DNA from: a virus
DNA length: 64,000 nucleotides
Reading direction: 5' to 3' (one strand)
IMG/VR virus record: IMGVR_UViG_3300020213_000023
Coordinates: 1-64,000 of that record
Part shown: piece after piece, positions 1 to 64,000 of the stretch
Layout: every line of letters begins with the position of its first letter
Position numbering within the stretch: the stretch's first letter is position 1
Notes under the pieces: model-generated
Database searches by the model: none
Told to the model about the DNA's origin: nothing
The model's input: the letters and a program-made list of their open reading frames with translations, nothing else
Translations under genes and position numbers: made by a program

Positions 1-31
1 TCGTGATGCGGTGATGGATCTTGATGGTCAT
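1..31 (-). CDS. Partial gene, N-terminus only
   Basis: An ATG at 31 reads leftward off the window edge and gives only MTIKIHHRIT. It is supported by a GGAG ribosome site six bases upstream and by its place in a continuous leftward cluster. Nothing can be said about function. Confidence 0.5.
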   Translation of the reverse strand, partial: MTIKIHHRIT

Positions 32-90
32 GGATTCTCCTGGTCGGTGGTGAGTCTTGTGCCGGCCGTGAGCCGAGCAGCGCGGGCGGA

Positions 91-414
91 CTAGAGTCGT
101 GACGTCGCGGCCTGCTCTGCGCACCGCTTGATGTCCGCCATCGCGGTCTCGGTCGCGTGCTCGGCTAGCATGGACTTACGGCAAATGTGCCGCACACATT
201 TAACGTAACCAGACGGCTCAGACAGGCATTCGAAGCACGTCACGGGCGCGTCGGTGTAATGCAGGTGTTGCAGAGGTTCCTCATCGGCACGGCAAGCAAC
301 GGGGTACCGGAACGTCCTTCCGTGTTCTTCACGATCCGTCACAAGCACCGTCACGGGGTGAACGATCCCGTTGGGGTCTCGGTAGCCGTCGTGCGGCAAC
401 AGCCGCAGCTTCAC
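91..414 (-). CDS. Small CxxC phage protein (VTCxxC family)
   Basis: A 107-residue protein with a GTG start preceded by GGAGG. It is basic and contains VTCFECLSEP near residue 58, followed by further Cys and His residues (VKCVRHICRK), which could bind zinc. The VTCxxC motif recurs in several other small proteins of this leftward cluster, for example those ending at 2736 and 2939. That motif is common in short uncharacterised phage proteins. No function can be assigned. Confidence 0.65.
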   Translation of the reverse strand: MKLRLLPHDGYRDPNGIVHPVTVLVTDREEHGRTFRYPVACRADEEPLQHLHYTDAPVTCFECLSEPSGYVKCVRHICRKSMLAEHATETAMADIKRCAEQAATSRL

Positions 415-445
415 GGCGTAACCCTCCGGACGTGCATGAACGTCT

Positions 446-682
446 TCATCGCCTTTTTTTCTTTCTCGCCTTCAAGACGGCTGTTCGCTTCTTTGCACAC
501 GCGTCCGTCTTTTTAGCAATGCGCGCTATATGCCGACAGAGACGCAGTGCCTCGCTCGTGTACAACCAATCAGGCATGTGTGTGATGCTGATCGACGGCA
601 CTGCCTCCGTGCCTTCCTCTGTGTCCAATACGAAAGCGACTACATCAATGGAGATGCCTGTGAGCTTGATGGTCGCCATCAT
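446..682 (-). CDS. Small basic hypothetical protein
   Basis: A 78-residue protein of unknown function. The N-terminal half is acidic and beta-like. The C-terminus is very basic and ends in KARKKKRR, which suggests nucleic-acid or membrane contact. I chose the ATG at 682 because it overlaps the stop of the 21-codon gene upstream (ATGA), which implies translational coupling. An in-frame ATG at 688 is the alternative. Confidence 0.55.
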   Translation of the reverse strand: MMATIKLTGISIDVVAFVLDTEEGTEAVPSISITHMPDWLYTSEALRLCRHIARIAKKTDACAKKRTAVLKARKKKRR

Positions 683-744
683 CGCCATCCCAGGATGACC
701 CGCATGAGGTCTTCGTCGATGTCAACGGTGCACTTAAACTTCAT
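679..744 (-). CDS. 21-residue microprotein, coupled to next gene
   Basis: A very short frame (MKFKCTVDIDEDLMRVILGW plus R) has a clear GAGG site seven bases before its ATG. Its TGA overlaps the ATG of the downstream gene. It could be a real acidic microprotein or a leader whose translation opens the ribosome site of the next gene. No homology is recognised. Confidence 0.4.
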   Translation of the reverse strand: MKFKCTVDIDEDLMRVILGWR

Positions 745-747
745 TGT

Positions 748-945
748 TTACCTCGCTCTGTAGGTTTTAGGTTTGCAGTGTGGCCGATCCGGCGTCCACT
801 CCGTCGTGTTCGGGGCCAGGTATAACCACTTGTTTGTAGGTCCCCGTTTCTGTTTAACCCCGCAATCGAAGCATGTACGGACTTTGAATCGGTCGATGAT
901 GTCGTAACGGTGATTCCACTCACGAGACGCTACCGAGGATGCCAT
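748..945 (-). CDS. Small zinc-binding hypothetical protein
   Basis: A 65-residue protein. The C-terminal half carries CFDCG and, 28 residues later, HCK, so it could chelate one zinc. The ATG at 945 overlaps the end of the upstream gene by 16 bases. A longer TTG-started reading from 1026 would run antiphase over the convincing zinc-finger gene at 930-1097 and was not chosen. Confidence 0.55.
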   Translation of the reverse strand: MASSVASREWNHRYDIIDRFKVRTCFDCGVKQKRGPTNKWLYLAPNTTEWTPDRPHCKPKTYRAR

Positions 946-1097
946 CCAGGATCCAATGTCTCGAGCGCTTTGCGCGCATGGCATGCGTCGCACAAACACA
1001 CGGTGCCGCAGTTCGACCGATTGCAACGTTGACGCGCTAACGAACGAAGCGACGGAATCACGTGTCGACGAATCACGCTTCTCAGGTGTTCAGCCAT
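930..1097 (-). CDS. Small Cys/His zinc-finger protein, HNH-like tail
   Basis: A 55-residue protein. Residues 27-44 hold CNRSNC followed by VCLCDACHARKA. The second part resembles the LCxxCHxxKT segment that closes HNH endonuclease folds, but the catalytic His-Asn part is absent, so activity is unlikely. The ribosome site is weak. Its start overlaps the stop of the gene at 1082-1246, as is usual in this cluster. Confidence 0.55.
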   Translation of the reverse strand: MAEHLRSVIRRHVIPSLRSLARQRCNRSNCGTVCLCDACHARKALETLDPGWHPR

Positions 1098-1246
1098 CGG
1101 GTTGCCCGTTCCGCGATGGTCTCGAACTCGAACATGTCAGCGACCTTTCGAATTGCCTTGCAGCGCTTCTCGTCGTCCTCGGGGGCTCGACACCCAAGCC
1201 CCAAGAGGGCCGTGTCGAGCACGAGCCAAAGTTCATCGCGTGTCAT
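1082..1246 (-). CDS. Small hypothetical protein
   Basis: A 54-residue, mostly alpha-helical protein with acidic and basic patches and no recognisable domain. The start is well supported by GGAGG nine bases upstream. The ATG overlaps the TGA of the preceding gene (ATGA), so the two are probably translationally coupled. Confidence 0.55.
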   Translation of the reverse strand: MTRDELWLVLDTALLGLGCRAPEDDEKRCKAIRKVADMFEFETIAERATRWLNT

Positions 1247-1572
1247 GGTTCCTTGTCCTCCCTTGGTTCAGGCGGCCAACAGGGTTGGTACTTTTCCTTG
1301 TACTCCGCATGGTCTACAAACGGCCCGTACGCCCAATGAACGAGGTAGTTCATCAAACCGTTATAGGCCCCGTAGTAATGTACAGGCGGGCGATGGTTCG
1401 CCTCGTTGTACGCTCCTGCAAGCAACAGGAGTATCCAGTATTCGAGCTGCCCCGAGAACGTGTGGAAGTACGGAGACCAGTAGCCGCCTGTCCAACGATC
1501 TCCGAAGTCTGAAAGGCCCCGGCTAGGGGTCATGAAGCCCGGTGATCCCGAGTTTTCGTTGTTGTCGGTCAC
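1243..1572 (-). CDS. Aromatic-rich hypothetical protein
   Basis: A 109-residue protein rich in Tyr and Trp. A short hydrophobic stretch near residues 44-53 (LEYWILLLLAGAY) might be a membrane-associated helix. The GTG at 1572 has AAGGAG ten bases upstream. An ATG at 1533 is a possible later start and would reduce the 50-base overlap with the gene at 1523-1735. Function unknown. Confidence 0.55.
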   Translation of the reverse strand: MTDNNENSGSPGFMTPSRGLSDFGDRWTGGYWSPYFHTFSGQLEYWILLLLAGAYNEANHRPPVHYYGAYNGLMNYLVHWAYGPFVDHAEYKEKYQPCWPPEPREDKEP

Positions 1573-1735
1573 GTTGTTTCAACTCCTTCTTCGCTTTGGC
1601 GAGACGCTTCTTCGCGAACGCGATGGCCTGCAGAGCCCTCGCGATTTTCTTTTCTGCCTGGTTGCCGATGAAGAAGTCGGCATCCATGCGTCCTGCTTTT
1701 CTGAGTAAATCAACCGGGACGACGGCGATCTTCAC
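1523..1735 (-). CDS. Basic helical hypothetical protein
   Basis: A 70-residue protein. Residues 25-60 are a strongly basic, Ala/Lys/Arg-rich helix that could form a coiled coil or bind nucleic acid. The GTG start overlaps the TGA of the preceding gene (GTGA). Function unknown. Confidence 0.5.
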   Translation of the reverse strand: MKIAVVPVDLLRKAGRMDADFFIGNQAEKKIARALQAIAFAKKRLAKAKKELKQRDRQQRKLGITGLHDP

Positions 1736-1893
1736 TTGCTGGCTCGGATCATCGAGAGCTTTGCGCCAGGGTAGATTCGTTTGGCCTTGAGCATTCGAAC
1801 CCCACCCTCGATGAGGTCGAGAACGTCAACGTTCTCGGGCAGGAAGGGGTGTTCGACTTCGATGTAGCAGTCGATCTTGAGATGAACTTTCAC
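1732..1893 (-). CDS. Small hypothetical protein
   Basis: A 53-residue protein beginning VKVHLKIDCYIEVEHP, with a strong GGAGG five bases before the GTG. The start codon overlaps the stop of the gene at 1890-2186. It looks like a small beta-alpha fold. No family is recognised. Confidence 0.55.
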   Translation of the reverse strand: MKVHLKIDCYIEVEHPFLPENVDVLDLIEGGVRMLKAKRIYPGAKLSMIRASK

Positions 1894-2186
1894 GGAACCT
1901 CCACAAACTTCACTCGCATCACAGCAATCTCAGGGAACCGACGATTCATGAAGCGGATGATCTTATTTGCTTCGTTTAGGCTTCCGAACGTTGCGTTTTC
2001 CGCTTCCACTGACCGGTACGTCTCGCCCCCGCCGGGTCCGTGACAGTCCTCCGTGATTTCCGGGCGGTGACGTAGGAAGTTTCCGATTTTCCAGTGTGGG
2101 TTGTCCTTCTGGTGGCCTGACCTTCCCGTGATCTTCACGGCGTAGACTTCTAGCGACAGCGCCGCCGGGATCATGTCGACTTCCAT
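1890..2186 (-). CDS. Hypothetical protein
   Basis: A 98-residue protein. The N-terminal half is beta-rich and the C-terminal half contains an amphipathic helix (SLNEANKIIRFMNRRF). It overlaps its neighbours at both ends by a few bases, as in an operon. No family is recognised. A different-frame reading at 1963-2289 is Arg/Pro-rich and is rejected as a shadow. Confidence 0.55.
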   Translation of the reverse strand: MEVDMIPAALSLEVYAVKITGRSGHQKDNPHWKIGNFLRHRPEITEDCHGPGGGETYRSVEAENATFGSLNEANKIIRFMNRRFPEIAVMRVKFVEVP

Positions 2187-2347
2187 CCTTCTTCGTGACT
2201 GAAGGTAACGACGCCCTCGTGGCGCAACGCGCGTAGAACTTCGGTAAGCTTGTGCGGCTTAATCTTTGTTTCCTTGGCAATCTGGGCACTCTTTTTGGTG
2301 CCTGTGTTGGCGCGGAGGTAGGCCAGCACCTGTTGTTCGAGGGTCAT
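2171..2347 (-). CDS. Small winged-helix DNA-binding protein
   Basis: A 58-residue protein that reads as a minimal winged helix. Helices at residues 1-15, 20-27 and 31-44 (IAKETKIKPHKLTEVLRALR) are followed by a beta-hairpin wing (EGVVTFSHEEGWK). This is the usual layout of small transcriptional regulators. The ATG at 2347 overlaps the stop of the preceding gene. Its target cannot be inferred. Confidence 0.6.
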   Translation of the reverse strand: MTLEQQVLAYLRANTGTKKSAQIAKETKIKPHKLTEVLRALRHEGVVTFSHEEGWKST

Positions 2348-2739
2348 GAGAACTCTCCGATCATGTGGTCCCAGGTCCCAGGACCGTGGCTGACGCACAA
2401 CCCGTGTGGTTCGATTTTGTGACGGAGAAGACCGTGCGGGCCCTGGGTTGCGTGGTTGAGACGGGGGTACTCTTCCGTCCATTTATAAGTTGCAAACGCT
2501 GCACGTTCCGCGATCTCTGCGTACATTGCCCGGGGCGCCATGACTTCGTTGTATTCGTTGATTATCAGGGAACCAACAGTATCCCAACGCTCGATCCAGT
2601 CCTCGAGAGTCCAGATTCCGTCGTCTGGATAGATACAAAGGCCGAAGCACCAACCACCGGACGACTTTCCGATGTGTTTGCGGTTGACGCCAGCTCCTGC
2701 GAAGTCCCAGATCGGAACCCAGTAGTAATTGGTGCTCAC
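2344..2739 (-). CDS. Conserved phage protein with HIGKSSGGW motif
   Basis: A 131-residue protein. The block HIGKSSGGWCFGLCIYPDD, then LEDWIERW and INEYNEVMA, matches the pattern I know from a widespread uncharacterised phage family (LHIGKSSxGWxF...LxxW...DEYG). Members often carry an N-terminal zinc knuckle, which is missing here. The GTG at 2739 overlaps the upstream stop. Molecular role unknown. Confidence 0.65.
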   Translation of the reverse strand: MSTNYYWVPIWDFAGAGVNRKHIGKSSGGWCFGLCIYPDDGIWTLEDWIERWDTVGSLIINEYNEVMAPRAMYAEIAERAAFATYKWTEEYPRLNHATQGPHGLLRHKIEPHGLCVSHGPGTWDHMIGEFS

Positions 2740-2924
2740 CACCACTCCATTTTGTCGATGCAGCCCAAACACGTCACCGGACGATCCGTTTGTATGAGGT
2801 ACTCGAGACCTAGGAGGTCGAAGTCGAATGGGCTGCACCAGATTTGTACGTAGGGCTTTCGTGCGTCCATGTGGTTTGCTCGCACGGCATGCACAATATC
2901 GCCGACGACGTACTGCCAGATCAC
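2736..2924 (-). CDS. Small VTCxxC family protein
   Basis: A 62-residue protein ending VTCLGCIDKMEWW. The GTG at 2924 has GGAGG six bases upstream, which favours it over longer in-frame starts that would overlap the preceding gene. The conserved C-terminal VTCxxC motif is shared with the two reading frames immediately upstream, which suggests local gene duplication. Function unknown. Confidence 0.6.
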   Translation of the reverse strand: MIWQYVVGDIVHAVRANHMDARKPYVQIWCSPFDFDLLGLEYLIQTDRPVTCLGCIDKMEWW

Positions 2925-2938
2925 ATCAGTCCTCCGCG

Positions 2939-3142
2939 TTAAGAGTGACCAGACGTCTGTGAGGTACTGGTAGCCAGGCAAATCAAGCAAGTGACGGTAC
3001 CTTTCTCGTCGACGTCTCCCTTGCCTGTTTTGAATTCATCGTCGGGATAGCACGTGATGACGATCCATATACCCGTTTCGTCTTCGTACAGCTTGGTTAC
3101 CTCGTGGGCACATCCATCCACCCAGTGATAGACGCAGGGCAT
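2939..3142 (-). CDS. Small VTCxxC family protein
   Basis: A 67-residue protein with VTCLICLA near its C-terminus and a beta-rich body (GIWIVITCYPDDEFKTGKG). The ATG at 3142 overlaps the stop of the reading frame upstream (ATGTGATG context). It belongs to a tandem of VTCxxC proteins. Confidence 0.6.
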   Translation of the reverse strand: MPCVYHWVDGCAHEVTKLYEDETGIWIVITCYPDDEFKTGKGDVDEKGTVTCLICLATSTSQTSGHS

Positions 3143-3293
3143 CACATCCTCGCGAGGCAGGCCAAACACGTCACAGCCTTGTTTTCAACGACACTCTCCG
3201 GGGGTGCGTCAACCGATATGTTTGGACGACAAAGGATATTTATCCATGTGGTCCGTTTTCACGTACGAGAGCGATGCTTATCTTGACGCTCAT
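3142..3293 (-). pseudogene. VTCxxC family gene interrupted by a frameshift
   Basis: An ATG at 3293, overlapping the stop of the HTH gene upstream (ATGA), begins MSVKISIALVRENGPHG and then stops. A second frame downstream, open to 3142, ends VENKAVTCLACLARM but has no start codon. The span is 152 bases, which is two bases over a whole number of codons. A one-base change near 3250 would restore a protein of about 50 residues matching its neighbours. It is either a decayed gene, a consensus error or an unusual recoding event. Confidence 0.45.
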
Positions 3294-3496
3294 GTATCTG
3301 TCTTTCTGAAGGTGTGTTTGCCGACGTGCCCTTTGGACGTCGAGGTTCCCGCAGGCACGACGACTCCGCGCTTGCGTTTTTTGGCGATGACTTGGGAGAC
3401 ATAGGCCCGGGTAACGTTGAGTTCGTCTGCGATGTCCTGGATGGTGCGACTACAGTCGGAGTTACGGATCTCGAGGATCCTAGCGGTGACGTTCAT
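3290..3496 (-). CDS. Small HTH DNA-binding protein
   Basis: A 68-residue protein. Residues 17-40 (RTIQDIADELNVTRAYVSQV) form a classic helix-turn-helix like those of sigma region 4 or MarR-type recognition helices. A basic tail (KKRKRG) follows. It could be a small transcription regulator of this cluster. The stop overlaps the next start. Confidence 0.6.
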   Translation of the reverse strand: MNVTARILEIRNSDCSRTIQDIADELNVTRAYVSQVIAKKRKRGVVVPAGTSTSKGHVGKHTFRKTDT

Positions 3497-3513
3497 GTTT
3501 ATTAGATAACCCT

Positions 3514-3654
3514 CTATTCGGAGGACCAGTTGTTTCGATTCTCTTTTGTTCGATGGCGGGTGATGACCTTGCCGAAGGGTGTTTCACGTTCTTTCTCGAA
3601 CGTCAGGTCCATCGCGAGCATCTCTTCACGGGATGGGAGTGGGATCACGGGCAT
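3514..3654 (-). CDS. Small hypothetical protein
   Basis: A 46-residue protein, MPVIPLPSREEMLAMDLTFE and onward, charged and basic toward the C-terminus. GGTGG lies six bases before the ATG. It fits between two genes without conflict. Function unknown. Confidence 0.45.
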   Translation of the reverse strand: MPVIPLPSREEMLAMDLTFEKERETPFGKVITRHRTKENRNNWSSE

Positions 3655-3663
3655 GACGTCCAC

Positions 3664-3861
3664 CTACGGCGGGTTAGGATACCCGTCGCAGTTTTCACAA
3701 ACGCCGAATGCACGACAAATGGCCGACTTCCCGCACGGCTTGAACTTGACTGTCTTTTTTCGTTTCTTGGGCTTCTTCTTCGTCTTCGAGACGATGAAGG
3801 TGATCTTGTAGTTCGGGTTGCCGTGTTCCCACCCCCAGACCACTTCTTCGACGGTGAACAT
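3664..3861 (-). CDS. Small basic CxxC protein
   Basis: A 65-residue protein. The middle is a Lys-rich tract (KTKKKPKKRKKTVKFKPCG) followed by four cysteines ending in CENCDG, a likely zinc site. The start has no clear ribosome site. The frame is open further upstream but without a start codon, so the true N-terminus may be longer or may use a rare start. Confidence 0.5.
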   Translation of the reverse strand: MFTVEEVVWGWEHGNPNYKITFIVSKTKKKPKKRKKTVKFKPCGKSAICRAFGVCENCDGYPNPP

Positions 3862-3948
3862 GGGGTGCAGGAACGAACGAATCAGAGCCTTGTCTCCGCG
3901 TGGCAGGTAGCTCCTGGGCCGCTCAGGGATGGATCGTACACGCGCCGG

Positions 3949-4359
3949 TCATGTGAGATACGCCTCGAGCATCAGGGTGTACTTCGCGCGCATGTTGGGC
4001 GTCGACCCCTCCATCTCCTCAAGAGTCTTCTCCCACTGGTCCGGGTCGTGGCCGTAGGCCGGCGGAACCACGCGCCCAGACATCACTTCGCAGTGGCTGA
4101 TCATGTGCGGCAGCAAGATCGACGCCCGGTAGCGATGCGACCAGGTCAGGTCCAGCCGTGCTTCGTAGGTAAAGTCGTCATCGAACGTAACCGTGACGAA
4201 GCACTTGAAGTAGCCGTGCATGTGTTCGTCTCGCGGCGCGAGCATTGCGATGGTCCGATCCGCCTCCTTGAAGGAGGGGAACAAGACGCCCTCGTACTCA
4301 CGCTTGTTGTAGGTCGGGCCTTCGCAGGCGGTGATCTGGATGTGCTTTACGGCGTGCAT
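3949..4359 (-). CDS. LPD25-like phage protein
   Basis: A 136-residue protein. The core FPSFKEADRTIAMLAP...GYFKCFVTVTFDDDFTYEARLDL resembles the LPD25 module, in which a GYxKxxFxVxxxDGxxYxxRxDL pattern follows an eADxxL helix. LPD25 occurs in large polyvalent proteins and alone in phages; its role is unknown. The gene abuts the start of the next gene at 4360. The assignment is by recall and moderately sure. Confidence 0.55.
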   Translation of the reverse strand: MHAVKHIQITACEGPTYNKREYEGVLFPSFKEADRTIAMLAPRDEHMHGYFKCFVTVTFDDDFTYEARLDLTWSHRYRASILLPHMISHCEVMSGRVVPPAYGHDPDQWEKTLEEMEGSTPNMRAKYTLMLEAYLT

Positions 4360-4614
4360 CTAGTTTGCCTTCCCGCGGCTGTAGCCCATGTCGTAGCCCT
4401 TGGCGAACGCCTTGATGAAATTGGAAACGATGATTTCGATCGTTCCCGGTCCCGTCATCAGCGATCTCAGTGCGATGATGAGGGTCCCTGGGCCGATGGC
4501 CTTGATGGTTGCGCGTTCGACGACACCGTTTTCGTCGTCGATGGTGTCGTACTCGAGCGACAAACCCAGCCGATTGATGATTTCTTGAATGTCCGCAGTT
4601 CTGTTGTTTTTCAT
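4360..4614 (-). CDS. Hypothetical protein preceded by mRNA hairpin
   Basis: An 84-residue protein with an N-terminal helical part (IQEIINRLGLSL) and a C-terminal helix with GYDMGYSRGKAN. The ATG at 4614 has AAGGA five bases upstream. A perfect 8-bp hairpin (4627-4643) lies just before that site, so initiation may be controlled by structure. An ATG at 4635 inside the hairpin is less likely. Function unknown. Confidence 0.55.
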   Translation of the reverse strand: MKNNRTADIQEIINRLGLSLEYDTIDDENGVVERATIKAIGPGTLIIALRSLMTGPGTIEIIVSNFIKAFAKGYDMGYSRGKAN

Positions 4615-4793
4615 GTTGTCCTTAAAGCGGAGCATTGCTCCGCCTGTTTTTATCTCCCGAGGGAGCAGCGTGGCACCGTAACCGAGTCGTGCTTCGGGGG
4701 TAGCTCCCTCCGCCGGCGCCTTTGTCGTTAGTGGGGAACCTTCGACGGGCTCGCTGCCAAGCCCATTTCTCCAATCGCATCATAAGATAAACA
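4615..4793 (-). ncRNA. Candidate structured leader or small RNA
   Basis: This 179-base gap is the longest gene-free stretch in the leftward cluster. On the minus strand it contains several nested inverted repeats: GGGCT/AGCCC, an 8-bp pair at 4703-4710 with 4659-4666, an inner GCAC/GTGC, and the hairpin at 4627-4643. It starts in an AT-rich patch near 4780 that could hold a promoter. It may be a structured 5' leader of the gene at 4360. No known RNA family is recognised. Confidence 0.3.
4627..4651 (+). terminator. Hairpin with T tract, oriented rightward
   Basis: GCGGAGCA and TGCTCCGC form a perfect 8-bp palindromic stem followed on the plus strand by CTGTTTTTA. It has the form of an intrinsic terminator for rightward transcription, although genes here read leftward. 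On the minus strand it is an mRNA hairpin directly upstream of the ribosome site of the gene ending at 4360. Confidence 0.35.
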
Positions 4794-5168
4794 CTAGGCC
4801 GTTGTCAGCCAGGCCATGCGTCGTTCGAACAGCATGGCTTTCGCCGTAGGAGACAAGCCTTCTAGACACGGGCCTCCGGCTTTCATGTCGGGGAAAAAGT
4901 AGTCCTCTAGCTGGCTCCACAGAGCTTCGTAGGTCCAGCCATTTTCACAACCGAAGTGCTTTCTAATCTCGCAACAGGTTAGGCACGTCTTGAACGTGCT
5001 CATGCCGCCGTCCCACTTGCCGCGGACGCACTCGTACCGACTACCGGGAAGGATGTCGCCGCTACACTCGCAGCAAACGTGCGCTTTAGCAGCACGACGG
5101 AATTCTTCGACACAGAAGGATGGTCCGTCACCGTCGAGGCCACCCGACAGAGGACAGCAGACCGCCAC
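4794..5168 (-). CDS. Conserved phage zinc-ribbon protein
   Basis: A 124-residue protein. Cys pairs at about residues 32-35 (CCEC) and 62-66 (CLTCC), plus CENGW, are arranged as in a common phage family whose members read ARKxHxCxECxxxIxxGxxYE...CxxC. The fold is probably a treble-clef or ribbon. The GTG start lies two bases from the stop of the next gene downstream. Function unknown. Confidence 0.6.
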   Translation of the reverse strand: MAVCCPLSGGLDGDGPSFCVEEFRRAAKAHVCCECSGDILPGSRYECVRGKWDGGMSTFKTCLTCCEIRKHFGCENGWTYEALWSQLEDYFFPDMKAGGPCLEGLSPTAKAMLFERRMAWLTTA

Positions 5169-5170
5169 GG

Positions 5171-6115
5171 CTACTTCTTCTTCTTGGGGAGGGTTGTCTT
5201 CTTGGGCTTCATGTCGGTCGACTCGAAGGGCGCGGCGACATGCGCGAGCGTCTCGGCCAACCGGAGGAACGCCTTTCGCTTAGCAGAGGGCTGGCGCGGC
5301 GCGTTCTTGGTGATGAAGCCCGCGACCTGTGCGATGTGGCCCTTGTACGCCGCGATCTCCTTGCGAAGCTTGCGGTTCAGGTGCTTCTCCGTCTCCAGCG
5401 CGGACTCCGCCTTGGTCATTCGATCCGCGGTCACATCGTGGGTGTTGCGGAGCTGACCAACGGTTGTCTGGAGCTGGTTGTAGCGCAGGTCGGCGTCGGC
5501 GAGGTGTTCCGACAACAAGGCAACCTCACGACTAAGCACTCCGAGGCTCTCCACAGTGTCCACAGTGTCCTCGGGGTTGTTGGTGACGAGGTTCGACGGC
5601 TTTGCAGGCTTGGTCTCGTTGTCGGTGATGACTTCCTTCACGGAGCCCTTGTCGTCGGTGTCGTCACTGGCACCCCCGGCGTAGGCGAACGCGTTGGTGA
5701 TGGACTGCTCGACCTGGAGTTGCTCGACGATCTGTTTGATGAAGTCCTCGTCGTGCTGGACGTCATCGAGGTCCATGTGTCGCTTTTCACAGAAGCGCAC
5801 AACGATGTCGGCCCAACCCTCGATGGCCTGCTTCGCCTGGTTGGTCCAGTGGTGATGCCAGGACTCGATCTCGTTGGCCACTGCATCGCGGAACCAACCC
5901 ATGTGCTTGACGTTGTCGACGATCTGCGGCGGGGTCTGCGCGTCGGCCACGTCGTAGATGACCTGTTTGTCTTCCTCGATGGCCTTGATGGCGGCGGCGT
6001 AGAACGGATACTCGCGCTTACTTTCCTCGAGGGAAGCGAGAGCAGAGTTTGCTGCCATGGCGCCGCTGTTGTCGTCGTAGGAATCGGAAGAAGTGTCAGT
6101 GTCTGGCTCGTTCAT
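5171..6115 (-). CDS. Coiled-coil hypothetical protein
   Basis: A 314-residue acidic protein. The first 150 residues are helical and His/Trp-rich around residues 75-85 (ESWHHHWTNQ). Residues 195-260 form a long heptad-like coiled coil (LSREVALLSEHLADADLRYN onward). The C-terminus is Lys-rich and ends KKKK. The start at 6115 overlaps the stop of the upstream gene (ATGA). It may be an oligomeric scaffold or nucleic-acid-associated protein, but no family is recognised. Confidence 0.6.
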   Translation of the reverse strand: MNEPDTDTSSDSYDDNSGAMAANSALASLEESKREYPFYAAAIKAIEEDKQVIYDVADAQTPPQIVDNVKHMGWFRDAVANEIESWHHHWTNQAKQAIEGWADIVVRFCEKRHMDLDDVQHDEDFIKQIVEQLQVEQSITNAFAYAGGASDDTDDKGSVKEVITDNETKPAKPSNLVTNNPEDTVDTVESLGVLSREVALLSEHLADADLRYNQLQTTVGQLRNTHDVTADRMTKAESALETEKHLNRKLRKEIAAYKGHIAQVAGFITKNAPRQPSAKRKAFLRLAETLAHVAAPFESTDMKPKKTTLPKKKK

Positions 6116-6399
6116 TTGGCAGCCCTTTTCATTTCGTTGCGAATGTTGGTTAAGACCTTGACGAACACCCGGAGTACTTGGCGTGTACCAAGTCCGGTCT
6201 CGTGAAGGTCCTTGGTCCAAGGAACCCCGAGTTCCTTGTGCACTTTTTTGAGGTTCCGCTCTGCCTTGAGATTGTTCTGGATAGACTTGCGGTATCCCGC
6301 AATCGTCTTATCCATCACTTTGAGCGCCGCAGAGTTCTTCAGTTCGCGTGTTTTTCTTGGAAGCGTCGGAACGCCTCTTGGCTTCTGTGATGCTGACAT
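6112..6399 (-). CDS. Basic helical hypothetical protein
   Basis: A 95-residue, strongly basic, almost wholly helical protein with no recognisable domain. The stop overlaps the start of the coiled-coil gene downstream. GAAGGAG sits eleven bases before the ATG, inside the overlapping 50-codon frame at 6339-6491. Confidence 0.5.
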   Translation of the reverse strand: MSASQKPRGVPTLPRKTRELKNSAALKVMDKTIAGYRKSIQNNLKAERNLKKVHKELGVPWTKDLHETGLGTRQVLRVFVKVLTNIRNEMKRAAK

Positions 6400-6491
6400 T
6401 TCTTGAGGTGCTCCTTCTGTGCGGCCTCGAACAGGAACTGCGCGACCTGGTAGACGGTTGCTGCGGCGAAGTAGAGGAATTTCTCTTTCAT
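6339..6491 (-). CDS. Short helical protein overlapping next gene
   Basis: A 50-residue protein, MKEKFLYFAAATVYQVAQFL and onward, with AAAGGA five bases before its ATG. The first half is a hydrophobic, possibly membrane-associated helix and the second half is basic. It overlaps the N-terminus of the gene at 6112-6399 by 61 bases in another frame. The good ribosome site supports it, but one of the two overlapping readings could be false. Confidence 0.45.
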   Translation of the reverse strand: MKEKFLYFAAATVYQVAQFLFEAAQKEHLKKCQHHRSQEAFRRFQEKHAN

Positions 6492-6504
6492 GGATTTCCT
6501 TTCG

Positions 6505-6576
6505 TGGCCCTTGGGAGGGTCGAACTCCCGTACCTGGCGTGAAAGGCCAGTGTATTAACCGCTATACGAAAGGGCC
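6505..6576 (-). tRNA. tRNA-Glu (anticodon UUC)
   Basis: A full cloverleaf is visible on the minus strand: a 7-bp acceptor GGCCCTT/AAGGGCC, D stem GTAT/ATAC, anticodon stem CTGGC/GCCAG around loop CTTTCAC, and T stem GGGAG/CTCCC around TTCGACC. Anticodon TTC reads GAA/GAG. The discriminator is A and CCA is not encoded. It lies within the early cluster upstream of a small gene and may offset phage-host codon differences. Confidence 0.92.
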
Positions 6577-6582
6577 GATGAA

Positions 6583-6768
6583 CTAGTCTTCGTGGAAGAC
6601 AGGGTTCTTCGACCACGCTTCCGCGTCGACAACCCGGCCGTTCATCAACTTGGCGATCTTCTCCGCTTCCGCTTTATCGTACGTCCACAGGATCTTACCT
6701 GCCTCCTTGGCGACGTACTTCTTTTCGGAATCGACGATGACGGCGTATTTAGTTGGTTTGATCTTCAT
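6583..6768 (-). CDS. Small protein between two tRNA genes
   Basis: A 61-residue, Lys/Ala-rich protein with a beta-hairpin start (KYAVIVDSEKKYVAKEAGKI) and a helix (KAEAEKIAKLMNGR). The pattern resembles short phage proteins that describe sequence-like repeats of YxVxxxxxKxxx, but I cannot name the family. It lies exactly between tRNA-Lys and tRNA-Glu, so all three are probably processed from one transcript. Confidence 0.6.
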   Translation of the reverse strand: MKIKPTKYAVIVDSEKKYVAKEAGKILWTYDKAEAEKIAKLMNGRVVDAEAWSKNPVFHED

Positions 6769-6772
6769 TTCG

Positions 6773-6845
6773 TGGGCCCTCTGGGATTCGAACCCAGGGC
6801 CAACGGCTTAAAAGGCCGCTGCTCTATCCGCTGAGCTAAGAGCCC
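6773..6845 (-). tRNA. tRNA-Lys (anticodon UUU)
   Basis: The minus strand folds into a cloverleaf: acceptor GGGCTCT/AGGGCCC with one G-T pair, D stem GCTC/GAGC, anticodon stem GCGGC/GCCGT around CTTTTAA, and T stem CTGGG/CCCAG around TTCGAAT. Anticodon TTT reads AAA/AAG. CCA is not encoded. The 5' end overlaps the stop codon of the upstream protein gene by about ten bases. Confidence 0.92.
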
Positions 6846-7078
6846 GATTGCTTCCCGATGATGGGAGGCATGTAAACGTGTTCGAACACGGGGCGTTTCT
6901 TCACATCCTCTTCGTAACACGAATCAGAGCAAAAGAACTCTCCGTCCTGTTTGCGCCAAGCGTTCACCAGCTTGGGTTCTGTGGCGATTTCTCCTCCGTC
7001 GAAGGAGACGGTAGCGTCGACGACGATGACCGTGGGGCAGCTCTGACACTTGACGCGTACGACGTGAGCCAAGGGCAT
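6836..7078 (-). CDS. Zinc-binding protein ending inside tRNA-Lys
   Basis: An 80-residue protein. CQSC (residues 11-14) and CSDSC (50-54) probably bind one zinc, as in rubredoxin-like knuckles. Its TAG stop lies within the first ten bases of tRNA-Lys, so the same transcript must serve as mRNA and tRNA precursor. Maturation of the tRNA would remove the 3' end of the message. Function unknown. Confidence 0.6.
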   Translation of the reverse strand: MPLAHVVRVKCQSCPTVIVVDATVSFDGGEIATEPKLVNAWRKQDGEFFCSDSCYEEDVKKRPVFEHVYMPPIIGKQSGS

Positions 7079-7090
7079 TCCCAGATCGTA

Positions 7091-7339
7091 TCAGCCCCGA
7101 AAGCCGATCTCGAGACCCAAGACGTGACCACCCCAGCGCGGAGGATTGGAGACGCCTTTGTACCGCTTCTTGAACCGTCCCACCCGGCTGCCCGGCGTAT
7201 GGATGACAAGCCACCACCAGCCCGGCGTCCCGATGCTTACGGGAACGCCGTGCTGGCGGAGCCACAGATCGATGCCGCGCATGCGACGGTCAAGTCTGTG
7301 ATGGAAGTCGGAACGGAAGAACGTACCTACGACGGACAT
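7091..7339 (-). CDS. Basic hypothetical protein
   Basis: An 82-residue protein rich in Arg, Gly and Trp, with GTPGWWWLVIHTPG in the middle. The ATG at 7339 overlaps the end of the preceding gene by 13 bases. Longer starts would run antiphase over that well-supported gene. No family is recognised. Confidence 0.5.
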   Translation of the reverse strand: MSVVGTFFRSDFHHRLDRRMRGIDLWLRQHGVPVSIGTPGWWWLVIHTPGSRVGRFKKRYKGVSNPPRWGGHVLGLEIGFRG

Positions 7340-7557
7340 GGGAGCAGCTCCAAGGCCCGCATCATGGCCTCTCCTGCGGGGTATCCCAACTGCTTGTCCG
7401 TCAGCAAGTCCTTCGGCGCACTGGCGTAGTCGGGACCGTTGTCGCCGTAGCGAGCGATGACCGACCCTCCGTCGCAACGGGCACAGAAGTAGAGGTCGAA
7501 CTGCTTGTGTTCCCCTAGGAACTTGCAGCTGTCGCAGTCGTGCGTGTATCGGGGCAT
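7327..7557 (-). CDS. Conserved phage zinc protein, YTHDCDSCxFLG type
   Basis: A 76-residue protein. CDSC (8-11) and CARC (25-28) form a zinc site, followed by SVIARYGDNGPDYASAPKDL. This arrangement matches a recurrent short phage family with a DLYFC...IARYGDxGPDY core. The family has no assigned role. The ATG start is clear. Confidence 0.65.
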   Translation of the reverse strand: MPRYTHDCDSCKFLGEHKQFDLYFCARCDGGSVIARYGDNGPDYASAPKDLLTDKQLGYPAGEAMMRALELLPCPS

Positions 7558-7572
7558 GGTTTCCTTGGTGAA

Positions 7573-7890
7573 CTACTGAGATTTGGTCTTTGCTTCGGTC
7601 TTTGTCTTCCGTCGCATGCCGCCCTTGGTGCTTTGCTTCAACAAACGCTGCTTCTCGAGCGTCTTCTGGGACACGGCGGGCAGATCATCCCACGGGGTCT
7701 TCATGTACCAGCGGAACCTTGCCGATACAGTGTACTCCTGTTGATAGATCAGTCCGTACTTCTCGCGCCACATCTTGCGCGCTTCCGCGGCCCCGTAACG
7801 AGCTTCGCAAACTTGGAATTTGCCAAGCATCTTGCTTACCCACTTGCTGATAGTGCATGTGAAGTTCTTCCCAAGCTGTTCTTTGGTCAT
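7573..7890 (-). CDS. Basic hypothetical protein
   Basis: A 105-residue, Lys-rich protein (MTKEQLGKNFTCTISKWVSK and onward) with a basic C-terminal tail. GAGGAT lies before the ATG. A strong hairpin at 7902-7923 sits immediately upstream of the ribosome site. No family is recognised. Confidence 0.6.
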   Translation of the reverse strand: MTKEQLGKNFTCTISKWVSKMLGKFQVCEARYGAAEARKMWREKYGLIYQQEYTVSARFRWYMKTPWDDLPAVSQKTLEKQRLLKQSTKGGMRRKTKTEAKTKSQ

Positions 7891-7901
7891 GAGTATCCTC
7901 T

Positions 7902-7929
7902 CGTCCGCATTTGCGTGCGGACGTTTTTT
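7902..7929 (+). terminator. Hairpin with T6 tract, oriented rightward
   Basis: CGTCCGCA (7902-7909) pairs perfectly with TGCGGACG (7916-7923) around a 6-base loop and is followed on the plus strand by TTTTTT. It would terminate rightward transcription. On the leftward mRNA it lies just ahead of the ribosome site at 7890, with an A tract on its 5' side, as at 4627-4651. Confidence 0.45.
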
Positions 7930-7941
7930 GTTTGCGTAAAG

Positions 7942-8274
7942 CTACGCAGCGCCGACGTTCGTCATGCTGACGATCGCGCGCACCGCGTCCATCTCGCACG
8001 GCCACTCCATACGACGGGCAGCGGCGAACTGCTTGTTCGTAACAGGTAGGTCCATCTGCGTCACTTTGATGACGTCGTGGACGCCTTCCGGGGATGCTTC
8101 ACTGTAGAGCGTCGCATGCCAGGTGTTGCCTTCTGCAGGGGCTTCGACGATGCCCCAGACCGCGACACCAGGGCGGGCAAGCACCAAGAAGCAGTCACCG
8201 CGTCGTAGTTGCTGCTGCCATGCCTCAACGCGGAGGGCGTTGAAGACGCGGGCGCTTTGTCTTTTGCGGGCCAT
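7942..8274 (-). CDS. Hypothetical protein
   Basis: A 110-residue protein with a central beta-barrel-like stretch (GDCFLVLARPGVAVWGIVEA) and a C-terminal helix. The layout could be a small OB-like or PUA-like fold, but no family is recognised. Its start overlaps the upstream gene by 50 bases. Confidence 0.6.
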   Translation of the reverse strand: MARKRQSARVFNALRVEAWQQQLRRGDCFLVLARPGVAVWGIVEAPAEGNTWHATLYSEASPEGVHDVIKVTQMDLPVTNKQFAAARRMEWPCEMDAVRAIVSMTNVGAA

Positions 8275-8692
8275 CTCCCTTATATTTTAGGTCAGACCAG
8301 CTCTGGATCTTGGATGCTCTGTGATAGTCGATGAACTCTTGACGGTGTGCGAACACGGTCTCAAAGTCCTGAGGAACCACAGGCAAGAACACCGGGGCAC
8401 GTGCCTGCTTGCACATGTTGGCAGCCATGATGAGCGCTCCAGTGCACAGCTTGCCTGTTTTTCTTTTTGTCCATTCCTCCGACCAGTCGGGGTTTTCGTA
8501 GTCGATCGATGAGTGACAGGGTGATGGGACCTCCAGCTGAATGTTGCCGATGAACATCTCAGGGGAGGCATCCCCAAGCCAGCCGGCGAGGGCAGTGCGG
8601 CGAAACGGGCAGGCCTTACACGGCTTCTTTTCGAATGGTCGAAAGGAAGCTACGTTGCCTGCAGTTTTCCCATCTTCTTGGCTGCGTCGCAT
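8225..8692 (-). CDS. Conserved phage zinc protein (CxxCPFRR)
   Basis: A 155-residue protein. CKACPFRRTALAGWLG is followed by PCHSS, and then by KLCTGALIMAANMCK. This order (CxxCPFR, PCH, CxGA) is a known conserved phage pattern and gives at least three metal-ligand pairs. Role unknown. The ATG at 8692 overlaps the upstream Cys-rich gene by 43 bases. Confidence 0.6.
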   Translation of the reverse strand: MRRSQEDGKTAGNVASFRPFEKKPCKACPFRRTALAGWLGDASPEMFIGNIQLEVPSPCHSSIDYENPDWSEEWTKRKTGKLCTGALIMAANMCKQARAPVFLPVVPQDFETVFAHRQEFIDYHRASKIQSWSDLKYKGDGPQKTKRPRLQRPPR

Positions 8693-8889
8693 TGCGGTGG
8701 CTTCTTGAGATCGCCGCAGGGGGAGTCGTGTTCGACACAGAGCCGTCCTGTGCCGTCGCATTCCTTACAGTCGACCAGCTCTTGTTCGTCCTCGTCGCAG
8801 CCGCACGTGTCGGCGGATTCGCCGCATTCGTCACAGGATTTTCCTGAACCGTCGCACGAGAAGTGTTGCTTGACGTTGCATTGTTTCAT
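8650..8889 (-). CDS. Cysteine-rich DnaJ-type zinc protein
   Basis: A 79-residue protein with twelve cysteines, including CDECGESADTCGC and CKECDGTG. The CxxCxGxG element is that of DnaJ zinc-finger domains, so it probably binds two zinc ions. There is no J domain. It may act as a small protein-interaction module. Confidence 0.6.
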   Translation of the reverse strand: MKQCNVKQHFSCDGSGKSCDECGESADTCGCDEDEQELVDCKECDGTGRLCVEHDSPCGDLKKPPQCDAAKKMGKLQAT

Positions 8890-9104
8890 CGGTTGCTCTC
8901 TTCGATGCGAATGATCCCGCAGCCCTCGAGCGCGATGCGCTCGTCCGCAGTCAACACATCACCCATCGTCGCGTGTTTGTCGAACTCATCACGGTGGAAG
9001 CTTACCCACGTAACTGCGTCTTCGTACGTTTCGAAGATGATGCCGAGACCTTTGTGCTTGAAGACCTTCTGGTCCTTGGTCTTGATGGTGTAGCCGACGG
9101 TCAT
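8886..9104 (-). CDS. Small hypothetical protein
   Basis: A 72-residue protein (MTVGYTIKTKDQKVFKHKGL and onward). The ATG at 9104 overlaps the stop of the GNAT-like gene (ATGA). The same frame stays open far upstream to 9803 without a stop, but the upstream part is antiphase to the GNAT-like gene and is Arg/Pro/His-rich, so it is not taken as one long protein. Confidence 0.55.
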   Translation of the reverse strand: MTVGYTIKTKDQKVFKHKGLGIIFETYEDAVTWVSFHRDEFDKHATMGDVLTADERIALEGCGIIRIEESNR

Positions 9105-9439
9105 GTGATGTCCTTCTGCGCAGGCAGGATGAGGTTGAACGGGTCGTTCAGCGTCTCGAAACCAAGTTTCAAGAGGTGTTGCCTGAACCGCTCGTTTGAA
9201 GTCTCGATACATATCGAGACATCGGGATACTTGTACTTGATATTCCGCAGCGTCTTGGTGAAGAGGCCCTTGCCTCTGTGTTCGAGGAGCACCGTAACCG
9301 TCGTGATGTCGAGGACGGGTCCCTCGCGGAGCTTCAAGTAGAGAAACAGGAACCCTGGCTGTGTGATATGGCGCCGCGAAGCCGTCTGGGAGACGTGCAG
9401 CAACCTCAAGCCGCTGTCCATGAACTCGTCTAAGGTCAT
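9101..9439 (-). CDS. GNAT-like acetyltransferase
   Basis: A 112-residue protein. VTVLLEHRGKGLFTKTLRNI fits GNAT motif A (beta-strand, then RGKGL for acetyl-CoA pyrophosphate binding). ICIETSNERFRQHLLKLGFE fits motif B, where a late-strand residue run precedes the LGF turn. It is short for the family, so the N-terminal part of the fold is reduced. Substrate unknown. Start and stop overlap neighbours in ATGA fashion. Confidence 0.55.
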   Translation of the reverse strand: MTLDEFMDSGLRLLHVSQTASRRHITQPGFLFLYLKLREGPVLDITTVTVLLEHRGKGLFTKTLRNIKYKYPDVSICIETSNERFRQHLLKLGFETLNDPFNLILPAQKDIT

Positions 9440-9803
9440 CGTCGATCCTTACAGGCCCCACAAACGACCAGACGACACGATACAACGCGCGTAGAGGAAT
9501 TTTCTCGACCCCCGCGTACGTTTTGACCGTCGCCATCCGGCCGTTGGTGTAAATGACCACGCCATGACGTGCTACCGCCGTGGTTTTGTATATCTCGTTC
9601 CAGCCGGCGGAGCGTCCCCGGTATCGCTTACGCAGCGTACTCAGGCGACCGTCAATGTTGTAGACGTCGGGTTCGTAGCGAGGAGCGGGACTGCCGTAGA
9701 GGGTCCCAAACAATGCGGCTTTACGAGTTGCTCGATCCACCAATAGTTTTTGTCGTCGCGCGCCATCGGGCCCAGGAACGTCCAGAAAGCTTTGAATAGA
9801 CAT
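9436..9803 (-). pseudogene. W-S-F-V-G-P paralogue, probably frameshifted
   Basis: One frame reads NEIYKTTAVARHGVVIYTNG and later LRALYRVVWSFVGP, matching the layout of the neighbouring gene at 9641-9973 (GRIAG...CLFKAFWTFLGP). That frame has no nearby stop and runs on antiphase through the next gene. In a shifted frame the sequence ends VVCGACKDRR with a TGA at 9436-9438 that overlaps the next ATG, the coupling seen everywhere here. A single-base shift near 9460-9480 therefore seems likely. The 5' end is uncertain. Confidence 0.35.
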
Positions 9804-9973
9804 TTTGGGTCACAATCGGTGGTGGTGTAGACGTTGCCGTTGTTCCAGCGACGCCAGGGCAAAACGTGGATGACCTTGGCGTCTATGCCCGCGATTCGCC
9901 CGAAGAACTCCCACACATAGTGTTCCACCACGAGAACGAGGTCACCGATCTCAAACGTTGGGGCGTCTAACAC
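9641..9973 (-). CDS. Hypothetical protein, W-T-F-L-G-P family
   Basis: A 110-residue protein with a GTG start. The N-terminal half is beta-rich (IGDLVLVVEHYVWEFFGRIA), suggesting an SH3-like or Tudor-like barrel. CLFKAFWTFLGP at about 58-69 recurs in the gene at 21685-22152 and in the broken neighbour. The last 30 residues overlap the neighbour and may be non-native. Confidence 0.5.
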   Translation of the reverse strand: MLDAPTFEIGDLVLVVEHYVWEFFGRIAGIDAKVIHVLPWRRWNNGNVYTTTDCDPKCLFKAFWTFLGPMARDDKNYWWIEQLVKPHCLGPSTAVPLLATNPTSTTLTVA

Positions 9974-10535
9974 GCACAGGCCTCTTCTTCTTTTTGGCTT
10001 TAGACTTAACCACCATTTTCTTGATAGGAGCGTACACGACCCACGTCTTCACCCACTGAAGGCCGGAGAGTCCGATGGCGGCTGCAACCGAAGGAGTCAG
10101 GTCAGCATCGCCACGCCATACACCGGGGTCGCTCGCCTTGATCTTGACGACCCAGTAGCCCTTGGGGCATTTCTTGCCTTTCTTGAAATCGGGGTGGGTG
10201 CACGCCCCGTAGGGTCCTCGATCGAGGACACGGCACAGCGTTCTCTTCTTGGTCTTCACGTGCTCGACCGCCAAGATGGTCCCGCACGTATAGGTACGGC
10301 TTGCGCAGACGTTCATCTCGGGCATCGACTGGACTCTGTAATCCGGTGCGCACGCGAGAAGACTACCGCCTCCGTTGCTGTCTTTGGGTCTCCCGTAGGT
10401 TGACGCGATGCCTAGCACCGCCTTGGGGCTAGTCGCCGTAGGAATAGCGTATTCCGGGATGTCGCGCAGGAACGGGTCGCTGAACACAGCGAAGAAACGC
10501 AACAACACGATAATTAAGGGGTAGATGAGGTACAT
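9951..10535 (-). CDS. Membrane-anchored RlpA-like double-psi beta-barrel protein
   Basis: A 194-residue protein. Residues 2-18 (YLIYPLIIVLLRFFAVF) are a signal anchor. Then come VLGIASTYG, ACAPDYRV, CGTILAVEHVKTKK, CRVLDRGPYG and DLTPSVAAAIGL, which is the order of blocks in RlpA-like and expansin double-psi beta-barrels, including the DRGPF/Y loop and catalytic-type Asp. A basic Lys/Arg tail follows. RlpA proteins act on naked glycan strands in the periplasm or cell wall, so this may help lysis or remodel the wall during infection. AAAGGA precedes the ATG. Confidence 0.65.
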   Translation of the reverse strand: MYLIYPLIIVLLRFFAVFSDPFLRDIPEYAIPTATSPKAVLGIASTYGRPKDSNGGGSLLACAPDYRVQSMPEMNVCASRTYTCGTILAVEHVKTKKRTLCRVLDRGPYGACTHPDFKKGKKCPKGYWVVKIKASDPGVWRGDADLTPSVAAAIGLSGLQWVKTWVVYAPIKKMVVKSKAKKKKRPVRVRRPNV

Positions 10536-10576
10536 GAGGAATCCTTTCCTCCGGAAACCTACACCGAATGCCGTCC

Positions 10577-10870
10577 TTAGTACGGCATATACGGAATCTT
10601 GGACGGCAGAGACGTCTTCGGTTTGTCTCTCTCCGCCAGGCAACCGGCGCACGTGAGAGCCCCTTCTGTAGGGGTAGGATAAAACGTCGCACCCGAGATT
10701 TCCCGCGGAATGATTTCGTCTTTGCACGCGGTCAACAGTCGCTCAACCTTCCGCTTGTCTGTTTTCGACCGTTGTCGGAAGACGCGTTGTTTGAACAAGC
10801 AGATGCGCCCGTCATCCCGTGTGATGTGTGAGAGCGGGTTCAGCGAGCGTTCGACCCAGGTAGGCGACAT
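10577..10870 (-). CDS. LTCxxC family basic protein
   Basis: A 97-residue basic protein. EGALTCAGCLAERDK lies near residues 68-82 with a third Cys at 49. This is the [VL]TCxxC motif seen in several small proteins of the cluster. N-terminal Arg/Lys richness suggests nucleic-acid contact. Function unknown. Confidence 0.55.
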   Translation of the reverse strand: MSPTWVERSLNPLSHITRDDGRICLFKQRVFRQRSKTDKRKVERLLTACKDEIIPREISGATFYPTPTEGALTCAGCLAERDKPKTSLPSKIPYMPY

Positions 10871-10879
10871 GCCCTCAGG

Positions 10880-11059
10880 CTACCCCTTTTCGACTTGTGC
10901 TGCATACAGTCGAAATTCATTAGCAAGGTCGGCGGCTGCTTCCTTGTCGGTGCGCCCTACCCCTGTAATGTTGTCGATGTTTTTCAACGACGCGTGGATT
11001 TCATTCCCGCGGTCGAGGAAATAGAGCTTGTCCCCGTTATCCAGCGTCTTGGTTCTCAT
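10880..11059 (-). CDS. Small hypothetical protein
   Basis: A 59-residue protein, MRTKTLDNGDKLYFLDRGNE and onward. A beta-hairpin is followed by a helix with TDKEAAADLANEF, like small HicB or GVxRTxxEAxxDL antitoxin-type folds, but without a partner gene. AAAGGA lies upstream of the ATG. It overlaps the end of the MazG-like gene by 23 bases. Confidence 0.5.
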   Translation of the reverse strand: MRTKTLDNGDKLYFLDRGNEIHASLKNIDNITGVGRTDKEAAADLANEFRLYAAQVEKG

Positions 11060-12017
11060 CTGCCATTTCCTTTCGAATCGCATCTTTAAGGCGAGGCATG
11101 GTCTTTTGCGCGAAGGCACGGAGGTCACCGGGATAGTCCCGCGTGTTCACGTCGTAATAGTCTTCGCCCATCATTCCGTAACCTGCACCACTCAGCCATT
11201 CATGCAAGTCCGTCTCGCAAGAGATGTTCTCGAGTTCGTCCCAGGCGTAACGTGCGTCGTCTCTGTCTTTGATTAACTTGTTGAGGCGGCGACGCCAGAT
11301 GACATCCTTGTAGTTGTTGATTGCTTTGTCGACACTGAAAACTTGGTTACCGAGCTTACTCATGACGTAGTCGTCATGAAGCCCTAGAACAAAGTGCCGG
11401 AAGTCTCTGTTACCAAAATGCGTCCAATGGAAGACGTAGTTTCCGTAATCGGAGACGACACCAAACCAACCATCGGACCGCAAGACGAAGTCTGCCCAGC
11501 CTTCTCGGCCGCTGTCATTCGGTAGGTAGTACCGATAGAATTTCAATTCGCTCATTCCAGCGCCGGCGGCGGGTGGTGATACGCCACGCCCAGGCGTGAT
11601 GAGCTTCGCGGCTTCCTCGAGTGTCTTTCGCTCGGCGTCAAGGTCACGGTTGAGGGCAGCGGCTTCGGTGAACTGGGCGCCATAGCGAGCCTTGAGCTTG
11701 GCGATGTTGCGCTCGAAGGCTTCCTCGAAGCCCTTCTTGATGGCCGTCAGCGCCAGCGCGATGTACCAGGACTCGTCACCCGCCTCCTCGAGGATGTTGA
11801 TCTCATCCAGGGCTTTGCCGTAGATGATGTGCTTCTTGAGCGCATCGGCAATCTCGCCGACCTCAGAAGCCATTCCCAGGACCGCGTGCAGCAGCTTCGC
11901 GATCATCGTGTTGTGCTCGGCCGACATCGGTTCGCCGGTCTGGCGGTCGAACAGCCGGACGAAGTCCGGAGTGAACTCGGTGACAAGCGCGAGCTGTTGA
12001 TATTCGTTGGGCTGCAT
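11037..12017 (-). CDS. MazG-like NTP pyrophosphohydrolase fused to a phage domain
   Basis: A 326-residue protein of two parts. Residues 35-125 match MazG-like phosphohydrolases: an EVGEIADALKKHIIYGK metal-binding helix and EEAGDESWYIALALTAI (the EExxD pattern). Such enzymes hydrolyse dNTPs or (p)ppGpp. From Met155 a second module (FYRYYLPNDSGREGWADFVL, then DYGNYVFHWTHFGNRDFRHF) resembles a free-standing phage protein of unknown role. The junction is a Gly/Ala/Pro linker, so the fusion may be recent, or Met155 (11555) may be a second internal start. Single MazG proteins are usually about 100-150 residues. Confidence 0.65.
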   Translation of the reverse strand: MQPNEYQQLALVTEFTPDFVRLFDRQTGEPMSAEHNTMIAKLLHAVLGMASEVGEIADALKKHIIYGKALDEINILEEAGDESWYIALALTAIKKGFEEAFERNIAKLKARYGAQFTEAAALNRDLDAERKTLEEAAKLITPGRGVSPPAAGAGMSELKFYRYYLPNDSGREGWADFVLRSDGWFGVVSDYGNYVFHWTHFGNRDFRHFVLGLHDDYVMSKLGNQVFSVDKAINNYKDVIWRRRLNKLIKDRDDARYAWDELENISCETDLHEWLSGAGYGMMGEDYYDVNTRDYPGDLRAFAQKTMPRLKDAIRKEMADENQDAG

Positions 12018-12329
12018 CTAGGACCTCACGGGAAAGCTCCGACCGGAGCTGTATTTGATGTCGGCGTGTTTGGCGCAGTAGACGCGACAGGTATGTTCTC
12101 CGTCGACGTACGCAATCCACCCGGTAGAGACGAAGGTTACGAAGGAAATGACCCGTAGCGTGCTTTGGCCTCGGTGGCTGGAGTGGCGCAAGATTGCTTC
12201 GGCTCTCGCGGAACATCGGACTTCTTTTCGACGTTCCCTAATCCATTCCCGGTCGCCTGGCACACCCTCAGGGTCATTGACCCAGTCGAAATGCTCGCAG
12301 TATACGTACCCAACGATGTCAGCAAGCAC
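12018..12329 (-). CDS. Hypothetical protein with CxxxxC
   Basis: A 103-residue protein. The N-terminal part contains CEHFDWVNDPEGVPGDREWI. The C-terminal part is beta-rich and ends CRVYCAKHADIKYSSGRSFP, a possible metal site. Its TAG directly abuts the ATG of the MazG-like gene. Function unknown. Confidence 0.55.
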   Translation of the reverse strand: MLADIVGYVYCEHFDWVNDPEGVPGDREWIRERRKEVRCSARAEAILRHSSHRGQSTLRVISFVTFVSTGWIAYVDGEHTCRVYCAKHADIKYSSGRSFPVRS

Positions 12330-12606
12330 GCGCAGCGTCCGCTGTTCGTCGCCTCTGCTCGACAGAAATCAGGCGAATCCACCCCTCCAAGTACGCGGCT
12401 GTTTCGACGCTGAGGTCGCAGTCCCAGCAAGGACCGTCGTTGGCGCTGTAACCTCCGCACACGTGCTTGATTTTGTATTCACCGCTTTTCAAGCGGCGCA
12501 CGAGATAGGCGGACAAGTTCGCCAGGTGCGCGTCGTCCATCTCGAACACGAATAGCTTGCGCTTGTCCTTGGTTACCCATGGGGTATCGAAGTCCACCCT
12601 TTTCAT
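12319..12606 (-). CDS. Hypothetical protein
   Basis: A 95-residue protein (MKRVDFDTPWVTKDKRKLFV and onward) with an HVCGG...CWDC cluster near residues 55-67 that could bind metal. Its 5' 128 bases overlap the C-terminal coding part of the Gp88-like gene in another frame. One of the two readings over that stretch is probably non-native. Confidence 0.5.
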   Translation of the reverse strand: MKRVDFDTPWVTKDKRKLFVFEMDDAHLANLSAYLVRRLKSGEYKIKHVCGGYSANDGPCWDCDLSVETAAYLEGWIRLISVEQRRRTADAARAC

Positions 12607-13348
12607 GTGTTTCTCTTTTCTCGCTCGTGAAGCAGAAACGACACTTCTCACAAGCGCCGTTGTGGTCCATGCCGCCGGTTGCGGTGGCAGGACATGTCCG
12701 CGGATCCACTTTCGTGAACTCCGCGCGTTTGCCAATGTGGTGCTCGGCAAAGACCACCGTCGCCCACGGGGGTGGCCGTGTGTTGTCTGTCTGCACCCAC
12801 GCGATGAAGTTCTCGGGCCCTCGTTCTCCTGCTAGGTTGAATGCTTGATTACGAAAGGCATCTTTGGTGGTGTAGTCAATGCTCAGCATCACGTGCAGAT
12901 TCGGCAAGTGAAGTAGCTTGGCGGCCAAGTCGAACTTCCTCGTCGATACCCATAAAGCCAGCTCGGGAACTTCCCGCGCCAGCACGTTGATGAAGCGTAC
13001 CGAGCCGGGTTGTAGGTCGCCAACACCGAAGAACCTGAGGAAATCCTGCTGGGCCTGTACTTCATAGGCGAGCCCCAAGGCTTCACGGAAGACCGCGCGC
13101 TCCGTGGCCTTTCCCAGGTAATCGAAGCGTTCGAAGTTTTCGACTTGCCGACGGACAGCGGCGGGCATGCTGATGCGCGATTCGAGCCCGTAACAGTAGC
13201 TCATGCACGCTTGTGTGGGGCGGCACGACCTGGCAATCGAGACGTTGATCGAGAGTCCGGTCTTGCTGTTGTTCGAGAGGAAGAGGCGTTCTGGGGCTTC
13301 TGGGGCCGTCAGGGTAGCCAACTGCAGTCGTCGGAACTTCGGCGTCAT
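12479..13348 (-). CDS. Gp88-like protein
   Basis: A 289-residue protein. LSNNSKTGLSINVSIARSC, CMSYCYG, LSIDYTTKDA and CPATATGG...CEKCRFCF follow the order known for the phage/plasmid Gene product 88 family, which is rich in paired cysteines and has no settled function. The last 45 residues overlap the next gene and look like a shadow sequence, so the native C-terminus may be near the final Cys cluster. The start overlaps the upstream stop (ATGA). Confidence 0.6.
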   Translation of the reverse strand: MTPKFRRLQLATLTAPEAPERLFLSNNSKTGLSINVSIARSCRPTQACMSYCYGLESRISMPAAVRRQVENFERFDYLGKATERAVFREALGLAYEVQAQQDFLRFFGVGDLQPGSVRFINVLAREVPELALWVSTRKFDLAAKLLHLPNLHVMLSIDYTTKDAFRNQAFNLAGERGPENFIAWVQTDNTRPPPWATVVFAEHHIGKRAEFTKVDPRTCPATATGGMDHNGACEKCRFCFTSEKRETHEKGGLRYPMGNQGQAQAIRVRDGRRAPGELVRLSRAPLEKR

Positions 13349-13857
13349 GTCTCTCCATCCGCGACTTCGAGGGGTGGAAGCGTCGGAACCTCGTAGCCTT
13401 CGTATGGCTCAAGCGACGTCAACGCGGCATGAACGTTCCCAGTGATCAACGCGCGATATGCAACCACTGCTGCGATAGCGTGGATGATTGGATTTCCCTG
13501 ATCGTCAGTGACGAACGTTGTAACCCCGTCATCACCTGCTTCGAAGAAGCAAACTTCCGCATCATACTCACCGGGGCATGCATCTCCGTAGCGGATATAC
13601 GAGACGTCTTGGGCTCGAAGAAACGTCTCCAATTCTTCGAATGATCCGTTATGTGCTTGGTGATCGTATAGATGTAGTAAGCGCTCTCCATCGAGCGCCG
13701 CGATTAACTCGTCTTCGGTGTAGAAGACGTTTTCGTTGAACGGTTCGTCAGGGACAAGGCCAGCGCCCGCGTTGTGCACTTCAGAAAAGAACGAGTGCAA
13801 AAGCGTGCGTTTGATAGGTCCGCCGATGATGATGTGTGCGGCAACGTAGCTAGACAT
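13345..13857 (-). CDS. Hypothetical acidic protein
   Basis: A 170-residue acidic protein with mixed alpha/beta character. The sequence reads as a compact globular domain (YVAAHIIIGGPIKRTLLHSF at the N-terminus, IHAIAAVVAYRALITGNVHA near the end). No known family is recognised. It is coupled to the Gp88-like gene by ATGA. Confidence 0.6.
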   Translation of the reverse strand: MSSYVAAHIIIGGPIKRTLLHSFFSEVHNAGAGLVPDEPFNENVFYTEDELIAALDGERLLHLYDHQAHNGSFEELETFLRAQDVSYIRYGDACPGEYDAEVCFFEAGDDGVTTFVTDDQGNPIIHAIAAVVAYRALITGNVHAALTSLEPYEGYEVPTLPPLEVADGET

Positions 13858-13860
13858 GTG

Positions 13861-14367
13861 TCACGTCTCCTGGTAGCCGTTCCACAGCTCGAGCTTGCAG
13901 CCATTGCATTGCAGGACCGCAGCGACAATGGTGGTTTCGAATCCCGTCCCTGTGCGGGCTCCTTTGTCATGGTTGACCGCGATACCGGTATCTCCTCGGA
14001 AGATGCCGCGAGGAATCCGTCCTTCCCAGAAGTAGTCCCAATAATCCCATTGGATCATCGATTCAGGTTTTCGTAGATCTTGTTTGCAGCCGGGACATTC
14101 GAACGGTACACGGAATTTGAGGTAGCTGACGCGGACCTGAGCAACCTCGGTTTCGTAGCCCTTGCCATGGATGGGGGTGAGGTCCGCGTTGCTTGCCCGA
14201 TCGACAGGGGCAACCTTGCCCTTGACGACACTCGCAATGACGATCCCGACAGGCGCATCGATTTGCGCTTTCTTCTCCGCGTCCTCAGGAGATTCGGCCT
14301 CGACGTGGACAGAATAGCGTTGGCTGTTGTCGTCTTCGTGAATGGCGAAGACCGTGTACGTCGTCAT
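13861..14367 (-). CDS. Zinc-binding hypothetical protein
   Basis: A 168-residue protein. The N-terminal 60 residues resemble short phage/bacterial domains that read YxVxAxxxEDAxxxAxxD (here VEAESPEDAEKKAQIDA). The C-terminal part has CPGC (about 90-93) and CNGC (about 156-159), a likely split zinc ribbon. Start chosen at the ATG just after the upstream stop. Role unknown. Confidence 0.55.
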   Translation of the reverse strand: MTTYTVFAIHEDDNSQRYSVHVEAESPEDAEKKAQIDAPVGIVIASVVKGKVAPVDRASNADLTPIHGKGYETEVAQVRVSYLKFRVPFECPGCKQDLRKPESMIQWDYWDYFWEGRIPRGIFRGDTGIAVNHDKGARTGTGFETTIVAAVLQCNGCKLELWNGYQET

Positions 14368-14372
14368 TTTAT

Positions 14373-14636
14373 TTATGCCCAGAAAAGAACACGGCAAGCC
14401 CCTGCGTCCTTAGCCTCAAGATACGCCTCGATAAAGTCCTCGGTGCATCCGCCTTTGCGCATGACTTCGACGTAGCTGCGCCAGGGTGCGGGGGACTCGC
14501 CGACATCCTGTCCGATGTGCAGAATGAATTCACAGGCCTCCTTGTGGACGAACGTTGAGTTCCGGAGGCAGAACTCCCAGTTGGGGTCGTCGTCTTCGAA
14601 GTCCCACTCGATTTCAATCAGTACGCTCTTATCCAT
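14373..14636 (-). CDS. Small acidic hypothetical protein
   Basis: An 87-residue acidic protein (MDKSVLIEIEWDFEDDDPNW and onward). AGGAG lies five bases before the ATG. The C-terminal half is helical. Function unknown. Confidence 0.55.
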   Translation of the reverse strand: MDKSVLIEIEWDFEDDDPNWEFCLRNSTFVHKEACEFILHIGQDVGESPAPWRSYVEVMRKGGCTEDFIEAYLEAKDAGACRVLFWA

Positions 14637-14644
14637 GGAAACTC

Positions 14645-14881
14645 CTAGTCGAGTTCAACCGATGCAGCTTCGGCGAAGTACTTGATGCGCATTTGCTGTT
14701 TGCATTTCTTGCAAGCGCCTGTCTGTTCTACGTATGTCGCCGTTCCATCGTTGTCGTACTCGAAGTACAACGGCCCCCATTCGATTTCGACGTGCTTGCA
14801 TGTCGCATGCGGCGGAGACTTACCTATAGAGCAGCGCCCGGACCGCTTGCGGTCCTTCCGTTGCAGCGATCCCCACTGCAC
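14645..14881 (-). CDS. Zinc-binding small protein, start uncertain
   Basis: The convincing part is the last 60 residues: HATCKHVEIEWGPLYFEYDN, then GACKKCKQQMRIKYFAEA, with Cys ligands C, CxxC. No ATG precedes this core in frame. The first plausible start is a GTG at 14881, inside the upstream gene. A rare start or a small indel near 14820 is possible. Confidence 0.45.
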   Translation of the reverse strand: MQWGSLQRKDRKRSGRCSIGKSPPHATCKHVEIEWGPLYFEYDNDGTATYVEQTGACKKCKQQMRIKYFAEAASVELD

Positions 14882-15050
14882 GCATGGACGCCGTCCATCC
14901 CGAGGGGTCTTCCTTGATCTCGTCGTAAACCCAACAGACGATCTCACCCTTTTCATCTGCGATGTAGATCGACGGGTCCTCGCCGAAGTCGACGAAGACT
15001 CCGGGAAAGATCTCATCACAGCCGGGATATGGGTTTTTAGTTTTCGACAT
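14820..15050 (-). CDS. Hypothetical protein
   Basis: A 76-residue protein. VFVDFGEDPSIYIADEKGEI is a beta-meander, followed by a helical C-terminus. The start overlaps the upstream gene by 14 bases. No family is recognised. Confidence 0.55.
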   Translation of the reverse strand: MSKTKNPYPGCDEIFPGVFVDFGEDPSIYIADEKGEIVCWVYDEIKEDPSGWTASMRAVGIAATEGPQAVRALLYR

Positions 15051-15324
15051 CGAGAAGTTCCTCAGGGGAATGCACGTCTACGGAAAGGATATCCGCCACG
15101 CTCTCGCCGGTCTCCTCGCCCCACTGTGCCCGCGGCGCGAGCTGTTGCCCGCCCATGTTGTAGTCCGCGCCGCAGTTGCTGCAGGTATTGGTGAATCGGT
15201 AGCAGCTAAGCCATTCACCACAACACCTGACTTGCGTCTCCACGCGGATCCAGAGGTCGCCCTCGAAAACGCCACCCCGCCTACGCCCCTCGCCGTCCTT
15301 GAAGTAACGCCACTCTTCACTCAT
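15037..15324 (-). CDS. Conserved phage zinc protein (WGEETGE)
   Basis: A 95-residue protein. CCG and CSNCGADYN form a zinc ribbon, followed by QQLAPRAQWGEETGE. This CxCG...TNxCxxCGxxYNxxGxxLAPRxxWGEETGE pattern is very common in tailed phages of many hosts. No role is established. Confidence 0.7.
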   Translation of the reverse strand: MSEEWRYFKDGEGRRRGGVFEGDLWIRVETQVRCCGEWLSCYRFTNTCSNCGADYNMGGQQLAPRAQWGEETGESVADILSVDVHSPEELLDVEN

Positions 15325-15509
15325 GGGTCATCCTTGATTCTGAATTTCTTGGTGTTGATGGTACTCACCAGGGTTTGGTGAATGCGCTGAGCCTGCCGGG
15401 GGCTCTTGCCTTGGTAGGTGACCGCGTGGACCACCTCGTCTGTTTCACGCTCAATAACTAGAAAGCGAGGTTTCTTGGCTGTCGCCAAGGCGCTCGCGAC
15501 GCGTGCCAT
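15321..15509 (-). CDS. Small basic hypothetical protein
   Basis: A 62-residue basic protein (MARVASALATAKKPRFLVIE and onward). Its stop overlaps the start of the WGEETGE gene, so the two are probably co-translated. No family is recognised. Confidence 0.55.
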   Translation of the reverse strand: MARVASALATAKKPRFLVIERETDEVVHAVTYQGKSPRQAQRIHQTLVSTINTKKFRIKDDP

Positions 15510-15521
15510 GTGACCCCCTGG

Positions 15522-16292
15522 TCAGATTGCAAACTCTCGGACTACGTCGATCCCTTCCCACTGCATTTCCACCTGGATCGACTGTCGCTCGACCATCGGA
15601 CAATCACACCCAGGGCACTTTGCGCGATGAACCAACGCCACTGCGGTACCTGCTTCTTCTCGGGTCTCGAGTAGAAGGTCGTGTTGTTCCTCGCTCAACG
15701 CGGTTGCCGGACGCACATCGAACGCAACGCGGTCAGAGCATGCGCAAACACACGCTTCATCCGCCGTGATCCGTGTGTAGTAATCACACGTGCGGATAAC
15801 AAGGTCTTCACAGAGGTGCTCTGTAATAGCCTCGAGGACTTCACTCTCGGGAAGTACGCCCTCCGCGATTCGTTTCTTCTGACTGTCGGTGCCTTTCTTG
15901 GTGACCCACTTCTGGATTGACAACATGCGCTTAGCTGCCTTGGTTTCTTCCTCGCGACGTTTCAATGCGTCTGTTTCTTGTTGTCGCAGAGCTTCCGCGC
16001 GCTCCTGTTCTTGCGTTGTTATCAGGGCTGCCTGTTCTTGGCTGCGCATGTTTACGCGGTGAATGAGAAGACGGAACAACTCGCCCACAGACGGCTCCTC
16101 TGCCCACACATCTCCGTCTTTTTTCCCGACGATGTCATCGACGAGAACGACGTCACCTAGCTCTTCCCGCAGTTCTTTGGTCGCGTCTTGCAGGTCGTGG
16201 TCGGAGACGATGACGAGATGCACGCCGAATTGGGTCTTGCCGCTGCAGAGCGCGGCCTTTGGGTGGACGAACAGTTTCACGAAACACGGCAT
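15522..16292 (-). CDS. Hypothetical protein with central coiled coil
   Basis: A 256-residue protein. Residues 1-80 look globular (LVIVSDHDLQDATKELREEL). Residues 85-130 form a charged coiled coil (TTQEQERAEALRQQETDALK onward). The C-terminal part has CVCAC and CPGCDCP, which may bind metal. The ATG at 16292 lies just after the preceding stop. No family is recognised. Confidence 0.55.
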   Translation of the reverse strand: MPCFVKLFVHPKAALCSGKTQFGVHLVIVSDHDLQDATKELREELGDVVLVDDIVGKKDGDVWAEEPSVGELFRLLIHRVNMRSQEQAALITTQEQERAEALRQQETDALKRREEETKAAKRMLSIQKWVTKKGTDSQKKRIAEGVLPESEVLEAITEHLCEDLVIRTCDYYTRITADEACVCACSDRVAFDVRPATALSEEQHDLLLETREEAGTAVALVHRAKCPGCDCPMVERQSIQVEMQWEGIDVVREFAI

Positions 16293-16293
16293 T

Positions 16294-16641
16294 TTACTTG
16301 GCCCCTTCACTGATGCAGGCAAGACACGTGAGCACGGCGTGCTCTAGTGCCTTAGGAATTTCAACTTCTTGCCCGCAATACATCAAGAACGTCGAGTCCC
16401 ATGTGGTCGTACTCTTGAATACGGTGCCCGCGATCTCGTGGGACGTGACAGACTTCACACAGCAAACGACCCCGTCGTTGTCGACGAGGTCGCCTCGCTG
16501 AGCCCGAGTCTTCATGAAGCGCTCGTTTTCGATACGCTTTCGTTCTCGGGTGTGTTTGGAGCGGTGTGCGACACAGCAAAACGGGCGTATTTTTTTGGAG
16601 TCGCTTGCCGATTTTGAACAGACAGGGCAGTACGCCGTCAC
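16294..16641 (-). CDS. LTCxxC family protein with N-terminal zinc knuckle
   Basis: A 115-residue protein. The N-terminus has CPVC, then CC, then a basic helix (KHTRERKRIENERFMK). The C-terminus ends HAVLTCLACISEGAK, the family motif. The GTG at 16641 overlaps the upstream TGA (GTGA) and was preferred to an ATG at 16662 for that reason. Confidence 0.55.
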   Translation of the reverse strand: MTAYCPVCSKSASDSKKIRPFCCVAHRSKHTRERKRIENERFMKTRAQRGDLVDNDGVVCCVKSVTSHEIAGTVFKSTTTWDSTFLMYCGQEVEIPKALEHAVLTCLACISEGAK

Positions 16642-17087
16642 GACCCGGTAGGACGCAGGCACTGCGGCTTGAGGTAGGCCTCCAGTGATTCGATGACCTC
16701 GATTTCGTCGGGGTCTAGGCCGTCTTCCAGGTCCTCTCGCAGCGCCACGAGGAGGTTGTAGGCCTTCTCGATGAGTACATCCACATCAGGGACGTTGTTG
16801 GGTTGTTCACTGATCCATGCATTCAGCTTACGGAGCGTGTTCTCTCGGGCGCGCAGCGCAGTGATCGCCGTTTGCCTCCACGCATGCCAGCGTTCACGAG
16901 ACCACCGGATTCCACCTTGGTTGTTGCAGGAACGACAGCCAGCGCCGTTGCACGTAGCGCAACGATCCTGCTTGTTCTTGTTGGAGAGCTGCGTGCTGAT
17001 GTCGCTGATCTCTTCGATGAGCGTGGTGCGCCATTGCTTTGCGCTCGTCAGGTCTTTAGGTTCTTCGAAAACTACTTTCACTGTCAT
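16638..17087 (-). CDS. Hypothetical protein with DnaJ-type zinc motif
   Basis: A 149-residue helical protein. CATCNGAGCRSCNNQGG at about residues 43-59 is a CxxCxGxGCxxC zinc motif. The rest is amphipathic helix. It could be an adaptor or chaperone-like protein, but no J domain is present. The overlap with the gene at 17056-17430 is 32 bases. Confidence 0.55.
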   Translation of the reverse strand: MTVKVVFEEPKDLTSAKQWRTTLIEEISDISTQLSNKNKQDRCATCNGAGCRSCNNQGGIRWSRERWHAWRQTAITALRARENTLRKLNAWISEQPNNVPDVDVLIEKAYNLLVALREDLEDGLDPDEIEVIESLEAYLKPQCLRPTGS

Positions 17088-17430
17088 TACACCACGCTCC
17101 GATATAGAGATACCCTGCGGATTTCCGTGGGTCTGCGATGATCGTGTAGTTACTATCCAGAACAGTCACCAGGCACGCGTCTCGGGTTGATACGCTCTGT
17201 TTAACGAGTTCTTTGCGCAAGCGCGGGACCCCTTTTTCTTGGGCCCAGGCCCACAGGTCTTCACGGGGTTTCCGAAAGCTGCTTGCGTAGTTGTTGAACT
17301 GTTGACGGTCATGCACGATGTCGAGGCAGTCGGGGTTCTTGAAGATCGCGCGCGCACCCCAGTATAGATCAGGCACGGGCTCGACGTTGGGGCGCAGGCC
17401 GAACCAGTGGCTGACGAAGACTTCGTTCAT
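17056..17430 (-). CDS. Hypothetical protein
   Basis: A 124-residue protein with the N-terminus MNEVFVSHWFGLRPNVEPVP. The C-terminal half is beta-rich (CLVTVLDSNYTIIADPRKSA). No family is recognised. Its stop runs 32 bases into the next gene. Confidence 0.5.
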   Translation of the reverse strand: MNEVFVSHWFGLRPNVEPVPDLYWGARAIFKNPDCLDIVHDRQQFNNYASSFRKPREDLWAWAQEKGVPRLRKELVKQSVSTRDACLVTVLDSNYTIIADPRKSAGYLYIGAWCNDSESSFRRT

Positions 17431-17840
17431 CGTTCACGCTCCATGTACTCCATGTACTTCTCGTCTTCGTTCCAATGTTCATAATTTCTCGCGAGGCGAG
17501 CGCCTAGGCGAGCAAGCGCCTCCTCGAGGACCTGGACCTTGGCGTCTTCTTGCGCCGCCTTGATCTTCTTATGGAGTTCATCGCGAGCGACGGCAGCTTC
17601 TCGTTCGTTCTCCTCGAGATCCTCGTACGGATCATAGTGGTCGTAGTAGTCGTCGCCGTCTTCGTAGCGTGCTTGACGAAGGAAACCTTCTTGTTCGTTG
17701 GTTCGTTGAATCTCTTTGAGCTGCCTCGCGATGGCGTCGATTTGAGGTGAACGTTTGTCCATCTCCGCTTCAACGTCGTCTTCAGCAATCCCCTGGAACG
17801 CGACTTTGAAGTCGTCGTCCTCTAACCATCGCCAAGACAC
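17427..17840 (-). CDS. Acidic coiled-coil protein
   Basis: A 137-residue acidic protein. Residues 25-60 and 85-130 are helical with heptad patterns. A Tyr/Asp-rich stretch (YEDGDDYYDHYDPYEDLEEN) lies between them. The GTG at 17840 overlaps the end of the upstream gene by 19 bases. A longer start at 18008 would be antiphase to that gene. Confidence 0.5.
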   Translation of the reverse strand: MSWRWLEDDDFKVAFQGIAEDDVEAEMDKRSPQIDAIARQLKEIQRTNEQEGFLRQARYEDGDDYYDHYDPYEDLEENEREAAVARDELHKKIKAAQEDAKVQVLEEALARLGARLARNYEHWNEDEKYMEYMERER

Positions 17841-18008
17841 GAGATGGCCTCCTCTTCTTTCTTGAGGGCCACTTCGAGCAGGTCTGCGAGTTCGGTGTAA
17901 ATTTCGTCTTTGAGGCGATACATTGCAGCGTTCGCTTCTGTAACGGAGAAGCGGTTCTTCACCTTCTCGCGCAGCTCGCGAACGATATCGAACAGTGGCG
18001 TCCCGCAT
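17822..18008 (-). pseudogene. Small helical gene with apparent +1 base near its start
   Basis: A strong AAAGGAG site lies seven bases before an ATG at 18008, but after four or five codons that frame becomes an Arg-rich shadow. The neighbouring frame, which has no start codon there, reads LFDIVRELREKVKNRFSVTE and onward to a TAG at 17822, a convincing helical protein. The span of 187 bases is one more than a multiple of three. A single inserted base near 17990 best explains this, through decay or consensus error. Confidence 0.45.
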
Positions 18009-18037
18009 GGCAGGACTCCTTTCTTTTCTACGTGAAG

Positions 18038-18259
18038 CTACGCCGCGTGGCGCAGCCCGAGTCTTACGAGTGCTTGGCCCTTCCGTGCGGGAGGCGTCGG
18101 ATTCGGCGCCTCTCCTACTTTGACAAGGTCTCCATTCTGGACCATGCGACGAAGGGTGCTTGGGTTTACGTCCGACAGGAAGTATAGGCGCGAGATAGTA
18201 CGCGTCTCTCCGTCACGCATCACCGTCAAGACTTTTTGTAGGGCCGTCGGCTTCGCCAT
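18038..18259 (-). CDS. Small winged-helix/HTH protein
   Basis: A 73-residue protein. TISRLYFLSDVNPSTLRRMV followed by GDLVKVGEAP is a helix-turn-helix with a short wing. It could be a regulator or a small DNA-binding accessory. The ATG at 18259 overlaps the preceding gene by 47 bases. An in-frame ATG at 18295 is possible but lies deeper inside that gene. Confidence 0.55.
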   Translation of the reverse strand: MAKPTALQKVLTVMRDGETRTISRLYFLSDVNPSTLRRMVQNGDLVKVGEAPNPTPPARKGQALVRLGLRHAA

Positions 18260-18521
18260 ACTGACCCGGCAAACATACCAGGCATCGCTTTTCATCGCGA
18301 GGTGAAACGTTCGGACACTTGGTGAACGTGAATGATTTGAAGCACTCGCCGCATACGTGCGGGGTTTCTTTCACCCAAGCGAAGAACTCGACGCTACCAT
18401 CCCAGTAGGGCATGCCAATCGCGTTGTGTTCTCGCATGGCAACATCGACGGCTTTGGGGTCGCCACCTGTGTCGAGGGTGTGCTGGATGTGCTCTTCGTA
18501 GCTTTCAAGGAACGTCGACAT
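18213..18521 (-). CDS. CxxC zinc protein
   Basis: A 102-residue protein. CGECFKSFTFTKCP and, later, CLVCLPGQYG give four to five cysteines for a zinc site. The CLVCL end resembles the TCxxCL family motif. The ATG at 18521 has a purine-rich GGAAGAAAG stretch upstream. It overlaps the C-terminal coding part of the gene at 18371. Confidence 0.55.
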   Translation of the reverse strand: MSTFLESYEEHIQHTLDTGGDPKAVDVAMREHNAIGMPYWDGSVEFFAWVKETPHVCGECFKSFTFTKCPNVSPRDEKRCLVCLPGQYGEADGPTKSLDGDA

Positions 18522-19126
18522 CGATATTTTTCTTTCTTCCGGAATCGACGCTCCGCGTCGGCATTGATGAACCGTTTTGCCCAGATCCCGTACTGGTCCC
18601 AATCATAGGTGAACCAGCGCCAGTTTTGGGTTTCTCGAAGGTCCCGTTCTCCCTCGTGAAACACATCCGCCAGGACAGGGTCGTAGTGCTCCCACAGGAA
18701 CCATCCGTCCTTGACCCAAGGCATACGGCTTGCGAACCGCCCATACGGCGTATCCCCGTCTGGAGGGTTCATCCAGGAGGTGTAGACCCACCGGATGTGT
18801 TTACTCGGTAATGCGAAGGAGAACAAACCAAGGATAACGTCTTCGTATCCTCTGATCGTTTGATTCGTACACGAGTTGTACGCGTGCCAGCCCCGGTCCG
18901 TGATGCGCTTGTTGATGAAGTCTACAGAGAGGACGTTCTGTCCGTAGTACAGACAGTCGATTCGTCCCTCGAGGCGGAAATACGGACCTGTGAATGTCCA
19001 CGTTCGTTGGACTTCACCGATCACGCGAATTTGTCGATTCCCTTTGCTAGCTTCACTGCGCGTGATTGCACGCATGAGAAGTTTCCGAATGGAACCTCGG
19101 TCGGCGTGACCAACCCAATTTGCCAT
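18371..19126 (-). CDS. Possible PD-(D/E)XK nuclease-like protein
   Basis: A 251-residue protein. LEGRIDCLYYGQNVLSVDFI followed by NK resembles the GxxD...VxDxK core of RecB/Cas4-type nucleases, with an aromatic-rich second half. The lysine is displaced from the usual position, so activity is uncertain. The final 50 residues overlap the next gene and are Ser/Thr-rich shadow-like, so the native end may be near 18520. It also carries WTFTGP, close to the W-F-GP signature of other genes here. Confidence 0.4.
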   Translation of the reverse strand: MANWVGHADRGSIRKLLMRAITRSEASKGNRQIRVIGEVQRTWTFTGPYFRLEGRIDCLYYGQNVLSVDFINKRITDRGWHAYNSCTNQTIRGYEDVILGLFSFALPSKHIRWVYTSWMNPPDGDTPYGRFASRMPWVKDGWFLWEHYDPVLADVFHEGERDLRETQNWRWFTYDWDQYGIWAKRFINADAERRFRKKEKYRCRRSLKATKSTSSTPSTQVATPKPSMLPCENTTRLACPTGMVASSSSLG

Positions 19127-19129
19127 CGA

Positions 19130-19957
19130 TCAGTCCTCGTAGGGCGGGACGTCCATCGGGAAGCCCGAGAAACTTCGCCGCGGTGGGTAAGGTGCCCCGG
19201 GCGGCCAATCGAACGGCCGTCCGTATTTGGAGACGAATGTTTCGTCTTCTTCGCCTACGTCTTGCGTGACGTCGGTCCAGGCGCAACTCAAACACTCGAA
19301 GAGGTCTCGAATTTTCCCTTCTTTGTTGTACAGACACAACGAGGCACCGCTCTCGCAGTGAGCCGCGCTGCAATCCTTGTTGAACGGGTGCGGGGGCCCT
19401 CCTTCGTCACTGCACAGATGTTTTTCGAGCAGCGCTTCATCGCAAGAGGGACAGAATCCTAACACCGCATCGAGGTTAATCCAGCACCTAGGCTCCTTGG
19501 CCCAAACAGAATCGACAGGGTGATCTTTCAGGAAATAGAAGATACTCTCTTCTGACTCGAACTGACTCTCGACCGAGTCGCAAATCCAGCCGTGGTCGAC
19601 GCGGTCGCGTGCCCATGTAAAGCGTGCATCTGCGTCGTTCAGCATCCAGTCGACCCGTGCTTTGTAGCGCTCGGGATTTTCGTGGGGGCAACAAGTTGCG
19701 CCGTGTAGATGCGCCTCAACGAACTCCCTCCAGTCGTCAAGCCAGCCGTCGTCTGACGCAATGTACTTGGCTTCGGTGTAATGGAGGGCGTCGATGTATC
19801 TCTCGTCGCAGAGAACGAGTTGTGCGTGTGCTGATTTTTTGACATGGAAGCCGAGAATCGTCGTGCCTGATGGTCTGGCGATTCCCTTGAAACCCCACAA
19901 CGCGTTTTGTTTGTCCTGGTAGACCGAACGTGCCCAGCAGCGTCGGTCGACTCTCAT
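19130..19957 (-). CDS. Cysteine-rich hypothetical protein
   Basis: A 275-residue protein. CPSC (about 168), HCE, CLSC (about 226) and other cysteines in the C-terminal half suggest two zinc sites. The N-terminal half is Trp-rich. The C-terminus is Pro/Gly-rich. No family is recognised. Confidence 0.55.
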   Translation of the reverse strand: MRVDRRCWARSVYQDKQNALWGFKGIARPSGTTILGFHVKKSAHAQLVLCDERYIDALHYTEAKYIASDDGWLDDWREFVEAHLHGATCCPHENPERYKARVDWMLNDADARFTWARDRVDHGWICDSVESQFESEESIFYFLKDHPVDSVWAKEPRCWINLDAVLGFCPSCDEALLEKHLCSDEGGPPHPFNKDCSAAHCESGASLCLYNKEGKIRDLFECLSCAWTDVTQDVGEEDETFVSKYGRPFDWPPGAPYPPRRSFSGFPMDVPPYED

Positions 19958-20406
19958 TTCGTGGCGTCCTTGGTGTATTCTGCTGCCCAGAAGTCCCGCT
20001 TCTCCTGAAGGAACTTCTGTCGCGATTCCACCGGAATCTTCGCGTGCACCGACGAGATCAGGTGCACACGCGCGTCTGGGAACCTCATCTCCAGCTCCAT
20101 CTGACCTCCGCTACAGAGGGAACAGGTGGTCATGTTTTTCGCGTCGGGCCGTCTGTTGAATTTGTGTGCCCCGCAATCGATAATCAACAAGTCGGGAGGA
20201 AACGTGTTTTCATCGACTTTCTCGATCGAGACGCCTGTGGCACCGCAGGTTGGACAGACCCAGCCCGTGCCGCCTTCCCCCGCTTCGCACTGCATGTAGA
20301 CAGGGCACCGAGGGCAGTCGACCTGGCGCGCACGGAGTTCTTCGTGCGTTGCTTCGACGAATAGAGGGAGCCGCCAGGCGACTGGCGGCGGAATATAGTC
20401 AGACAT
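19954..20406 (-). CDS. Zinc-ribbon hypothetical protein
   Basis: A 150-residue protein. CPRC and CPTCGATG (residues 31-56) form a zinc ribbon, and CSLCSGG (about 95) adds a third knuckle. The C-terminal third is helical and basic. The layout suits a nucleic-acid-binding adaptor. Its stop overlaps the next start. Confidence 0.55.
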   Translation of the reverse strand: MSDYIPPPVAWRLPLFVEATHEELRARQVDCPRCPVYMQCEAGEGGTGWVCPTCGATGVSIEKVDENTFPPDLLIIDCGAHKFNRRPDAKNMTTCSLCSGGQMELEMRFPDARVHLISSVHAKIPVESRQKFLQEKRDFWAAEYTKDATK

Positions 20407-20414
20407 GGATGACC

Positions 20415-20954
20415 TCAGTAACGTTTAAGAGCGAATGCCTCGATAGGCACAGTGTATCGCCCTGATGGTTGATTTGCTTCGACGTCCACTTTGCCTTTTT
20501 GAATCCGCAAGGGGAAGACAGCAACGGACGTGATCCGTTTGGTGTAACAGACATCCGGCGTGAACAACGACTCGGCAATGCACTCGAGACGTATCGGGCA
20601 GCCGTTACATATTTTCAAGGGGTCTTGAATTAGCGCTTCCACCGGAATTAGCAATTCGTGCTTTTTCTCGATCGCGTTCCGCAGCATGATCCGCCTGGCA
20701 GCGAGAGCCATGCTCTCACGAATCGCGGACCGTACCTTCGAATCTTTGATGTGGTCTTCCTTGTACTCGGACGAGTCAAAGCTCCCGGAGACGTCTCTCA
20801 AACATTCGTAGGCGAAGATTACCCGGTAAATTACTTCGACGGGCAGCCCTAACGCCTTCGCAACCGCGTCCGGGGCGTTTTTCTCGGCCCCGTCCATTCG
20901 TTGTTCGCTAAGCGCTTGATTCAGCGTATCGGTTGGACTACGGTCAGCAGTCAT
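20415..20954 (-). CDS. Helical protein with WhiB-like Cys motif
   Basis: A 179-residue protein divergent from thyX. KICNGCPIRLECIAESL at about 114-130 looks like the CxxCPVRxxCLxxAL part of WhiB iron-sulfur regulators, but the fourth WhiB cysteine and the GVWGG turn are not evident, so the family call is weak. The N-terminal half is helical (AVAKALGLPVEVIYRVIFAY). Its ribosome site GGAGG is one arm of the palindrome shared with thyX. Confidence 0.45.
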   Translation of the reverse strand: MTADRSPTDTLNQALSEQRMDGAEKNAPDAVAKALGLPVEVIYRVIFAYECLRDVSGSFDSSEYKEDHIKDSKVRSAIRESMALAARRIMLRNAIEKKHELLIPVEALIQDPLKICNGCPIRLECIAESLFTPDVCYTKRITSVAVFPLRIQKGKVDVEANQPSGRYTVPIEAFALKRY

Positions 20955-20960
20955 TTCACA

Positions 20961-20970
20961 CCTCCGGAGG
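20961..20970. promoter_or_regulatory. Palindromic ribosome site shared by divergent genes
   Basis: CCTCCGGAGG is its own reverse complement. On the plus strand it gives GGAGG five bases before the thyX GTG. On the minus strand it gives GGAGG six bases before the ATG at 20954. Only 21 bases separate the two start codons, so each promoter must lie inside the opposite gene. Confidence 0.75.
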
Positions 20971-20975
20971 ATTCA

Positions 20976-21848
20976 GTGAGCGCACCCCAAGCAACTATCA
21001 TCACAGGCGATCCGATCGTCAAGGTCATCGCATCGATGCAACTCGAGCACGAGGGCATCATGGAGATGGCCGAGTGGGTCAAGCAGTACCGACCCCACTG
21101 CGTACCCGAAGGCGGGTTCCAGGACATCATGGACCTCGTGCCGCACGACGGCCTGGACTACAACCCGTCCAACCCCGATGACCCGCGCGCGGTTACCGAC
21201 AACGAGCTGCTCTGCGAGTTCGCCGGCCGCAAGTGCTACGACAGCTTCGCCGACGCGGGGGCCAAGCGAACAAACGGCGAGTACCTCCGCTCGATGTGGG
21301 TAGGTCGTGTCCCTCACCGATCAACGGGCTACCACGCCAAGATGACGTTCTTCTTCGCGCACATCAGTCGCCGCGTTTCGCACGAACTGATCCGCAACTA
21401 CGTCGGCAGCGACCGTGACGAGGAGGGCTCGCCCAGCCAGGAGTCGACGCGCTTCACGCACCATCCCGGCACGTTCATCGCGCACCCGCACTACCTCGAC
21501 AACGTCGAGGAGTTGGCCCGCTTCCAGGCACGTGCGCAGCGGAACTACGAGGAGTACGTCGAGACCATCCAACGTAAGGTCGCCTGGTACGAGCATGCCA
21601 ACGGCAAGAAGCCCGTCGGCCTCGACAAGAAGCGCATTTACGAGTCTACCGCAGGTGATCTGCTCATGAGTTGCGGGACGTCGTTCATCTGGACGACGAA
21701 TCCGATGGCTCTGAACAAGTTCTTCCACGAACGAGATGATGAAGCGGCGGACATGGAGATGTGCTGCTTCGCCAGGGAAGTGAAGCGGGTGTCACTCGAG
21801 CGTTGGCCCAACCTCTTTCCCGATTTTGCAGCCGCTCGTCCTGTATGA
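20976..21848 (+). CDS. thyX: Flavin-dependent thymidylate synthase ThyX
   Basis: A 290-residue protein. ThyX makes dTMP from dUMP using FAD, NADPH and methylene-tetrahydrofolate. The block FFFAHISRRVSHELIRNYVG (about 125-144) followed by SQESTRF aligns with the ThyX signature region (SRxxxxQxxRHRxxSxxxxSxRY). The usual RHR is RNY here, and the spacing before the conserved Ser is longer. The GTG start has GGAGG five bases upstream. It is the only rightward gene in the left 30 kb. Its 3' end overlaps the converging gene at 21685. Confidence 0.85.
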   Translation: MSAPQATIITGDPIVKVIASMQLEHEGIMEMAEWVKQYRPHCVPEGGFQDIMDLVPHDGLDYNPSNPDDPRAVTDNELLCEFAGRKCYDSFADAGAKRTNGEYLRSMWVGRVPHRSTGYHAKMTFFFAHISRRVSHELIRNYVGSDRDEEGSPSQESTRFTHHPGTFIAHPHYLDNVEELARFQARAQRNYEEYVETIQRKVAWYEHANGKKPVGLDKKRIYESTAGDLLMSCGTSFIWTTNPMALNKFFHERDDEAADMEMCCFAREVKRVSLERWPNLFPDFAAARPV

Positions 21849-22152
21849 CGGCATCTACTGCCGCTTGAATCAGCTCTTCTTCTTCGTGGATCCAAACTAA
21901 GAGAAGCGCCACTTCAATATTGTACAGTTCGCTGAAGGCTATGTACCGATCAAAGTTCGCGATTCGAGGCCCGACAAACGTCCACACGGTGTGATAGGCG
22001 CGAAGGCATTTGTAGCACCAACCCCCTTCGCCCAGTGTCACATCGTGTGGGCACGTTCGACACCCATGACAAAATACCTGGTTTCCCCAGGGCTCGAGGT
22101 CCTCAGGATAGCCGCATCGACTGCAAGCAACGGAACGACGCACCCTGCGCAA
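21685..22152 (-). CDS. Zinc protein of the W-T-F-V-G-P family
   Basis: A 155-residue protein. CSRCGYPEDLEPWG, CHGC and CYKC form two zinc knuckles in the first 50 residues, followed by CLRAYHTVWTFVGP and a helical segment. The last 50 residues are antisense to the end of thyX and look non-native, so a converging overlap of 164 bases or a lost stop is implied. The start is TTG with GAGGT four bases upstream. Confidence 0.5.
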   Translation of the reverse strand: MRRVRRSVACSRCGYPEDLEPWGNQVFCHGCRTCPHDVTLGEGGWCYKCLRAYHTVWTFVGPRIANFDRYIAFSELYNIEVALLLVWIHEEEELIQAAVDAVIQDERLQNRERGWANARVTPASLPWRSSTSPCPPLHHLVRGRTCSEPSDSSSR

Positions 22153-22159
22153 GGTTACC

Positions 22160-23455
22160 TCAAATCATGAGATGGTCGGCATCCCACTTACGGGCCAGAT
22201 GCTTAATCAGGATTACGTCGAGGGTGCATTCCATCCGCTTTGCTTCAACGGCACCAGCGACGCGCAGGATCTCCTCTGCGGTGCGCTCCAGCAGCGCACG
22301 CGATAGAAGCAACGTCGGCCCGTCCTTGTCGGTTCGACACAGGGTGTCGTCGTTGAAATCGACGATGGCGTAGTCCAAGGTGATGATCTCGACGATTGCG
22401 GCACAGACCTCGGATTCGTTCGACGAGAGTTCTTGGTAGCCGTAGAGCTTCGTGACCTTGCCGCGGAGCTTCTCCTTCACGTCCGCGAGGGGAGGGCCGA
22501 CCTTCGCCAACAGCTGTTGCAGGGTGTTGTTGACCATCGCGGTCTTGGCACCCAACCCTTCTAGCTCGCGCGCCTCCGACATCGTCGTCACGGGGACTGT
22601 CTCCTCCCCGTGTTCCTGGCTGAACTGCTCCTTGAGAGACTTCAGCAGCTTGGCATCGATGTGGTAGTGGAGGCTCTTGGTCTCCGGCTTGTCTTCCTTG
22701 ACCATTTGGTAGATTCGTGGTCCGGTCTTCTCGGGGTCCGCACGCATCGCCGCATTCCAGAGTGCTCCTAGCTTGTACTTGAGGTTCCATTCGTCGATCA
22801 TCCGCCGGTCTCGGTCTAGCTCGACGTGCATGAGGTCGTAGCCGAATTCCAGTTCGTCGTTGCGCATCACGTAGATGCCTCGCGTGTAGACCAGACCTTG
22901 GTACGCCGGGTCCATGATGACCGTGCCCTCGGAGACCTTGACCAGGGTCTTTTCGTTTGGTGGAGCCAAGAACAGGAACATCTTCCTCGTGGCACCCCAC
23001 ACGTCCTTGTTGACGTTTTCGATTTCCACGGTGAAGTCGGGGCGATAGCCCTGGAGCTTCCGCGTGTTCATGATCAGCAGGTCATGTCCCGTAAACGGAC
23101 CATCCTCCGCCTTTGCGATTTCGGGGCGCCAAACCTCGTGACCGTTGTAGATGGTGACCGGGTGGCCTGCGCGAACCAACGCCAGGCAGCCCAAGGCGAA
23201 GCCCTCACCAAATTTTCCGCGTTGCTCCCCGCCGCCCTTCGAGGTCTTTCCTAGTAGTAGGAGGACACTCGCGTCGATGGTGATGCCTTTGGTGGTGATG
23301 ATGAGCTTGTCTGACCGTGGCATGTGGTCCACGGACATCGGGAGATCGTCGTACTCGTCTGCGTCCTTCGCGTTTTGAAGAAATTCGCGACAACCTTCAA
23401 AGAAGGACCAACTGCTGCAGTACGCGGGATCGATTGTGAGTGGAATTTTTGGCAT
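22160..23455 (-). CDS. GHKL (Hsp90/MORC-like) ATPase
   Basis: A 431-residue protein. The ATP-binding Bergerat fold is visible: N-box EFLQNAKDAD (24-33), G1-like KGITID (56-61), then GKTSKGGG and a G2 box GKFGEGFALG (80-89). This is the arrangement of Hsp90, MutL, gyrase B and MORC-type ATPases. The C-terminal 250 residues are not recognised and lack the kinase, gyrase or MutL domains. It may be a phage conformational ATPase acting on DNA or host proteins. A terminator-like hairpin at 23504 separates it from upstream genes. Confidence 0.7.
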   Translation of the reverse strand: MPKIPLTIDPAYCSSWSFFEGCREFLQNAKDADEYDDLPMSVDHMPRSDKLIITTKGITIDASVLLLLGKTSKGGGEQRGKFGEGFALGCLALVRAGHPVTIYNGHEVWRPEIAKAEDGPFTGHDLLIMNTRKLQGYRPDFTVEIENVNKDVWGATRKMFLFLAPPNEKTLVKVSEGTVIMDPAYQGLVYTRGIYVMRNDELEFGYDLMHVELDRDRRMIDEWNLKYKLGALWNAAMRADPEKTGPRIYQMVKEDKPETKSLHYHIDAKLLKSLKEQFSQEHGEETVPVTTMSEARELEGLGAKTAMVNNTLQQLLAKVGPPLADVKEKLRGKVTKLYGYQELSSNESEVCAAIVEIITLDYAIVDFNDDTLCRTDKDGPTLLLSRALLERTAEEILRVAGAVEAKRMECTLDVILIKHLARKWDADHLMI

Positions 23456-23497
23456 GTATTCTTTCTCGACTCTTGTACCAAGAATCGTTCTTCAAAT

Positions 23498-23528
23498 AGA
23501 AAAGGCGCCCTGGTTTCCCAGAGCGCCG
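23498..23528 (-). terminator. Intrinsic terminator, leftward
   Basis: On the minus strand GGCGCTCTGG pairs with CCAGGGCGCC around GAAA, with one mismatch, and TTTTCTATTT follows. It would end transcripts from the dNMP kinase side before the GHKL gene. Confidence 0.6.
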
Positions 23529-23535
23529 TTTTGAT

Positions 23536-23700
23536 CTAGTAGTCCCCCTCCCAATCGCGACAGTAACGCTTTCCGTTCTTTCTCTCTAGAACGGACGGTT
23601 TCACATCGCCGCTGAGGTAGCAACAGCCGTCGCTGTACTTGGGGTTACCTCGCGGTTGCGAGGTGCACTTGCAGTCCTTCTTCCTCTTGCTGTCCGACAC
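23536..23700 (-). CDS. Small cysteine-containing basic protein
   Basis: A 54-residue protein (VSDSKRKKDCKCTSQPRGNP and onward) with five cysteines (CKC, CC and YC). GGAGG sits five bases before the GTG. It resembles no known family. An alternative frame from an ATG overlapping the upstream stop gives a 33-residue reading that looks random. Confidence 0.5.
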   Translation of the reverse strand: MSDSKRKKDCKCTSQPRGNPKYSDGCCYLSGDVKPSVLERKNGKRYCRDWEGDY

Positions 23701-23742
23701 GATGACCTCCACTAGCCCTTCCGCAGGGCTGAATAGTGGTGG

Positions 23743-24447
23743 TCATTGGGGCGCCCCGTACTTCGCTAGGAACCGGTCCAGCTGGATGTGTACCTTTCCG
23801 CGCAGGTCATCGAGCGTTCCATCGTTGACGATCACCGCCTGGCAGTCACTGTCTGCGATGCCGTCCTGTTCGGTCTCGGACGCATGACCGACGATCCCTT
23901 TGGGGGTTCCGTCGATCGACGGCCGCTTGATCTTCCAGACTTCACCACCCTTTGCCCAAACGCCCTTGGCTTCGGAGAGGAAGCGGCAGTCAGAAATGGC
24001 GACGTAACGGACGCCCTTCTTGATCAAGTCTCCTGCGTGGTCGAGGGCATAGTCCACCCACACGTTCGGGTTTACGCGACGGAACCCCTCCGTGCCGATG
24101 TGCTGGAGAATGGTGCGAGGTGTCCACTTACTCTTGAACACGTTGACATCGCCGATGTCGCCACACAGTTTGCAGCGGGCGTTCTTGGCGCGGTCCAGTG
24201 TGACCGTCTCGCACTCGAGGGACTTGCAGGACGGGCAGCGCAGGCAGTCGAAGGGAGTTGCGGCTTCCTTGCCTTCGGCGTCGTAGAGGTCGTGTTCGTT
24301 GAGCCCGTACATCTCGCCAACGATTTGCTTGAGCTTGTACGCAAAGGCAGTCTTGAGGCCCGGCGAGGCCTCAAGAAGCATGTCTCCGACGGTGTCCTTG
24401 CCGGAACCTAGCTTGCCGAGGATTGCGATAACGGGGAGTCGTTCCAT
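23743..24447 (-). CDS. Deoxynucleoside monophosphate kinase with zinc insertion
   Basis: A 234-residue protein. A P-loop GKLGSGKDT (11-19) and WTPRTILQHIGTEGFRRVNP, then VWVD, match T4 gene 1-type dNMP kinases, which phosphorylate dNMPs to dNDPs in the cytoplasm. Between them lies CLRCPSCKSLEC...CKLCGD, a six-cysteine zinc-ribbon insertion not usual in this family. It fits with thyX, MazG and RNR as nucleotide-supply enzymes. Confidence 0.75.
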   Translation of the reverse strand: MERLPVIAILGKLGSGKDTVGDMLLEASPGLKTAFAYKLKQIVGEMYGLNEHDLYDAEGKEAATPFDCLRCPSCKSLECETVTLDRAKNARCKLCGDIGDVNVFKSKWTPRTILQHIGTEGFRRVNPNVWVDYALDHAGDLIKKGVRYVAISDCRFLSEAKGVWAKGGEVWKIKRPSIDGTPKGIVGHASETEQDGIADSDCQAVIVNDGTLDDLRGKVHIQLDRFLAKYGAPQ

Positions 24448-24448
24448 T

Positions 24449-24850
24449 CTACCCTTCCTGGTATTTCAGGCGCTGCGGCCAGAACGGTTGTTGCGGCTTG
24501 TGGAACCCGCAATCTTCGTTGAAGAGGTCCACAAACTGGCGGACCAGCTCGAGATGCTCTTCGTTGATCTTCCAGTTTGGTGTCGTCTGACGGGCCCAGA
24601 AAGCGCGTAGCTTGTCTTCGGCTTTACCACTACCGTCGAGCACGATTGCTCGAATCTGAGGATTTGCCAGTAGATCTCGCACCACGTCACAGACGTCGTC
24701 GGCCTCGGTGAAAGAGAACGTCGCGGCAGCGCGCGTCTCCCACCGAGTCAACAGGTCGTTCCGGCGATGCCCTCCTTCAAGAGCACAGACGAGGATCTGC
24801 TTATCGACGTCTAGGGCGTGATACGAGATCCGGCTGACCGGCTGGAACAC
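24449..24850 (-). CDS. Hypothetical protein
   Basis: A 133-residue protein with a GTG start. A beta-alpha pattern (KQILVCALEG, IRAIVLDGSG) suggests a small Rossmann-like or TIM-derived fold. It directly follows dNMP kinase on the same strand, so a role in nucleotide metabolism is possible but not shown. I cannot place it in a family with confidence. Confidence 0.55.
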   Translation of the reverse strand: MFQPVSRISYHALDVDKQILVCALEGGHRRNDLLTRWETRAAATFSFTEADDVCDVVRDLLANPQIRAIVLDGSGKAEDKLRAFWARQTTPNWKINEEHLELVRQFVDLFNEDCGFHKPQQPFWPQRLKYQEG

Positions 24851-24853
24851 CGA

Positions 24854-25081
24854 TCAGAACGCCTTGGCGAAGGCTGTGTTGACGCGCTTGAGGTTCCCGC
24901 TCAGCTGGGTGAGCTTGCGCGCCAGATCACGGGCGGCCTTGCCCTCAGGGTCACGGTTGTTGCCGAAGCTGTCCATCAGCTCCTGCGCCATCTTGTCAGC
25001 GCGCTTGGCGTTGGTCGCAGCGCGGGTCACGATCAGCTTCGCCGCAGTCACTCGCTTGGATACGTTCATTGCACGGGCCAT
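24854..25081 (-). CDS. Small basic helical protein
   Basis: A 75-residue protein of Ala/Lys-rich helices. The ATG at 25081 has AGGAG eight bases upstream and is preferred over an in-frame ATG at 25159. Function unknown. Confidence 0.55.
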   Translation of the reverse strand: MARAMNVSKRVTAAKLIVTRAATNAKRADKMAQELMDSFGNNRDPEGKAARDLARKLTQLSGNLKRVNTAFAKAF

Positions 25082-25165
25082 TTCAGTTTCTCCTGTTTCC
25101 CTCTCCGTGAGGGTGTATGGACCCATCTTGTTGAACGCGTCGGTTGTGTCAAGCGGCAAAACGCT

Positions 25166-25519
25166 CTACTTGTTTTTGGCGAAGTACTCCCATGCGGTTT
25201 TTGCCACCGTATCGAACATTTCTTTGCCTCCCCGTTCCTCGGGGAAGTGCTGGCGTAGGTTCACTGTGGCGAGAGCAGCCGAGAAAATCCGTTGTTCCGG
25301 GGTAAACCCACGTTTGTTCCACTCCGTATTGAGGAACGCGACGATTTCCTCCGTGAAGCCAGCGGCCTCCGTGATGTCATCTGCGGCAGCTTTGGCTGCG
25401 ATTTCCGCTGCAACTTTATTGCGGTTTTCGTCAGACATCGTCTGACCTTCCACGCGGTTGGAGCGCTTCTCTAGGATTTTGTCCGTATCACCAGACTTGC
25501 CGAACAGCTCTTTGGTCAT
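25166..25519 (-). CDS. Hypothetical helical protein
   Basis: A 117-residue helical protein. GGGAGG lies before the ATG at 25519. An ATG at 25438 (MSDENRNK) could be an internal start. The C-terminal part (EEIVAFLNTEWNKRGFTPEQ) looks like a compact helical bundle. Function unknown. Confidence 0.55.
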   Translation of the reverse strand: MTKELFGKSGDTDKILEKRSNRVEGQTMSDENRNKVAAEIAAKAAADDITEAAGFTEEIVAFLNTEWNKRGFTPEQRIFSAALATVNLRQHFPEERGGKEMFDTVAKTAWEYFAKNK

Positions 25520-25962
25520 GAATCCTCCCAGTGGTGAACGTACATACGGTTCTTACAGGTTTCGGAAGGGCATTCCGATTCGGTGCCGTTCCACATCAAG
25601 CGTTGACGTACTTCATGGACACGCCCACAGGAACAACAAACAACTTTCTCGCGTGAATTTGACCCTGGCGGGGGTGTTGCGCCTGACCATACAGGGTCGA
25701 CATGTGGCCGCCCTGTGCGCTTAGGTCTAGGTTCTTCGGGCAGGTCGTCCGGCGCGTGGCCTTTGCACGTGAACTGAGCGTGTTGGTTTGATTTATCGGG
25801 GAGCTTGGGCTCACCGTGTTTGATGGGGTTTTGAAACTCAACGAACACCGCGGAGGTAGTGCAACGCCCGCAATTGCGGGATTCACATTTACAGAGGCGG
25901 CGTACAGGAAAAGCGACCCCGACGTAGTGCCGGTTGGCGCCACACATGGGACACGTAATCAT
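25516..25962 (-). CDS. Zinc-rich hypothetical protein
   Basis: A 148-residue protein with about ten cysteines: CPMCG at the start, CKCESRNCGRC (about 25-35) and CCSCGRVHE...CPSETCKN near the end. It probably carries two or three zinc ribbons joined by a Pro-rich linker. AGGAG precedes the ATG at 25962. The stop overlaps the next start. Confidence 0.55.
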   Translation of the reverse strand: MITCPMCGANRHYVGVAFPVRRLCKCESRNCGRCTTSAVFVEFQNPIKHGEPKLPDKSNQHAQFTCKGHAPDDLPEEPRPKRTGRPHVDPVWSGATPPPGSNSREKVVCCSCGRVHEVRQRLMWNGTESECPSETCKNRMYVHHWEDS

Positions 25963-25970
25963 GAAGGCTC

Positions 25971-26192
25971 CTATTTGGAGCGGTACTTGGCGCAGTTTCC
26001 GACGATTTGAAGTTTGGTCACGATGACCGGTTTCGCCAGTACGCCGGGGGCCGCTCGTTTGACGCCAACCGGGAACGACTGTCCCGGTTGTTCTTTGTAC
26101 GGGTAGACCGATTGAACGGCGCAACGCCCGTGGCTGCTACGGACAGAGACACGGTCAAAGTTGACACAGCTGCCACAGGGTTTGTCGTTCAC
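25971..26192 (-). CDS. Small CxxC phage protein
   Basis: A 73-residue protein. CGSCVNFDR...GRCAVQSVYP is a pattern found in many short phage proteins (CxxCxxF...GxCxxxS). A last Cys lies near the C-terminus. The start is GTG with GAGGT upstream. Function unknown. Confidence 0.55.
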   Translation of the reverse strand: MNDKPCGSCVNFDRVSVRSSHGRCAVQSVYPYKEQPGQSFPVGVKRAAPGVLAKPVIVTKLQIVGNCAKYRSK

Positions 26193-26196
26193 TGAG

Positions 26197-26670
26197 TTAC
26201 CTCAAAAGCGTTGAAACGCCGTATTTTTGCAAAACGTCGCGACCGATTCGATTCAACACGCCTACTAGGGCGAGCATACCTTCATCGAAGGTTTGTTTTG
26301 CGAAGTAAAGAGTCGATTCTTTTGTTTTAAGAGTGGACGCGGGTTCGGTGGGTACATTCCACCGTCTCTCGTGCGAGGAGAATCCGATCCCCGCATCTTT
26401 GAAGAGCGTCGCGTGTTTTGGAGTGGTCACCAGATGCATGAAACAGTGAACGAGCAGCTTGATGGCGTCGCTTTCAGTAGTGATGTCTTTGCTGTCGATT
26501 CGTACACTACCCTTGGTAGAACGCAGGATGTAGTATTGCGTGATCCGTAGCTCGGCATCCAGGTCGATGTCGCTAGGGTTGACCTTCTGCTTTTCCGGCG
26601 GACGGACGACTTCTGGCTCTGGCCGAAGCGGTGCGACGATGCGCCATGGGTCGACGATGCCCTTCTTCAT
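26197..26670 (-). CDS. Hypothetical protein
   Basis: A 157-residue protein. The N-terminal 35 residues are Pro-rich and probably disordered. The rest is a mixed alpha/beta domain (LRITQYYILRSTKGSVRIDS). It is encoded just downstream of the small zinc protein gene at 26667. No family is recognised. Confidence 0.55.
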   Translation of the reverse strand: MKKGIVDPWRIVAPLRPEPEVVRPPEKQKVNPSDIDLDAELRITQYYILRSTKGSVRIDSKDITTESDAIKLLVHCFMHLVTTPKHATLFKDAGIGFSSHERRWNVPTEPASTLKTKESTLYFAKQTFDEGMLALVGVLNRIGRDVLQKYGVSTLLR

Positions 26671-26882
26671 GACGGCGTGATAATCTTGCCTTCGAGTTGT
26701 TTGTCGATGCAGGAAACGTGAACCAACTCGAAGTCTTCGCCCAACATGGCGCCCAGTTCCTTGGTCTCAGGGTTTCTGCCGATTTGCTGCACGATGAAAG
26801 CAGTGGCCACTCGGTCCCCCGGCTTGAACTGCGAATGACATTTCGCGCACATGGTGACAGCAACGCGTTGACGAAGACTCAT
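26667..26882 (-). CDS. Small zinc-knuckle protein
   Basis: A 71-residue protein. CAKCHSQFKPGDRV is a knuckle followed by a beta-rich segment and HVSCID, the second half of a zinc site. The order resembles rubredoxin-like phage proteins. Its start overlaps the stop of RNase HII by four bases. Confidence 0.6.
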   Translation of the reverse strand: MSLRQRVAVTMCAKCHSQFKPGDRVATAFIVQQIGRNPETKELGAMLGEDFELVHVSCIDKQLEGKIITPS

Positions 26883-27547
26883 GCTTCAAACCCTTCCGGG
26901 AGACCTTGTGATTCGGCGACCGGGCGGAAAGACCTGCGGTGCACCGCGGATGGTCCGTGTGCCGCCAGGAGCTTCTTGTGGGTGGGAACAGGGTAGCCCT
27001 TGTTCTTGTTGAATTCGTACTTCGGGTACCTTTCGTGAAGCTGAACCATGCGAGTGTCTCGCTTCACTTTGGCGATGATAGAGGCAGCGCCGATCTGCCA
27101 GATCTTTTTGTCGCCGTCGACTACCGTCCTGAAGGGGCATGGAATGTTGGGCGGGACTCGAATATCTCCATCAATCAAGACGAGGTAGTCTTCAGGCGCC
27201 TCACCAATGCCTCGGTGCTTGAGTTCTTCGAGCACCCTCGCGATGACCAAGCCAATCGTCTCGGGAAAGACGACGGATAGAAGACGTGCATCAATCTCCT
27301 TGTTGGTTCGTTCAATCAGGCAAGTCGCGAGTGCCTTTTCTTCCACCGCACGTGCGAGCACGGCACGGTGGTTATCGTCTTTGATTGATTTCGAATCGCC
27401 AACGACGAGGGTCTTCTCGCCCCGCACCCCGCGGAACATCGCGGTGACGCATTCAGTGAAATCGGAGAACGCAGCGGCCCCTACGACTAGCGGACCGGCC
27501 AAGGCACCACAGCCAACTTCGTCAACGCCGATGATTACCTTGGGCAT
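26879..27547 (-). CDS. rnhB: Ribonuclease HII
   Basis: A 222-residue protein. GVDEVGCGALAGP (7-19) holds the catalytic Asp9-Glu10 pair. GDSKSI, LIDGD, GDKKIWQIGAASIIAKVKRD and KNKGYPVPTH complete the RNase HII pattern. The enzyme cleaves RNA in RNA-DNA hybrids, removing primers or misincorporated ribonucleotides. The length is typical. It lies in an operon with a DinG-like helicase, consistent with a role in replication or repair. Confidence 0.88.
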   Translation of the reverse strand: MPKVIIGVDEVGCGALAGPLVVGAAAFSDFTECVTAMFRGVRGEKTLVVGDSKSIKDDNHRAVLARAVEEKALATCLIERTNKEIDARLLSVVFPETIGLVIARVLEELKHRGIGEAPEDYLVLIDGDIRVPPNIPCPFRTVVDGDKKIWQIGAASIIAKVKRDTRMVQLHERYPKYEFNKNKGYPVPTHKKLLAAHGPSAVHRRSFRPVAESQGLPEGFEA

Positions 27548-27549
27548 CG

Positions 27550-27732
27550 CTAACCTTTTCGTTTCGGGACGGACAGGAAGATTGGGCGAGGACGGAATCG
27601 GCTCCCTGTGCGGATTACGACGCGACGGCCGCAATCCACACAGTCTACTTTTTCACCGAGTAAACCGGAGACGCGTCTTCCGCACTCACAGAAAACGATC
27701 CGGATTCCTTTGGGGCGCCCCGGGCTACTCAT
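27550..27732 (-). CDS. Small zinc-ribbon protein
   Basis: A 60-residue protein. CECGRRVSGLLGEKVDCVDC is a compact four-cysteine ribbon, with basic ends. The ATG at 27732 overlaps the stop of the HTH gene (ATGA). It may be a partner of the nucleic-acid enzymes around it. Confidence 0.55.
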   Translation of the reverse strand: MSSPGRPKGIRIVFCECGRRVSGLLGEKVDCVDCGRRVVIRTGSRFRPRPIFLSVPKRKG

Positions 27733-27944
27733 ACCGAGGGTTTCTTTCCGATCGTCCACTGCACGCCCAATATTACAGATAGGTTGTAGAGGTGGACGAA
27801 CCCCAACGTGCTTCGCCCGTTTTCAATAGCCGTGTACTGCGCGCGCGACAGTTTCAGACGCTTCGCGACTTCGCCTTGGGTTAAGCCTCGCGCCATGCGA
27901 ATCGTCCGTACTTCGGACAAGAACTGTTCGTATGGGCTAGCCAC
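27729..27944 (-). CDS. XRE-family HTH regulator
   Basis: A 71-residue protein. RMARGLTQGEVAKRLKLSRA followed by QYTAIENGRSTLGFVHLYNL is a complete Cro/CI-type five-helix HTH. Such proteins bind operator DNA as dimers. The GTG start overlaps the end of the DinG-like gene. It could regulate the nearby divergent promoter region. Confidence 0.75.
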   Translation of the reverse strand: MASPYEQFLSEVRTIRMARGLTQGEVAKRLKLSRAQYTAIENGRSTLGFVHLYNLSVILGVQWTIGKKPSV

Positions 27945-29988
27945 GTGCTGCCATCCGACGGAAATACTTCTCGACTTGAGGCAGGTATCCTTCGACTTCT
28001 CGCATGTCTGACTGCACGGGGAATCCTAGGATCGAACGGACCTGTCGCCCGTAGGACTTGTCCCACACGCGGCTGTCTAGGATCGCTACCACACCACGGT
28101 CCGTTTTCGACCGGATAAGCCTGCCCGCACCCTGCCGAAGGTCCGTCAACATGTCGACCATCTGCACTCGCTTGAACGACGACTCACCTGCGAGACGTTC
28201 ACGCGCTTTGACAATCGGATCCTTGAAGTTGGGGAACGGCAACTTCGTGATGACCACGAGTCGAAGTCGCTCGCCCACGACATCGACACCCTCCCAGAAT
28301 GACTTCGAACCCACCAGGATGTTGTCGTGCGACTGCTTGAATCGCTCGAGGATCGACGGAGGGTCCCCGTCCCATGCGTTGCGGCTGTGTCCCTGGGCGA
28401 ACACACGGCCCGGGAACTTCCGCTTCAAAAACCCTGCGAACTCGTCCAGGTCGTCATTCGCTGTCGTGAGTACGAACGCGCCGCCGTTAGACAGCTCGAC
28501 GAGCCGTGCACACCGTTCGACACGAAGCTGCGTGTTCTCTGCGTAGTCGGTTGCGCCGCGGCTTCTGAACGGGATGTCCTTCGGCACGTAGAGGAAGCCT
28601 TGCATGGTGTAGTCGAAAGCCGGGGGCAAGACCGCAGTTTTGGTTGGCTCCACGCCGACGACGTCCGTCAGGTGATCGAAACTGTCGCTGATCGCGAGCG
28701 TTGCACTCGTCAACACCACGGACCTGACGAGCCCAAAGTAGTTCTTGGCAATGCCCCCCACGTTGACAGGGGCACAGTTGACATGGAAGCGCCCCCGTGC
28801 GTCCGCGTTGCCCGATGCCACGGTGTTCTCGAGGATGCGCGCCTTACGCCGTTCGTATTCTTCGGGTTCCTCTTCGTCGTTAGGTTTGACGTAGCCTTGT
28901 AGTGTGCGTACGCCTCGGATGAGATCAGTCATCTTGCGACGGCCTTGCGCAACCATCGCGAGATTTCCCTTCACGTCGTCGGGGACCTCGAGCGCTGCGA
29001 GGGTCTCCCAGAAACCAAGATCAGCAGGGGTTCCCTTCACGCCGTAATGGCCAAGCAGCGTGGCCATCTCGTTGTCGATCTCTTCGAGGCCCCCGATCGC
29101 ATCCTCGGCGTGATGTGGAAACACCGGAATCTCGCGGGCGTGCGTGTCGCGCCAGTGGCGGTTGGGGAGCGCACTGAACATGGCTTCCCAGATACTGCGG
29201 ACCCGGCCAGGCGCACCGAAGTTGAACGGGGTCTTCTTGATCGCCTCGTCGATGTCGGCCACCGCGTTCTCGGAAACCCGAACCGTAAAGGCTGCCCGAA
29301 TGCCTTCGGCGAGCTTGTGAGCTTCGTCGATAATGAGGACGTCGAATGGCCCGCCCACCAGCTTGCCGTGACCAAAGTACATATCCGAGCCGAGCATGTG
29401 GTGATTGATGACGACGATCTTCGATTGCGCGACGTTGCCTTTGAGGCGCATGTACCCGCAGGCACTTGCGTTCTTGCACCCTCGGCCGATGCAGTCTTCT
29501 GCAGTCGCGCCATTCCACCAAGACGGAGGGGCCCCGGGATATTCGGCCCGATCGCCGAATTGGCTGCGCCGCAAGAACTGCTCGTACGTGTTGTCCGCAG
29601 CGTGCTTTTCCGACAACAAGCGACACGCATAGTTCGCCTTGCCTTTGACCACGGTGGCCAGCAGTTGGCGATTTCCCTCGCTGTCAACGAGGAGCTTTTG
29701 CAGTTCGTCGTTCCCTACGACGCTCGCGATGGCGGGAAGGTCCTTGCCCTGAATCTGGTCTTGTAGCTGTTTCTTGGCCGTCGCGATGACGACGCGTCGT
29801 CCTTCTGCTAGAAGCGATGGAACCAAGTACGCGAGGCTTTTGCCAACACCGACAGGGCCTTCAACGAAAAACACGCCGCCATCACGAATGATGCTTTCGA
29901 CGTCCCCGGCCATCTGCAATTGCGACTGCCTCACTTCACGCACCAGGCCGAGCGTTGGGTCCGACAGAAATTCGAGCGTGGAAGGCAT
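27937..29988 (-). CDS. DinG-like XPD-family DNA helicase
   Basis: A 683-residue SF2 helicase. Walker A GPVGVGKS (44-51), four cysteines of a likely 4Fe-4S cluster (122, 166, 171, 177), the DEAH box (221-224), an SATL motif III, GSKSFWEGVDVVG (motif V) and QGAGRLIRS (motif VI) are all visible. DinG/XPD enzymes unwind 5'-3' and resolve R-loops and D-loops. With RNase HII next to it, removal of RNA-DNA hybrids is a plausible joint task. It starts at the edge of the divergent promoter region. Confidence 0.85.
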   Translation of the reverse strand: MPSTLEFLSDPTLGLVREVRQSQLQMAGDVESIIRDGGVFFVEGPVGVGKSLAYLVPSLLAEGRRVVIATAKKQLQDQIQGKDLPAIASVVGNDELQKLLVDSEGNRQLLATVVKGKANYACRLLSEKHAADNTYEQFLRRSQFGDRAEYPGAPPSWWNGATAEDCIGRGCKNASACGYMRLKGNVAQSKIVVINHHMLGSDMYFGHGKLVGGPFDVLIIDEAHKLAEGIRAAFTVRVSENAVADIDEAIKKTPFNFGAPGRVRSIWEAMFSALPNRHWRDTHAREIPVFPHHAEDAIGGLEEIDNEMATLLGHYGVKGTPADLGFWETLAALEVPDDVKGNLAMVAQGRRKMTDLIRGVRTLQGYVKPNDEEEPEEYERRKARILENTVASGNADARGRFHVNCAPVNVGGIAKNYFGLVRSVVLTSATLAISDSFDHLTDVVGVEPTKTAVLPPAFDYTMQGFLYVPKDIPFRSRGATDYAENTQLRVERCARLVELSNGGAFVLTTANDDLDEFAGFLKRKFPGRVFAQGHSRNAWDGDPPSILERFKQSHDNILVGSKSFWEGVDVVGERLRLVVITKLPFPNFKDPIVKARERLAGESSFKRVQMVDMLTDLRQGAGRLIRSKTDRGVVAILDSRVWDKSYGRQVRSILGFPVQSDMREVEGYLPQVEKYFRRMAARG

Positions 29989-30091
29989 GCGCCCCTTTCT
30001 AACATGATTGCTTGATAAACATAAAGCAACTAGCTAGCATCAACGTTAACTTTTACCAAAAACACACCCGAACTACGGACCGGAGAACACG
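29989..30091. promoter_or_regulatory. Divergent promoter region between early and virion genes
   Basis: This 103-base AT-rich gap separates the leftward helicase gene and the rightward virion operon. On the plus strand TTGATA (30012-30017), a 17-base spacer and TAGCAT (30035-30040) resemble a sigma70 promoter (5/6 and 4/6 matches). GGAG precedes the ATG at 30092. No comparable leftward pair was found. Confidence 0.5.
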
Positions 30092-30691
30092 ATGGAAGAA
30101 ACGCGCATTGGTGATTTTTCTCAGCCTCTCGTCCCGAAGCCAGTGACGAAAGCGGCTACAGGGGACACGAAGGTCCGTATGGAGGCAGCCGAGCAGAGCC
30201 TCGAGTCCGAAGCGAGAGATGCGGAAGCCGCACTCAAGCCGCTGAAGTCATACGAGGAGAAGCTGAAGGAGGCGGGAGTCACCAAGGACGAAGCCGCAGA
30301 CATCATCGACTCCGTGTTGATGAAGGGTTTCTGGTCAGAGACGATCAAGATTACGGCGCGCATTTCGATCAAGCTTCGAACACGCAGCGCACGCGACGTT
30401 CGACGCATCCAGGACTACCTGGAAGTTCACCGGCCCGTCTACGACACGCACTACACCGAGATCATGGGACGGATGACGCTCGCGGCGTCGCTCGAACAGC
30501 TGGGCACTGACAAGCTTCCTTTCCCCGGGAAAGATGCCAAGAACGAGGACTACGAAAAGGCGTTCCAAGAACGCGGCAACTACATTGAAGGTCTCGCTGA
30601 CCCAATCCTCCGTTTGCTGTTCCTGAAGCTGTGGGCTTTCGACGAGAAGATTCGCGCTGTTCTCGCGGAAGGTACGATCGAAAATTTCTAG
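30092..30691 (+). CDS. Tail assembly chaperone, short form (gpG-like)
   Basis: A 199-residue acidic helical protein directly upstream of the tape measure gene, the usual place of tail assembly chaperones. It ends EGTIENF at a TAG that is preceded by the slippery heptamer A AAT TTC. In other phages such proteins coat the tape measure and recruit tail tube subunits. The role is inferred from position and the frameshift, not from strong sequence similarity. GGAG precedes the ATG. Confidence 0.7.
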   Translation: MEETRIGDFSQPLVPKPVTKAATGDTKVRMEAAEQSLESEARDAEAALKPLKSYEEKLKEAGVTKDEAADIIDSVLMKGFWSETIKITARISIKLRTRSARDVRRIQDYLEVHRPVYDTHYTEIMGRMTLAASLEQLGTDKLPFPGKDAKNEDYEKAFQERGNYIEGLADPILRLLFLKLWAFDEKIRAVLAEGTIENF

Positions 30692-31104
30692 GCAGCCCAG
30701 GGGGGAATGCACGGGCTGTCCTATTTGCGCGCGGCCTCACGCTTCCGCCTCTGGGCTCCGTAGAAGATCGCGTTCTTCGGGAAACGCTTTTTCGAGAGCG
30801 GCGGGAGCGCGTGGCGCAGGTAGAAGCGTTCGCCAAAATAGCGGCCCGCGTGTTCACCGTGGACCCTATGAAGGCGTTCGGATCGATTATCGCGGAATAC
30901 GAAGCTGAGGTATTCCAGGAGACTTACGACGCAGAGGTTTTGAGGGGGAAAATCGTTGCCATTCGAGAGGCGCAGAAACGGCTTCGCACCAAGCGTCTTC
31001 ACGATGAAAAGATGATCGATCGTCTCGAGCGAATGGGCGAGTACTACGACCACAAACTGGGACCCGACCTCAAGAAAGCACCGACGACGAGACCCGTAAA
31101 GTAG
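30092..31104 (+). CDS. Tail assembly chaperone, -1 frameshift fusion (gpGT-like)
   Basis: A -1 slip at 30682-30688 replaces the stop of the short form and continues in the overlapping frame from CTA at 30688 to a TAG at 31104. This adds 138 residues (LGSPGGNARAVLFARGL and onward), for about 337 in total. The added part is basic and helical with a coiled-coil region. In lambda-like systems the long form joins the tape measure to the tube, and the ratio of the two forms is essential. Confidence 0.68.
30682..30720 (+). promoter_or_regulatory. Programmed -1 frameshift site with hairpin
   Basis: AAATTTC (30682-30688) is read as A AAT TTC in the zero frame, a perfect X XXY YYZ slippery heptamer. 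The TAG stop follows at once. GGCAGCCC (30691-30698) then pairs with GGGCTGTC (30713-30720), an 8-bp stem with one G-T pair and a 14-base loop, which could stimulate slipping. The -1 frame is open for 138 codons downstream. Confidence 0.8.
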
Positions 31105-31140
31105 CTTTACCGCTCGGTGGTCGGCCGTTAGTATCAACGC

Positions 31141-34100
31141 ATGGCGGACCAAGGAGGCGGCGAAACCATAAAGCAGATGCTCTCTGGGTTTAACCAGATG
31201 CAGATGCAGCTTGGTATTCTGCCCGTGCAATCGGCACAGACGCCTATGGGCGTCGGGTTTCAGCCGCCTCCTCCGCCGCCTCAAATCCCGCATCCATCGC
31301 AAGCAGCGATGATGGCGATGGCGCAGCAGCAGGCGATGACGCAGCAGACCATGCAGGCTGCGCAGATGGCGCGTTACATTCCGCCCCCTTCTTCGCCAAT
31401 CGGTGGGGGTGGTGGATACCAGCCGATGAACCCGTACCTCGCGGGCGCGATGAACGGCAACATGGGCGGGATGCCGAATCCGATGATGATGACGGCGCCT
31501 GCGTTTGGCAATTATCGTTCGGGAGGCAATTTTAGCCGTCCACACATTGGACAAGGCCACATCCCACCGATTTTCAATCCGTTTGCGCCGTCAGTACAGC
31601 AATCGCACTTCATGACTCCCGCGATGCAGAACCTGCAAATCATGCAAGGTGTGCAATCGCGCAGCACCGGCATGGCGGCAGGCGCGGTGGACGCAGGGTT
31701 CCGCTTCGGCGGCGCGGCTCTCGGCGCGTTGGCAGGCTCCGCGTTCGGTCCCTTGGGGACTCTCGCAGGCGGCTTCCTTGGTCACCAGATTGGCGGGTTC
31801 CTGGGTGGCATGGCGACGGGGCCGGGCGCCATGGACACCGCGCGAGGTCGTCAGCTCCAGAACATGTCGGCACCCTGGATGGTGTCGGGAGGCATCCTCA
31901 ATCCGTTCACCGGGCAAGGCATGGATCGCGAGGCAGCTCGCTCGACAGCGACAGGCCTGCGCCACATGGCGACACGTGACCACGATTTCCGACGTACAGG
32001 GTTCAACACCGAAGACGTCATGCGCATCACACAGCTGTCCAGCGACCAGGGGCTGCTGACTGCTTCACGGTCGCCCGAAGATGTCCTGCGTAAAGTGAAA
32101 GAGGTCTCGAAAGCGGTCAAGGTCTTGATGCAGATCACGGGCGACCCGGATGTGCGAAACGCAATCGCGTCAATCGGTCAAATGAAGGACCTAGGCTTCG
32201 TCGGCACTGCCGGTCAGGCGGGCGCTGTTGCCAATCGCGCGATGTTCGCGCGTATGGCTGGCGTGTCGCAAGGCGCGATGAACGATGTCTACGGCATGCC
32301 AGGCGCGATGATGGCACAGCAGTCTGGCATGGCAGGGTCCACGGGGTACATGGCGGGCATGGCAGGCGGCGCGGCAGCGAACATCGCGCGCTCGTCCGGC
32401 GCTCTTGATCCATTGCAGATGGCGCGGGCCGGTGGTGTTCAGGGTCTTGGGCAAATCAACGCGATGGCGCAATTGAGTGCGCAGAACCAAGACATCTACA
32501 TGGCGGCGGCCCTCAAGAAGGGCAAGGGGGGCATCGACATCGACATCGACGCATACCGCAAGGCCCAGACGATGTCGATCTCGGAGGTGTCCAAGCTCGC
32601 GGCTGAAAACATGCGAGAGCTGCAAAAGGAAGGTCATTTCGAGCTGGCCACACGCAAGCAGGAGTTCAAAGACAAGCTTGCACAGCAAATGACTCCGTTC
32701 GAGATGCAGATGAACGTGGTGAATCAAGCCCGCGGTCTCCAGAAGTCGGTTCCAGGCATGAACCTTGGCGCCGCGTTGCGCGTCACTGCACAGTCCAATG
32801 CGGTCGGCGCAGGGATGAGCGATGATCAAGCAGAGGCGGCGGGGCGGTCTATGGAGTTGCAGCTCACGAGCCGTGAGTATTGGGACGGCCAACTCCAGCA
32901 AAGAAAAGTTCAACGTCGCGAAGTTGCGCGTTCTGAAAAAGCCAAATGGGACCAGTTCCGCACGCCTGGCTTGGCGACGCGGATGGGCCGCGGCATCGAA
33001 GGAGCTTTCAACGTCGTGAGCGACACTCTTTCTTCGCCGTTCCGAAGCCTGTCCAATCGGATGGACCGCGCAGCAGAGGATGAGGCTGCGATGCATCGCG
33101 GCGAAAGAATCGTGCGACACGGCGCTTCGACGTTGATTGATGACGCTTCCGATCGAGCAATGGCTCGAGGCGCGCTGAAAGATATGCGTGGACGCGGGTC
33201 TTCGCGCGAGATGTCGTTTAACGACGGTCTAGGCGAGCGACTTCTCAATAACGTTGGAAGCTTCTTTGGCCTGTCTAGTACGAGCAGCATGGCTCTAGGC
33301 GCGCTGAAAGATATGCGTGGACGCGGGTCTTCGCGCGAGATGTCGTTTAACGACGGACTTCTCAATAACGTTGGAAGCTTCTTTGGCCTGTCTAGTACGA
33401 GCAGCATGGCTCTAGGCGCGCTGAAAGATATACATGAACGCGGGTCTTCGCGCGAGATGTCGTTTAACGACGGTCTAGGCGAGCGACTTCTCAATAACGT
33501 TGGAAGCTTCTTTGGCCTGTCTAGTACGAGCAGCTCGGTTCGTATTAACGAACTCGCACACGCGTCACGGCAACACATGTTCGGAAATTCGATCGGGGAA
33601 TCCTTCGGGGACCCGCAAGAATCTCTACGTCGCGTCATGGACGTCGTAGGTCAAGCGAAGGCCATGGACCGAGGTCAAACACTAACAGGCACCAAACGCA
33701 GTGACGTGATGGATAAGCTCCGCAAGTCCAGCGGAGTAAACATGGAGAAGGTAGTTTTCAACGCAGCTAGTCGTATCCACTCACTCAGTGGAACTGCAGG
33801 TACGTTTGATTCGGCTTCTGCCATGGGGCTTTCGGAACAAAAGGCCTCGTGGATCGAATCCCTCAAGAAGGGAGGAAAAACGACCGAAGAGGCTGAAAAG
33901 TTCTACGAAGCACACAAGGACGATCTTCACGCGCTGGGCGCGAAAGAACTCATGACGTGGGGCGGAAAAGACGTCAAGGAACGTCTCGGCAGGTCCAAGG
34001 ATATTCAAACTGCCATGGGCGGTATTAGGTCCAGCACAAGCACGTCAGCTGCGGACAAGGTAATCAACGAGAAGCTCGCCGGTGCCGGACTTGGTGCCCT

Positions 34101-34899
34101 TGGTAAAGACTTCTTCAGCGAAGGCCACCTCAAGGCGACGAAGAAGCTCTACGGCAAACACAGCGATGACGCGATTAAACTTGCGACAATGCTTTCTGCG
34201 CGAGGGGAAGGCACCGAAGCAAACAAGGTACGCGCGATGATAGGCATCAATGAAATGATGGGTTCGATGGGGGAAGAGGAATACAGCAAGCTGAAGGGCG
34301 AGGCTGACAAAATTGTAAATACAGCCGATCCGAACGCGCTCAAGGTACTTCGCTACGGTATGGGTGCAGGGACTGACGGGTCTCTCAAAGGCATCTCGGA
34401 ACGGCTTGGTAGTTTGAAAGACTTCTCCGGCGCGCGCATGGCCAAGACCGCCCAGGTTGCCATGCTGGAACATATCCGAGAAGCGACGGGCCGCGCAGAT
34501 GTTGGAGACAGTGTTACCGACGCAATATCACATCTGGACGCTGACGACGAAGACCAGATGCGCTGGTTCACGACGGCGCAACGGGCTCTGTTGAAGAAAG
34601 CACAAGCAGGAGATGAGGACGCCGCGGATGAATTCACACTGTCCCGCACTCCCAAAAGTACGACTGAGACGTACGGAGGTGCAAAGGGCGGCGCGCTGAA
34701 AGCGTACGACGAAGAGACAGCCAAAATGGCTGAACTGGCAGATCAAGTCGCTGTCGAGGGAGGGAGTGCCGCAAACCAACTCCTTGCTGACAGTTCCGTA
34801 ATGCTGGCCAAGGCGTCCGAGGATTTGCAAAAGACCAGCGACAATCTCAAAACTGCGATGAATGCTCCGGCCTGGATGAGCATGTTCGGAGGGAGCTAA
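31141..34899 (+). CDS. Tape measure protein
   Basis: A 1252-residue protein and the largest gene of the window, directly after the frameshifted chaperone pair. The first 170 residues are Met/Gln/Pro/Gly-rich and flexible. Residues 175-230 are a Gly/Ala hydrophobic region (AALGALAGSAFGPLGTLAGG), as in the membrane-active segments of tape measures. The rest is helical. Residues 674-798 contain three near-identical tandem repeats. At about 1.5 angstrom per residue the tail would be near 190 nm. No lytic domain is evident. The ribosome site is weak. Confidence 0.75.
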   Translation: MADQGGGETIKQMLSGFNQMQMQLGILPVQSAQTPMGVGFQPPPPPPQIPHPSQAAMMAMAQQQAMTQQTMQAAQMARYIPPPSSPIGGGGGYQPMNPYLAGAMNGNMGGMPNPMMMTAPAFGNYRSGGNFSRPHIGQGHIPPIFNPFAPSVQQSHFMTPAMQNLQIMQGVQSRSTGMAAGAVDAGFRFGGAALGALAGSAFGPLGTLAGGFLGHQIGGFLGGMATGPGAMDTARGRQLQNMSAPWMVSGGILNPFTGQGMDREAARSTATGLRHMATRDHDFRRTGFNTEDVMRITQLSSDQGLLTASRSPEDVLRKVKEVSKAVKVLMQITGDPDVRNAIASIGQMKDLGFVGTAGQAGAVANRAMFARMAGVSQGAMNDVYGMPGAMMAQQSGMAGSTGYMAGMAGGAAANIARSSGALDPLQMARAGGVQGLGQINAMAQLSAQNQDIYMAAALKKGKGGIDIDIDAYRKAQTMSISEVSKLAAENMRELQKEGHFELATRKQEFKDKLAQQMTPFEMQMNVVNQARGLQKSVPGMNLGAALRVTAQSNAVGAGMSDDQAEAAGRSMELQLTSREYWDGQLQQRKVQRREVARSEKAKWDQFRTPGLATRMGRGIEGAFNVVSDTLSSPFRSLSNRMDRAAEDEAAMHRGERIVRHGASTLIDDASDRAMARGALKDMRGRGSSREMSFNDGLGERLLNNVGSFFGLSSTSSMALGALKDMRGRGSSREMSFNDGLLNNVGSFFGLSSTSSMALGALKDIHERGSSREMSFNDGLGERLLNNVGSFFGLSSTSSSVRINELAHASRQHMFGNSIGESFGDPQESLRRVMDVVGQAKAMDRGQTLTGTKRSDVMDKLRKSSGVNMEKVVFNAASRIHSLSGTAGTFDSASAMGLSEQKASWIESLKKGGKTTEEAEKFYEAHKDDLHALGAKELMTWGGKDVKERLGRSKDIQTAMGGIRSSTSTSAADKVINEKLAGAGLGALGKDFFSEGHLKATKKLYGKHSDDAIKLATMLSARGEGTEANKVRAMIGINEMMGSMGEEEYSKLKGEADKIVNTADPNALKVLRYGMGAGTDGSLKGISERLGSLKDFSGARMAKTAQVAMLEHIREATGRADVGDSVTDAISHLDADDEDQMRWFTTAQRALLKKAQAGDEDAADEFTLSRTPKSTTETYGGAKGGALKAYDEETAKMAELADQVAVEGGSAANQLLADSSVMLAKASEDLQKTSDNLKTAMNAPAWMSMFGGS
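33160..33534 (+). repeat. Three tandem repeats inside the tape measure gene
   Basis: Units of 129, 117 and 129 bases (33160-33288, 33289-33405, 33406-33534) are nearly identical at DNA level. The second lacks 12 bases in frame, and the third has a few changes near its start. Each encodes the ALKDMRGRGSSREMSFNDGL, LLNNVGSFFGLSS pattern. Near-identity at DNA level implies recent duplication. Confidence 0.85.
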
Positions 34900-34901
34900 C
34901 C

Positions 34902-35105
34902 ATGGCTGTTCGCTCGGACATCAAAGAGCTGATTTTTGTTCCAACCGCTATCAACGTCGTGTTGTTGGTGAGCGAGAACATCTCTGACAACCTACGTTTG
35001 TCCAAAGCGTCTGATCTCGTGCTTCCCAGTCTCTATCGCCGCGCGTTCCTCGTTGTTGGCGAAACTGACGAGGTCGGCATCCTGCGCCACGAGAGAGGCC
35101 GGTAA
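34902..35105 (+). CDS. Small tail-operon protein
   Basis: A 67-residue protein (MAVRSDIKELIFVPTAINVV and onward), beta-rich at the start. GGAGGGAG precedes the ATG, three bases after the tape measure stop. It lies between tape measure and baseplate genes, so it is probably a small baseplate or tail-tip component. No family is recognised. Confidence 0.6.
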   Translation: MAVRSDIKELIFVPTAINVVLLVSENISDNLRLSKASDLVLPSLYRRAFLVVGETDEVGILRHERGR

Positions 35106-35107
35106 TC

Positions 35108-36067
35108 ATGGCGGACCCTCTCTTTGGCACGCTCTACGACGACAACGAGACCAAAGGCATCAACCGCCGTCAACACGGCGTGTTTGGCCTGCACCCTCTG
35201 GCGACGCCTAAATACGCCTTCAACAAGGGGGCACGCGACAACGAGTTCAAGGAGTCGCTCGCTCGGATGTACGTATCGTTGGCTGACGCCAGCGAGCAGC
35301 TCAAGCAGCAGTACCTCACGAGCTTGCCTGGCGACGCTGCAACGCAAGCACTAGCGAAGGTGCTTGTCGGGCTCGGTCAGCAACGGGGCGGCACCGGCTT
35401 CATCGATTTCTTCCTGCAACAGGTCAACGAGTCCTGGCAAGAATCCGTACAAGTGGACAAGGTCCTGGGCGACAACTATGTCGCGTTCTACTTCGGACAG
35501 GAGCCACCCGTCTTTCAGTACGCAGGCACGCTACTCAACTCGCAACAGGACGACCAGAGGTCGGGGTTCGCTCTTGCGTACCAACAAATCATCCGAGGGA
35601 CCCAGCTTGCCCGTCGCAACGCGCTTCTGCGCATCCGGTACGACAACGTCATCGTGTCCGGCTCGATGAACTCACACACACAGGCCATCAACGCAGAGAA
35701 TGAGATGGTCGTTCCTTTCACCTTCTCTCTGTTGGTGAAGGAGTATGTGGTTCTTCAGAACCCGCGGTTTACGAAGAAAAGTCGCCGCGACTTCGTACAA
35801 CTCGCGACTCAATTTGCATCGGGTGAGCTTGGGCCGGTTGGGCGCGTGTCTGATGTTCGCGTTCGTTCCATTATGGTGCAACCGAACGTGTCGGCAGCAG
35901 AGTCGTCTGCAGGGCCCGACGAACCTGACCCGACGATTGACTCTGACTTGTCTGCACCCATTCAGATGGATTTGAAGATGAACGGCGTGGTCACGGAAGA
36001 AATCAACGCGAGTGCTGACCTTGGCACCATGACACTGGAACCGTTTCGTCCTGTAGCTAATCGGTAG
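35108..36067 (+). CDS. Probable tail/baseplate protein
   Basis: A 319-residue protein. YAGTLLNSQQDDQRSGFALA, then RIRYDNVIVSGSMNSHTQAI and VVPFTFSLLVKEY form a beta-rich domain like those of baseplate hub or tail-completion proteins that describe a ligand-binding barrel. The C-terminal 60 residues are Pro/Asp-rich and probably extended. The role is inferred mainly from position between tape measure and hub. Confidence 0.55.
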   Translation: MADPLFGTLYDDNETKGINRRQHGVFGLHPLATPKYAFNKGARDNEFKESLARMYVSLADASEQLKQQYLTSLPGDAATQALAKVLVGLGQQRGGTGFIDFFLQQVNESWQESVQVDKVLGDNYVAFYFGQEPPVFQYAGTLLNSQQDDQRSGFALAYQQIIRGTQLARRNALLRIRYDNVIVSGSMNSHTQAINAENEMVVPFTFSLLVKEYVVLQNPRFTKKSRRDFVQLATQFASGELGPVGRVSDVRVRSIMVQPNVSAAESSAGPDEPDPTIDSDLSAPIQMDLKMNGVVTEEINASADLGTMTLEPFRPVANR

Positions 36068-36075
36068 GAGGCCGC

Positions 36076-36549
36076 GTGGGATTTTCATTCATTGAGGCGG
36101 ACCTTGTTTGTTGGACAGGCACCCTCAGCACGTTCGAACAGCGCCTGATGCGTCCTCTGCCGATGTACGCACTCGAGCAGCTGCGTGTTCGATTCCTTCA
36201 CGTCGTCACAACATCAAAGGAACAAGCCAAAGTCGCACGTTCCGTGCTTCAGATGGCGTTCGATACCGAGATTGGCGCCACGCTCGCCAAGCTCATCACG
36301 GTAGCGCCCGATGCTCTTACGTCACGTGTGTGTGAGCGCCGTCGATTCCTCGAGATTGATGCAGATATGCAGGCGTTCAAGTTCCTCTGGGCTCCCGCCC
36401 TAGACGCAGTACGTGAGCAGGAGTTCCTGCCTCTCAAGTACGTCGAGCTTCTCGAGCTGCACTACGAAGCGGCGTATCCGCGTTACCGTGTTAGCGCAAT
36501 CGCGGCGCTCCTCTGTATGGCCGCTTCGTACCTTGTCGAGGACGCATGA
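36076..36549 (+). CDS. Tail-operon hypothetical protein
   Basis: A 157-residue helical protein. GTAGGAGG precedes a GTG start, and the stop overlaps the next ATG. No family is recognised. It is likely to be a minor baseplate or tail assembly protein because of its location. Confidence 0.55.
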   Translation: MGFSFIEADLVCWTGTLSTFEQRLMRPLPMYALEQLRVRFLHVVTTSKEQAKVARSVLQMAFDTEIGATLAKLITVAPDALTSRVCERRRFLEIDADMQAFKFLWAPALDAVREQEFLPLKYVELLELHYEAAYPRYRVSAIAALLCMAASYLVEDA

Positions 36550-39500
36550 GCAAACCGCAGAGTGGCGCCTTGTTTTCAACGAACGACGCCCATTCGGGCG
36601 CCTTCATCGTTTACATCAATGGACTCGAGGTCCCATGCAAGAGCGTGTCGCACCGTTACGGGGTCTGGCAAACACCTGAGATGGTGCTCGAAATGGTCGC
36701 AGACCCTGTGCTCACGCGTATCGGAGCAGAAGACCGTGTCCAGGTCCAAGTCTTCTATCTCGACGACACCAAGGTCGATCCGTCAGTTTCTCCTCAGTTC
36801 CGTGTGTTCGGCGAAGGTGAAATCACTGGATGGGGATACCAGAACACGCCGAGTGGTCGTTCGATCATGCTCACCTGTGTCAATCAGGTGGCCATCTTCA
36901 CGCAGTTGTTCGTCCAGTTCATGACGAACCTCGACGACATGGTAGCGCACGCGTCTGATCCGAGCGCTGGCGCAAACGCGATTGCGGTTGCATCCAGCAA
37001 CATCGTGTATCCGTACGCGTTGTTCAGCGAGGGTATCGTTCCAGGCGAAGCAACAGGGCAGATCAAACGGCCGTTTGATCTACTCTACAACGTCATTAGA
37101 AACATGATTGGTTCCCATGTTTCATCAACCACTCGTGCAACTCCAGTTGCCAATTTCTTTGCGCGTTGGTCACGTCTGACGAATTTCCACAACCGATTTG
37201 CAGCGATGCCCTTCTTTGACGAAGTCATCGATAACAACATCTTCCCTGTGCTCAAGGCGCTGCAGAACACCGCAGCTGTCGACGTGTTGTGCAAGAGCTT
37301 GCTTCCCCAAGTCCAGAACTCCGGATCGTTCTGGGACATGCTGCAGCTGGTCTATCAGACGGTATTCATGGAGATCACCATGATCCCTACGATGCCGTTG
37401 GTCACCGTCGACCTTCGCTCTGGACACATCCTCCAGACAAATTTCGATAAACACAAATTGACGATGGTGGACGGGACGTACGTCGCTGCGGCAGCGCCGG
37501 ATCCCCTCAAACCTCACCGCATCCCTAACTACTTTGCCAAACCGCAAATGCTGTTCGGCATTCCGCCGACGTGCAACGTCATCTTTCCGTCGCAGCTCAA
37601 GATGTTTGCTTACGACGAGAACTTCGCCACACAACCCACACGGCTCTACTTCAACGACGAAACCGTCAGTAAGATCCTCAAGATCCAACAAGGCGGATAC
37701 GGCGAGACGGTCATGAACTCTCTCGCCACCGCGTATCCGCCAGAAGCGGACGCAGCGAATCAAGCACGGCTTCGGTTTCCTGCGTTCAACGGGAAAAGCT
37801 TCCTTCTCTTCCCTGAGGAATTCTTCAAAGGCCCGGTCATGGACCGGCGCAACATCCCACCATGGCTGTTCTTCCTCAAACAGAATGAAGTCCTCAACGA
37901 CCCGTCGTCTAGTGACGGAACAACGACAACACCGCCTCCGCCGGCTCAAACAGGCGCAGCGACGGTCACGTCCGCACCAATCACGTCCGCAACGGCAATG
38001 CTTACGGATACGCGGGTAGGGACTATCGGGAAGGATGGTAAGCGTGTTTTTTCCACGAACGTGGAAAGCCTGCGAACCGACGTGACCCGACTGACAAGGG
38101 GCAACACAATCCCGGTCGACTTTGCGTTGGCCTGGATCCAGCACGAATCTGACGGAACGCTCAAAACTACGACTAGCAGAAACCAACGCGGTTATTTCCA
38201 AGTGACAGGGCCGCACGAAAGGGGTGACGGAACCATCGTCAAGTTTGCGGACAGCGAAGCGGCTGCCATTGGGCTTACGGAGGCCCACACGGGAAGTGGA
38301 CAAGATTCGCCGTTACTCGGTGAAGAGCATCCGCTGCTTTCAACTAACCACGAGGAATCGCTCCAGGCGGGCGTTGCTTTGATCCTCTACTATCGCAAAC
38401 AAGCCGATACCCTCGCCAACACAAATTCGCTCGATTGGTCCGAAGGCGACATGTGGCGACTCACCAAGCTATTTCACGGGGGCGCGGGATATGCGGCGTC
38501 TTTCATTGAAAAAGCGGTCGCAGCAAACGCGGTTGACAGCTGGGCCAACGCGTTCACCGCAGTAACTCATACGCTCGAGGCCCCCTTCAAAAAGGTGGTC
38601 GATACTGCAACCGGTGTTGGTAGCGTGGTGCCGACCGCAAGCGGCACGACCCTGGATGCGAACAGTGAAGCTATCCGTCAAGCGGCTGCGACACCGCCCC
38701 CTGCCACGCCCGCCGATGTAACTGCTCCTTCGGATGGAACGACGTCGGCAACAGTGGCCGCCGGAACAGCTAGCGAGGCGGACCTATTCGAGCAGGCACG
38801 TGAAGGCCAGCAGACCGTCTACCAGCTCTACGCCAAATACGAGTTTTTCCGGGAACGTTACTCTCGGCGAACAGGGTCCGTCGTCCTTGCCTTCAATCCT
38901 TACGTTGTGCCTGGCTTCCCTGCAGCCATCTTCGACCGCCGGGACACGCGCGTCGACGTGTTCTGTTACGTCACCACGGTGCAACAAAGGATGTCACACC
39001 GAGGTGGAAAGGAGACAACACTCTCTTTTGTATACGGACGTACCATTCAAGAGATGTTCGACTTGATGCGTCTCGAATTTTCCCAAGGGGGCGCAGCCGC
39101 TGGCACAGGACCACGCGAGCCAATCCGAGACATCCGAAAGGTAGTGCAGAGCTTCTCGTCGTCCGAGACACTCTATCAACGTCTTTTCTACGGAAATCAG
39201 ATTTTGTTCGGTAAGGACGCGTCGTTTGATTACCGCAAGGTCATTGGATACCAGCCGGACGTTCCTTCTGATATGCCGGATCGAATCGTCATCGAAGGGC
39301 CAGACGAGGCTTCGCAAGATTCGGCTGAGCGTGCCAAAGAAGTTATTGCGGCTCTCGAAGCCAGCAAGCAAGCGGCGGAATTGCGCGTCGCCGTATACAC
39401 GCAAGCACAGCGAGATGCGCAAGCAGCACTAAGCGTTTACGAGGCTCAAGCTGGAACGGCGCTCGAGACCGCACGGGACGCTGCACAAAAACAGTTCGAG

Positions 39501-40088
39501 ATTTCCACGGTGAACCTCAACGTGGTCAAGGCCGAACTCGCATCACTCAACCAGTCGATTAACTATCAAATGTCCGTGTTGGTTGCCTCGAACGAGGTGA
39601 ACGCGAAGACCCACGTCATTCATAACCTCGCAGGGGACCGGGAAATCATTCCGTTGCCGTCTGCGGAGGGCGCGTTTCAAGATTACGACGTCGCCATGCG
39701 CTACAACTGGCGCCCGATCTGCACCCTCGATGAATACATCATGTTCCATGACTCCGTGGGAGAAGGTCCGGTCCCTGCGAGTAACCATCCCCGATCGGTT
39801 GGCGCGATGTACTATGATCGTATCCGTCGGATGACGCCCGTACCCGCGGACTTCAAGTTCCCTGCAGGGGCCGACGGTCTCAACGCTGCCGTGGTTGCCG
39901 CTACACCAGAACAAATCGCAGCAGGGGAGGCGCCGGCACACGCGACGGCCATCCCAGGCCTCAAGAGTGGCACCGGCCCTCATGGAACCAACGCACCGGG
40001 TGACTTCCCTCAAGTAAGAGACGACTGGGATAAAATCCTCTTGGCGTACAGAAATAATGTTTACCACGTGAAAGTACCGCGAACATGA
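36546..40088 (+). CDS. Baseplate hub with embedded transglycosylase-like domain
   Basis: A 1180-residue protein. Residues 1-420 form a beta-rich hub-like part (FIVYINGLEVPCKSVSHRYG at the start). After a Thr/Pro linker (about 455-475), VDFALAWIQHESDGTLKTTT, then QRGYFQVTG, resembles the catalytic start of SLT-type lytic transglycosylases, with Glu534 as the candidate acid. A second Pro/Thr/Ala linker (about 715-740) precedes another structural part (FNPYVVPGFPAAIFDRRDTR), as in gp27-type hubs. It probably pierces the cell wall at injection. The C-terminal part has a coiled coil near 930-1000. Confidence 0.6.
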   Translation: MSKPQSGALFSTNDAHSGAFIVYINGLEVPCKSVSHRYGVWQTPEMVLEMVADPVLTRIGAEDRVQVQVFYLDDTKVDPSVSPQFRVFGEGEITGWGYQNTPSGRSIMLTCVNQVAIFTQLFVQFMTNLDDMVAHASDPSAGANAIAVASSNIVYPYALFSEGIVPGEATGQIKRPFDLLYNVIRNMIGSHVSSTTRATPVANFFARWSRLTNFHNRFAAMPFFDEVIDNNIFPVLKALQNTAAVDVLCKSLLPQVQNSGSFWDMLQLVYQTVFMEITMIPTMPLVTVDLRSGHILQTNFDKHKLTMVDGTYVAAAAPDPLKPHRIPNYFAKPQMLFGIPPTCNVIFPSQLKMFAYDENFATQPTRLYFNDETVSKILKIQQGGYGETVMNSLATAYPPEADAANQARLRFPAFNGKSFLLFPEEFFKGPVMDRRNIPPWLFFLKQNEVLNDPSSSDGTTTTPPPPAQTGAATVTSAPITSATAMLTDTRVGTIGKDGKRVFSTNVESLRTDVTRLTRGNTIPVDFALAWIQHESDGTLKTTTSRNQRGYFQVTGPHERGDGTIVKFADSEAAAIGLTEAHTGSGQDSPLLGEEHPLLSTNHEESLQAGVALILYYRKQADTLANTNSLDWSEGDMWRLTKLFHGGAGYAASFIEKAVAANAVDSWANAFTAVTHTLEAPFKKVVDTATGVGSVVPTASGTTLDANSEAIRQAAATPPPATPADVTAPSDGTTSATVAAGTASEADLFEQAREGQQTVYQLYAKYEFFRERYSRRTGSVVLAFNPYVVPGFPAAIFDRRDTRVDVFCYVTTVQQRMSHRGGKETTLSFVYGRTIQEMFDLMRLEFSQGGAAAGTGPREPIRDIRKVVQSFSSSETLYQRLFYGNQILFGKDASFDYRKVIGYQPDVPSDMPDRIVIEGPDEASQDSAERAKEVIAALEASKQAAELRVAVYTQAQRDAQAALSVYEAQAGTALETARDAAQKQFEISTVNLNVVKAELASLNQSINYQMSVLVASNEVNAKTHVIHNLAGDREIIPLPSAEGAFQDYDVAMRYNWRPICTLDEYIMFHDSVGEGPVPASNHPRSVGAMYYDRIRRMTPVPADFKFPAGADGLNAAVVAATPEQIAAGEAPAHATAIPGLKSGTGPHGTNAPGDFPQVRDDWDKILLAYRNNVYHVKVPRT

Positions 40089-40840
40089 GCGTCCTCAAAA
40101 ACGTCGCCAAGCTCGCGTTTGCTGCCGCAGGCACACGACAAGAGCAAGACCTTGCACTATGGCGGAAGTGGAAACAGGCCCCGACGGATGCCAACGCGTC
40201 CGCGCTGCTCAAATCCATCGACCCGCTAATTCAACGAGAAACGAACAAGTGGTCAGGTTCGTTGGCGCGCCCGCTCCTGGAAACGGAAGGTAAGCGTCTC
40301 GCTATGGAGGCGTTCCATAGCTACGACCCGAATCGGGGGGCTGCACTCGGCACGCACGTCGTCAACCAGCTCCAACGGATGTCTCGGCTGTCCTACGCCA
40401 ACCAAAATGCGGCACGGCTACCTGAAAACAAGATGCTCCAGTTCCATGCGTTCACGATGGGGCACGCAACGTTGCAAGACGAGCTTGGACGTGCTCCCAC
40501 GTCTGACGAATTGTCAGACCATCTCGGTTGGTCCAACAAACACTTGACCAAGTTCCGCACAGAGATTGGACACCAAGAACTGCTCGAGTCCGGCGGTATC
40601 GAAGGGTCTTCGGCCGGAACGTTCACAGCAGAGGAGTCCGACCACACCGTCGACTTCATACACCACGACCTGTCCCCCAGACAGAAAGCGATCTTCGAAC
40701 ACCTCACGGGGTATGGGGGCGCCGAAATTCTTTCACATCGACAGATCCAGAAAAAACTGAGTATCACCCAAGGGCAGTATAGTTACGACAAAGCTAAACT
40801 GATCACACACGTTGGAAACGTAACCACGAGGAAGTCGTAA
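40085..40840 (+). CDS. Sigma-factor-like protein
   Basis: A 251-residue protein. FHSYDPNRGAALGTHVVNQL followed by QRMSRL resembles sigma70 region 2 (YDPxRGxxFxTxAxxxIxxxI). ATLQDELGRAPTSDELSDHL resembles region 3 (LxxxLGRxPTxxELA). LSPRQKAIFEHLTGYGGAEI, then SHRQIQKKLSITQGQYSYDK, resembles region 4 with an HTH. It could direct polymerase to phage late promoters. It lies within the tail operon and overlaps the hub stop by four bases. Confidence 0.6.
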   Translation: MSVLKNVAKLAFAAAGTRQEQDLALWRKWKQAPTDANASALLKSIDPLIQRETNKWSGSLARPLLETEGKRLAMEAFHSYDPNRGAALGTHVVNQLQRMSRLSYANQNAARLPENKMLQFHAFTMGHATLQDELGRAPTSDELSDHLGWSNKHLTKFRTEIGHQELLESGGIEGSSAGTFTAEESDHTVDFIHHDLSPRQKAIFEHLTGYGGAEILSHRQIQKKLSITQGQYSYDKAKLITHVGNVTTRKS

Positions 40841-41091
40841 TGCCTCCTTCTACACTTGCATACCGATTGCAGAAGGCAGCGAGCCACTTGACCAAGAAGA
40901 GCCTGAGTGCTTTGAACGTCAAGGCTCCTCCGCTGGAGTACGACAAGTACCAGAAGAGTTTCTACATAACACTCCCGATCCCCACGTCACAGGAGGTCGC
41001 GGCCAGCGGGAACGCCTTGGTAGTCGTCGAACCGCTTACTTTCGACGTCGTCACGGGCCTCTGGTCGGACGGTAAAGGGATCGAGAGGTAA
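40840..41091 (+). CDS. Small protein sharing a C-terminal tail with the M23 peptidase
   Basis: An 83-residue protein. The N-terminal half is basic and helical. The C-terminus reads VVEPLTFDVVTGLWSDGKGI, almost the same as the end of the downstream M23 protein (TDPMTFDFTTGLWSDGKAV). The shared tail may be a docking sequence for the tail. Its ATG shares a base with the upstream TAA. Confidence 0.6.
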   Translation: MPPSTLAYRLQKAASHLTKKSLSALNVKAPPLEYDKYQKSFYITLPIPTSQEVAASGNALVVVEPLTFDVVTGLWSDGKGIER

Positions 41092-41094
41092 ATC

Positions 41095-41943
41095 GTGAAC
41101 TTTGTACTGAATAGCAATCTGTGGGTGTGGCCGATGCCCAAGATTACCGTGGAAGGTAAGTCTTACCGGCCCAAGGTATCTTCGGGATGGAAGAATAACC
41201 GTACACGTGCGGAGGGCGGGCACGCAGGGTCTGACATCGTTTACGGCGTCGGCAAAAAGGAGCTTCCTCAGTATCAGCCGCCCCGGGATCGCTCCACGGG
41301 TCTCGGACATTTTGTCCCGCCCAACATCCCTGCGTTGAGCACGTGCGACGGTGTCGTCACGTACGCTAAATCGACGTCTAAAGGCTTTGGCGTTCTCATT
41401 GAGCACGAAAAACGAACAGTTCGAACGTTTTACCAACACCTCGAAAAGGTGTTCGTTAAAAAGGACCAAGTCGTCAAAGCAGGGGACACGATCGGAACTG
41501 TCGGGTTTGATCCGTCGAATGACAACTCTGTTCGACACATCCATTTCGAACTCAGCTTTCGCGTCGGGTCTGAGTGGGTAAAGGTCGACCCTGGCACCCA
41601 TGAGAAGGGGTACATGTCCCAGTGGAGGATATGGACAGGCCTTGGCGCAGAGAGTTACCAGGCTTTCGCAGTTGCAGGTTCCTCTGGCTACCGAATCGCG
41701 CAGGCAGCGTCTGCCGGCGCTGTCCAAGTCATCGATCGCGACACCGCGATGAAAAACCAGAACGGCGCAACACACAAACGGGCGCAAGCCGATTACTACG
41801 AACGAGTCGCGCGCGTCATCAACGCTCAAGGGAGCCAGCTGTACGCTGCCATCGCGCAATTCGCGGGAGTTGCGCCTGTCGTGACGGACCCCATGACGTT
41901 CGATTTCACCACCGGCTTGTGGTCGGATGGAAAGGCGGTCTGA
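41095..41943 (+). CDS. M23-family peptidoglycan endopeptidase
   Basis: A 282-residue protein with a GTG start. GGHAGSDIV (His43, Asp47) supplies the HxxxD zinc ligands, GFGVLIEH and TFYQHLEKV follow, and HIHFEL (His148, His150) supplies the HxH motif of LytM/M23 metallopeptidases. Such enzymes cut peptide cross-bridges. Position in the tail operon suggests a virion-borne enzyme that opens the wall for the tail. The C-terminal 80 residues end in the tail shared with the upstream small protein. Confidence 0.8.
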   Translation: MNFVLNSNLWVWPMPKITVEGKSYRPKVSSGWKNNRTRAEGGHAGSDIVYGVGKKELPQYQPPRDRSTGLGHFVPPNIPALSTCDGVVTYAKSTSKGFGVLIEHEKRTVRTFYQHLEKVFVKKDQVVKAGDTIGTVGFDPSNDNSVRHIHFELSFRVGSEWVKVDPGTHEKGYMSQWRIWTGLGAESYQAFAVAGSSGYRIAQAASAGAVQVIDRDTAMKNQNGATHKRAQADYYERVARVINAQGSQLYAAIAQFAGVAPVVTDPMTFDFTTGLWSDGKAV

Positions 41944-41944
41944 C

Positions 41945-42388
41945 ATGTCCCGTTTTGACGTTCACATCCAGCTCACACCCGAAGCAACGGCCGGCGGAGG
42001 ATTCTATGGCTTTGGAGACGTGCGCTCCATTGGTGTCCGTGGCGTGCAGAAGCTGGTCAACATGTTCGCCAAGTACTTGCTCACACCGATAGGAAGCGAT
42101 CCACTCGATCTCACCTACGGTACTGACTTGCCGAACTTGATCGGGTCTAATGTGGACGTTCTCGGCGCCAAAGAAGTTCTCGAACTTTCCGTGGCAAAGA
42201 CAGTACAAGCTTTGCAGAGCTACCAGTCGAGCGTCGAGATCCCGGATGACGAACGGCTCTCGACGGCGTCAGTGACGGACTATATCGTCTTCACCGAGGT
42301 GTCCGGCTTCTCGGCACAGATCTACATTGAAAACATCCTGAACCGGGGGGTCACTGTCCTCCTGCCTAGCTTGGAAGTAGGTTTGTAG
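41945..42388 (+). CDS. Baseplate wedge protein, gp25-like
   Basis: A 147-residue protein. IRSIG-type start (DVRSIGVRGVQKLVNMFAKY), PIGSDPLDLTYGTDLPNLIG and a C-terminal beta part match the GPW/gp25 lysozyme-like wedge family found in all contractile tails, although the sequence is divergent. gp25 nucleates sheath assembly and sits next to J-like proteins, as here. Confidence 0.65.
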   Translation: MSRFDVHIQLTPEATAGGGFYGFGDVRSIGVRGVQKLVNMFAKYLLTPIGSDPLDLTYGTDLPNLIGSNVDVLGAKEVLELSVAKTVQALQSYQSSVEIPDDERLSTASVTDYIVFTEVSGFSAQIYIENILNRGVTVLLPSLEVGL

Positions 42389-42390
42389 TC

Positions 42391-44361
42391 ATGGCCAACA
42401 TCGAAATCGACGCACAAGACGTTGCCACGGCATCTAATTTTCTCGAGCAGTTCCTAAGCAACCAGATCCCCACCGGTGATTTCACCAAGGGCACGTCTCT
42501 TCGAGATCTCACGGTGGGCGCGATTGCAGCGGTATTCGCCTTCCTGCGACAGGAAAACACCGACGCACTCAAGCTGCAATCACTCAAGTCAGTGCAGGAA
42601 GCCATCGGAACCACGGACGCCGAAGCACTTAAAGACGCCGTTGCCGCGATTCTATCGAACGTCTTTATCAACTTGAAGAGTGGGTCGAAGTCTCGTGGAT
42701 ACACCATCGGGCATTCGTCCGAACTGACAGACGTATTCGTACCTACCACTGCGAAGTTCACGAGCGCGAATGGCCGAATCTTCGTCGTGGACTCGGCAGA
42801 GACCTACTTCATCTCCAAAACGGAACTGACCGCAATCGTCGATTCAGATGAATCGGTGCTCGAGTACGAATTCCGCATTCCGTTGGTTGCGACCAAGATT
42901 GGCGTCGAGTACGACATCGAGGCGGGCTTGTTTTCGTCTTTCGATCGTTTCAATCCGTTCGTCACGCGAATCGATAACCCTGAGAAATTCGCAGGCGGAA
43001 AGAGCACGGAGACTGTCGAAGAGGTTCTCGAGCGCGCCCCCACCGCGTTGTCAGTCCGTAACCTCATCAACGACCGGTCCATCACCGCGGTACTCGACGA
43101 GACCTTTCCGGAGATCCAGAGCATCTTGGTTGTCGGTATGGGTGACCCTGAGATGCAGCGGGACACGCTTATCAGCATGCCGGAACATTTGCTGCTCCAC
43201 GTCGGCGGCATGGTCGACATCTACCTGCTCCTCGACTTGGTCGAGACCACGTTCACCGGGGAGGTTGGCGACCTGTTCGCACGTCCTGATGGGCTCGCCA
43301 CGGTGTTCAGAGATTCGGCCGAGAGCTTTGCGGCTGTCGAAGCGGGCGACATCATCCGCGTGACTGCCGGGCTCGACGTCGTCCCTGCGGAGTTCATGGT
43401 CATCGAGAACGCAGGCGACGAGTTGATCGTTAGTGAGAGGTCTCCGTTCCCGCTCGCGTCGGACGAGGGTTCGCCTCCAACGAACGTGTCCTACACCATT
43501 GGGCGTGTGGGCCCGACGTACACTGATGTGCTTTCGGACGTTGGTAGCCTCCCATTCACGACAGGCGTGACCTCGCGGCAAATCGGAACGTCGGGTCGAA
43601 TCACACTCCCCGGCGGACCGGTGATCGATATCCTTGACGTCGCCCTGCTGGACCCTGGCGTTGCAGAAAGCGCCTTCAAGGCAGAGACCGATGGGTTCGT
43701 TCACTTCTACAACCACGTGAACACGACACCCGACGACACACAGACCCCCGACGATGGTCTTGAGTTCAGGACGATCGTCCGCAACCCGCAATATGCGCAG
43801 AGCATATTTCAGTGGATGGAGGTTGTCGTGGGAACCGACCTCGACCAGGCGCGGTTCGACGGCAACCAGCTCCGTGTGCGGTACCGAACGCTGTCTGCAT
43901 TTGCCACTATCGATGACTACGTGCGCAGCCGCCGACAACGCACCGCCGCAGCTCACCAGCTCCCCCGAGGCCATCATCCAGTGTCGGTGGCTGTTGACAT
44001 CAATTACAAACTCAAGGTAACCGCCACCACGGCGCTCGACGACGCGGCCATCGTTAGTGCCGTGGTTGACTTCATTAATGCGTTTGACACGAACGTGCAA
44101 CCGATCGACACCACAGCGCTCACGCAATTCATCAGAAACTCGTATCCGTCTATCGCCGCGATTACACCGTTGGTGGTTCAGTACACCCTGCGGGCACCGA
44201 CGGGAGACCTCATCCAGTTTGAAACTGCAGATGAGGTACTACTCTCCGATGACAAGAAGGTCTCTGGTCCCGACATCGTTCTTTCAACCTATGGTGTATC
44301 TGACAGAACAGTCCGATACGTCGCCAATAACATCGGCGTCCGTGCCTTCCAGGTGACCTGA
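42391..44361 (+). CDS. Baseplate J-like protein
   Basis: A 656-residue protein. The N-terminal helical part (FTKGTSLRDLTVGAIAAVFA) followed by ESSDFTxF-like beta domains and a C-terminal VSVAVDINYKLKVTATTALD block fits the J-like (gp47/gp6) baseplate family, which forms the inner wedge ring. Its position between gp25-like and a large wedge protein is the standard order. Confidence 0.75.
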   Translation: MANIEIDAQDVATASNFLEQFLSNQIPTGDFTKGTSLRDLTVGAIAAVFAFLRQENTDALKLQSLKSVQEAIGTTDAEALKDAVAAILSNVFINLKSGSKSRGYTIGHSSELTDVFVPTTAKFTSANGRIFVVDSAETYFISKTELTAIVDSDESVLEYEFRIPLVATKIGVEYDIEAGLFSSFDRFNPFVTRIDNPEKFAGGKSTETVEEVLERAPTALSVRNLINDRSITAVLDETFPEIQSILVVGMGDPEMQRDTLISMPEHLLLHVGGMVDIYLLLDLVETTFTGEVGDLFARPDGLATVFRDSAESFAAVEAGDIIRVTAGLDVVPAEFMVIENAGDELIVSERSPFPLASDEGSPPTNVSYTIGRVGPTYTDVLSDVGSLPFTTGVTSRQIGTSGRITLPGGPVIDILDVALLDPGVAESAFKAETDGFVHFYNHVNTTPDDTQTPDDGLEFRTIVRNPQYAQSIFQWMEVVVGTDLDQARFDGNQLRVRYRTLSAFATIDDYVRSRRQRTAAAHQLPRGHHPVSVAVDINYKLKVTATTALDDAAIVSAVVDFINAFDTNVQPIDTTALTQFIRNSYPSIAAITPLVVQYTLRAPTGDLIQFETADEVLLSDDKKVSGPDIVLSTYGVSDRTVRYVANNIGVRAFQVT

Positions 44362-46850
44362 TGGCGCTGATCGGATACAACCACTCCTTCCTGCGTGGAT
44401 TGTCAGACTTTTGGCAGCGTTTTTTTTCGGACGCGCCTCAGCTCGACGCCCTTTACCAGGGAACAGCTGTGCTAATGGGGCAAGCGTACCTGGACCTCTT
44501 GTCGAATGTGATCAGCGTGTCGCTCAAGGACACGCCTATCTACGCCAAAGAATTCTACAAGCTGATCACACTACGAGAGGATCAACTTGCCTTCGACAAG
44601 GGCGCAGTCACCGCGGATGACCGATGGGTGGCAGCGCTCCCCGACGATGTTATTGCTTTCGTGTCACTCGATAACCGGGTGATTGAACCTACCGCGTCGC
44701 TACAGGAGCGGAACGACTACGACATCGACCGAGATGCCAAGACCATTCGATTCGTGACAGACCCGACGGACACCGACGGGAGCGGCGCACCTGTTCCGGG
44801 GTTCGCTCGACGATCGTTGGACATTTCTGTGGGCGGCGTTTTCGACGACACGACGCGACCGTTGGCAACGACGTGGATGGACAATGGCATCGTCAAGGGA
44901 GACACGCTCCGCATTCTTGATGTAGGACCAGACCTGGTGTCACAACGCAAGCGCACTGACCATTCGATTGTCTTGGTCCGCGCCAAGGCACTCTACGTCG
45001 ACTCGACGACGCCGCTCATCGAAACAGAAACTGCAGACAACTACGTCATCCTGCGCCGCCCCGCTGACGACACGGTTCTTGGTGAGACGATGACCTTCGT
45101 GGCAGACGCAGCCACGCTCGCACATACTCGGCTCGATGCCGGGTCAGTTCGCGTGTACGGCAAGGCGCTCAGCGGTGCGGATGCTGTCGAGGATGTCGAT
45201 TACACCGTCGATTACGAACTCGGTGTTCTCTATCGCTACGCGACGTGGAATCCTGCGACATCAAACCTTGTCGACTACACGTGGCAGACGAAGGTTTGGC
45301 CTGTAGCAACCTACTCGGCGACCGGTCTCGTCAGCGACGAGACCACCACGGTGCGCGTGGTGCAGATGGCGTTGTGGGCGCCGGATGCCTACGTCGACCG
45401 TCGCACGTTGGCCAACAACTTCGGCGCTCTCATTAGCCGTGAGGAAGACAGCTCGGAGAACTACCGCGCGTTCTTGCGGGGCATCTTCCAGCTCTACCTG
45501 CTCGGTCCGGTGCTCGAGCGCATCGAGAGTGCAATCAACGTCGTCATCGGATTTCCGGTCATCCGTGACGACGGCGAGGTTCTCGTTGACGTGGACACCA
45601 GCGATCCCTTGGTTACACGCGTGACCACGCGCCGCGCATCCAACAGCATCCTCAACGTGTACGAGTACCCTCCCACGGTCCCGCTGCGGGCCGATCTCAT
45701 CCCCACCAACTACGAGACGTTGACCTTCGAAGCATTCGAGCCCCTCACCACCGCTATCACGGTGACTGACTACATCCAGTCACCGACGTGGTGGCACAAC
45801 GTGGTTATTCCGCGGGATCTATTGCCTTCCGTGAGCGTTTCTCGACGCACGGTAAGCGACGCTTACGTCGAGAACATCGTGAACCCGGTAGACGGTGCTT
45901 GTATTGGAGACCCCGGGCTCGTCTTTGGCGCGGATGAAAACGGATTTTCGCCTGCTCCGGGCCACGTCGTGTTTCGTCATCGGTTGGCGTACGTCTTGAT
46001 GGATCGGTACCTGAAGTACCACACGTTCATCGTGAGCTTCGACGCGTCGATCTTCAGCCTGACGGACATCGGATACACCCGAACCTTCAATGACCTCAAC
46101 GAGCTGGTACTGACGGCCAAGCCGTCGCACACCTACGCGTTTACGCAGCCGTTGACCAACTTCATCGACACCGTGATCGCCGCGGACGGCGATTACTGGT
46201 ACCAGCCTGCGTCCTTCATGGACGACCCGGATTCGCCGGAGTTCTACGACACGGAGGGCGAGATTCCGGAGCCCCTCGAGCCCTATACCCAGTTGGGGTT
46301 GTTTTTCAACTTCAGCGTCTCTGCGCCTACCGACGGAACCGAGCAGGTGCTGTTTACCGATCCTCCGTTGGTTTTCGGTAGTGGTGTGTGGTCCGTGGGA
46401 GACTTCTTTCACTACGAGGACGCCCTTGCTGGTTTGATGAGTTTCCCGGTCCTCGGGGTTGACGTTGCTTTTGGCGGTTCCCCTCCGGTCAACATTACGT
46501 GGCGCGCTGTCCATGTATTTGTGAACGGTGCCCGGAGCGGAAAACGCCTCGTCGAAAACGTTGATTACCTCGTGTCGTATGACGGACTAGAAATCAGGCG
46601 CCTAACGGTATGGGATTCCCTCGTAAACGTCCCGGTGTCATGGACCTATCTCGCCATCGGTAACATCAGTACGTCGGTTGCCGATCCGACCATTGGTGAC
46701 ACGGAGCTTACTGTCAGCATGCAGGATGCTTCTGTGGTTACCGCCGACTACGATCCGACTCGGGTCGACTGGAACGGGGTCGCTCAATCCGTCACCGACC
46801 ACCAAGACCTGGCACTGGTTGACCGACCGCTAACCATCGTCATTCCTTGA
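44361..46850 (+). CDS. Large baseplate wedge protein
   Basis: An 829-residue protein. The N-terminus (HSFLRGLSDFWQRFFSDAPQ) is helical. The rest is beta-rich with several Ig-like or barrel-like segments. It follows the J-like gene with overlapping TGATG, which is where T4 gp7-type or tail-tip wedge proteins are found. The sequence alone does not identify a family. Confidence 0.6.
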   Translation: MALIGYNHSFLRGLSDFWQRFFSDAPQLDALYQGTAVLMGQAYLDLLSNVISVSLKDTPIYAKEFYKLITLREDQLAFDKGAVTADDRWVAALPDDVIAFVSLDNRVIEPTASLQERNDYDIDRDAKTIRFVTDPTDTDGSGAPVPGFARRSLDISVGGVFDDTTRPLATTWMDNGIVKGDTLRILDVGPDLVSQRKRTDHSIVLVRAKALYVDSTTPLIETETADNYVILRRPADDTVLGETMTFVADAATLAHTRLDAGSVRVYGKALSGADAVEDVDYTVDYELGVLYRYATWNPATSNLVDYTWQTKVWPVATYSATGLVSDETTTVRVVQMALWAPDAYVDRRTLANNFGALISREEDSSENYRAFLRGIFQLYLLGPVLERIESAINVVIGFPVIRDDGEVLVDVDTSDPLVTRVTTRRASNSILNVYEYPPTVPLRADLIPTNYETLTFEAFEPLTTAITVTDYIQSPTWWHNVVIPRDLLPSVSVSRRTVSDAYVENIVNPVDGACIGDPGLVFGADENGFSPAPGHVVFRHRLAYVLMDRYLKYHTFIVSFDASIFSLTDIGYTRTFNDLNELVLTAKPSHTYAFTQPLTNFIDTVIAADGDYWYQPASFMDDPDSPEFYDTEGEIPEPLEPYTQLGLFFNFSVSAPTDGTEQVLFTDPPLVFGSGVWSVGDFFHYEDALAGLMSFPVLGVDVAFGGSPPVNITWRAVHVFVNGARSGKRLVENVDYLVSYDGLEIRRLTVWDSLVNVPVSWTYLAIGNISTSVADPTIGDTELTVSMQDASVVTADYDPTRVDWNGVAQSVTDHQDLALVDRPLTIVIP

Positions 46851-46882
46851 GCGTTTCGAAAGTTTACGTTAGGGTAACCAAC

Positions 46883-47413
46883 ATGGATCGTGGTTTTAAT
46901 GACGGCATCCCCATGCGGGGCGACCTTACGATCGTCGTGCGCGACGCCAAATCAGGCAAAGAGCGCAAACGAATCGAAATCCGCAACAAGATCACTTTCC
47001 TTGCTGCAGACGTTTTGGTCGAGCTGCTTGCACAACGCGCGACCGATCCTGCCGCGAGCGCCAACACCATCTTCTCGATGCGGATGGGCACGTCGAACAC
47101 GGCTGCGTCTAGGGCAGACACCAACCTCGGGGCTTACATCATCGGCAAGGAGCTGGCCGATGTCGACAAGGTCACCGGCGTCCCCGGCGAGCTGCAATTC
47201 TCGTCGACCTTGGAAGCAGTGGACGCCAACGGCAATACGCTGCAGGAAGCGGGGCTGTTCACGGCGGGTGACGCAGTTACGCCAACGCCCAGTGACACTC
47301 CTGGCGTAGCTGCGGGTGACCCGCGCATGTTCGCACGTCAAACACACCCCGCGATCATCAAGACGGTCGCAATCACGGTCGAGTACAGCTGGCGAATCGC
47401 CTTTACCGCGTAA
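46883..47413 (+). CDS. Baseplate/fibre-attachment protein
   Basis: A 176-residue beta-rich protein (MRGDLTIVVRDAKSGKERKR near the start). NKITFLAADVLVELLAQR and FSMRMGTSNTAASRADTNLG, then LQEAGLFTAG, resemble small tail proteins found next to fibres in large myoviruses. The ATG at 46883 has TTAGGG upstream. A TTG at 46847 overlapping the previous stop is an alternative start. Confidence 0.55.
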   Translation: MDRGFNDGIPMRGDLTIVVRDAKSGKERKRIEIRNKITFLAADVLVELLAQRATDPAASANTIFSMRMGTSNTAASRADTNLGAYIIGKELADVDKVTGVPGELQFSSTLEAVDANGNTLQEAGLFTAGDAVTPTPSDTPGVAAGDPRMFARQTHPAIIKTVAITVEYSWRIAFTA

Positions 47414-47428
47414 TCAAGGAAATCCACG

Positions 47429-50428
47429 ATGTCTACAGGCACCTACCGTCAATTTCCAGTTTACGCCGAAGACGAGACCGGCTTCAGCGATTCTGATGCC
47501 GCCGAGCCCATTGTCGACGGGGAGGCTGTAAGCGCGACGATTTTCAATCGTCCGATTGACAACCTGCGTCTGCGCACCGAAAAGGTGCGCGGTGCCATCG
47601 AGGACTTGGCGTACCTCGCTGACGCAGACCGCGCGCTGATCGTCGCAGGTCCGGGCAAGGTCACCTGGCCTGGCTCGGTGACGGCAGGCGCGTCCGGTAT
47701 CTTTGTCCTCAGTGATGTCCTCTATGTCATCCCCGCGCTGACACGGGGAGGCGTGCAGGTTTCGCCCGTGCCTCCGACCGCCTCGTCGTTCGGCACCCTA
47801 TCACTCGACAGAGCCACAGGCAGCTCTGCCGCAATTCTGGTGACCAGTCTCCTCCGTGACTTCCAGGGGGGGCACAAGCTCAACATCACGGTCGTATCGG
47901 GCACGGTGTACAGTTGCGTGCTGGCGGATGAAGAGACGATGTCCATCGTTATCACCGCGACCGCCTCGACGGACTTGACGACAATCATCAATTCGCTCAA
48001 CGCATTGGTGAATGCGAACACGGACAATATTTGTACAGCAGCGTTGCAAGGCGGTGCCTTGGGCGCTGACCTTATCGAACGCCCGCAATCCATTCGTCGT
48101 CAAACGGGAAACCATGACGCGGAGGCGCACGCGATCACGCCGGCTCAACTCGCGGCGTTCTTCGCAATCGGCGGGAACCCCCTCCTGGAGGGTGACTCGC
48201 TCTGCGTCCAGTACAGCACATTGATCGATACTTCGCCTGCCACTGACGGCGGGCGACGCCAATCGATCCCGGAGAATTCCAACACGTCGGTTCTCACCGC
48301 GTCGTTGTTCAACTCCCGTGTGAGTCCGGATCGGTTGGTCAACGCGATCCCGGTTTGCAAGGTGGTTGACGGACGCCTTTGTTTCATTTCAGGGCAGCAA
48401 ATTTTCGCGGGGGCTATCGCCGTTGACCTCGGCGGTGGCGTCGGTTCCGTCGCGCTCACGGACATCATGAGCAGCGTCGTCATGAACGACGGCAGCCTCG
48501 AATTCAGCCAAGGTGCGCACGCTGGCTTGACGTTCTCGGTGAACGGCGGCACGTACTGGATGAACGGCATCAAGACCACTAAAGCCGTGGACACCACGCT
48601 GCTCGCGGACGCGACAACGAACTACGTCTACATCGACACCGACGGCGACCTGAAGGACACAACATCGGCGTCGACCGCGACTACGCTGCCTCGTTTGGTC
48701 TTGTACAAGGCAGTCACGGCAGGCGGCGCAATCACAACTATCACCGATTTGCGTCGGTTCCACACGCGTTTCAATAGCCGAAAGTTTATCACCGTAGGTA
48801 CTTACGGGGACTTCCAAATGCTCGAGAACGCCGTCGCATGGGTCGTCATGATGCGTTCTGTGGGTGAGGACTCGCCGTTGGAGATCGTCATCCAAGGCGA
48901 CGTCACGATGACGTCACAGATCGTGCTCACCGACAGCGTGACTATTCGTGCCAACGAACCAGGACAAGGACACATCAACACACCGTCGGGTGTTGCCGCG
49001 TTCTCTGTTCAATCGGGAACCGTTGACGACGTCATCTTCGAGAACATCCGTTTCAACGTTCCTACTGCCGTCGGATCCGGGTTGATTGACATCGGCGGTA
49101 CCGCCGCGTGCAATACGTGGGAGTTGAATCGTTGCCGCATCAACGGCGGACGCGGCGTCCACGCGATCGAGGTTATCTCAACCGCTGCGCACAACGGTTG
49201 GAGGATCCGTGATTGTGAATTCTTCGGCATGGCGCACACAGCGATCACGCTGTCTATTGCACTAGAACAGATGTCCAACGCTGTCATCAGCGGCAACAAG
49301 ATCACGGGCGGGTTGGGTGACGCGTTTGACGCGGGTATTTTCGTTGGCTACGACTCACACAACAACTGCATCGAAAAAAACCACATTGAAACAGGCGGAA
49401 TCGCGATTGCCGTGTCGGACGATAACCTCGCGTCTTCGTTGACCGCGGTATGCACAGGAAATCAGGTCTCAAACAACTACGTCACGGGTGCTTTCAACAC
49501 AAACGCAGTTCAGATTTGCGGTGAAACCCTTCTCGAAGGAAACCACGTTTCCGCGTGTGACCCAGGCTCGAGCACCAACGGTGTTGTTAGTGTTTGGGGA
49601 AACGGCGGCCCCGTCGTTATCCAAAACAACCACATCCTTAACTGGGCGCAAGGCGCTGCGATCGAGTTTAACGACGATTTCTACAGCTCGCTCGTCGCGA
49701 ACAACGTACTTCGTACGACTCTCGAGACCGCTGACTTTGGCTTGTACGACGTAACCAGTAACCTGGGGCCGATGACAGTCGTTGGAAACATCATCGACCT
49801 GTCCGGCGCGGCTGTCCCCGCCGGATCCCCTAGCGGGGTTGCTGTTGGACTCAACGCGCGCCAGGGTGTCTCCGTGTCGGGTAACATGTTTCGCGGCGTG
49901 GGCACCGTCGGCCTTCCGTCAGCCGGAATCATCGCGCTGGGCGCCAACGCTAGTATCGTCGGAAACATCTTCAACCACTGCTATGGCGTGCCTTACGCGG
50001 TTGGTACGACCCCGGTTATCGCAGGTAATCAAGGAAACAGCGGCGGCAGCACTAACGCGGATGTGTCTCGGCTGGATAACGCTGGCGCTGTTTGCCATTA
50101 CGGCTTCCAGCGTTCCGAAGCGTTGGCCACGTTGACCACTGCTTCGATTACGCTCAATCAGAACTGTTCTACTCTGTTCGTTGCATGTCCCGGAGGAACA
50201 ACACACGTCATCGGTGGATTCACGGGAGGGCGAAAGGGGCGTCGTATCGAGGTTTGGAATACCGGCACCACGACGGTTGATATCGGACACGAGGACGGTC
50301 TCATCGGGACTGCGACGGACCGCATTCACTGCTCGGGCACGGCAGACATCACCGTGCCGGCAAAGAGTTGTGTGGTTGTAACCTACGACGACGACATCAG
50401 CCGTTGGCGCGCAGCCCGGTTGACCTAA
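47429..50428 (+). CDS. Tail fibre or tailspike with beta-helix
   Basis: A 999-residue protein. The N-terminal 450 residues are a beta-rich shaft or attachment part. Residues 450-850 have repeated NxxxxNxI/V patterns (SNAVISGNKITGG, NCIEKNHIET, VIQNNHILNW, SLVANNVL) typical of right-handed parallel beta-helices such as pectate-lyase-like tailspikes, which bind or degrade host glycans. The final 100 residues form another beta domain. AAGGAAA precedes the ATG. Confidence 0.75.
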   Translation: MSTGTYRQFPVYAEDETGFSDSDAAEPIVDGEAVSATIFNRPIDNLRLRTEKVRGAIEDLAYLADADRALIVAGPGKVTWPGSVTAGASGIFVLSDVLYVIPALTRGGVQVSPVPPTASSFGTLSLDRATGSSAAILVTSLLRDFQGGHKLNITVVSGTVYSCVLADEETMSIVITATASTDLTTIINSLNALVNANTDNICTAALQGGALGADLIERPQSIRRQTGNHDAEAHAITPAQLAAFFAIGGNPLLEGDSLCVQYSTLIDTSPATDGGRRQSIPENSNTSVLTASLFNSRVSPDRLVNAIPVCKVVDGRLCFISGQQIFAGAIAVDLGGGVGSVALTDIMSSVVMNDGSLEFSQGAHAGLTFSVNGGTYWMNGIKTTKAVDTTLLADATTNYVYIDTDGDLKDTTSASTATTLPRLVLYKAVTAGGAITTITDLRRFHTRFNSRKFITVGTYGDFQMLENAVAWVVMMRSVGEDSPLEIVIQGDVTMTSQIVLTDSVTIRANEPGQGHINTPSGVAAFSVQSGTVDDVIFENIRFNVPTAVGSGLIDIGGTAACNTWELNRCRINGGRGVHAIEVISTAAHNGWRIRDCEFFGMAHTAITLSIALEQMSNAVISGNKITGGLGDAFDAGIFVGYDSHNNCIEKNHIETGGIAIAVSDDNLASSLTAVCTGNQVSNNYVTGAFNTNAVQICGETLLEGNHVSACDPGSSTNGVVSVWGNGGPVVIQNNHILNWAQGAAIEFNDDFYSSLVANNVLRTTLETADFGLYDVTSNLGPMTVVGNIIDLSGAAVPAGSPSGVAVGLNARQGVSVSGNMFRGVGTVGLPSAGIIALGANASIVGNIFNHCYGVPYAVGTTPVIAGNQGNSGGSTNADVSRLDNAGAVCHYGFQRSEALATLTTASITLNQNCSTLFVACPGGTTHVIGGFTGGRKGRRIEVWNTGTTTVDIGHEDGLIGTATDRIHCSGTADITVPAKSCVVVTYDDDISRWRAARLT

Positions 50429-50703
50429 ACCTCCCGGATGATCGATTCGCCGCCACCGCCGATGTAGTGGCAGCCGAACTCGACCCATCTAACGCGCTCC
50501 CCCAAACGACGGAACTCAACGACCATGCCCCCTTTCGGGGGCATTTTCTTGTCCGGCGAGTGCCAGTCGTACAGCTCGCGCACCACGACTTCGTCGTAGA
50601 CGTGATGCTCGATCGAGTGGGAGCCCTCGCCCTTCTTGAGGTAGTAGAAGGCTAGCCTCTTGAGGACCTCGGTGATGCCGAGCTTGTGCTCGACCCGGCT
50701 CAT
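50425..50703 (-). CDS. Hypothetical protein
   Basis: A 92-residue protein (MSRVEHKLGITEVLKRLAFY and onward), basic N-terminal helix then a beta-rich part with GGMVVEFRRLG. It converges with the fibre gene and their stop codons overlap by four bases. Function unknown. Confidence 0.55.
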   Translation of the reverse strand: MSRVEHKLGITEVLKRLAFYYLKKGEGSHSIEHHVYDEVVVRELYDWHSPDKKMPPKGGMVVEFRRLGERVRWVEFGCHYIGGGGESIIREV

Positions 50704-50927
50704 TCGGATTTCCCGAACGCCTTCTGTTCCATTTCGAGCGCGGAGTACTGGTTGTAGATCAGCCGTCCGATTTCGTTTTGCTTCAGCACGACCTTGCAGG
50801 TCTTTACACCGGAAATGCACTCCGGACAGATTGCGCCCACGACGACTTCGCCTTGACGGATCACCAGACCATCGGTGATGCTGACGCCAGGCCCGAACTC
50901 ACTCTCACAATTGTTGCATTTGCGCAT
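50700..50927 (-). CDS. Small zinc-knuckle protein
   Basis: A 75-residue protein. CNNCESEFG (4-12) and CPECISG (about 34-40) form a four-cysteine zinc site. ATG at 50927 was preferred because an earlier in-frame ATG lies within the terminator hairpin of the RNR gene. The stop overlaps the next start. Confidence 0.55.
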   Translation of the reverse strand: MRKCNNCESEFGPGVSITDGLVIRQGEVVVGAICPECISGVKTCKVVLKQNEIGRLIYNQYSALEMEQKAFGKSE

Positions 50928-50944
50928 TTTGTGAATGTACCAAA

Positions 50945-50978
50945 AGAAGAAGGGTCCCTTCAATCAAGAAGGGACCCC
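50945..50978 (-). terminator. Intrinsic terminator after the RNR gene
   Basis: GGGTCCCTTC pairs with GAAGGGACCC (10 bp, 6-base loop). On the minus strand it is followed by TTCTTCTTTT. It lies 20 bases downstream of the RNR stop. Confidence 0.75.
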
Positions 50979-50997
50979 AAATCAATCGAGTTGTTCG

Positions 50998-53319
50998 CTA
51001 GAACTTGACTTCGCAAGCACCGCCGGCACAGGCCGCCTCGCCGGTGAGGTTCGTCCCGTCTTCCAACTCCAGGATCGCCGTGTAGTCGACAGGCTTGTAG
51101 TACGCGATGAGCTGGTTGTATCGCGCTTCATCCGCCTCGGTGACCACGGCTTCATTGGGAGCGAACGCGTAGTCCTTGTCACTCGTCGCGGCGATCAGGC
51201 TGACGCCTGTAAAGAACTCCCGGTTGTCCCAGATGTAATCTGCAACCGCGTCCCATTCGTCCGGATGCACGTGAACCGTGTTGGACACGTTGTGCGTTAG
51301 TCCAGGAGAGACGCTCGTGTCCGCGGTGCCTGGAAGCACCCAGTTTTGTTGGGTGCTGCGTACCATGTCGAGGAACGTGAGCGCCGTCAGGTCCTCCTTG
51401 AGGACCGCACCGGGAGGAGCCTCGACAGGGAACTCGATGACGAATTTCCCGTCGGGCTTCTTTACGCACATGTGCGGGTTGACCGCCTTGAACGCGAGGA
51501 AGACCGTTTCCATCTCGTCGGCAGTCACGCGTCGAATGTAGCGACGGGCGTGGTGCGCGTGATGCCCAGATCCAACGCAGCCCAGCTCGAGGGACGTGGT
51601 CCCTGACGGCTTGACGCAGGTGGTTCGCGCTGCGGGACGAATGCCGATGCGGGCAGCGTATTCGGCGTTCCACTGTTTTACCTTGAGCGCCATCTCGCGC
51701 TGCAACTCCGGGTCACACGAGATCTCGCTAGCGTCGAGCATTCCGGTCATGCCGATGCCGAGAAGCGCCTCACGCTCTGCGATGACCTCGCTCTGCCAGC
51801 CCAGGTACGCCATGTCCGTGTACGCCGCCTGCAGGGTTCCGATGATCGCGGCGGCCTTGGCGGCGACCTCGAAGTCGGCGGGCGACTTGAACATCGCCGC
51901 GTTGATCTCGCACAGGTTGCAGAACGCCCAGCCGGTGATGACGTCGCCCATCTTTACATCGGGAATCGACTTGCCTCGATCGGCACGCTGCGCGAGCAGT
52001 TCGATGAGCTTGCCGTCGACGACAATCTTGGGGTTGAGGCCGATCTCGGCACAGGGGTTTGTGCCGTGGTCGAAGTCGCTGCAGAAGTAGAAGCCCGGCT
52101 CGCCCCACTCCTTGGTCATCTGGATGATCCGCTTGAACTGTTTCTTCTTCACTTCGTCACGCTTGAGCATGACGCTGTTGTTCGCGTTCGAGCGCCACGG
52201 GTGGGTCTTCCACCAGGAGCCAGTCTTGGCGTTGACCATCTCGCTGTCGTCGAGCGAGAACAGGCAGATCATCGCGGAGCGTCGGATACCGCCGCTGAGC
52301 ACAGCGTCAGCTGCGTGACACATGACATCGTGACACTCGATGGGGCGGAGCTTTCGGCCCTGCGCTCCGTCGAGGATCTTGCGAACCTGCTCGAGGGACT
52401 CCTTGAGCCTGCGATGCCCGGGGGCGCGTCCTCCGCTGGTCTTGAGCGGCGTGCCCTTCTTGCGGATCAGCGCGTAGTTGAACTCGATGTTGTAGCCCTC
52501 GACGTAGCTCATCATGAGCGCGTAGAGCGCATCGGCCCAACCCTCGATCGAATCCGCGATGGTGTGGTGCACGACGTTGTCGACGTCGATGAACTTCAGC
52601 GGGGGCAGCTTGTCGACGTGCTCGAACTGCACGGAATAGCCAACGCCGGAGCCGCACAGGAGGAGGAACATCGCCTCCGCGAAAACACGAGGACGATCGA
52701 TGAACGAAAAAGTGCAGTTGTAGATGCGGTTGTTGACTGCTTCAACGGCCGCGCCGCCGAACTGCATCGAACGCATCGACGGCAGCACCCGCTTCTCGAG
52801 CACCTGATCGAACGCCCAGCAGATGTCTGCGTCGAGGCCTACGACATGGGCGAACTTACGTCGATGCATCTCCCGGACTCGTACCACCGTCTCGTGGTAC
52901 AGCTCGCGCCGCATCTCTGCTTGGATGTGGCGGGCGTACTTCGAGTGGTGGATGTACTCTGACACGGCAAGCGGGTCAGGCGTGCGGCGTTGCTGTCTGC
53001 GCTCCGCGTGCTTCTCCCGGTAAACGATGTACGCCCTCGCCACGGCGAAGTGGCGGAACTTCATCAGCGCGATTTCGACGGCGTCTTGGATCTGCTCGAC
53101 GTCGGCCACTTCGGCGCTGAGGGTGTTGATCGCGAGTGCAACGACCTTGCGTACCTTCGCTTCGTCGACCGTGCCTTCCGCCTCTTCCCATGCTTTCCGG
53201 ATAGCGCACTCAATCTTGTGTGAGTCGAACACCTGCAGCGTAGCCCCGTCACGCTTCCGGACCTGAAGAGGTTCCGCTGTTTCCTTGAATGCCGGGTGAT
53301 TGAGCACGCTGATGTCCAT
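50998..53319 (-). CDS. nrdJ: Class II (B12-dependent) ribonucleotide reductase
   Basis: A 773-residue protein. The N-terminus is an ATP-cone (VRKRDGATLQVFDSHKIECA). SMRSMQFGG, NRIYNCTFSF, NPCAEIGL and PSGTTSLELGCVGSGHHAHH are reductase motifs, with active-site Cys in NCTF and NLCEIN and the C-terminal redox pair in CAGGACEVKF. It lacks a partner small-subunit gene, so it fits the monomeric adenosylcobalamin-dependent class. It makes dNTPs for phage DNA and matches thyX, MazG and dNMP kinase. The length is near that of Lactobacillus RTPR (739 residues). Confidence 0.85.
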   Translation of the reverse strand: MDISVLNHPAFKETAEPLQVRKRDGATLQVFDSHKIECAIRKAWEEAEGTVDEAKVRKVVALAINTLSAEVADVEQIQDAVEIALMKFRHFAVARAYIVYREKHAERRQQRRTPDPLAVSEYIHHSKYARHIQAEMRRELYHETVVRVREMHRRKFAHVVGLDADICWAFDQVLEKRVLPSMRSMQFGGAAVEAVNNRIYNCTFSFIDRPRVFAEAMFLLLCGSGVGYSVQFEHVDKLPPLKFIDVDNVVHHTIADSIEGWADALYALMMSYVEGYNIEFNYALIRKKGTPLKTSGGRAPGHRRLKESLEQVRKILDGAQGRKLRPIECHDVMCHAADAVLSGGIRRSAMICLFSLDDSEMVNAKTGSWWKTHPWRSNANNSVMLKRDEVKKKQFKRIIQMTKEWGEPGFYFCSDFDHGTNPCAEIGLNPKIVVDGKLIELLAQRADRGKSIPDVKMGDVITGWAFCNLCEINAAMFKSPADFEVAAKAAAIIGTLQAAYTDMAYLGWQSEVIAEREALLGIGMTGMLDASEISCDPELQREMALKVKQWNAEYAARIGIRPAARTTCVKPSGTTSLELGCVGSGHHAHHARRYIRRVTADEMETVFLAFKAVNPHMCVKKPDGKFVIEFPVEAPPGAVLKEDLTALTFLDMVRSTQQNWVLPGTADTSVSPGLTHNVSNTVHVHPDEWDAVADYIWDNREFFTGVSLIAATSDKDYAFAPNEAVVTEADEARYNQLIAYYKPVDYTAILELEDGTNLTGEAACAGGACEVKF

Positions 53320-53330
53320 GGGGTCTTTTC

Positions 53331-53879
53331 CTAGATGGAGTTTTTAACGACGCGTCGGATACGGCGCGCGGGTTTCTTCGGCTTTGGAAAACGCAAGGAA
53401 TGCAAAACCTCGAGTTGCGCTCGGTTAGGAGGCGCTAGCTCGAGGTGATAGCAACGGGCGATCTGCGACAGGAAAAACGCGTCCGCCTGGTTGTCGTCGG
53501 ACGTGACAAAACCAGCCCGCTTGGCTGCCTCAACCATGTCTTCTTTTTCGGCACTGGCGTTTCCCGTGGCGAATTTCTTGAGAGAGACCGGCGGCACGAC
53601 GACGTATGGGACTTCGTTTTCGAACATGAGCAGGCGAAGCACCCCGCCTACTTCGCCTAGTTCGAAAACTCGGCCGACACTATTATAGGAGTAGCCCTCG
53701 ACTGCTCCAAACAAGACACTGAGCCCGAGTAAAGGCGCCACGCGGCTCTTTACGTACGCAAGGCGTTCAACGTCTCGGCATTTCCCAGGGATCACCGTCT
53801 CATGGTGTTCTACCTGTCCGTTCGGGCGGACCCGGCACAAGCCGGTTGCGTTCAAGCTCTGGTCGATCCCCAAGTACAT
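53331..53879 (-). CDS. RuvC-like Holliday junction resolvase
   Basis: A 182-residue protein. MYLGIDQSLNATGLC holds the first catalytic Asp of the RNase H fold. VEGYSYNS supplies the Glu, and DDNQADAFFL supplies the C-terminal Asp pair, as in RuvC. Resolvases cut branched DNA before packaging. The basic tail (KPKKPARRIRRVVK) would contact DNA. GAGGT lies before the ATG at 53879, which is 28 bases from the divergent gene at 53908. Confidence 0.75.
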   Translation of the reverse strand: MYLGIDQSLNATGLCRVRPNGQVEHHETVIPGKCRDVERLAYVKSRVAPLLGLSVLFGAVEGYSYNSVGRVFELGEVGGVLRLLMFENEVPYVVVPPVSLKKFATGNASAEKEDMVEAAKRAGFVTSDDNQADAFFLSQIARCYHLELAPPNRAQLEVLHSLRFPKPKKPARRIRRVVKNSI

Positions 53880-53907
53880 GAGCGAAACCTCGGTGTACCA
53901 TGCGGCA

Positions 53908-54279
53908 ATGGCGGTTTCATTCAGTTTGCGACAAATCACGTCGGTTGTTACGGGACCTCTTTACCGCGTGAACAATACGGTTGACGCGGCCACCGACGCC
54001 TCCCTGATGATCTTCGTGTTCAAAACGACGACACAAGAATTCAGTCACTACGCAACGGTGGCAGACATTGAAACCTACCCCGATACGTACGCACAGGCCG
54101 TCTCAGACGGCGCAGCGTTCTATCGGCTTGCTTCAGTTGTTCGAGATTGGGGAACCGTCGAGGAAATGGAAGCAGATGTCGCGATGACCCTGAGTCGCAC
54201 GCAGTTTCTCGCGAACGAGCTGAACGCCGTGCAAGTGGGCGTTTCGTCCGATACAACCACCGTCATCGTACCGGAGTGA
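53908..54279 (+). CDS. Hypothetical protein, probably virion
   Basis: A 123-residue beta/alpha protein (MAVSFSLRQITSVVTGPLYR and onward). It forms a two-gene rightward unit with the next gene. Its start lies 28 bases from the divergent RuvC-like start. No family is recognised. An ATG at 53878 in frame overlaps the opposite start and was not chosen. Confidence 0.55.
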   Translation: MAVSFSLRQITSVVTGPLYRVNNTVDAATDASLMIFVFKTTTQEFSHYATVADIETYPDTYAQAVSDGAAFYRLASVVRDWGTVEEMEADVAMTLSRTQFLANELNAVQVGVSSDTTTVIVPE

Positions 54280-54282
54280 TTC

Positions 54283-55278
54283 ATGGCTACCCTTGAACAA
54301 ACACGTCACGTTGAACTGGTTTCGGGAACGCGTCAGAGATTCGTCGTAACCAGTACGATGACGGGAGCCATCATTCCAGGACAGCTTCCCCACTTGGGCG
54401 TGTTCGTGATGCGTATCATCACGCGAGATGACCCCCAGGACGATACTTTCCAGCGTGTCGCTCGAATTGCAGACCTGAGTGAATTGCCGCTAGGCCGCGA
54501 TGAGGGTCTCGACAGCGATGATGGTGTCGATATTGACTACCTCGCCAGTATCGTAGTTTTGAACTACGACACGCTCTCTGAAGCGAAGCTGGCCTATGTC
54601 GCTATCAAAGACCGCGTCAATGCGTTGGTCACCGACTGGGTTGACTACATGCTGAACTTCGATGCGCCGATCATCTCACCCGAGATCTTCACGTTGCCGG
54701 ATGTTGATGATTCGCAATTCGAGGTTCTGGCGGCTACATACAAGATCGCTAAGCAGGACCGCTATCAAAAGAACTTGCTGAAGCTCGAGGCCGACGCTGT
54801 GCTGACGCGTGCGACCGCCGACTACAACTACAAACGTGCTCGTGAAGTCGAGCTGGATTCGATGGTGGCCAAGGGCATCATCGTCGATGCGGACATGAGC
54901 GCAGCGTCGAGCTTTCACGCCGCGTTGTTGTCGGAGGGAACGACCTTCCTGGCGGCAGCCGCGTGTGCAGCCGCGGGTGACAAGGCAGATTTCCAAGACG
55001 CGCTTAACACAGGGACAAACGAGACGAGCATCCTCGCTGCGTACGATGTTGACGTTGCGACCCTTACGGGACTCATCAACGGTTACGACGCGGCGCGCGT
55101 CGTAGAAGTGGCCGCCGCCAGCGCCGCGTTGGCGACCGCGCAGGCGGACCAGATCGCCAAGGCGCAGGCCTACACGACGGCGCAGACAACGGAGACCACG
55201 GCCCTTGCCGCCGTCATCGCCGTGTGTCCCGACTTCGAGAAGAACTCGATCCCGTTTGTCGACGACACTGAGGTGTAG
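54283..55278 (+). CDS. Hypothetical virion protein
   Basis: A 331-residue protein. Residues 1-150 are mixed beta. Residues 150-310 are Ala-rich and helical with long Thr/Ala/Gln stretches (TAQADQIAKAQAYTTAQTTE), typical of tail or head fibres and whiskers. It ends just before a strong hairpin. A structural role is inferred from composition and position. Confidence 0.5.
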   Translation: MATLEQTRHVELVSGTRQRFVVTSTMTGAIIPGQLPHLGVFVMRIITRDDPQDDTFQRVARIADLSELPLGRDEGLDSDDGVDIDYLASIVVLNYDTLSEAKLAYVAIKDRVNALVTDWVDYMLNFDAPIISPEIFTLPDVDDSQFEVLAATYKIAKQDRYQKNLLKLEADAVLTRATADYNYKRAREVELDSMVAKGIIVDADMSAASSFHAALLSEGTTFLAAAACAAAGDKADFQDALNTGTNETSILAAYDVDVATLTGLINGYDAARVVEVAAASAALATAQADQIAKAQAYTTAQTTETTALAAVIAVCPDFEKNSIPFVDDTEV

Positions 55279-55283
55279 AAGCT

Positions 55284-55322
55284 AAAAAAAGAGGGCGCCG
55301 GGATGTTGTTCCCGGCGCCCTC
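55284..55322 (-). terminator. Strong intrinsic terminator, leftward
   Basis: GAGGGCGCCGGG (55291-55302) and CCCGGCGCCCTC (55311-55322) form a perfect 12-bp stem. On the minus strand seven T residues follow. It ends the leftward unit and lies between two converging genes, so it may also slow rightward readthrough. Confidence 0.85.
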
Positions 55323-55325
55323 AGA

Positions 55326-55853
55326 CTAAGTGCGCATACGAATGCTCGCGGTGAGCAAGTCAACGTAAGCCCGCACACGTCGGTGCGCGGGTGCTCGCAG
55401 AGTTCGGATCTTGCCGCCTAGCCGACGGCTTGCGTGCGCGAAAGCGTTGCACCTTGCGGTGTAGCATTTGCGACACCACTGCCTTGGTCTACGCGGAACA
55501 GGTTCCCGTGCCGCGCGTTCCACAACACCACAAGGGCAAATCACTATGCGTGTCTGGGGTCGAAGCGACGGCTCTGTATTCAATGTCCTGCATCGCTTAC
55601 TGCAGTAGTCGCGGACGGCATCGCGCTGGGCACACCCGAACCCGACCACCAAACGCTCTTCCTTTCCGCAGTAATGACAGATCAACAATCTCAGTCGTGG
55701 TGGGTTGGAAAGAAACTCCAGGTGGGTGATGTTGCAGTATGCGTTGCAGAAGTTACTACTTCGTTTGTAATGCATGAACCGCATCAACGGTTTACCGCAC
55801 CACAGACAATTACGTCCGTTAGGTGTTTTTCTTGCCGGTCCTCGTTTTTGCAT
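55326..55853 (-). CDS. Multi-zinc-finger protein
   Basis: A 175-residue basic protein with about a dozen cysteines: CLWCGK...NFCNAYC, CHYCGK...DYCSKRC and CPCG...WCRKC, three zinc modules of the treble-clef type seen in HNH-associated and NUMOD-like proteins. The C-terminus is Arg-rich. It could be a nucleic-acid-binding regulator. The ATG at 55853 overlaps the upstream gene by 35 bases. Confidence 0.55.
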   Translation of the reverse strand: MQKRGPARKTPNGRNCLWCGKPLMRFMHYKRSSNFCNAYCNITHLEFLSNPPRLRLLICHYCGKEERLVVGFGCAQRDAVRDYCSKRCRTLNTEPSLRPQTRIVICPCGVVERAAREPVPRRPRQWCRKCYTARCNAFAHASRRLGGKIRTLRAPAHRRVRAYVDLLTASIRMRT

Positions 55854-56019
55854 TTTGATGCCTGAACTCTTCCATGTAAGCAATCTCCAGCCAGCCTAGA
55901 TACGCAATTGCTTGTGCTTCGGCGGGGGACAGGCTTCCTCCGTATACCTCTTTCTGCCATTTCGCGATTTCGGCGCGGATCTGGTTTTCAGTTCGAGGCT
56001 TGGTTGACTTCTTCTTCAT
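55819..56019 (-). CDS. Small helical protein
   Basis: A 66-residue basic helical protein (MKKKSTKPRTENQIRAEIAK and onward). The start overlaps the upstream stop by four bases. Function unknown. Confidence 0.55.
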   Translation of the reverse strand: MKKKSTKPRTENQIRAEIAKWQKEVYGGSLSPAEAQAIAYLGWLEIAYMEEFRHQNAKTRTGKKNT

Positions 56020-56153
56020 TCGACCTTCACCCCCTCGAGCCGAGACAGTACATCGGTGAGGCGGACCTCTTTGTCGATGCGCAGCATGTCGTTGATGAAT
56101 TGGAGGTGCTTCTTTTTCCCTGCGAAGCGCTTCCGCATCTCTGCGACGTTCAC
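56016..56153 (-). CDS. Small basic protein coupled to the DUF932-like gene
   Basis: A 45-residue protein (VNVAEMRKRFAGKKKHLQFI and onward). The GTG at 56153 overlaps the TGA of the DUF932-like gene (GTGA), which favours this start over a longer reading antiphase to that gene. Function unknown. Confidence 0.5.
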   Translation of the reverse strand: MNVAEMRKRFAGKKKHLQFINDMLRIDKEVRLTDVLSRLEGVKVE

Positions 56154-57328
56154 GCAGTTGCCTTCTCTTTCTCCTTCCGCTTCTTGCTTTCGGTCATGTA
56201 CTCGCCTGCCGCGATCTCCAGCTCCATGCGCCGCTCCGGCGTTTCGGCGGACTTCGCGAACCACGAGATCGCGTTGGCCAGGCGTGCCCGCGTGGTCCCG
56301 ACCGGCAGCTCTTCGACACCGCCGTTCATGAAGATGTCCTGCACCTTTTCGACCTCACCCTTGAGCAGGCCGAGCTTGGGCAGCTCCTGCCACGCCTGCT
56401 TCGGGTCGATGCGCTCCTCGAGCGCCTTGCCAATCAGGCCGACGGTCTGGTTGATCTTGCCAGGGCCGAGGGCGCCTTTGACGATGTCCTTGACCATCGA
56501 CACCATCGTCTTGGTGTCGAGGTTGTACGTGTCCTGGCTGAACTCGATGTTGTCGTCGAGCCGCTTTCCGAGGTGGACCTGACGGAGCGCCTCATCGAGC
56601 GTCGCGTAGTTGGTGCAGACGATACGCATCATGCCGATGCGGAGCGACAGCGCGCCCTTGCCGAAGTCGGAGTTGGCGAGCTGTGCGTAGAACGCGATGA
56701 CCTCCTCGGTGCCCGCCTTCTTCGAAGGCTGAAACACCATCGGCAGGATGGCCTTCACGGCCCAGCGGAGATCGCCGCCCATGCCCTCGATCGGCACGGC
56801 ACCGATCTCCTTGCAGGTCTTGGCGAACGCCTCGATCACCGGAATCGAGTCCATGCGGCGGAACGAATCCGACAGAACACCGCGGACCTGATCGTCGACC
56901 GAGCGCACGAGGAACCGCTGGTTCTCCTCCTTGGCGTAAATGGTGGTCAAGTTTTCGATCAGCAGCTCGCGGCCGTAGGGTCGCGTTGGATTTCCGTTGT
57001 CGTCCTTCTCGAGAAGGCGGTTGAGGTAGGTCTGGGGAACGCCGGCCCGGTCACAGACCTGGTTGAGCGCGTGCTTGTGGAGCCCTTCGCGGAAGTGGCC
57101 CTTCGCCTTGCGGTCCTTGGTTCCCATGAGGATGGTGTCGTCGTCGATGGCGAACATCATTGCCTGCGACTGGACGATTCGATCTCGGGGGACCTCGCTG
57201 CTGACCTTCTCGATGACCGTCATCGCCGAGCGCTGGGATTTTTGGATGGTCTCCTCGAGCTGGGCTTGGAATCGCTTGACGGTCTGGCCGACCGCTACGT
57301 CGTAGTCTCGTGCGTCGTGGTGAATCAT
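56150..57328 (-). CDS. DUF932-like phage/plasmid protein
   Basis: A 392-residue protein. Mid-protein FLVRSVDDQVRGVLSDSFRR and GGDLRWAVKAI, then GALSLRIGMMRIVCTNYATL, match the DUF932 pattern (RxxDxxxRGVLSxxYxxxD...SxxGxxxxRxxCxNG). DUF932 proteins are common in phages and plasmids and have no settled function. The C-terminal part is helical and highly charged. Confidence 0.65.
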   Translation of the reverse strand: MIHHDARDYDVAVGQTVKRFQAQLEETIQKSQRSAMTVIEKVSSEVPRDRIVQSQAMMFAIDDDTILMGTKDRKAKGHFREGLHKHALNQVCDRAGVPQTYLNRLLEKDDNGNPTRPYGRELLIENLTTIYAKEENQRFLVRSVDDQVRGVLSDSFRRMDSIPVIEAFAKTCKEIGAVPIEGMGGDLRWAVKAILPMVFQPSKKAGTEEVIAFYAQLANSDFGKGALSLRIGMMRIVCTNYATLDEALRQVHLGKRLDDNIEFSQDTYNLDTKTMVSMVKDIVKGALGPGKINQTVGLIGKALEERIDPKQAWQELPKLGLLKGEVEKVQDIFMNGGVEELPVGTTRARLANAISWFAKSAETPERRMELEIAAGEYMTESKKRKEKEKATA

Positions 57329-57400
57329 TTGATCTTTCTTTCTGTTTTCAACTAGCGAATGCGCGTTTATTAAACGCGGGGTTTTGCTTGAGCGCAGCCT

Positions 57401-57709
57401 TCAGCCAAGATACTGGTCGACGTCTGCCTGCGTGACCGTGTTCGACTCGACTATCCGCGTACCTACGTACCCATCGTTGGCGGCTGTGTGAAACGCACCA
57501 AGCTTTTCTACGAACCCAGGCTCTTGCACAAGTCCTTGGTTAACGACATGCCCTATGTCTTTAGGCAGTGTTACGTTGAAGTGGTGAATAGCGTGTCTCG
57601 CCTCCTCGAGGTCCATCGCAGCAAACAGCGCGACGAACCGTTTGAGTTGTGAAGGACGCGAGCTTTTGGCTTTCTTGATTTCCTCGATCAAGGTTTCGAA
57701 GGGGGTCAT
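57401..57709 (-). CDS. Hypothetical helical protein
   Basis: A 102-residue helical protein (MTPFETLIEEIKKAKSSRPS and onward). Its ATG overlaps the stop of the VWA gene (ATGA), so it may be a small partner of that protein. The 72-base gap before the DUF932-like gene holds an AT-rich hairpin at 57362-57378. Confidence 0.55.
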   Translation of the reverse strand: MTPFETLIEEIKKAKSSRPSQLKRFVALFAAMDLEEARHAIHHFNVTLPKDIGHVVNQGLVQEPGFVEKLGAFHTAANDGYVGTRIVESNTVTQADVDQYLG

Positions 57710-59115
57710 GGCGCCTCATGTGCATACCGCCACATGGCGTTCTGGTTGGCGTCACAGACGATGATCTCTCCGTAACCGCGGATGTAGTCCACCGCGTGCT
57801 GCTTCGTGACGAGCCAGATCACCGGCACATCCGACGGAAACCGGTTGTCCGGATGAACCCCCGGGGCGTACCCGTCGGTGTAAACGATGACCAGATCCGG
57901 TGCCGTTTCATCGTTGCCCAAGTACTTCCCCATGTAGCGGAAGTACTCGTTGAAGTCCGTACCGCCGCGTCCGTGTACTTCCTTCGGCAGCTCCTCCCCG
58001 CTCCGGAACACTTCGTCGAAGTGCGTCGTGCAGTCGCCTTGCATGTAGCGAACCTCGAGATCCTCGTCCGTCTTGAGCATGTTGCTCAACTCGCCGCGAG
58101 CGATGGCGAGGCTCTCGCTGTCCATCGACCCCGAGGTGTCGACGTAGAAAAAGACGCGGTACATCGGGTCCCGGATGATGCCGAGCGCAGGGAGGATCGT
58201 ACCGTCCTCCTCCGACATAGCCGTCAGCATTCGATTCGGCCGTGAGATTCCTCGGTCTGGCTTCGACCGCTTGGTGGACTTGATGCGCGTGGTGAGGATC
58301 TCCCACCACGGGATGACCGGGTCTTCGAGGTACTCTTCGAGCCATTCAGCGATGTTCGCCGGTACCGTGCCTCGACCCTTCTGCTGGTCCTTGACCGCCG
58401 TCTTGAGCAGCGACTTGAGCTGTGTCCGCAGCTGGTGCGCGAGGCCTTGGGCTTCCTCGGGGAGCATCTCTCGCTTCTCGCCGTCAGGGCTCTCATCAAT
58501 CCACTTGGCGTGGGTGCCGCCGAGCTGGTGAAGCCAATCCTTTAGAATCTGATCAACTTCCTCCGGCGTCAGGAGCTTGACGCGTTTCATCAACTCCCTT
58601 TGATAGAAGTCATACGACTTGCCTGGAGGTAGATCGTACTTCTCCGGTAGCACGAGCCCCATCCGCTCCAAGCGTTCTGGTGTCATCGCAGCGCGGACCT
58701 CCGGAGGCAGATCCTCGATCTGCATCGCGCGGAACTCAGCTTCCGCCTTGTCGAAGAACTCCGTCTTGCGCAACAGGTCATTGTCCGCGCAGTCCATCGC
58801 GATGTTGTAGACAAGCTCTGCCTTGGTTCGCTCGTCCGCGTTGGTGCCGATGGCGGCCAAGACCTCGAGGAACCTTGGGATGTGATCAAGCACCACGTGC
58901 ATGATCTCGTGTTCGACGGTGAGAACGCCGAGGGCCATGCTTGCCCGTTTGACGAACACGGGGTCGTAGAACAGCTTGATGCGCCCGCCGCGGATGCCGA
59001 CGCCCATGGTTCCGCAGCCCTTTTCCTCCACGCGCTGCAGGCTGTTGGCGACCCGTCCGAAAAAGTTCTTCTGGGTCAAAAGATAAAGGAAGAATTCCGA
59101 AAGGGTGACGTTCAT
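57706..59115 (-). CDS. Metallopeptidase-like/VWA protein (DUF2201 type)
   Basis: A 469-residue protein. Residues 1-130 contain LTVEHEIMHVVLDH (HExxH at 69-73), the putative metallopeptidase part of DUF2201. Residues 320-469 are a von Willebrand A domain with VDTSGSMDS (MIDAS). In bacteria such proteins pair with MoxR AAA+ ATPases, and a MoxR-type gene lies at 60880-62127. The likely role is chaperone-like remodelling of a substrate, perhaps virion or host proteins. Confidence 0.7.
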   Translation of the reverse strand: MNVTLSEFFLYLLTQKNFFGRVANSLQRVEEKGCGTMGVGIRGGRIKLFYDPVFVKRASMALGVLTVEHEIMHVVLDHIPRFLEVLAAIGTNADERTKAELVYNIAMDCADNDLLRKTEFFDKAEAEFRAMQIEDLPPEVRAAMTPERLERMGLVLPEKYDLPPGKSYDFYQRELMKRVKLLTPEEVDQILKDWLHQLGGTHAKWIDESPDGEKREMLPEEAQGLAHQLRTQLKSLLKTAVKDQQKGRGTVPANIAEWLEEYLEDPVIPWWEILTTRIKSTKRSKPDRGISRPNRMLTAMSEEDGTILPALGIIRDPMYRVFFYVDTSGSMDSESLAIARGELSNMLKTDEDLEVRYMQGDCTTHFDEVFRSGEELPKEVHGRGGTDFNEYFRYMGKYLGNDETAPDLVIVYTDGYAPGVHPDNRFPSDVPVIWLVTKQHAVDYIRGYGEIIVCDANQNAMWRYAHEAP

Positions 59116-59176
59116 GTCTGATTTTCCTTGTGAATTCACGCACCGCGAAAGGCGTTGCGTGGCCTATACTTAGGGC

Positions 59177-60160
59177 ATGGTCGACCAGTACCGGGACCCT
59201 ACCTTGGCTGTTCTCGTTCAACTCGTGGCGGGCAGGCCGAAGCTTGCCGCCGCCGTGGGGGATGTCGACATCCAACCTGACGAATTGGATGCATTGCCGT
59301 CTTCGGCCTTCGCATGGCCTGAAAAACGTGCGTTCCCGTTGCACACGCGCGAGCATGCGATGCTGTCGCGGGTTTACCGTGAAAATTCGCCGAGCGTTCC
59401 AGGCCATGTCGACGCCGCCCTCAAGGAGGCGTGCGACCTCTACGGAATCGACGAAGACCTGTTCGCCCGCGTCAAACAGGCGGCCCCGGTAGACGACCCC
59501 GAGAACTACCTCATCCCCGACCGCAAGCTGATCCCCGTGCGTAATGCGGCTGAGGTCAAGCTTGCCGAAGAGAAGGTTGTCTCGGGGTACACCAAACTCG
59601 CGGTGGAAACTCGCGCGCTGGTGTGCACGCGCCTCGTCGAGAAGGCAGCCTACTTCGGTGTGACGCTCAAGCCGCTTACCCACAAGCTCGCAGGCTTCAC
59701 AGTAACGTCGACAAAGATCCTGAAGGATTGGCTTGGCGCCAGGACCGAAGCTGCCCCGGAGCAGTACAAGGAAGCTTTCCAAAAGCTGGCGGAAGCCGTC
59801 GGAACACTGCCCGCCGAGATCCGCGACCGCAACACTCAGATCAAGCTGGCGGAAGTCATCGACGCGCTGGACAAGAAGGCGGGCCTGGTCCGGCACTACG
59901 ACCGCAAACTCCCTGACCCGATGCTCTCGGTCTTCAACACCGATAAGGTCGCAGGCGAGGGCGTGAACCTCGGTAACAAGTTCGTATCGATGACCCGCCT
60001 GGCGTCGTATCCCGCGTCGTTCTTTGGCGATGTCATCGGCGACGACCTCGTACGAGAAGCTTCCGACGGGCATGGTGGAATGGACCCCTACAAGCTGGCG
60101 GCCATTCTCGAGACGCTTCCGCTGGACATGAAGAACGTGCTCGCGCAGCAAATGCGCTAG
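59177..60160 (+). CDS. Hypothetical protein, probably virion or packaging
   Basis: A 327-residue helical protein (start MVDQYRDPTLAVLVQLVAGR). It is rightward, in a pair with the next gene, and surrounded by the MoxR-VWA genes and terL. No family is recognised. A TATACT hexamer lies seven bases before the ATG, so a short or absent leader is possible. Confidence 0.5.
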   Translation: MVDQYRDPTLAVLVQLVAGRPKLAAAVGDVDIQPDELDALPSSAFAWPEKRAFPLHTREHAMLSRVYRENSPSVPGHVDAALKEACDLYGIDEDLFARVKQAAPVDDPENYLIPDRKLIPVRNAAEVKLAEEKVVSGYTKLAVETRALVCTRLVEKAAYFGVTLKPLTHKLAGFTVTSTKILKDWLGARTEAAPEQYKEAFQKLAEAVGTLPAEIRDRNTQIKLAEVIDALDKKAGLVRHYDRKLPDPMLSVFNTDKVAGEGVNLGNKFVSMTRLASYPASFFGDVIGDDLVREASDGHGGMDPYKLAAILETLPLDMKNVLAQQMR

Positions 60161-60169
60161 AGTCACTGA

Positions 60170-60883
60170 ATGACCTCCGTCGAACAGGAGCTTCACCGCT
60201 TGCGTGGACGCACCAAGCTGGCGTCGTCGTCGACGGGAGAAGCCCGTCGTTTGCTCGCGCAAAACGGTACCTCGGCGGTGGCGCTCATGTTGGCCACCCG
60301 ACACCTGTACGGGGACTTCCACGACTGGGAGCCGGAGACCTTGTGGGTCACCCTCGAGCGTGAAGGGGTCGCGGTCCCTCCGTGTAACCGTGACAAGCTC
60401 CAAGCAGGGATCTCCTTGTTGTTTGTTCCGTCGTTCTATTGGGATGGCATCGTGTTCGAGAAGACCGCGGTTTCCTTTGATTGCTTCGAAGCAAATCCTG
60501 ACGCCCTCGAAGAAGCGTCGTCCGCGCAGCTTGCCTGGGCAGTCAAGGAAGCCGAGTGGATCATCACCCAACACGACGGAGTCCCCCACGGCTTCGAGCA
60601 CGAGCCGCGCGCGTACGCATCCGTGGTGATGTTCCGAGAGGGGCTCGTTTATGCGCCTGCACAGCTTCTGTTCGCTCAGGAAGCGCTCGACCGCATCAAC
60701 GTCAACAACACGTTGAGGACCCGCGTCGAGGAGAGGTGGAAGGCGCTCGACAAGGCCAAGCTCGAGGCCTCGAAGTTCGAAGAGACCGAAGAGGACGTGC
60801 AGCTGGCGCGCCTCGCGGCGATCGAGCTGCACGTCCGGAGCAAAGAGGCCGACGCAGCTCGAGACCTAGCGCTGCTTCGCTAG
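60170..60883 (+). CDS. Hypothetical protein, probably virion or packaging
   Basis: A 237-residue protein. Residues 30-130 look globular, and the C-terminus (SKFEETEEDVQLARLAAIEL onward) is a charged helix. It follows the gene at 59177 at a spacing of nine bases and converges on the MoxR-like gene with stops overlapping. No family is recognised. Confidence 0.5.
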   Translation: MTSVEQELHRLRGRTKLASSSTGEARRLLAQNGTSAVALMLATRHLYGDFHDWEPETLWVTLEREGVAVPPCNRDKLQAGISLLFVPSFYWDGIVFEKTAVSFDCFEANPDALEEASSAQLAWAVKEAEWIITQHDGVPHGFEHEPRAYASVVMFREGLVYAPAQLLFAQEALDRINVNNTLRTRVEERWKALDKAKLEASKFEETEEDVQLARLAAIELHVRSKEADAARDLALLR

Positions 60884-62127
60884 GCCTTAGCTTCGGCCTC
60901 GCCCTTCTTCTGGGACACCTGCATGTTGGACACCGCGGTGATGTACGCGGGAAGCTGCGCGAGCACGCGGTTGAGGTCCTGCATGTACCTCGTCCCGTCT
61001 TGCACCGTCTTCGACTGCGCGAAGATTTCCCGGATGAAGACGATATTGTTTTCCTCCGGCAGGTCGCTCATGAAGTTCGATAGTTGTGAAGCGTAGCTCT
61101 CGACCTTGCGCTTCGTGTTGACGAACATCTGCATCGCGACGTTGGAAGCCAGCGCGGTGATCTTGTCCTGCCGTGCGTCCGTCAGGAGCTTCTTGAACCG
61201 GTCCTGAACTGTCGATCCGGTGTGATAGCTGCCGAGCACTTCTTCTGGCGTGATGACGATGGTCGCGTCGACGATGAACTCCGCGAACACCTCGGCGGAG
61301 GTAGCTCCGATCGCGCCCGCAAAGGCCGCCCGTGCCTCAGACGACGTCAACGGAACCCCCGCATCATCGAATGCAGCGCACAGCTTGGACACGGTGTCCC
61401 AGCTCGCAGGGCACGCGAATGCTTTTCCGGCTCGCGCAGCGTCGAGATCGTACAAGAGCAGCGGCTGTGCCTCGAGGTGCTCGATCACCTTGACGTGGAA
61501 CTTGTCCTTAGCGAAACGCATGAAGTCTCCGTAAGACGCCGCCACACCTACAATGACCAGACGTCGCCGCATGGCGGGGTCCTTTTCGAACTCGTTCACC
61601 GACATGCCACCCCCGGTGGGGTTCATCGTGACGATGATTTGCACCTCGTCGGGGAGCGTCATGTCTCCGATGACGCGATCATCAAGCAGGGTGAAGGTAG
61701 CCCTGGACACATGCTTATCGACCGTACGATTCAGCTCCTCGATGGCAAGGATCGGGCAGCGCCCCTTGGGAATCTTCCCGTCCGGGTGACGAAGGCGCTC
61801 CGCCTCGATGTACTCGAAGAGGGGTTGAAATCGCCGAGGAATTCGACGATCGTAGTAGTGTTTGGTATCCTCAGCCTTCGTCGGAACATGAAAGTCCTCG
61901 ATCGACATCGTCGGCATGTGCAGCGCCACGTAGGGGACGTTGCGGTCGGCGGCAGCTTGCTTCGGGATGGCGGTCTTGCCGATGCCGGATGCGCCCATGG
62001 CGGCCAGGACGAGACGGCTTCCTGCCATCGACTCGATCAATTTGCGGAAAGTGCTGGTCGACACCATATGGATGTCAAGCTTCTCGGTGAAGGACTCACC
62101 CGCGGTCTCGGTCTTTACGGTGGACAT
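60880..62127 (-). CDS. MoxR-type AAA+ ATPase
   Basis: A 415-residue protein. Walker A GASGIGKTA (45-53), Walker B CPILAIEELNR (124-134), and a sensor-1 IVTMNP are visible, followed by a helical lid. This is a MoxR/RavA-type AAA+ ATPase, which uses ATP to remodel protein complexes. Its partner is probably the VWA protein at 57706. AGGAGCG precedes the ATG at 62127. It is divergent from terL with an 11-base gap. Confidence 0.72.
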   Translation of the reverse strand: MSTVKTETAGESFTEKLDIHMVSTSTFRKLIESMAGSRLVLAAMGASGIGKTAIPKQAAADRNVPYVALHMPTMSIEDFHVPTKAEDTKHYYDRRIPRRFQPLFEYIEAERLRHPDGKIPKGRCPILAIEELNRTVDKHVSRATFTLLDDRVIGDMTLPDEVQIIVTMNPTGGGMSVNEFEKDPAMRRRLVIVGVAASYGDFMRFAKDKFHVKVIEHLEAQPLLLYDLDAARAGKAFACPASWDTVSKLCAAFDDAGVPLTSSEARAAFAGAIGATSAEVFAEFIVDATIVITPEEVLGSYHTGSTVQDRFKKLLTDARQDKITALASNVAMQMFVNTKRKVESYASQLSNFMSDLPEENNIVFIREIFAQSKTVQDGTRYMQDLNRVLAQLPAYITAVSNMQVSQKKGEAEAKA

Positions 62128-62138
62128 CAAACGCTCCT

Positions 62139-63797
62139 GTGGTGGTTCTAGTGGCTCAGCACGAGGCTGAAGAATTGGTAGCCCTGCGTTCCGACTTGGC
62201 GCAGGCGCTTTTTCACGTAGAGGGAAAGCAGCTTTCCCTGTCGAACTACCCGATGTATCTCGCGATCTATGACGGCCAGTTTCCCAAGATCCTGTTGAAG
62301 ACGGGGCGGCAGGTCGCCAAATCTACAACGATCGCGTGCTTCATGATCGCCGAAACGATCGGCGCTCCCCACTTCAAAACATACTACATTTCTCCTTCGC
62401 AAGAGCAAACGCGCAAGTTTTCACATACGCGTATTTCGAAGATTCTGGCATACAGCCCCGAGCTGCGTCGATACTTCGTCGGCCCCGAATCGATCGACAA
62501 CGTTCTTTTGCGGATGCTGCGTAACGGGTCGGAAATGGCGTTTACGTACGCTCTCGATGACCCCGACCGTGCACGCGGTTACTCCGCCGACCGCTGCGCT
62601 TTCGACGAGGTCCAGGACATTCTCTTCGAGCCGGTCATCCCGGTCATCGAGGAGTGCATGAGTAACTCGAGCCACGCGTACTCGATGTACTGTGGCACGC
62701 CCAAGACAATGGAGAACACCATTGAATTCTTGTGGTCGCTGTCGTCACAAACCGAGTGGTGCATCAAATGCGATGCGTGCGGGACGTCAACGTTCATCGA
62801 CAGCATCAAGGCGCTGGGCAAGTTCGGACCTATTTGCATCAAGCCGGGCTGCGGACGCCCTCTCAACCCGAGGCGCGGACGCTGGGTCGACATGAAGCCT
62901 TACGGACGCGGGGATGGAAACGCACGCATCAAGGGTTTTCACATTTCGCAACCTATGATGCCGGAAAACGTCCCTGCTGCGTGGAATCCTTCCGACCCTG
63001 AGTACGCCAAAGCGCTTGAACGCTGGGAACGCATCCTGTTCAAGATGGAGAACTGGGGCGAGGTCAAATTTATGAATGAATCTCTCGGCGTTTCGACATC
63101 AACCGGTACTCGGCTCCTTACCAAGGAAATTCTCGAGTCGCTGTGTGACCCCAACTTGGTTATCACACGCTTGCCCGAGAAAAACTCGCTCCAGGGCGTC
63201 ACGCGAACCGTCGCGGGAGTCGACTGGTCTGGCGGTGGTTCCGAGGTGAAAGGAACCGAAGGGCTCGTCAAGTCCCGCACGGTGCTCCACATCTGGGGTG
63301 ACACCGGTGACGGACGCCTCAAGACCCTCTTCTACAAGATCTTCCCGAACGGCCATGCCACCGGATGGATCGACGAGATCGTCGAATTGTGCAACGCCTG
63401 GCAGGTCCAGATGGTCGCCGGTGACGCAGGGGAAGGAGCCCTCGCCAACTCGATGCTTCGTGAAAAGCTCGGTGCGCACCGCGTCATCCAAGTCCGGTAC
63501 ATGGCTCTCTCCAAGCCGGTTGAATGGAACCCCAACGCGCAGACGTATCACACAGACCGCACGACGCTGATCGACAACTTCGCTACGTTCTTGACCCATC
63601 GTCGTGCGATCTACGCGATGCTTCCTCAGATGCAGCCGGCCATCACCGACATCCTCAACGTCTACGAGGAGGTCACCATGCAAGGTCGTAAGGTGTGGCG
63701 ACACGCAGCAACGCAGCCTGACGACAACCTGCATGCGCAACTTTTTGGATGGTTCGCCTGGAAGCTGCTGAGTAGCGACCTGAAGTTCTACACCTAG
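62139..63797 (+). CDS. terL: Terminase large subunit
   Basis: A 552-residue protein. LLKTGRQVAKSTT (52-64) is a terminase-type Walker A, FDEVQD (about 154) Walker B, and GVDWSGGG (about 361) and DAGEG (about 429) start the RNase H-like nuclease. CIKCDACG...CIKPGC between the ATPase motifs is a zinc-ribbon insertion. It cuts and packages DNA at the portal. The GTG at 62139 is chosen; a GTG at 62151 is possible. It stops at a CTAG shared with the converging gene. Confidence 0.85.
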   Translation: MVVLVAQHEAEELVALRSDLAQALFHVEGKQLSLSNYPMYLAIYDGQFPKILLKTGRQVAKSTTIACFMIAETIGAPHFKTYYISPSQEQTRKFSHTRISKILAYSPELRRYFVGPESIDNVLLRMLRNGSEMAFTYALDDPDRARGYSADRCAFDEVQDILFEPVIPVIEECMSNSSHAYSMYCGTPKTMENTIEFLWSLSSQTEWCIKCDACGTSTFIDSIKALGKFGPICIKPGCGRPLNPRRGRWVDMKPYGRGDGNARIKGFHISQPMMPENVPAAWNPSDPEYAKALERWERILFKMENWGEVKFMNESLGVSTSTGTRLLTKEILESLCDPNLVITRLPEKNSLQGVTRTVAGVDWSGGGSEVKGTEGLVKSRTVLHIWGDTGDGRLKTLFYKIFPNGHATGWIDEIVELCNAWQVQMVAGDAGEGALANSMLREKLGAHRVIQVRYMALSKPVEWNPNAQTYHTDRTTLIDNFATFLTHRRAIYAMLPQMQPAITDILNVYEEVTMQGRKVWRHAATQPDDNLHAQLFGWFAWKLLSSDLKFYT

Positions 63798-64000
63798 CTG
63801 CGCGCAGGGCGGCCGTTGCCACCGCCGCTCATGCCAGCCGCGGTCGACATCGCTTCGTTGTACGCCTCCTTGGCCTTGGCGTTGTCGACGGTCGACTTGG
63901 CCAGCTCGGTCTGCGCGGTGAGCGCGTTGACCAGCTGCGTCTTGGTCGATGCCAGCTCGCTCTTGAGCGACTCGATGGTCTGCCCGTGGTGCGCGATGTC
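63794..64000 (-). CDS. Partial gene: coiled-coil protein, C-terminal end
   Basis: The last 68 residues of a leftward gene: HHGQTIESLKSELASTKTQL onward, a helical coiled coil ending in GMSGGGNGRPARS. The start is outside the window. The TAG overlaps the TAG of terL on the other strand in a CTAG palindrome. It could be a capsid scaffold or accessory protein. Confidence 0.55.
   Translation of the reverse strand, partial: DIAHHGQTIESLKSELASTKTQLVNALTAQTELAKSTVDNAKAKEAYNEAMSTAAGMSGGGNGRPARS

Follow-up and report, generated by a model that had tools for sequence, protein, structure and literature searches.

What does the gene just upstream of the putative tape measure gene of this virus, a large tailed phage, encode – one protein, or two that share a beginning? 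The gene, referred to here as G, ends in a candidate slippery sequence, A AAU UUC, directly before its stop codon, and a second reading frame, T, continues beyond it in the −1 frame. Comparison of the locus with its relatives suggests that a programmed −1 frameshift at A AAU UUC very probably yields both gpG and a longer gpGT, a gpG/gpGT-type chaperone for the tape measure protein. The window analyzed, meaning the whole stretch of DNA under study, is the first 64,000 nucleotides of an IMG/VR virus record of 95,045 bases (IMGVR_UViG_3300020213_000023).

Gene organization

Gene G (30092–30691, + strand) is a zero-frame ORF of 199 amino acids with the C-terminus ...EGTIENF. Its 3’ end reads GAA AAT TTC TAG (30680–30691): the heptamer lies in the zero frame at 30682–30688 and is directly abutted by the UAG stop at 30689–30691, as a preliminary description of the locus had claimed. 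That description also gave the −1 frame as open for 138 codons, which was confirmed, from CTA (30688–30690) to a stop at 31102–31104. This T extension (30688–31104, + strand; 138 aa plus stop) begins LGSPGGNARAVLF..., and the predicted fusion protein, gpGT, has 337 aa (199 + 138). The tape measure gene that was said to follow is represented by a large ORF of 1252 aa (31141–34899, + strand) directly after T, in the same order as in the relatives. It is a putative tape measure protein, assigned from size and position; in those relatives with complete neighbors, ORFs of 1044–1208 aa are found in this place.

Near the 3’ end of G, a gpG/gpGT pair is expected to have a slippery site beyond which an overlapping second frame stays open. 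The heptamer should be in phase and of the form X XXY YYZ, and the pair should lie directly 5’ of the tape measure gene. The overlapping frame and the position, with the tape measure assigned as above, are both found here; the in-phase heptamer is found in the window and in most relatives, the exceptions being L049 and L050.

Pfam and PHROG searches returned no family match for G or T and no match for the tape measure ORF, and the window’s G had no match by tblastn against phages or in a direct viral scan with G alone as the query. The top PDB match to the AlphaFold model of G (pLDDT 82) is the HK97 tail assembly chaperone 2OB9, a moderate match (E 0.034, probability 0.90, TM 0.28 by query length). 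In BFVD the model matches annotated tail chaperones (E 5e-5 to 2e-4), including that of Rhodococcus phage Finch, and also gp181 and gp182 of Bacillus phage G (gp181 E 2.4e-4). G may thus encode a putative tail assembly chaperone, with a predicted fold like those of the HK97 and phage G chaperones. The model of T is helical and of modest confidence, and a fold search with it found no match.

Several other features of the surrounding region were observed. At about 33100–33500, within the ORF at 31141–34899, a segment resembling MALGALKDMRGRGSSREMSFNDGL..LLNNVGSFFGLSSTSS occurs roughly three times in near-identical form, possibly a recent length-changing duplication. A myovirus baseplate module lies further 3’, with a gp25-like wedge protein at 41927–42388. 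Within the tail module, the region 40085–40840 encodes a sigma-factor-like protein (PHROG 351, E 7.8e-7), and an annotated RpoS-like sigma factor has the matching position in Salmonella phage Arash. A ribonucleotide reductase-like gene is found at 50998–53319 on the − strand (PHROG 367, E 1.7e-106, with a weaker NrdD-like match).

Conservation of the site in relatives

The family was first opened by a baseplate protein scan. Nine viral records proved to be related, as did, within the phage collection, Salmonella phage Arash, Vibrio phages D69, D181 and D148, and Bacillus phage G. G homologs were next found in three of the nine viral records, and alignment scans added more; they are present in 12 or more records. 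A viral scan with the protein encoded after the tape measure had no match, tblastn of the G and T of one relative (L025) against phages had none, and no relative was found in the genome contig collection. A 13-member alignment of T was too divergent for use as a scan query.

A AAU UUY directly 5’ of UAG or UAA is found at the identical position in more than ten distinct sequences – relatives from independent metagenomes, Arash (GCA AAT TTC TAA) and D69 (TTA AAT TTC TAA) – and is kept in relatives with as little as about 23% identity in G. Profile comparison supported the homology of G to that of Arash and D69 (E 5.5e-11). All relatives in this clade but two have A AAU UUY, and in all that have it the stop is adjacent. 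The 64-kb window has a single AAATTTYTAR, where dinucleotide shuffles would give 0.08. GAA and AAT are retained at the site in genomes in which both are minority codons: the fraction of AAT among AAY codons in neighboring genes is 0.00 in L046 and 0.08 in L024 and L042, and AAT is still used at the site. The main survey of phage tail frameshift sites is reportedly that of Xu et al. 2004, to which PMC5009743 refers. Neither AAAUUUC nor A AAU UUC was found named as a slippery site in the literature searched, and an earlier listing is possible, for example in that survey. A AAU UUC is an uncommon predicted slippery sequence, conserved throughout a phage family that otherwise lacks annotation.

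The two exceptions, L049 and L050, have GAG CAT TTC TAG (G CAU UUC UAG) and keep both frames; they have lost the heptamer’s first triplet, and U_UUC and the stop are left. The preliminary description had proposed a search for the heptamer in relatives and held that its absence from relatives with both frames would refute frameshifting. Most relatives keep it as A AAU UUY, and these two are of the second kind, with U_UUC retained beside the stop. They modify the mechanism and do not refute frameshifting, because of this retention and because U_UU.C ranks second among shift-prone tetramers in E. coli (Sharma et al. 2014, PMC4066793). R_RR.U_UU.Y heptamers are also unusually shift-prone in E. coli (PMC4066793). 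Since two relatives with G CAU UUC UAG have kept both frames, the conserved core of the predicted site is U_UUY plus the stop.

In a more distant clade the heptamer is A AAA AAG, and the stop comes 0–1 codon later. The profile link of its G to the others is weak (E 2.3e-4, probability 45%), so the homology of this clade leans partly on synteny. In one of its members (L029:9855–9885) a run of eight A is found just 5’ of the A AAA AAG heptamer, and polymerase slippage could contribute there.

Sequence and RNA structure around the site

The local hairpin that was previously described as starting in the stop codon, TAGGCAGCCC...GGGCTGTCCTA, does exist in a 36-nt fold (−16.8 kcal/mol, z −2.6 relative to dinucleotide shuffles), and is not unusual relative to synonymous-codon shuffles (p 0.10). 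As a likely stimulator it fared less well – it is absent from the relatives compared and specific to the window, and its predicted probability falls to 0 once at least 68 nt of downstream sequence is folded, when a longer stem wins.

This candidate stimulatory stem (30691–30759, + strand) has a 5’ arm at 30691–30707, a 3’ arm at 30743–30759, and an inner helix between them: AGCCCAGGGGGGAA (30694–30707) pairs with TTCCGCCTCTGGGCT (30743–30757), and GG at 30691–30692 with CC at 30758–30759. The fold has −40.0 kcal/mol in 80 nt with a pair probability of about 1, and its helix starts about 2–5 nt after the heptamer. Because the local hairpin is displaced by this stem, the near-zero spacer reported earlier is not well supported. 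Relative to synonymous-codon shuffles, the pairing of the arms had p 0.0025 and the whole downstream region p 0.003–0.04 for lengths of 68–83 nt and 0.08 at 98 nt; the lengths were chosen after looking, and these p values are indicative. Unusually stable downstream regions are also found in L036, L025, L026, Arash and D69, each with its own pairing. In the clade of L024, L031, L032, L042 and L046 the downstream stem is not significant, and there is a strong GGAGG upstream instead. The stem is not conserved pair by pair among relatives, and strict covariation, which was looked for across them, was not found; clades differ in the register of the helix, and close pairs have too few differences to be informative.

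Upstream of the site in the window is a Shine-Dalgarno-like GGAAGGT (30667–30673, + strand), 8–9 nt 5’ of the heptamer, a candidate 5’ stimulator. Relatives have GGAGGG or AAGGAG 7–10 nt 5’ of the heptamer. Any such role is inseparable from protein constraint, because GGAAGGT overlaps conserved Glu-Gly codons.

Proposed mechanism and alternative explanations

In the proposed mechanism, some ribosomes would move back by one base on A AAU UUC just before UAG, with the Asn and Phe tRNAs re-pairing to AAA and UUU. Slipped ribosomes would continue with CUA GGC AGC... to make gpGT, and the remaining ribosomes would stop at UAG to make gpG. The downstream RNA stem, and perhaps the SD-like element upstream, may raise the frequency of slippage. 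As in lambda, gpG together with a minority of gpGT would then serve the tape measure protein, encoded next, as tail assembly chaperones. The earlier proposal of a programmed −1 frameshift has strong support from the conservation of the site, the chaperone-like predicted fold of G, the scarcity of start codons for T (below), and coding in the −1 frame from the junction onward. Homology in T begins with the codon that directly follows the junction (L..P....R), ahead of any −1-frame start in most relatives, and in codons 2–9 of the −1 frame six close relatives have 54 differences in the third codon position, 13 in the first and 9 in the second.

It could be argued that T is made as a separate protein from a start codon of its own, in a reading frame that overlaps G or is coupled to it, since there is a −1-frame GTG at 30631 in the window, 51 nt 5’ of the heptamer, and T is annotated as its own CDS, starting at an internal ATG, in the records of Arash and D69. 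This is very improbable: most relatives have no −1-frame start 5’ of the heptamer, and their first start is 18–126 nt after the heptamer start, with conserved residues of T preceding it. In L042, L050, G006 and G008 it is 93–126 nt past the heptamer start. The −1 frame itself opens 12 nt before the heptamer in L025, L026, L049 and L050, and 3 nt before it in D69 and L056. Readthrough of UAG or transcriptional slippage, rather than a ribosomal −1 slip, would also account for a stop codon between two coding parts, but has slightly less to recommend it still, as the zero frame meets a stop within some 23 codons and T is not encoded in it, and the site has no long homopolymer run of the kind that polymerase slippage requires (AAAA and TTT only). 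Independent starts, readthrough and transcriptional slippage were rejected on these grounds. The least credible explanation is a chance heptamer beside two unrelated genes; an expectation of 0.08 stop-adjacent sites of this form per window is not astronomically rare, but the conservation of the site at one position in relatives refutes it.

A closer competitor to slippage of two tRNAs, although an unlikely one, is a slip of the Phe-tRNA alone from UUC or UUU to UUU, in which the adjacent stop slows the ribosome, the AAA half of the heptamer only helps, and competition with the release factor tunes the ratio of products. L049 and L050, which keep both frames with G CAU UUC UAG, are consistent with this, as is the high rank of U_UU.C in E. 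coli. Throughout the A AAU UUY clade, without exception, the stop is adjacent, as it is in phage G. The stop at the site is always UAG or UAA and never UGA, though UGA is the commonest stop in the record (22 of 38 ORFs) and Leu could equally be encoded in the −1 frame by CUG or UUG. However, the remaining relatives retain the whole heptamer in spite of their codon bias, which argues that re-pairing to AAA matters in them. Sequence cannot separate a single from a dual slip, because the peptide is identical. A related and comparably doubtful idea is that the family has drifted from two-tRNA slippage at a heptamer towards a one-tRNA U_UUY slip against the adjacent stop, with release factor 1 competition setting the gpG:gpGT ratio; if so, L049 and L050 would retain only the one-tRNA mode.

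Comparison with known systems

The locus almost certainly represents a familiar phage device, the gpG/gpGT-type frameshift, here with an uncommon heptamer and an informative exception. The lambda heptamer is GGGAAAG. As in lambda, where a −1 shift late in the first frame gives the products G and G-T from a chaperone gene before the tape measure gene (PMC5009743), the window has a two-frame chaperone-like gene before the putative tape measure gene, with the predicted shift near the end of its first frame. It differs from lambda in its heptamer, in the stop that touches the heptamer, and in having no detectable sequence similarity to a named family.

Closer likenesses are found in other phages. 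Salmonella phage Arash (gp2/gp3) and Vibrio phages D69, D181 and D148 have homologous G and T in the same gene order, and Arash and D69 share A AAU UUC followed by a stop. They differ from the window in that the stop is UAA, the local RNA structure is different, and two separate hypothetical proteins are annotated (Arash gp2/gp3, L052:1622–2538; D69 _0002/_0003, L053:1536–2395). Each of these pairs looks like one frameshifted chaperone gene, which suggests a function for hypothetical genes of cultured phages. The annotation of Bacillus phage G gives gp182 as a joined CDS for a tail assembly chaperone, and the frameshift site there was read as A AAA AAC with UAG directly after. The gp181/gp182 pair resembles the window in the predicted fold of G, the stop-adjacent heptamer, CUA (Leu) as the first −1 codon, and the tape measure gene next; its heptamer is different, and its T is much longer.

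Judging from the A AAU UUY clade, the distant A AAA AAG clade and the A AAA AAC TAG of phage G, stop-adjacent heptamers recur in this chaperone lineage, whereas the sites of actinobacteriophages have an average distance of 26 nt (PMC10885494). These related genes form a natural series – A AAA AAC/AAG, A AAU UUY and G CAU UUC, all at most one codon from the stop – through which the part played by each slippery codon and by the stop can be tested directly. Stop-adjacent −1 sites are also found in plant viruses, including groundnut rosette virus (AAAUUUU), BYDV and RCNMV, where a large bulged stem-loop has the stop at its base (PMC4737148). These share with the window a slippery heptamer and a stop immediately after it, but they are used by eukaryotic ribosomes, in a polymerase gene and for unrelated proteins, and the likeness is convergent.

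Follow-up and report, generated by a model that had tools for sequence, protein, structure and literature searches.

The −1 frameshift in tail assembly chaperone genes is an established trick of tailed phages (Xu, Hendrix and Duda 2004, as cited in PMC5009743). In phage lambda, a short chaperone (gpG) and its −1 extended form (gpGT) are encoded directly before the tape measure gene, and an in-phase X XXY YYZ heptamer, G GGA AAG, lies near the end of the first frame, 15 nt from its stop codon. In P2 the heptamer is T TTT TTG and the distance to the stop is 18 nt. Bacillus phage G carries an annotated frameshifted chaperone pair, gp181/gp182, which also precedes a tape measure gene, and its heptamer, A AAA AAC, touches the stop codon TAG. 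Here we analyse a 64,000-nt stretch of DNA (the window), part of a 95,045-bp IMG/VR virus record, in which a gene pair has the same layout: a short chaperone-like frame, a −1 extension and, directly behind them, a tape-measure-like gene. The pair belongs to the known gpG/gpGT class and is a new member of it. Its heptamer is A AAT TTC, the distance to the stop is 0 nt, and searches detected no resemblance in sequence to known chaperone families. From the sequence comparisons described below, we propose that a programmed −1 frameshift at A AAT TTC in the gpG-like chaperone gene yields a gpGT-like fusion, a reading to which we assign a probability of about 95%.

Anatomy of the locus

Direct reading places GAA AAT TTC TAG at 30680-30691, in frame with the ATG at 30092 (Table 1). 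A AAT TTC is thus an in-phase X XXY YYZ heptamer that abuts the zero-frame stop, and the −1 frame stays open for 138 codons past the slip until its own stop at 31102-31104. In the window and its relatives alike, the two overlapping frames lie directly upstream of a large ORF, which in the window is rich in Gly and Ala. The original prediction, made from the DNA letters of the window, had described this −1 frame of 138 codons followed by a tape measure gene, and both the reading and the 1252-aa ORF bear it out, with the qualification that the ORF is judged tape-measure-like by its size, position and composition and has no family match in the profile libraries. Inside this ORF, at 33160-33534, a 129-nt unit (43 aa) occurs three times in tandem with copies about 89% alike; these repeats are a recent change and may affect tail length. 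Another in-frame A AAT TTC, at 37439-37445, lies within a 1180-aa ORF (36546-40088) with no stop behind it, and is probably there by chance.

Table 1. Features of the chaperone locus in the window, and the hairpin of the Arash clade (L numbers denote relatives; L020 is Salmonella phage Arash)
Feature	Position	Strand	Basis
gpG-like tail assembly chaperone ORF, zero frame, 199 aa	30092..30691	+	Open from ATG; kept in relatives; AlphaFold match
Weak Shine-Dalgarno-like GGAAGG	30668..30673	+	Lies where five relatives have GAGGAGGG; −6.9 kcal/mol
Slippery heptamer A AAT TTC	30682..30688	+	Direct reading; identical in 12/12 other distinct relatives examined
−1 extension (T-like domain), 138 aa, first codon CTA (Leu)	30688..31104	+	Open −1 frame; conservation
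Zero-frame stop TAG, directly 3' of heptamer	30689..30691	+	TAG in window clade
Hairpin of the original prediction, 10 bp with one bulge	30689..30723	+	Probably not functional
Tape-measure-like protein, 1252 aa	31141..34899	+	Large ORF directly after chaperone pair; same order in Arash and D69
Arash-clade hairpin	L036 8191-8229; equivalent place in L020, L035, L037, L040, L039		

Conservation of the heptamer and stop codon

As a query, gpG alone retrieved no relatives, nor did a profile of the extension searched against bacterial genomes or a DNA search among named phages. The −1 extension as a query did match contigs, and the matches begin at the very first residue past the slip. There are five distinct close lineages (L002; L003, the same as L004; L005, the same as L006; L012; and L016, nearly the same as L017), in which gpG is 47-53% and the extension 57-63% identical to those of the window. 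A second route was the window's baseplate protein, which matched Salmonella phage Arash, three Vibrio phages and Bacillus phage G. The distant set consists of Arash, Vibrio phage D69 and five distinct Arash-like contigs; L034, almost identical to Arash, was left out of the counts, and Vibrio phages D181 and D148 were left out of the junction comparison. In both Arash and D69, two small genes precede a large one, with an order and relative frames that match those of the window. The small genes are annotated as separate in Arash (gp2/gp3; L020, OQ632216.1, 1622-2538) and in D69 (0002/0003; L021, OZ195729.1, 1536-2395), although their proteins are homologous to those of the window. Profile comparison of gpG between the window clade and the Arash clade supports homology (97.9%, E 5e-13) at an identity of about 25%, and the extensions of the two clades align as profiles from just past the slip (E 8e-5).

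The motif AAATTTC-TA[AG] stands at the same junction in 12 of the 12 other distinct relatives, and in 13 of 13 when the window is included. The heptamer ends the first frame in both clades, and the site has persisted even as protein identity dropped to about 25%. In Arash and D69, as in the five Arash-like contigs, A AAT TTC is followed at once by TAA; the window clade uses TAG at this point, and TGA occurs in none. No relative has retained both frames without the heptamer, a combination that the original prediction had named as a refutation, and its central claim of a −1 frameshift at a stop-adjacent A AAT TTC in a tail chaperone gene is supported by the comparison. Moreover, AAT is a minor Asn codon in the long ORF following the chaperone genes of the five close relatives (7/29, 1/31 in L003, 3/34, 1/26 in L012 and 10/37), and despite this status it occupies the heptamer in all six distinct window-clade sequences. 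The longest invariant run around the site in these six is TCGAAAATTTCTAGG (15 nt). The fixation of a minor codon inside this run indicates that the heptamer did not arise by chance alone. A pattern scan for Glu-Asn-Phe-TAR in all its synonymous spellings, followed by the conserved −1 peptide, returned eight contigs, which are the known close set, with the slippery spelling only. As for the heptamer itself, the R_RR.U_UU.Y class, A_AA.U_UU.C included, was a shifty exception in E. coli assays (PMC4066793); hence A AAT TTC differs from the heptamers of lambda, P2 and phage G and yet is not a strange choice. In the papers searched, AAAUUUC is not mentioned in connection with frameshifting.

Proposed mechanism and role of the stop codon

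In the proposed mechanism, most ribosomes on the gpG-like gene would terminate at the UAG at 30689, and a minority would shift back by one base on the A AAU UUC heptamer, with tRNA-Asn re-pairing from AAU to AAA and tRNA-Phe from UUC to UUU. Slipped ribosomes would decode CUA in place of UAG and then 138 codons, and the product would be a 337-aa gpGT-like fusion joined at ...TIENF-LGSPGG.... The predicted junction peptides are AVLAEGTIENFLGSPGGNAR in the window and ANFLSQPWAK in Arash. The short and long forms would assist the tape measure protein, the product of the next gene, as tail assembly chaperones.

What is most unusual about the site is that the stop codon follows the heptamer without a gap and is UAA or UAG in every member. 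With UGA the Leu residue would be retained as CTG, which is a commoner codon than CTA in all genomes tested except D69, and yet UGA is never used, which suggests that stop identity is under selection. A tentative variant of the proposed mechanism is that the invariant A AAU UUC UAR is the working unit, in which UAG or UAA waits in the A site, the wait involving release factor 1 lets the tRNAs slip, and competition by this factor sets the ratio of the two chaperones. The zero spacing between heptamer and stop in all members, which recurs in phage G with another heptamer (A AAA AAC TAG), fits such a unit. However, slow A-site codons are less important for −1 than for +1 shifting (PMC5009743), and since the members share ancestry, the identity of the stop may simply be inherited.

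Where the frame changes

A different reading takes the −1 ORF as a separate gene with its own start, reached by re-initiation or internal initiation and without a frameshift. The Arash and D69 records annotate it in this way, each from an internal ATG, and in Arash and several relatives an ATG preceded by AAAGG does occur 28 nt into the extension. Yet the members compared have no −1-frame start codon in common: L039 has no ATG at this place, and the window has no start codon within the first 100 nt past the slip. Internal initiation was rejected on this ground. In addition, residues upstream of the internal ATGs are conserved in the −1 frame, so that the annotation in Arash and D69 leaves conserved residues untranslated. 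In the window clade, substitutions within the first 30 codons past the slip run at 0.20, 0.09 and 0.46 at −1-frame positions 1, 2 and 3, and the extension is thus conserved as a protein from the slip onward. The frame itself is closed just ahead of the site in D69, L037 and L040, where a −1-frame stop lies one codon upstream of the heptamer (the frame opens 3 nt before it), which means that the −1 frame is entered at the heptamer only. A separate gene would also leave the invariant heptamer unexplained, and we regard it as highly improbable. By comparison with the frameshifted gene proposed for the window, Arash gp2/gp3 and D69 0002/0003 each look like one frameshifted chaperone gene that is split in the records. 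Still less credible is transcriptional slippage, in which mRNAs of altered length would join the frames: the site is A/T-rich within a GC-rich genome, but the run amounts to no more than AAAATTT (AAATTT in several members), runs known to slip in transcription are far longer, and the conserved unit is the in-phase X XXY YYZ.

Fold and identity of the chaperone

The family and profile libraries give no confident name for gpG, and its profile has no match among PDB sequences. Its AlphaFold model has a mean pLDDT of 79, with a core mostly above 88, and among solved structures it is closest to the HK97 tail assembly chaperone 2ob9, at Z 6.6, a moderate score where Z 8 is often wanted; the next entries, at 4.6 and 2.3, score clearly lower. 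The model thus has a chaperone-like fold, at a Z below 8. Among predicted viral structures, the matches include the chaperone of Rhodococcus phage Finch and, as one of the best, phage G gp181, itself annotated as frameshifted, although no gpG sequence similarity to phage G tested as significant. Position, frameshift and fold agree, and together they argue for the chaperone identity even though the scores are moderate; the gpG/gpGT assignment of the original prediction gains from the resemblance of the model to a solved chaperone. The virion proteome table of Arash contains neither Gp002 nor Gp003 and gives Gp004 the second highest spectrum count (PMC10585845). That the two are missing is a weak hint, consistent with chaperones that leave the finished tail.

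Candidate stimulators

An 8-bp hairpin starting in the stop codon had been put forward as part of the signal in the window, at a near-zero spacer. The hairpin exists and is larger than described, with UAGGCAGCCC paired with GGGCUG-(U)-CCUA (−16.8 kcal/mol), but when the sequence was shuffled 200 times with dinucleotides preserved, 57 of the shuffles matched or exceeded its stability (z −0.57), pair counts in the window clade give it no covariation support, and relatives do not share it. Moreover, given the size of the ribosome, a stem that starts in the stop codon would already be open when the heptamer is decoded. With folding, shuffles and pair counts against it, the hairpin was set aside as a stimulator, and the signal probably does not include the near-zero spacer. 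No conserved stable structure was found in the window within a few nt past the heptamer.

The probable stimulator in the relatives of the window is an internal Shine-Dalgarno-like element, which is a likelier candidate than the window hairpin. In the five close relatives, GAGGAGGG lies 9 nt upstream of the heptamer, with a duplex energy of −12.2 kcal/mol when paired with the anti-Shine-Dalgarno tail. This distance falls within the 9-14 nt range over which an upstream Shine-Dalgarno element stimulates −1 shifting (PMC5009743), and is reminiscent of E. coli dnaX, although the dnaX shift occurs on A AAA AAG and yields a shorter product, and the window's own element is weak. The GAGGAGGG element also codes for a conserved Glu-Glu-Gly; the sequences suggest that selection may act on it as RNA. 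As candidate stimulators the window itself has a weak Shine-Dalgarno-like element and a non-significant downstream structure. The five close relatives (L002, L003, L005, L012 and L016) also share two promoter-like sequences, CCTTGTACCAA just upstream of gpG and CTA[CT]AATA before the tape-measure-like gene, neither of which is kept in the window.

An upstream Shine-Dalgarno element cannot be the universal stimulator, since the Arash clade has none at the right distance. Arash-like phages differ from the window clade in having a strong hairpin 20 nt downstream of the heptamer, with z from −3.5 to −5.2 (L020, L036, L039) and covariation, five pairs being changed on both sides; in D69 such a hairpin is not clearly present. 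At 20 nt, the hairpin lies farther from the heptamer than a classical stimulator usually does; it also covers the internal ATG, and so may serve to prevent internal initiation instead of promoting the shift.

Implications

The frameshift trick is already known in tailed phages; here the exact slip-plus-stop sequence is unchanged across very distant relatives. By these comparisons, a chaperone gene that profile libraries do not recognise would now have a well-supported function, and the Arash and D69 records would each hold one frameshifted gene split in two. If the stop codon is indeed part of the signal, the chaperone ratio would depend on release factor 1, and each of the two clades would have equipped the same core with a helper of its own, an upstream Shine-Dalgarno element in one and a distal hairpin in the other. 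An invariant heptamer-UAR core combined with differing apparent stimulators thus offers a natural experiment on what a bacterial −1 signal needs.
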